Assembly (NCBI GenBank): GCA_029256665.1 | Contig: JAQSXN010000039.1 | Span: 1-12,389, forward strand | DNA from: Paenibacillus sp. | Lineage (GTDB): Bacteria > Bacillota > Bacilli > Paenibacillales > Paenibacillaceae | Reading direction: 5' to 3' | Length of the DNA: 12,389 nucleotides | Part shown: positions 1 to 12,389 of the stretch, one piece after another | How the letters are laid out: the number at the start of each line of letters is the position of its first letter | Numbering within the stretch: the stretch's first letter is position 1 | Made by a program: the position numbers and the translations under genes | Notes under the pieces: model-generated | Database searches by the model: none | Seen by the model: the letters and a program-made list of their open reading frames with translations, nothing else | What the model was told of the DNA's origin: nothing

Positions 1-419
1 ATAAGATGGCGGAACGTATCGTCGAGCTCAGACCCGACGGCATCCGACATTTCCTGGGAAATTATGATGATATGCTGGAGAAGAAACTAGAGATCGAAGA
101 AGCTCGGCAGGAGGCGCTTGCGGCCCAAGCGGCAGCCGCATCGCGGAAGCCGGGAGCGGCTGCCGAAGCATCTGCGGCTAGCAACTCTTACGAGGCCGAG
201 AAACAAGCGAAGCGCGAAGAGCGCAACAAGCAGCGCAAGCTGGAAACGTTGGAAGCGCAAATAGCCGAACTGGAAGGTCAAATCTCCGCTCTCGAGGAGC
301 AATTGACCGACCCGGCTATTTTCAACGATTACGTGCGCATCCAGGAGATACAGTCCGAAATCGACGAGCGCAAGCAATCATTGACCGAGACGTACGAGCA
401 GTGGGAAGCGCTGATGTAA
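1..419 (+). CDS. ABC-F family ATPase, C-terminal fragment (YdiF-like), 5' end outside window
   Basis: This is the 3' end of a larger gene. The reading frame is open from base 3, and the visible start (AAG ATG GCG GAA CGT) reads K-M-A-E-R-I-V-E-L, the usual ABC-F sequence just after the second ATPase domain's H-loop ('NKMADRVLEL' type). The next residues (RHFLGNYDDMLEKK) are the conserved G-N-Y-x-x-[YM] segment that closes the second nucleotide-binding domain. After an Ala-rich linker the last ~70 residues are Lys/Glu-rich with heptad-like spacing (EERNKQRKLETLEAQIAELE), fitting the coiled-coil C-terminal domain of YdiF/Uup-type proteins. ABC-F proteins are soluble, have no membrane domain and act on ribosomes; this subgroup's exact job is poorly defined. 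In B. subtilis ydiF faces tsaD convergently; the same orientation is kept here with inserted genes between. The catalytic motifs lie outside the window. Confidence 0.9.
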   Translation, partial: KMAERIVELRPDGIRHFLGNYDDMLEKKLEIEEARQEALAAQAAAASRKPGAAAEASAASNSYEAEKQAKREERNKQRKLETLEAQIAELEGQISALEEQLTDPAIFNDYVRIQEIQSEIDERKQSLTETYEQWEALM

Positions 420-450
420 TTTTTGACGCGATGACGATACTTTTAAGCGG

Positions 451-486
451 ACAGGCAGCTCAAGTTGGGTTGTCTGTTTTTCTTTT
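451..486 (+). terminator. Rho-independent terminator of the ABC-F gene
   Basis: An 11-bp stem (451-461 with 467-477, including three G-U pairs) with loop AAGTT is followed by TTTTTCTTTT. It lies 31 bases after the ABC-F stop codon. On the minus strand the hairpin is not followed by a T-run, so it is not an obvious terminator for comA, which converges from the other side. Confidence 0.85.
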
Positions 487-631
487 GTCGCAATAAAGCG
501 GCGCCGGTGAAAAAGCCAGGTAACGGTTTACGTTTGTCGAGCTTGCCGAATTGACGCATATAGCGACAAAGGAGCATTCCCGTAATCGTGCACTGTCCAC
601 GACTTTGAGACTGCCCCTCCATATATGCCCG

Positions 632-1288
632 TTAGTAAGTTTCCATACTGATAAGTCCTAAGCGCTTCGCTTCCCGGATCGCTTCCGAACGCGACCTGAC
701 ATTCAGCTTCTCGAAAATTCGAGTCAGCTGATATTCCACGTTGCGCTGGCTGACGTGCAAGCTGACCGCAAGCTCCTTGTTGCTTACTCCCGCCGCCACC
801 TCCGACAGAATCGCCATCTCTTTCTCGTTGATCGATACGTCCTCGATCGACAGCTCGGAGCGCGACACCGTCACCTCGTTCCGCCTAAGCTGCTTTAGCA
901 GCGTAATCGGAATGACGGCTTCGCCGCGCAGCGCGCAGCGAATGGAGTGATTCAGCTGCTCGCGCGACGCGGTCTTGGATATAAAGCCGGATACGCCCGA
1001 CTCGATCAGCAGATTAAAATGCGAGCCGATCTCGTAGCCGGAATAAATAATGATTTTGCGCTCCGGATCCAGTTGCAGCAATCGCTTCGTCAGCTCCAGA
1101 CCGCTGATGCCGGGCATGTTAAGGTCGCATAGGATCAAATCAAAAGGCTCCTTGCCCATCTGGACCTTATTCATCGCTTCCAATGCGGAATGGGCGACGG
1201 TCACCTTCATCTCGTTGTCTTGTTCGATCATCGTCTTGGTGCCTTCCCCTACGGAAGGATGATCGTCAACTAATAAGATATGAATCAC
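632..1288 (-). CDS. comA: ComA-like response regulator of the ComX quorum-sensing system (NarL/LuxR family)
   Basis: A 218-residue response regulator, close to B. subtilis ComA (214). The receiver domain (about 1-120) has the acidic pair D8-D9, phospho-acceptor D55 in DLILCDLNMPG, and the conserved K105 in FISKT. The VDDHPSVGEGTKT start resembles ComA's DDHPAVMEGTKT. A LuxR-type helix-turn-helix covers about 150-215 (KELAVSLHVSQRNVEYQLTRIFEKLNVRSR). The known role of ComA is to activate competence and surfactin-type genes after phosphorylation by ComP; targets in this organism cannot be read from the window. The start is GTG at 1286-1288, preceded by an AGGGGGA ribosome binding site, so the gene overlaps the end of comP by 23 bases and is probably translationally coupled. 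No convincing terminator follows the stop. The comQ-comX-comP context makes the ComA assignment firm. Confidence 0.95.
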   Translation of the reverse strand: MIHILLVDDHPSVGEGTKTMIEQDNEMKVTVAHSALEAMNKVQMGKEPFDLILCDLNMPGISGLELTKRLLQLDPERKIIIYSGYEIGSHFNLLIESGVSGFISKTASREQLNHSIRCALRGEAVIPITLLKQLRRNEVTVSRSELSIEDVSINEKEMAILSEVAAGVSNKELAVSLHVSQRNVEYQLTRIFEKLNVRSRSEAIREAKRLGLISMETY

Positions 1289-3662
1289 CCGCTATCCCCC
1301 TATCGCTTCTTATTCCGTCCGTCATTATCGGCATTATAATCGTGACTTCGAGGCCGTTGCCGCGTTCCGAAATAAACGATATCTCGCCTTCCAGACTTGC
1401 AACGCGCTCCTTGATGCCCGACAATCCCATATGCTCGAACGACTCGACCATATGATTGACGTCCATGCCTACGCCATCGTCCTTGTACCGGAAATAGATC
1501 ATGCCTTTGCGCAGCTCGAGTTCCAGCATGACGATTCTGGCGCTTGCATGCTTGTCAGCGTTGCGCAGCAACTCCTGCACGATCCGGTAGATCGCCGTAA
1601 TCTGCTCTTCGTTTAATTCATCCTTTATCGGCTTCGATCTGAATTTCACTTCGAAGTTGACCCGCATCTGCGTATGTTCGATAATCGACTCCACCGCTTC
1701 GATGACGCCCATTTCCTTGAGCAATGGCGGCCTAAGCTCGTTGCAGGTCTCTCTGATCTGATGAATGACGTCAAGCAAACCTTCCTTAATGGCTTCCAGT
1801 TCGCTGCCCAGCTTGTCCGAAATCGGGTGGTCCATAATTACGCTCTCCAGTCTGCGATACCAGAGCAGCTGATCTTGCAGCGCCGAATCGTGCAGATCGG
1901 CGGCAAGCTTGCGACGTTCGTTCTCCGATAGGAGGAACAGCATTCTGAGCACCCATGGGGACGGCGCGTGCTCCTTGCGCACCTCGGACTGCAGATCTTC
2001 GATTAGACCTTCGATCAGGTACAAGTTCTCGAATACGATGCTTGAATAATTGGCCATCGTCTTAAGCCAGCGAATTTCGTCGGAATTAAACCGCGTATGA
2101 TTGGTTTTCTGTCCAATCCACAGCACATGAAAACGCGATCTCTGCTTGCCGATGACGAGTCCGAGTCCAAACGGCAGGTCGATGAGATCACCCGGTTTAA
2201 ACGTATTGACGATGCCCAGCAGGAAGTCCGCCGTCACGAGCTCCTCTTGCTCGTCCTTCATCGGGAATACCGCATGCTCCGATTGATCGACGATCAAGAA
2301 CGTAATCCGTCCAACGGGGAGCAAATCGTTGATCTCGCTCTTCAGCACCGCTTCCAGATCGGCTTGCTTCATCACCTTGGCCACGTTGCGCGAGAATCGG
2401 TCGAGGCTGTCCTGATAGCTATACATCGCTTTAAATAATCTGGGCCGAAACCGTTGGTCGATCTGCTCCTTGGCATATAAGAACAAGGTCATCCCCACGT
2501 ATAGAACGACAAAAGCTCCAATAAACTCGGACCAGACGCCGCCATCCCGCTCCTGCATCGCGAGCGTAACCGCTCCCGCAAGCAACAGCGAAGGGATCAA
2601 GCACAACGACGTATAATACTTGAAGCGAGTTAATATGAAATCAATGTCGAACAGCTGATTAGAGGTAGACAAGTAGAAGTAGACCACCGGCAGAATGAAC
2701 AAGAACAATGCCGTGAACGCCGGGGGCAGCACTTGGTCGTTGCCGAACAGCTGCGGCAATAGATTTAACGTCGCGAACGGCGTAAACGCCACAAGATGGG
2801 CGGTCAGCGTAATGGTGAATAACGAATGCAGCTTCGTGAATCGATGTTTGATGTATTTGAGAATGAGCTTGTAGACGCACACCAGGTTGCCGATTAGGAC
2901 AAGCGCGCTGTACGCGCCTTTTATAACGTTGAACGTCCCGTTGCTTAGCAGATCCGTCCATATGTAGAGCAAGCTGCTAGCGCTGACCAGTCCAATGATC
3001 GCGAATAGCGCCGCCAATAGTCGATTGTTTATAAAGCTTGCGTCGAATCTGCGCAAGTACCTGTTCATGAAGCTCATGTACAACAGCGGAATAGCAGGCA
3101 GTACGACGTAGATGATCGACAGCCCGACGGGATCCCTCAGGATGGAGGCCGATGAGCTGTAGTAGCTGATTCCGATCGACGAGAAGAAGAGGATCAGCAG
3201 GATGGCGGCCGGATCATGACTGCGCTTTACGTAGAGGAAAATGGAAAAAGCGCAGAACACGAATAACGAGATGCCCGGCACGTACAGTTGAAGCAGCAGT
3301 TCTGTCGCGGTATGCTCCCCCGACCAGGCTTTGGCAAACGTAATCGATACCGTCGCGCCGTCTTGCCGTTTCACGAGGATGTTGTCGGCATCCTCAAGCG
3401 AATCGTATTTCGACAAGTTGGGAAACTGCGATGCGAGCTTGCCGTTGATTTCGACAATTTGATCTCCGATCTGCAGTCCGTTCATCTTGGCTTGTCCCCC
3501 GGGAGCCAAGGAAACGACAAAAAAACCGGCATTATTCTGTGGCGTGACGTAAGCCCCGATAAAAGGCACGCGAATAATGACGGCGGTCAAATATATGATG
3601 ATCGAAACAAGTAACAATAGGAAGAGGATTGCCGTTAGCCGTTTAATGGGAGTGGGTTTCAT
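1266..3662 (-). CDS. comP: ComP-like membrane sensor histidine kinase for the ComX pheromone
   Basis: A 798-residue kinase (B. subtilis ComP is 769). A first membrane helix (about 10-32) is followed by an extracytoplasmic PDZ-like segment (about 42-112, NNAGFFVVSLAPGGQAKMNGLQIGDQIVEING), which B. subtilis ComP also has. About eight hydrophobic segments follow up to ~395, then a GAF-like region (~415-550) and the HisKA_3 kinase core. The phospho-acceptor is H591 in DLHDSALQD. The TRETC/RPPLL helix is seen as IRETCNELRPPLL (636-648). ATP-binding boxes are N701 (QELLRNADKH), DDGVGMD (728-734) and GLSGIKERV (747-755). It should bind modified ComX at the membrane and phosphorylate ComA. ATG start at 3660-3662, with AGGAAGAGG five bases upstream; it begins 37 bases after comX. 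The last ~18 residues are a tail that reads through the start of comA. Confidence 0.95.
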   Translation of the reverse strand: MKPTPIKRLTAILFLLLLVSIIIYLTAVIIRVPFIGAYVTPQNNAGFFVVSLAPGGQAKMNGLQIGDQIVEINGKLASQFPNLSKYDSLEDADNILVKRQDGATVSITFAKAWSGEHTATELLLQLYVPGISLFVFCAFSIFLYVKRSHDPAAILLILFFSSIGISYYSSSASILRDPVGLSIIYVVLPAIPLLYMSFMNRYLRRFDASFINNRLLAALFAIIGLVSASSLLYIWTDLLSNGTFNVIKGAYSALVLIGNLVCVYKLILKYIKHRFTKLHSLFTITLTAHLVAFTPFATLNLLPQLFGNDQVLPPAFTALFLFILPVVYFYLSTSNQLFDIDFILTRFKYYTSLCLIPSLLLAGAVTLAMQERDGGVWSEFIGAFVVLYVGMTLFLYAKEQIDQRFRPRLFKAMYSYQDSLDRFSRNVAKVMKQADLEAVLKSEINDLLPVGRITFLIVDQSEHAVFPMKDEQEELVTADFLLGIVNTFKPGDLIDLPFGLGLVIGKQRSRFHVLWIGQKTNHTRFNSDEIRWLKTMANYSSIVFENLYLIEGLIEDLQSEVRKEHAPSPWVLRMLFLLSENERRKLAADLHDSALQDQLLWYRRLESVIMDHPISDKLGSELEAIKEGLLDVIHQIRETCNELRPPLLKEMGVIEAVESIIEHTQMRVNFEVKFRSKPIKDELNEEQITAIYRIVQELLRNADKHASARIVMLELELRKGMIYFRYKDDGVGMDVNHMVESFEHMGLSGIKERVASLEGEISFISERGNGLEVTIIMPIMTDGIRSDRGIAGDSYLIS

Positions 3663-3699
3663 GCAAGCCTCTTCCTTTCGATCTCTTCATGCGCAGAAT

Positions 3700-3870
3700 C
3701 TAGTTCCAGCCGTAGCCGAAGTACCGGTTCCCGTCTTTTTGTTCCTTCAATTCGCCAAGGAGTGCTTTCTGTTCTTCCATCGATACGCCAGCCAGACCTA
3801 CTTGTCCACCCATAACCAGCTTCATGTTTTCCGTGCTGCTTGCCAATTGACGAATCATTTCTTTCAACAT
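3700..3870 (-). CDS. comX: ComX-like pheromone precursor, 56 residues
   Basis: A 56-residue ORF sits exactly where comX belongs, between comQ and comP (B. subtilis ComX is 55 residues). It starts ATG (3868-3870) with GGAGG at 3879-3883, eight bases away, and ends TAG at 3700-3702. It begins MLKEMIRQLASS, has the ComX-like middle GLAGVSMEEQKALLGEL (a 'G..xxEExxxLL' pattern), and ends KEQKDGNRYFGYGWN. The only tryptophan is W55, next to last. In known ComX peptides ComQ attaches a farnesyl or geranyl group to a Trp near the C-terminus and the last 5-10 residues are released as the signal. By analogy the active peptide here would be the C-terminal part around R-Y-F-G-Y-G-W-N; the cleavage point and lipid are not readable from sequence. 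It has no signal peptide, as is normal for ComX. ComX is among the fastest-evolving bacterial signals, so weak overall similarity is expected. Confidence 0.93.
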   Translation of the reverse strand: MLKEMIRQLASSTENMKLVMGGQVGLAGVSMEEQKALLGELKEQKDGNRYFGYGWN

Positions 3871-3878
3871 TTTACATT

Positions 3879-3883
3879 CCTCC
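3879..3883 (-). promoter_or_regulatory. Ribosome binding site of comX
   Basis: GGAGG on the minus strand, eight bases before the ATG. It is one of the strongest such sites in the window and is a main reason to accept this short ORF as a real, well-translated gene. Confidence 0.85.
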
Positions 3884-3896
3884 GCTTCTCCTAGTT

Positions 3897-3920
3897 AATG
3901 TACTCGAAATCTAGTACATT
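3897..3920 (-). repeat. Perfect inverted repeat at the predicted comX transcription start
   Basis: AATGTACT (3897-3904) and AGTACATT (3913-3920) are perfect reverse complements separated by eight bases. The element covers the predicted +1 (about 3917) of the comX promoter and lies just upstream of the ribosome binding site. It could be a repressor or activator operator, or a small leader hairpin. It does not match the B. subtilis ComA box (TTGCGG-N4-CCGCAA). Confidence 0.7.
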
Positions 3921-3923
3921 ATT

Positions 3924-3951
3924 ACTATAACAAACTTAGGAATATAGGCAA
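3924..3951 (-). promoter_or_regulatory. Predicted sigma-A promoter for comX-comP-comA
   Basis: On the minus strand, TTGCCT (3946-3951) and TATAGT (3924-3929) are 16 bases apart and match the -35 and -10 consensus at 4/6 and 5/6. It lies in the 140-base gap between comQ and comX, which is longer than in B. subtilis where the two genes abut. It would let comX, comP and comA be expressed apart from comQ. Confidence 0.6.
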
Positions 3952-4010
3952 ACGCAAATCTGATTGGTATTTACCGAAACGCGTATTGCGTGGTATCGCC
4001 CCGAATGCCG

Positions 4011-5024
4011 TCAGCCCGTGACGAAATTCCGGTCCAAATCCCTGCCAGCTTGTGCCGACGCGTCCTGCGGGCTATCGTGCTTGCCCTCGAGAACGTCGAT
4101 CAGTCTCGTCTTCCACGCTTCATCGACGGCTGTCGACGCCAGTTGATCCAAGAAACGGTTGTAGTGCATCCGGCCCATTACCGTTCCGTACAACAGCGCT
4201 CCGGTGCGTTCGAGCGCATCGCGGAACAAGATTTGATTGCCAAGCACCGCCTCCGGCCCAAGGGCGCCTCCGTAATACTCGGCGATCCAAGCATCCTGTT
4301 CTCCGATGCTTTCTAGCATGTACAAGATGGGAAGGCTGACCTTGCGCTGCAGGAAATCGCTCTTTTCATCCCAGCGGACAAGGTCTCTAATATCGTTTTT
4401 CATCTGCGAGGACAGCCCCAATTCTTCGGCATACGAGGCCACTTCCTCATTCCAGCCTCGCCCGGCGGCGAGTACCCCGGCGTTGCAAGCCAGGACGAAC
4501 AAGGAGGCGGACTTGCGCCTCACCATCTCCAGATAGGTCTCTTCATCCGACGCCTCGCGCGCGATGTCCATCATTTGGCCATTTGCCGACAGCAATAGCT
4601 GTTCGTTCAGCTTGACCGCCATCGCTCCTCGCCGCGCCGAATCGGGCATGCTCTCCAGAAGCGCATGCTGCGCCAGCGTCAGCATAGATGTCGCGACGTG
4701 GATCGCCTCGGGCAGCGGCACCTCCATCCATGGTTTCGACGGAGCATCCTGATCCTCGAGATCGTCCAAAATATCCGAAGCCAGTATAAGCAATTCGATG
4801 CCGGCCGCCGCTCGTACGGGATCCCCTTTGACGCCTCCGTGCATGCGGTAATGGATATAGGTCAGCGGTCCGAATATCATGGGCTCGCCCTGCTTATCCT
4901 CCGCGAAGAGAAGAGCCAGCTCCTGAAGTCGCCGCGATTGAAATTCCGTGCGTATGACGGACTTCATGGCGAGCGCGATCCGTTCGTTCAGACCGCTCCC
5001 GCCCGGTAAGTGTTTCCCGTCCAA
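4011..5024 (-). CDS. comQ: ComQ-like isoprenyl transferase that modifies and processes ComX
   Basis: A trans-isoprenyl-diphosphate-synthase-fold protein, 337 residues from the chosen TTG start (B. subtilis ComQ is 299). The central block TYIHYRMHGG...AGIELLILASDILDDLEDQD...PWM lines up with B. subtilis ComQ's TILHYVVFGG...AGIEILILSSDIMDDLEDED...WM. It contains the first Asp-rich motif (D84, D87, D88). A second Asp-rich motif, NDIRD (210-214), is present; from memory the B. subtilis enzyme has lost it. ComQ uses farnesyl/geranyl diphosphate to modify ComX on Trp. Start choice: TTG at 5022-5024 has GGAGG (5032-5036) seven bases upstream. In-frame ATGs at 5042 and 5051 have no ribosome binding site and lie almost at the predicted transcription start. 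The C-terminal ~20 residues are polar and probably disordered. Confidence 0.93.
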   Translation of the reverse strand: MDGKHLPGGSGLNERIALAMKSVIRTEFQSRRLQELALLFAEDKQGEPMIFGPLTYIHYRMHGGVKGDPVRAAAGIELLILASDILDDLEDQDAPSKPWMEVPLPEAIHVATSMLTLAQHALLESMPDSARRGAMAVKLNEQLLLSANGQMMDIAREASDEETYLEMVRRKSASLFVLACNAGVLAAGRGWNEEVASYAEELGLSSQMKNDIRDLVRWDEKSDFLQRKVSLPILYMLESIGEQDAWIAEYYGGALGPEAVLGNQILFRDALERTGALLYGTVMGRMHYNRFLDQLASTAVDEAWKTRLIDVLEGKHDSPQDASAQAGRDLDRNFVTG

Positions 5025-5031
5025 TCTCTTG

Positions 5032-5036
5032 CCTCC
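5032..5036 (-). promoter_or_regulatory. Ribosome binding site that sets the TTG start of comQ
   Basis: GGAGG on the minus strand, seven bases before TTG (5022-5024). It lies inside the longer ORF that begins at ATG 5051, arguing for the shorter 337-residue product. Confidence 0.65.
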
Positions 5037-5060
5037 GTTCATTGCTACCATTCAGGTATT

Positions 5061-5066
5061 AGTATA
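5061..5066 (-). promoter_or_regulatory. Candidate -10 element of a comQ promoter
   Basis: TATACT (5/6 match to TATAAT) lies within the palindrome TAGTATACTA (5060-5069). No good -35 is seen 16-18 bases upstream, so the promoter may need an activator. Transcription would start near 5054, giving a leader of about 30 bases to the TTG start. No ComA box is visible upstream. Confidence 0.4.
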
Positions 5067-5223
5067 CTACGATTCCGCCGCCTAGGCATCGGTCTTTGTA
5101 TTCTTCTCATTTTCCCCCTCGCCTCTACGTGATAAGAGAAGTGCGATCATCTCCATCCTTATCTCTATCAGACTTTTGCGCTCGGTGGACAGATTTGGCA
5201 CTTGCTTGCCTTGCTCAATCGGA

Positions 5224-5967
5224 TTAAACTTCAACGCCCCCCTCGTAGCCGACGGCGTATTCCATATAGACGGCCTCCATCGTAAGTCCGCCGCGGGGTA
5301 GCTCCTCGATGAGCTGCATCGGACTGTCGCAAGCGACCAGCTGGCCGCCCCTCATGACGCCGACCCGATCGCAGCAATATTGAATTTCGGTCATGTCGTG
5401 CGAGATGATGACGATTGTTTTCCCTTGCAGCCTGAGTCCTGCAAGAATCGACCAGTACTCGCGTTTCGACTGGCTGTCCAACCCCGTTGTCGGTTCATCC
5501 AAGAATATAATCGAAGGATCGCTAATAATCGAAGCGGCGAGCATCGTCCGTTGCCGCAGCCCCGACGACAGCCGATTGACGATTTGCCCGGCGTAAGGCA
5601 TCAGCCCGAATTGTTTCAGGATAACGTTAATATCCACTTGGCGGCGATAGTAGTCTTGGAACATCTCCAGCGCTTCCCGTACCGTTTTTTTGTCCACGAG
5701 CGTCGTCGTCTGCATGAAAAAATTGATATGTTCCTTAAGCTTCTCCGCTTCGGTGGCGATATCGAAGCCAAGCACGCGAACGGAACCCTCGTCGGGCGCG
5801 CGTTGGCCGGAGAGGAGCTCTAGCAATGTCGTCTTGCCGGCCCCGCTCTTGCCGATTATGCCGAACAGCTCGCCCTGACTGACCTCGAAGGAGATTTGCT
5901 TGACTGCGTGAGTAGCGCCTAGATACTTGCTGACATGTTTCGCCTGGATGACGGCTCTCTGATCCAC
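5224..5967 (-). CDS. ABC transporter ATP-binding protein without an adjacent permease
   Basis: A 247-residue ATPase subunit with the full set of motifs: Walker A GKSGAGKTT (39-47), Q-loop Q86, signature LSSGLRQR (133-140), Walker B IIFLDEP (153-159, E158), D-loop GLD (162-164) and H-loop H190. The layout is that of ABC-2-type (DrrA/CcmA-like) exporter ATPases. The signature departs from LSGGQ: the second Gly is Ser and Gln is Leu. Start GTG at 5965-5967, with GGAGG (5976-5980) eight bases upstream. No membrane subunit is encoded nearby, so it either pairs with a permease elsewhere or has lost its partner. It lies 200 bases upstream of comQ in the same direction with no clear terminator between, so some read-through into the com genes is possible. 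A role in ComX export is not supported by the sequence. Confidence 0.85.
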   Translation of the reverse strand: MDQRAVIQAKHVSKYLGATHAVKQISFEVSQGELFGIIGKSGAGKTTLLELLSGQRAPDEGSVRVLGFDIATEAEKLKEHINFFMQTTTLVDKKTVREALEMFQDYYRRQVDINVILKQFGLMPYAGQIVNRLSSGLRQRTMLAASIISDPSIIFLDEPTTGLDSQSKREYWSILAGLRLQGKTIVIISHDMTEIQYCCDRVGVMRGGQLVACDSPMQLIEELPRGGLTMEAVYMEYAVGYEGGVEV

Positions 5968-6002
5968 TCGGGTTACCTCCGTTTGTAAGACTTAATAGAG
6001 GT

Positions 6003-6027
6003 TGTTCAAAAAGACCAATTTTGAACA
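6003..6027. repeat. Perfect 9-bp inverted repeat upstream of the ABC ATPase gene
   Basis: TGTTCAAAA (6003-6011) and TTTTGAACA (6019-6027) are perfect reverse complements with a 7-base spacer. It lies 35-60 bases before the GTG start, where an operator would be expected. No confident promoter was found for this gene, so its role (operator or leader hairpin) is open. Confidence 0.55.
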
Positions 6028-6090
6028 TCACTTTATTGTTAAGATAGCGCATTCAACGCGGTTTTTCACCGAAAAGTTGATTCGTAATTA

Positions 6091-6119
6091 GCGCAATCGC
6101 GGTTGCGCTTGCAGCAAGC
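6091..6119. repeat. Two overlapping palindromes in the leuA-ABC intergenic region
   Basis: GCGCAATCGCGGTTGCGC (6091-6108) is palindromic except for one T-G pair. It overlaps GCTTGCAGCAAGC (6107-6119), a perfect 6-bp inverted repeat around one base. These are compact protein-binding-type palindromes rather than terminators (no T-run on either side). Half-sites such as TTGCG resemble pieces of a ComA box, but the spacing does not fit. Confidence 0.5.
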
Positions 6120-6149
6120 CGCATGTAAGCATTTGCGTTACTCACAGCT

Positions 6150-6417
6150 TTATCCACAACCCTGAATAAATTGTTAGTGAATTCAGTCGACATTTTTCGC
6201 GGAATCCTCCGCATTTCCTATGCCTTTAGCTATATACAGCTAATTTCGACAAGATAAAAGGTTAATCTGTCCACGTTATTCACATTATCCACAACCTGAT
6301 TGTGAAAAAGTTACCCCCATTTCCATCACAACAATAAAAAGGCGTAAACCTAAGGTTTACGCCTTCTTTACATCTTTATCCACATAATTCAGCCACTTGT
6401 GGATAACTTTGTGCACA
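6150..6417. promoter_or_regulatory. DnaA-box cluster (five perfect TTATNCACA sites)
   Basis: Perfect matches to TTATNCACA lie at 6150-6158 (+), 6276-6284 (+), 6285-6293 (+, directly abutting the previous one), 6376-6384 (+) and 6398-6406 (-). One-mismatch sites are at 6301-6309 (-) and 6409-6417 (+). Such density is far above chance for a 9-mer in 270 bases. The replication genes dnaA/dnaN are absent, so this is not a standard oriC. B. subtilis carries DnaA-box clusters outside oriC that bind DnaA and restrain initiation; from memory one is next to gcp (tsaD). Here tsaD is about 2.5 kb away. Confidence 0.8.
6331..6365 (-). terminator. Rho-independent terminator of leuA
   Basis: A perfect 12-bp stem (AAGGCGTAAACC, 6339-6350, with 6354-6365) with a 3-base loop is followed on the minus strand by TTTTTATTGTT. 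It lies about 90 bases after the leuA stop codon and sits in the middle of the DnaA-box cluster. Confidence 0.9.
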
Positions 6418-6455
6418 TCTCTCCGAAAATGATCAGGATACGCCGCTTCAACGAC

Positions 6456-8027
6456 TTAATTCGCGGTCTCCCGCAAGGCTCCGCTTCGCAAAGCCGCCCC
6501 CTCCGTCATTAACGCTTGATTGCAAGCCGCGACGTAAGCCTCGGCCGCCGCCAAAATAATGTCTTGGTGAACCGAGCTGCCCCGATAACGCTCGCCGCCG
6601 TACAACACGCTGACCACCGCTTCGCCGAAAGCGTCCTCTCCGGTCGACAACGAATGAAGCTCCAGATCCTCGAATTCCATCGTCGCCGGAATCGCTTGCT
6701 TGAGGGCCAGAATAACCGCTTCCAGCGGCCCTGAGCCCATCGCCATATAACTTTCTTCGCGACCTTCTCCGTTCTCCCGTACCGTTACGGCGGCCGTGCG
6801 GGCACGCTGCGTGCCCGCATGGACCAATAAATCCACCAGCACAAGCGGATCCGGCTGGGTTTTGGTCATATCGCCCGCTATGCGGATCAGCTCGTTGTCG
6901 GTCACGATCTTCTGCCCGTCCGCAATCTCCTTGAAGCGAGCGTAGATCGATTGGAACTGCGCCTCCGTCGGCTCGATGCCGAAGTCGGCCAGACGATGCT
7001 TGATCGCGTGGCTTCCGGAATGTTTGCCCAGCACGATCATGCTTCTCGATATGCCCATTGCTTCGGGATCCATGATTTCGTACGTGTTCCGGTTTTTGAG
7101 CAAGCCATCCTGATGGATGCCGGATTCGTGCTGGAACGCGTTGCGTCCCACGATCGGCTTGTTATAGGCGATCGGGAAATTCATCGTGCGGCTAACAACC
7201 CGGGATGTTTCGTAGATTTGCTCGATGGCGATATTCGTATTCGCCTTTAAAAAGTCGTGCCGCGTCTCGATCGCCATCACCAGCTCCTCGAGGGAGCAAT
7301 TGCCCGCCCTCTCTCCGATGCCGTTGACGGTCACCTCGATTTGCGTGGCGCCGCCCTGAATCGCGGCGAGGCTGTTCGCGACGGCCATGCCCAGGTCGTT
7401 GTGGCAATGCGCGCTGTACCGCACTTTGTCTCCGCCCCGCGCTTCCTTGCGCACCGCCTCGAACAGCTCGATGACCTCGTTCGGCATGGCGTAACCAAGC
7501 GTGTCGGGCAAATTAATGACGGTAGCCCCTTCTTCGATGACCGCCTCTACAAGCTGTATGACGAAGTCGCGTCCAGACCGCGTCGAATCCATGGCGGAAA
7601 ATTCGATTTCGTCGACGAATTGTTTGCCGTAGGCCACCATATCGCGCGCGATGCGAATGACCTCCTCGCGCGACTTGCGGAGCTGATGGCTTAAGTGGAT
7701 GTCCGACGACGAAATGAACAGATGCAGCCTGCGTCGCGCCGCGTCCGCCGTCGCCCGCACGGCGGCGTCGATATCGCCTTTGACCGCCCTTGCGAAGCCG
7801 GCGATTTCGACTTGCTGCAGCTCGCGGGATATTTGCTGCACGGCGGCGAACTCGCCCGCGCTGGATACGGCGAAGCCCGGCTCGATGACGTCGACTCCCA
7901 GTTTGGCTAGCTGGCGCGCAATGACGATTTTGCGTTCGGGCGCAATGGATGCTCCCGGCGATTGTTCCCCGTCCCTTAACGTCGTATCGAATATTTGAAT
8001 TTGTTTATAGGATGCTGCTGATTCCAT
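6456..8027 (-). CDS. leuA: 2-isopropylmalate synthase (first step of leucine synthesis)
   Basis: A 523-residue enzyme of the DRE-TIM superfamily (B. subtilis LeuA is 518). It condenses acetyl-CoA with 2-oxoisovalerate to give 2-isopropylmalate in the cytoplasm. The N-terminal signature FDTTLRDGEQSPG (13-25) supplies R18 and metal ligand D19. The metal-binding pair H207/H209 is in SAHCHNDLG. NGIGERAGN (235-243) and HESGIHQDG (300-308) are family signatures. The C-terminal ~115 residues form the leucine-binding regulatory domain. The start is ATG 8025-8027 with GAGGAGG seven bases upstream; an upstream extension of the frame runs into the T-box terminator and is rejected. Expression should respond to uncharged tRNA-Leu through two T-boxes. 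No other leu/ilv gene adjoins it. The usual EAGFP motif reads EPGFA (49-53), hinting at a divergent or second LeuA copy. Confidence 0.93.
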   Translation of the reverse strand: MESAASYKQIQIFDTTLRDGEQSPGASIAPERKIVIARQLAKLGVDVIEPGFAVSSAGEFAAVQQISRELQQVEIAGFARAVKGDIDAAVRATADAARRRLHLFISSSDIHLSHQLRKSREEVIRIARDMVAYGKQFVDEIEFSAMDSTRSGRDFVIQLVEAVIEEGATVINLPDTLGYAMPNEVIELFEAVRKEARGGDKVRYSAHCHNDLGMAVANSLAAIQGGATQIEVTVNGIGERAGNCSLEELVMAIETRHDFLKANTNIAIEQIYETSRVVSRTMNFPIAYNKPIVGRNAFQHESGIHQDGLLKNRNTYEIMDPEAMGISRSMIVLGKHSGSHAIKHRLADFGIEPTEAQFQSIYARFKEIADGQKIVTDNELIRIAGDMTKTQPDPLVLVDLLVHAGTQRARTAAVTVRENGEGREESYMAMGSGPLEAVILALKQAIPATMEFEDLELHSLSTGEDAFGEAVVSVLYGGERYRGSSVHQDIILAAAEAYVAACNQALMTEGAALRSGALRETAN

Positions 8028-8060
8028 GGTAATTCCTCCTCGTATTGTAATTCCGACAAC

Positions 8061-8395
8061 AAAAAAAGCCCGCCGTCTCCGATAAAGAGACGACAAGCTT
8101 ACGCTATGCCGTGGTACCACTCTAATTGACCGCGCTTAAACAAAAAGTTCGGCGCATGCCCGCTTATAACCCGTTCACGGAGGCGACCCGTATCGACGTA
8201 CTGACGGCTCATCTTCGGCAGGCTTAGCCCCCTTCGCATGCTCCGCGTTCCCGCGATCCGCTCACAGGCGAGATTCGAACCCGGTTTCGACTGCGTCGCA
8301 CCTACCCGCAGCTCTCTTGACCCGCATCGTGGAGATATCCACGGCGCGAATTTGCCAACCGTCGTTCTACTTGCTCCTGTTCTCAGCGTTTGCTT
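8061..8395 (-). promoter_or_regulatory. Leucine T-box riboswitch, proximal copy, upstream of leuA
   Basis: A second complete T-box leader. Stem I runs from about 8390 (GAGAACAGGAGCAAGTAGA), with the AGAGAGCTGCGGG-AGGTGCGACGCAGTCG apical region and the specifier in GAATCTCGCC. The CUC codon (Leu) is at 8270-8272 (minus strand). The T-box sequence is AGAGTGGTACCACG (8110-8123), which departs from AGGGTGGNACCGCG at two positions but keeps the UGGU core that pairs with the tRNA ACCA end (discriminator A, as in tRNA-Leu). The terminator stem lies at 8068-8100 with a T-run at 8061-8067. The leuA ribosome binding site follows directly. Confidence 0.88.
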
Positions 8396-8483
8396 TATTC
8401 AATTGTCCATTTCACTTCACCGGCGATAACCGTTTCGCTTGCGAGCTCGGATAAGGTGCACGCTTACCCGGTCTCCGGCCAAT

Positions 8484-8866
8484 AAAAAAAGCCCATCGCC
8501 TCTATGCAAGAGACGACAGGCTATATTGACCCGCGCGGTACCACCCTTGTTGGCATTCCCAGCTCTTAACAGCGTCGGAATACCCACCTTAGTCATCATG
8601 ACGGCTCCGGAAGCCGGCATCATGAACCCGATTACGGAGGTTAGCCGTTGCCCGGTAATGACCTCATCCCGACGGCAGATAGCCTTCCGTCTTACGAGTG
8701 ACACGTCCCAAGCTCCGCTCCCAGGCGAGATTCAAGGTTTCCTTCGACTGCGTTGCACCTGCCCGCAGCTCTCTCATGCTCCCATCGGAATATCGACGGA
8801 GGCGACCCGGATTACCTTTACTACTCCTGTTCGTAGCGTTTGTGCTGATGTGGTTGTGAAGTATTG
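8484..8866 (-). promoter_or_regulatory. Leucine T-box riboswitch, distal copy, upstream of leuA
   Basis: The first T-box met by RNA polymerase. Stem I begins near 8840 (GAACAGGAGTAGTAAAGG), with the apical AGAGAGCTGCGGGCAGGTGCAACGCAGTCG region. The specifier CUC (Leu) is at 8727-8729 in the GAATCTCGCC context. The T-box AGGGTGGTACCGCG (8534-8547) matches the consensus at every position. The competing terminator hairpin uses 8490-8503 and 8509-8522 and is followed by seven Ts (8484-8490). It is homologous to the proximal copy, so the pair looks like a tandem duplication. Confidence 0.92.
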
Positions 8867-8872
8867 CTGCTT

Positions 8873-8901
8873 ATTATAGTCCATCAAAAATTATCTGTCA
8901 A
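8873..8901 (-). promoter_or_regulatory. Consensus sigma-A promoter of the leuA T-box leader
   Basis: TTGACA (8896-8901) and TATAAT (8873-8878) on the minus strand are both perfect and exactly 17 bases apart. Transcription should start near 8866, giving a leader of about 840 bases before leuA. A promoter this strong fits control by attenuation rather than by initiation. It lies between the tsaD stop codon and the leader; no strong tsaD terminator is seen. Confidence 0.93.
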
Positions 8902-8964
8902 TTCGCTTAACGAAAGATAGGCGATTTAGTCAAGCTGAAACGGCCGCCGTCCTTGGAGGCGCGG

Positions 8965-10005
8965 CTATACCGACCATTGCTCCAGCGACAGGCCGGGATC
9001 CGCCTTGAGCTCCAGATCGGAGTAGATCCCGCGTTTGAGCTTCAGATGCGCGGCCGCGCCGATCATGGCGGCATTATCCGTGCACAGCTTGCCCGGGGGA
9101 ATCAGCAGCGGCAGTCCCGCTTCCTCGCAGCGCGCGGCGAGCGCGGCGCGTAGCCCGCGATTGGCGGCCACGCCGCCGCAGAGCAGCAATTGCTTGGCGC
9201 CGTAAGCCTTCGCGGCGCGCAGCGACTTCGTCGTGAGCACGTCGATGACCGACTCCTGGAAGCCGCGGGCCAGGGCTGCCTCGTCGAGATCCAGTCCTTT
9301 CATGCGGGTCTGGTTGATAACGGCAAGCACCGCCGATTTGAGACCGCTGAAGCTGAAGTCGTAGCTGCCTTCTTCGAGCCATGCGCGAGGAAGCTCGATC
9401 GCCGTCTCCGCTTCCGAAGCAAGCCTGTCGATATGCGGGCCTCCGGGATAGGGTAGTTTCAGCGCCCGGGCTACTTTGTCGTAGGCTTCTCCGACAGCGT
9501 CGTCGCGCGTCCTGCCGATCAGGCGGAAGCTGCCCTCCGACTCCAGCAGCACAAGCTCCGTGTGGCCCCCGGACACGACCAGCGCCAAGCAAGGATAACG
9601 AAGCTCATGCACCAGCTCGTTCGCATAGATATGTCCGGCGATATGATGGGTGCCGATCAAGGGGATATCAAGCGCGAGCGCCAAGCTTTTGGCCGCCACG
9701 ATGCCGACCAGCAGGGCGCCGACCAGTCCCGGTCCCTGCGTAACCGCAACGGCGGACATATCCCTTAGCTCGTGCCCGGATTCCTTCAAGGCTTGTTCGA
9801 TAATCAGCGTGATGCTCTCCACATGCTTGCGCGACGCAATCTCCGGGACAACGCCGCCAAATCGCTCATGGATGTCGATCTGGCTGCTGACCACGTTGGA
9901 TACTATATGTTTGCCGCCCCTGACCACCGCCACGGAGGTTTCGTCGCAGCTAGTTTCGATCGCGAGGATCAATTTTTCTTGGTTGCTGTTGCACGTATGG
10001 TTCAC
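8965..10005 (-). CDS. tsaD: tRNA N6-threonylcarbamoyladenosine transferase TsaD
   Basis: A 346-residue protein, the usual TsaD length. With TsaB and TsaE it transfers the threonylcarbamoyl group to A37 of ANN-decoding tRNAs. Metal ligands are H121 and H125 (HHIAGH) and D310 (CTDNAAMIG). The ASKHA-fold nucleotide motifs are [10 protein letters not shown] (15-24), VSGGHTEL (144-151) and [11 protein letters not shown] (276-286). GTG start at 10003-10005 overlaps the TGA stop of rimI (GTGA), a usual arrangement for a coupled operon; GAGAGGG lies just upstream. The frame stays open for 132 codons further upstream, but that stretch is the rimI gene read in another frame. The gene order thiL-tsaE-tsaB-rimI-tsaD is the same as in B. 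subtilis. Confidence 0.96.
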
Positions 10006-10496
10006 TGGTTTCCCTCTCCCGTTCCTGACCGGCTTGCTTCCAGCTCCGCCCACATGATGAGCGCGTCTTCGTTGTTGTCCGAATAATAATTCGGACGAAC
10101 GCCCGCCGGCTCGAAGCCATGCTTGCGGTACAGGCGCTGGGCATGAACGTTGGAGACGCGCACTTCCAGCGTCATGCGAACCGCACCGTAAAAGATCGCC
10201 GTCCGCCTTAATTGACTCATAAGCCGGTCGCCAAGCCCTAATCCGCGTACGTCGGAACGGATGGCTATGTTGGTCACGTGGGCTTCGTCCATAATGATCC
10301 ACATGCCGCCGTACCCGATCAGCTCGCCGCCGTACTCCATCACGACGTATTTGGCGAACATGTTGTTTTTGAGCTCGTTGACAAAAGCCTCTTCGGTCCA
10401 AGGACTGCTGAACGCTTCCTGCTCGATGGCAAGAATCGCGGGAATGTCGTCCATCGACATGGCCCGGTACGACAGCTTGTCATTGTTCATCGCCAT
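10002..10496 (-). CDS. rimI: Ribosomal protein N-terminal acetyltransferase RimI (GNAT family)
   Basis: A 164-residue GNAT acetyltransferase. RimI acetylates the N-terminal Ala of ribosomal protein S18 in E. coli, and relatives can act on other N-termini. Visible features are the acetyl-CoA loop R84-GLGLG-89, the catalytic-region E111 (LEVRVSN), Y123, and the RimI signature [17 protein letters not shown] followed by EDALIM. ATG start at 10494-10496, two bases beyond the tsaB stop, with GGGTGAAG upstream; a second in-frame ATG two codons on is also possible. The stop overlaps the tsaD start. Its place between tsaB and tsaD is a conserved Firmicute arrangement. Confidence 0.94.
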
Positions 10497-10498
10497 CG

Positions 10499-11347
10499 TT
10501 ACGCTTCACCCGCCTGCTTGGCCTTCAGCTTCACTTCCGCCTCGGTCAACTGAGTATAGTTAGGAATAAACGTGTGCACATCGTCCGATTCTCCCGCCTC
10601 CAGCCTGATTCGCCCGAGCTCTGCCAAGAATCGGCCTTCCATGACGTACGGCAATAATCGGACATCCGCTCCAAGCTTCGTCGCTTCGGCAACCAGTCGT
10701 TCGGCGGAAGTTTCGTGCAGCGACAAATCACCGGCAAGCCAAATGACCGGCTTGTCCCCTAGACCGAGGTCCTCCGTGACGCTCGCGCGCTCAACGATGG
10801 AATCGACCCACTGTTCCATAAGCCGAACGCCGTCCGCCGCGAAGCGGCTCCAACCGGCTGCGGCCGTTCCCTGGGCGCGACATGAGAAGCCGGCGCAGTA
10901 GGCCTGGCCGCGCCTGGCGTCCATGATGGGCAGCACCCAATGCTCGCGATTCTGCGCCGGATCCGCGGCAAGGTTGCCGTCAACGGGCAAGCCTTCCACT
11001 CCCCGATGCCACGCGCCGTATGCGATCGCCTCCAAGCTGGAGACGCCGACTAGCGGCTTGCCCCAGCACCACGCCAGCGTCTTGGCCGCCGTAACGGCAA
11101 TCCGCATGCCCGTGTAGGAGCCCGGACCGTTGCCGACGATGATGCCGGCAAGCTCTTCCGGCGCCACCCGCGACGATGCCAGAAGCGTCTTGATATGCGC
11201 AATCACGTGAACGGAGTGATTGCGCTCCGCCAGCGACTGCACCTCGCCCAGCAATTCGCCGTCACGTTCGACGGCGGCCGCCATCGCGGCCGTCGACGTA
11301 TCAAGAGCGATTACCGGGCCGCTCGCCGCCCTTAATGCCGTATTCAT
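10499..11347 (-). CDS. tsaB: tRNA threonylcarbamoyladenosine synthesis protein TsaB
   Basis: A 282-residue ASKHA-fold protein that partners TsaD. It is longer than B. subtilis TsaB (about 229). The N-terminal IALDTSTAAMAAA (13-25) and GNGPGSYTGMRIA (72-84) are the TsaB signatures, followed by KTLAW and VSSLEAIA. The extra length is partly an insert at about 112-137 (GVEGLPVDGNLAADPAQNREH) before the conserved MDARRGQ. TsaB is inactive by itself and forms the core heterodimer with TsaD. ATG start at 11345-11347 lies three bases after the TsaE stop, with GGGGAG upstream. Confidence 0.94.
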   Translation of the reverse strand: MNTALRAASGPVIALDTSTAAMAAAVERDGELLGEVQSLAERNHSVHVIAHIKTLLASSRVAPEELAGIIVGNGPGSYTGMRIAVTAAKTLAWCWGKPLVGVSSLEAIAYGAWHRGVEGLPVDGNLAADPAQNREHWVLPIMDARRGQAYCAGFSCRAQGTAAAGWSRFAADGVRLMEQWVDSIVERASVTEDLGLGDKPVIWLAGDLSLHETSAERLVAEATKLGADVRLLPYVMEGRFLAELGRIRLEAGESDDVHTFIPNYTQLTEAEVKLKAKQAGEA

Positions 11348-11350
11348 TGC

Positions 11351-11836
11351 TCATGCTCCCCTATTCCAAAGTCCATTGTCCATCCAAGCCTCGTACGGCT
11401 CTCCCCATCCCGTCAACCGGAACCGTCTCGACTCGCCTCCAAGATGCTCGATATAGATCGATAGACGGTTCGAAGGCAGCAGCTCCTCGATCAAGCTCGC
11501 CCACTCGACGATCGTCACGCCGGCGCCGTAGAAGTAGTCGTCTAGCCCAAGCTCGTCCGCTTCTTCCATGGACAGCCGGTACACATCCATATGATAGAAA
11601 GGGAGATGCTCTCCCTCGTATTCTTTGATAATCGTAAAAGTAGGGCTATTGACGATGCCGCCCACGCCGATCGCCGCCGCGAACAATTGGGAAAACGCCG
11701 TCTTGCCGGCGCCTAGGTCCCCATCAAGCGCGATGACCGTGCCGGGACCGGCCAGCCCCGCCAGTCTAGCGGCCAGCTCCGCCGTATCCTGCAGACTGTC
11801 CGCGATCCAATCCTTCTTTGCGCTGCCAGCTTCCAC
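11351..11836 (-). CDS. tsaE: tRNA threonylcarbamoyladenosine synthesis ATPase TsaE
   Basis: A 161-residue P-loop ATPase that cycles the TsaB-TsaD complex during t6A synthesis. Walker A is GDLGAGKT (39-46). NSPTFTI (63-69), HMDVYRL (82-88) and IVEWA (109-113) are family signatures. The start is GTG at 11834-11836, with GGTGAGG a few bases upstream, 14 bases after the ThiL stop. The nearby ATG (ATGGGTGAGG) is in a different frame. Confidence 0.94.
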   Translation of the reverse strand: MEAGSAKKDWIADSLQDTAELAARLAGLAGPGTVIALDGDLGAGKTAFSQLFAAAIGVGGIVNSPTFTIIKEYEGEHLPFYHMDVYRLSMEEADELGLDDYFYGAGVTIVEWASLIEELLPSNRLSIYIEHLGGESRRFRLTGWGEPYEAWMDNGLWNRGA

Positions 11837-11850
11837 TCGTCCTCACCCAT

Positions 11851-12389
11851 TCATTGTCCAAAATGATTGTAACCCCGTTTGGCGACCGGAACCCGAGCCC
11901 GGCGATTTCCGTGAGCCGCCTGAGCTCCGCGAGCTCCATGAACGCCGTAATCTCCTTGCTCACGAACATTGCCGTCGCCCGCCCGGACAAGCTCCACGCC
12001 GCTCGGGCCTTCCTCTGTCTCCCCGATGACGAAGAACGGCAGTCCTTCCGCCCGAAACGTTTCGCGAATAATGTCCGCCCTTGAATGGTCAATCGTGCCA
12101 AGCAGCACGTAATCCTCGCCGCCGTACAACATCCACTCCAGCGGATCGACCTTCGCGTCGGCGGCATACACGCTCATGCCGCCGCTCTTCGGCAGCAGCC
12201 GCTCGTGCAGCACAAGCCGCAGCCCCGATGCCTCCGCCAGCTCCCAAGCTTCGCTGGCAAGCCCGTCGCTTACGTCGTTCAGGCTGCTGCAGCCTCCGGC
12301 AAGCAGCAGCCTGCCCGCCCGCACCGAAGGGGCGGGTCGCCGATGCGCGGCAACCAGCGACTCGCGGTAACGCCGCCGCTCCGCCTCCG
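11851..12389 (-). CDS. thiL: Thiamine-monophosphate kinase ThiL, C-terminal part (start outside window)
   Basis: About 179 residues of the C-terminal part of ThiL, open to the window edge (RYRESLVAAHRRPAPSVRAGRLL...). ThiL phosphorylates thiamine monophosphate to the active diphosphate with ATP. Visible signatures are the H-x-x-P stretch before GRLL, NDVSDGLASEAWEL (the DxSDGL motif that binds Mg-ATP), and YGGEDYVLLGT. The C-terminal KRGYNHFG matches the conserved GY[DN]HF end. Between GVELVRA and VAKRGYNHF there are roughly 25 extra Gly/Ala/Arg-rich residues compared with what I expect for the family. The stop is TGA at 11851-11853. It heads the t6A gene cluster here as in B. subtilis. Confidence 0.92.
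   Translation of the reverse strand, partial: EAERRRYRESLVAAHRRPAPSVRAGRLLLAGGCSSLNDVSDGLASEAWELAEASGLRLVLHERLLPKSGGMSVYAADAKVDPLEWMLYGGEDYVLLGTIDHSRADIIRETFRAEGLPFFVIGETEEGPSGVELVRAGDGNVREQGDYGVHGARGAQAAHGNRRARVPVAKRGYNHFGQ

Follow-up and report, generated by a model that had tools for sequence, protein, structure and literature searches.

The question raised by this locus is whether four adjacent Paenibacillus genes resembling comQ, comX, comP and comA form a true quorum-sensing circuit, and how such a circuit would be wired. The initial annotation had read them as a complete comQXPA locus in canonical order with intact catalytic residues, located outside the classic Bacillus setting in a probable member of the Paenibacillaceae. 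The window, i.e. the whole stretch of DNA analysed (12,389 nt), makes up an entire contig, and the genome assembly to which it belongs is 64% complete. We regard the locus as a true, intact and vertically kept ComQXPA peptide-pheromone circuit and a member of the known family (probability about 0.85). The four genes, all intact, lie next to each other in canonical order on the minus strand, and a fifth gene is linked to comQ:

4011..5024, minus strand: comQ, tryptophan prenyltransferase (PF00348, DILDDLED/NDIRD, AlphaFold fold, apart from housekeeping synthases)
3700..3870, minus strand: comX, 56-aa pheromone precursor ending in YFGYGWN with W55 (PF05952, conserved in 49 of 49 loci)
1266..3662, minus strand: comP, sensor kinase of 798 aa with ten hydrophobic segments, PDZ, HisKA_3 (H591) and HATPase_c
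632..1288, minus strand: comA, response regulator (D55) of 218 aa with LuxR-type HTH
5224..5967, minus strand: ABC ATPase gene linked to comQ, putative role (PF00005, 109.7 bits)

The claimed gene order and the catalytic residues (ComQ Asp-rich motif, ComX W55, ComP H591, ComA D55) stood up to inspection. ComQ scored 68.1 bits with PF00348 (cut-off 27) and carries DILDDLED at 93 and NDIRD at 219; it thus has the first Asp-rich motif of the isoprenyl-synthase family and no classical second one, a motif described as missing from ComQ in PMC10853753. Its AlphaFold model (16 sequences, mean pLDDT 89.4) matched isoprenyl diphosphate synthases in the PDB. The ComX precursor, with tryptophan near its C-terminus, gave 27.3 bits with PF05952 (cut-off 25), and its 56 aa fall inside the range of 52-73 aa stated for ComX in the 2014 census (PMC4008528). 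In ComP, a multi-pass kinase whose membrane segments were called from hydropathy only, the PDZ domain (29.3 bits, cut-off 23.2) is placed between hydrophobic segments 1 and 2, HisKA_3 (25.1, cut-off 24) and HATPase_c (44.2, cut-off 26.4) are also present, and ComA combines Response_reg (86.1, cut-off 30.2) with GerE (52.3, cut-off 23.5). The profile searches proposed in the initial annotation therefore returned Pfam matches above cut-off for all four proteins, narrowly so for ComX and HisKA_3, and among the NCBIfam families listed none covers ComQ, ComX, ComP or ComA above its cut-off. The case for the locus is for this reason carried by conservation. The comP and comA genes overlap by 23 nt, and comP-comA is given as the commonest overlap in the non-subtilis clade of the census (PMC4008528).

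The comQ reading frame, counted from its first ATG, spans 5051-4011 (346 aa). An in-frame TTG at 5024 with GGAGG 8 nt upstream is the preferred candidate start, since ComQ of relatives starts at about the matching position and the residues preceding it were modelled at low confidence.

A survey of 148 related genomes at E < 1e-80 detected ComQ in 48 of the 51 genomes of the same genus, the three without it being G002, G024 and G040 (84% complete). Altogether 49 loci were examined, namely the window, 47 other loci of the genus and a single locus from G061, which belongs to a sister genus. Each contained a comX ORF with tryptophan second to last (48 of the genus, one of the sister genus), so that comX is conserved in relatives with the same locus; tblastn with the ComX of the window alone matched it in 46 of 49. 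A comA gene was present in 48 loci (G049 stops at a contig edge) and a comP ORF of more than 700 aa in 46, the remainder being G049 and two shorter ORFs. The survey for the four-gene locus thus shows that comQXPA is a near-universal, core trait of this Paenibacillus genus. All 16 database homologues of ComX carried a precomputed PF05952 assignment, and some of these peptides were already named ComX by NCBI. The supposed placement of the host in the Paenibacillaceae proved right: among the best 80 of 141 relatives (from 253 pattern matches), the closest named ones were Paenibacillus species, examples being P. agaridevorans, P. nanensis, P. glycanilyticus and P. harenae.

In the phylogeny, a branch with 99.6% support separated five housekeeping prenyl synthases (taken from G000, G010 and G028) from 50 ComQ-type sequences, so ComQ does not group with housekeeping polyprenyl synthases; L203, an antisense ORF, was left out of this tree and L204 gave no ORF. 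A first tree, which still included L203, placed the locus with loci of other Paenibacillaceae and apart from Bacillus pumilus-type ComQ. Over 23 close pairs the median dN/dS of comX was 0.045, and comX is under purifying selection; the medians for close pairs of the other genes were 0.081 (comQ), 0.039 (comP), 0.036 (ABC) and 0.006 (comA). With order, residues and host group confirmed, ComQ set apart and comX conserved, the earlier interpretation as ComQXPA is supported.

Covariation between signal and receptor was analysed by partial Mantel tests with the distances of tsaD and ydiF as controls; of the 49 loci, 37 had every gene and were used, and the other 12 were without some gene. The last eight residues of ComX, the core, correlated at 0.58 with the membrane half of ComP and more weakly with its kinase half (0.35), ComQ (0.18) and the ABC ATPase (0.17), and the ABC ATPase at 0.57 with ComQ, 0.53 with the ComX leader and 0.47 with the ComP kinase half, shared ancestry not being removed from any of these values. 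The pattern is consistent with one module for reception and another for production, with the same reservation that the Mantel test leaves shared ancestry in place. From conservation, selection and signal-receptor covariation we infer a circuit that is probably working. With about 50 species sharing one orthologous locus and differing in their ComX cores, the genus is suited to studying signal-receptor coevolution.

By homology to B. subtilis, ComQ would add an isoprenyl group to Trp55 of ComX, whose C-terminal piece would then be cut off and leave the cell; the membrane part of ComP would sense this piece and ComP would phosphorylate ComA at Asp55. By description, the two systems are alike in the four genes, their order and domains, the tryptophan near the end of ComX, the membrane ComP with many segments and the LuxR-type HTH of ComA. 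In contrast to B. subtilis, the Paenibacillus locus has a linked ABC ATPase and a site between tsaD and ydiF (again by description), as well as predicted ComA sites before comX, the B. subtilis system being discussed in PMC7794433 as one without signal feedback. The location outside the classic Bacillus setting is correct, but as something new this claim fails, because the census as far as consulted already holds 20 comQXPA loci outside the B. subtilis clade, and its loci from Bacillales and Clostridiales that are unlike B. subtilis have the same gene order and comP-comA overlap as found here (PMC4008528). The only Paenibacillus named in that part of the census is P. curdlanolyticus YK9, called 'unusual' (PMC4008528); its peptide scored 15.2 bits with PF05952, below the cut-off. 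P. polymyxa has been reported to lack comQXPA (PMC4209062, PMC6052121), ComX is mentioned near lanthipeptide clusters in Paenibacillus sp. (PMC12715929), and our search of open-licence papers found no report of a genus-wide comQXPA in Paenibacillus. The locus is thus a new example of a known family, with a testable prediction for its wiring.

PalQ, PalX and PalP of Paenibacillus alvei are the same three protein types, a tryptophan prenyltransferase, a precursor peptide and a kinase (PMC10853753), so the cluster might make a prenylated peptide of the PalQ/PalX kind that is used for something besides quorum sensing. We consider this highly improbable. The Pal system is described as a three-gene cluster without a response regulator, and PalX as having a nitrile-hydratase-type (NHLP-type) leader and a C-terminal tryptophan (PMC10853753); here a ComA-type regulator gene overlaps comP, only PF05952 matches the precursor at E values up to 1, and the tryptophan is second to last. 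PalQ is moreover described in PMC10853753 as clustering apart from ComQ.

The circuit may differ from that of B. subtilis in how comX is regulated. In the comQ-comX gap a strongly conserved block consists of CGCAAAA, TTTCGGTAAATACGAA and TTTTGCG, and in the window the following elements were assigned:

3946..3991, minus strand: conserved array before comX, with a predicted function as ComA site
3991-3986, minus strand: array element ACGCAA
3979-3967, minus strand: array element TTTCGGTAAATAC
3958-3950, minus strand: array element TTTGCGTTT
3951-3946 and 3929-3924, minus strand: possible comX promoter, -35 TTGCCT and -10 TATAGT

The motif TT[GT][CT]GGnAAATAC was found in 41 of 49 loci and just twice elsewhere in the 1,869,712 strand-bases that these loci comprise; close variants stand in the remaining eight. 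In 40 of the 41 loci it stands 37 nt from the comX -10 element. A graded array score reached 13-15 of 15 in all 49 loci; among 2792 random windows three reached 13 and none scored higher. In 14 of the 41 loci the element reads TTGCGG, the ComA hexamer as published (PMC4797271). Within 220 nt upstream of comX such hexamers were also counted in 10 loci from other genera of the family (25 versus 2.2 expected), in ten further named Paenibacillaceae (18 versus 2.4), in four Desulfosporosinus loci (5 versus 0.6) and in 13 Bacillaceae loci (2 versus 0.9). The strict 16-nt ComA box gave a weaker picture. In the genus its score hardly rose in the gap between comQ and comX (7.35 versus 6.70) and was not raised before comQ (7.47 versus 7.38), no perfect box was found in the 49 loci, where the right half of the array is degenerate, and TTTCGGTAAATAC with one mismatch was genome-wide not clearly above its control; three perfect boxes occurred in the 10 loci from other genera, in close relatives.

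On balance, the ComA-box-like footprint at a fixed distance of 37 nt from the comX -10 element in 40 of 41 loci leads us to predict autoinduction of ComX: phosphorylated ComA probably binds the array and raises transcription of comX-comP-comA, a positive feedback that B. subtilis lacks (PMC7794433). The block might instead be an RNA hairpin, i.e. a terminator, attenuator or processing signal ending comQ, and comX might then be as little autoinduced as in B. subtilis. The block does sit directly behind comQ, and RNA folding of seven blocks yielded z-scores between -1.35 and -6.87, with a 16-pair hairpin in one of them; any palindromic DNA site, however, folds as RNA too, and a terminator scan of the window gave no site at the block. 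Further points against a hairpin are the fixed spacing to the -10 element, the extra direct copies of CCGCAA in some loci of other genera, and one clade in which the outer arms are unpaired and the hexamers TTGCGG and CCGCAA are nevertheless kept. The hairpin reading is a serious but less probable alternative to ComA binding. Open-licence papers searched contained no report of a ComA site on comX. A genus-wide relative that seemingly has ComA sites at the signal gene allows a direct comparison of two wirings.

ComA targets were also sought beyond the locus. Perfect ComA boxes numbered 112 in 51 genomes versus 57 for the reversed pattern, and in the genome of the window, with one mismatch allowed, 40 boxes were found versus 11 for a control pattern. 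Among 20 sites in 18 loci (16 hand-picked from the listed sites, 2 from the genome of the window) no ComA target gene was found; 16 of the 20 fall within ORFs, a recurrent site lying inside a conserved gene, and no target in a wider regulon is claimed.

The linked ABC ATPase has Walker A, signature and Walker B motifs and no hydrophobic segment. In all 49 loci its gene lies on the upstream side of comQ, in L056 at a distance of 4 kb. A search at E < 1e-60, with at most 30 candidates scored per genome and G061 not among the genomes, found it as a single copy in 45 of 51 genus genomes, in none of the three comQ-less genus genomes and in none of 38 other genomes. Still further from comQ the following site was identified:

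6150..6406, no strand assigned: DnaA-box cluster (five exact copies of TTATNCACA) lying downstream of leuA, towards ABC and comQ

Five exact boxes in the window compare with 0.15 expected. The 49 loci together contain 248 exact boxes, of which 215 are found in the 750 nt preceding the ABC gene, and 47 loci have at least one. A comparison set comprised 16 tsaD stretches, taken from G061 and from genomes that are distant or lack comQ. In 13 of the 16 tsaD, DnaA boxes and ydiF followed in order; comQXPA was present among these in G061 only, a comA-like gene in G002 and G024, a comP-like gene in G138, and no such gene in nine. The DnaA site seems older than the adjoining comQXPA, to which it is probably no more than a neighbour, because the box cluster exists without com genes and the interval from gcp (tsaD) to ydiF contains a strong DnaA site in B. 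subtilis as well (PMC4447404). No report of DnaA boxes neighbouring comQXPA was found among open-licence papers.

Both the ABC ATPase gene and the DnaA boxes are likely to be mere neighbours that are kept by a stable tsaD-ydiF segment and stand outside signalling. In line with this, leuA and tsaD are likewise retained beside the locus, 9 of the 13 ordered stretches have no com genes, no ABC permease was seen between leuA or tsaD and comQ, and three genomes with comQ have an ABC gene that is broken or fused. For the ABC gene, but not for the boxes, two observations speak against it: the absence from the three comQ-less genomes, which are possibly one deep lineage (at most 30 candidates scored per genome), and a covariation that, under control for tsaD and ydiF, is strongest with ComQ (0.57) and next with the leader of ComX (0.53). 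That the ATPase helps to make or export the signal is accordingly a tentative idea, and, with no permease adjoining it, the export role is a guess. Slightly less probable again is the combined model of a self-amplifying ComQXPA, in which ComA would drive comX-comP-comA and the prenylated signal would be exported with the help of its own ABC ATPase, one that coevolves with ComQ and with the leader of ComX. Since the export route of ComX is called unknown in the consulted part of the 2014 census (PMC4008528), the ATPase is a testable candidate for this question.

Several further features were noted in these surroundings. Some loci have a methyltransferase-like ORF of 250-282 aa between leuA/tsaD and comQ. 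The ORF 6214-6053 (53 aa) was rejected as a small conserved gene, as the patches that it shares with other loci are translated DnaA boxes and conservation does not extend over a full protein. Two tandem T-box-like leaders precede leuA on the minus strand (8506-8843 and 8083-8393), with RF00230 scores of 81.4 bits (E 7.1e-18) and 67.7 bits (E 2.3e-14); neither reaches the Rfam gathering score of 93. The ComQ-less G024 (L227) and G002 (L229) have a fast-evolving comA-like regulator gene (36% and 42% identity) beside ydiF, where comA would sit; these orphan regulators could be relics, with long branches and unsettled orthology (L157 had no ComA row in this comparison). G138 (L092, L238) has a split locus of comQ-comA and, about 20 kb off on the same contig, a comP-like gene (35% identity) that follows DnaA boxes and is next to ydiF.

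Other taxonomic families of the same order have a ComQ-like gene placed after comP-like and comA-like genes. In 13 of 14 comP-comA-comQ loci (L096, L098-L100, L102-L107, L109-L111) an ORF of 38-82 aa with tryptophan in its last residues is divergent from comP, as it is in two further loci (L303, L305); L101, where the comP match is another, distant kinase, was left out of the count. Such an ORF was seen at 7 of 147 other ORF starts and at 3 of 48 starts of comP of the window type. This arrangement is a candidate divergent-signal form of ComQXPA; the census describes an X on the opposite strand, but between Q and P (PMC4008528). PF05952 matched neither three of the divergent peptides nor one peptide from a second locus of the genus. 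Second, distant ComQ-type genes are present in seven genus genomes (L296-L302 in G033, G015, G012, G047, G017, G035 and G042), with comP- and comA-like genes downstream in all seven and a comX-like ORF between in six. The leaders of L298-L302 start with MW(S/T), and the one tested is unlike PF05952.
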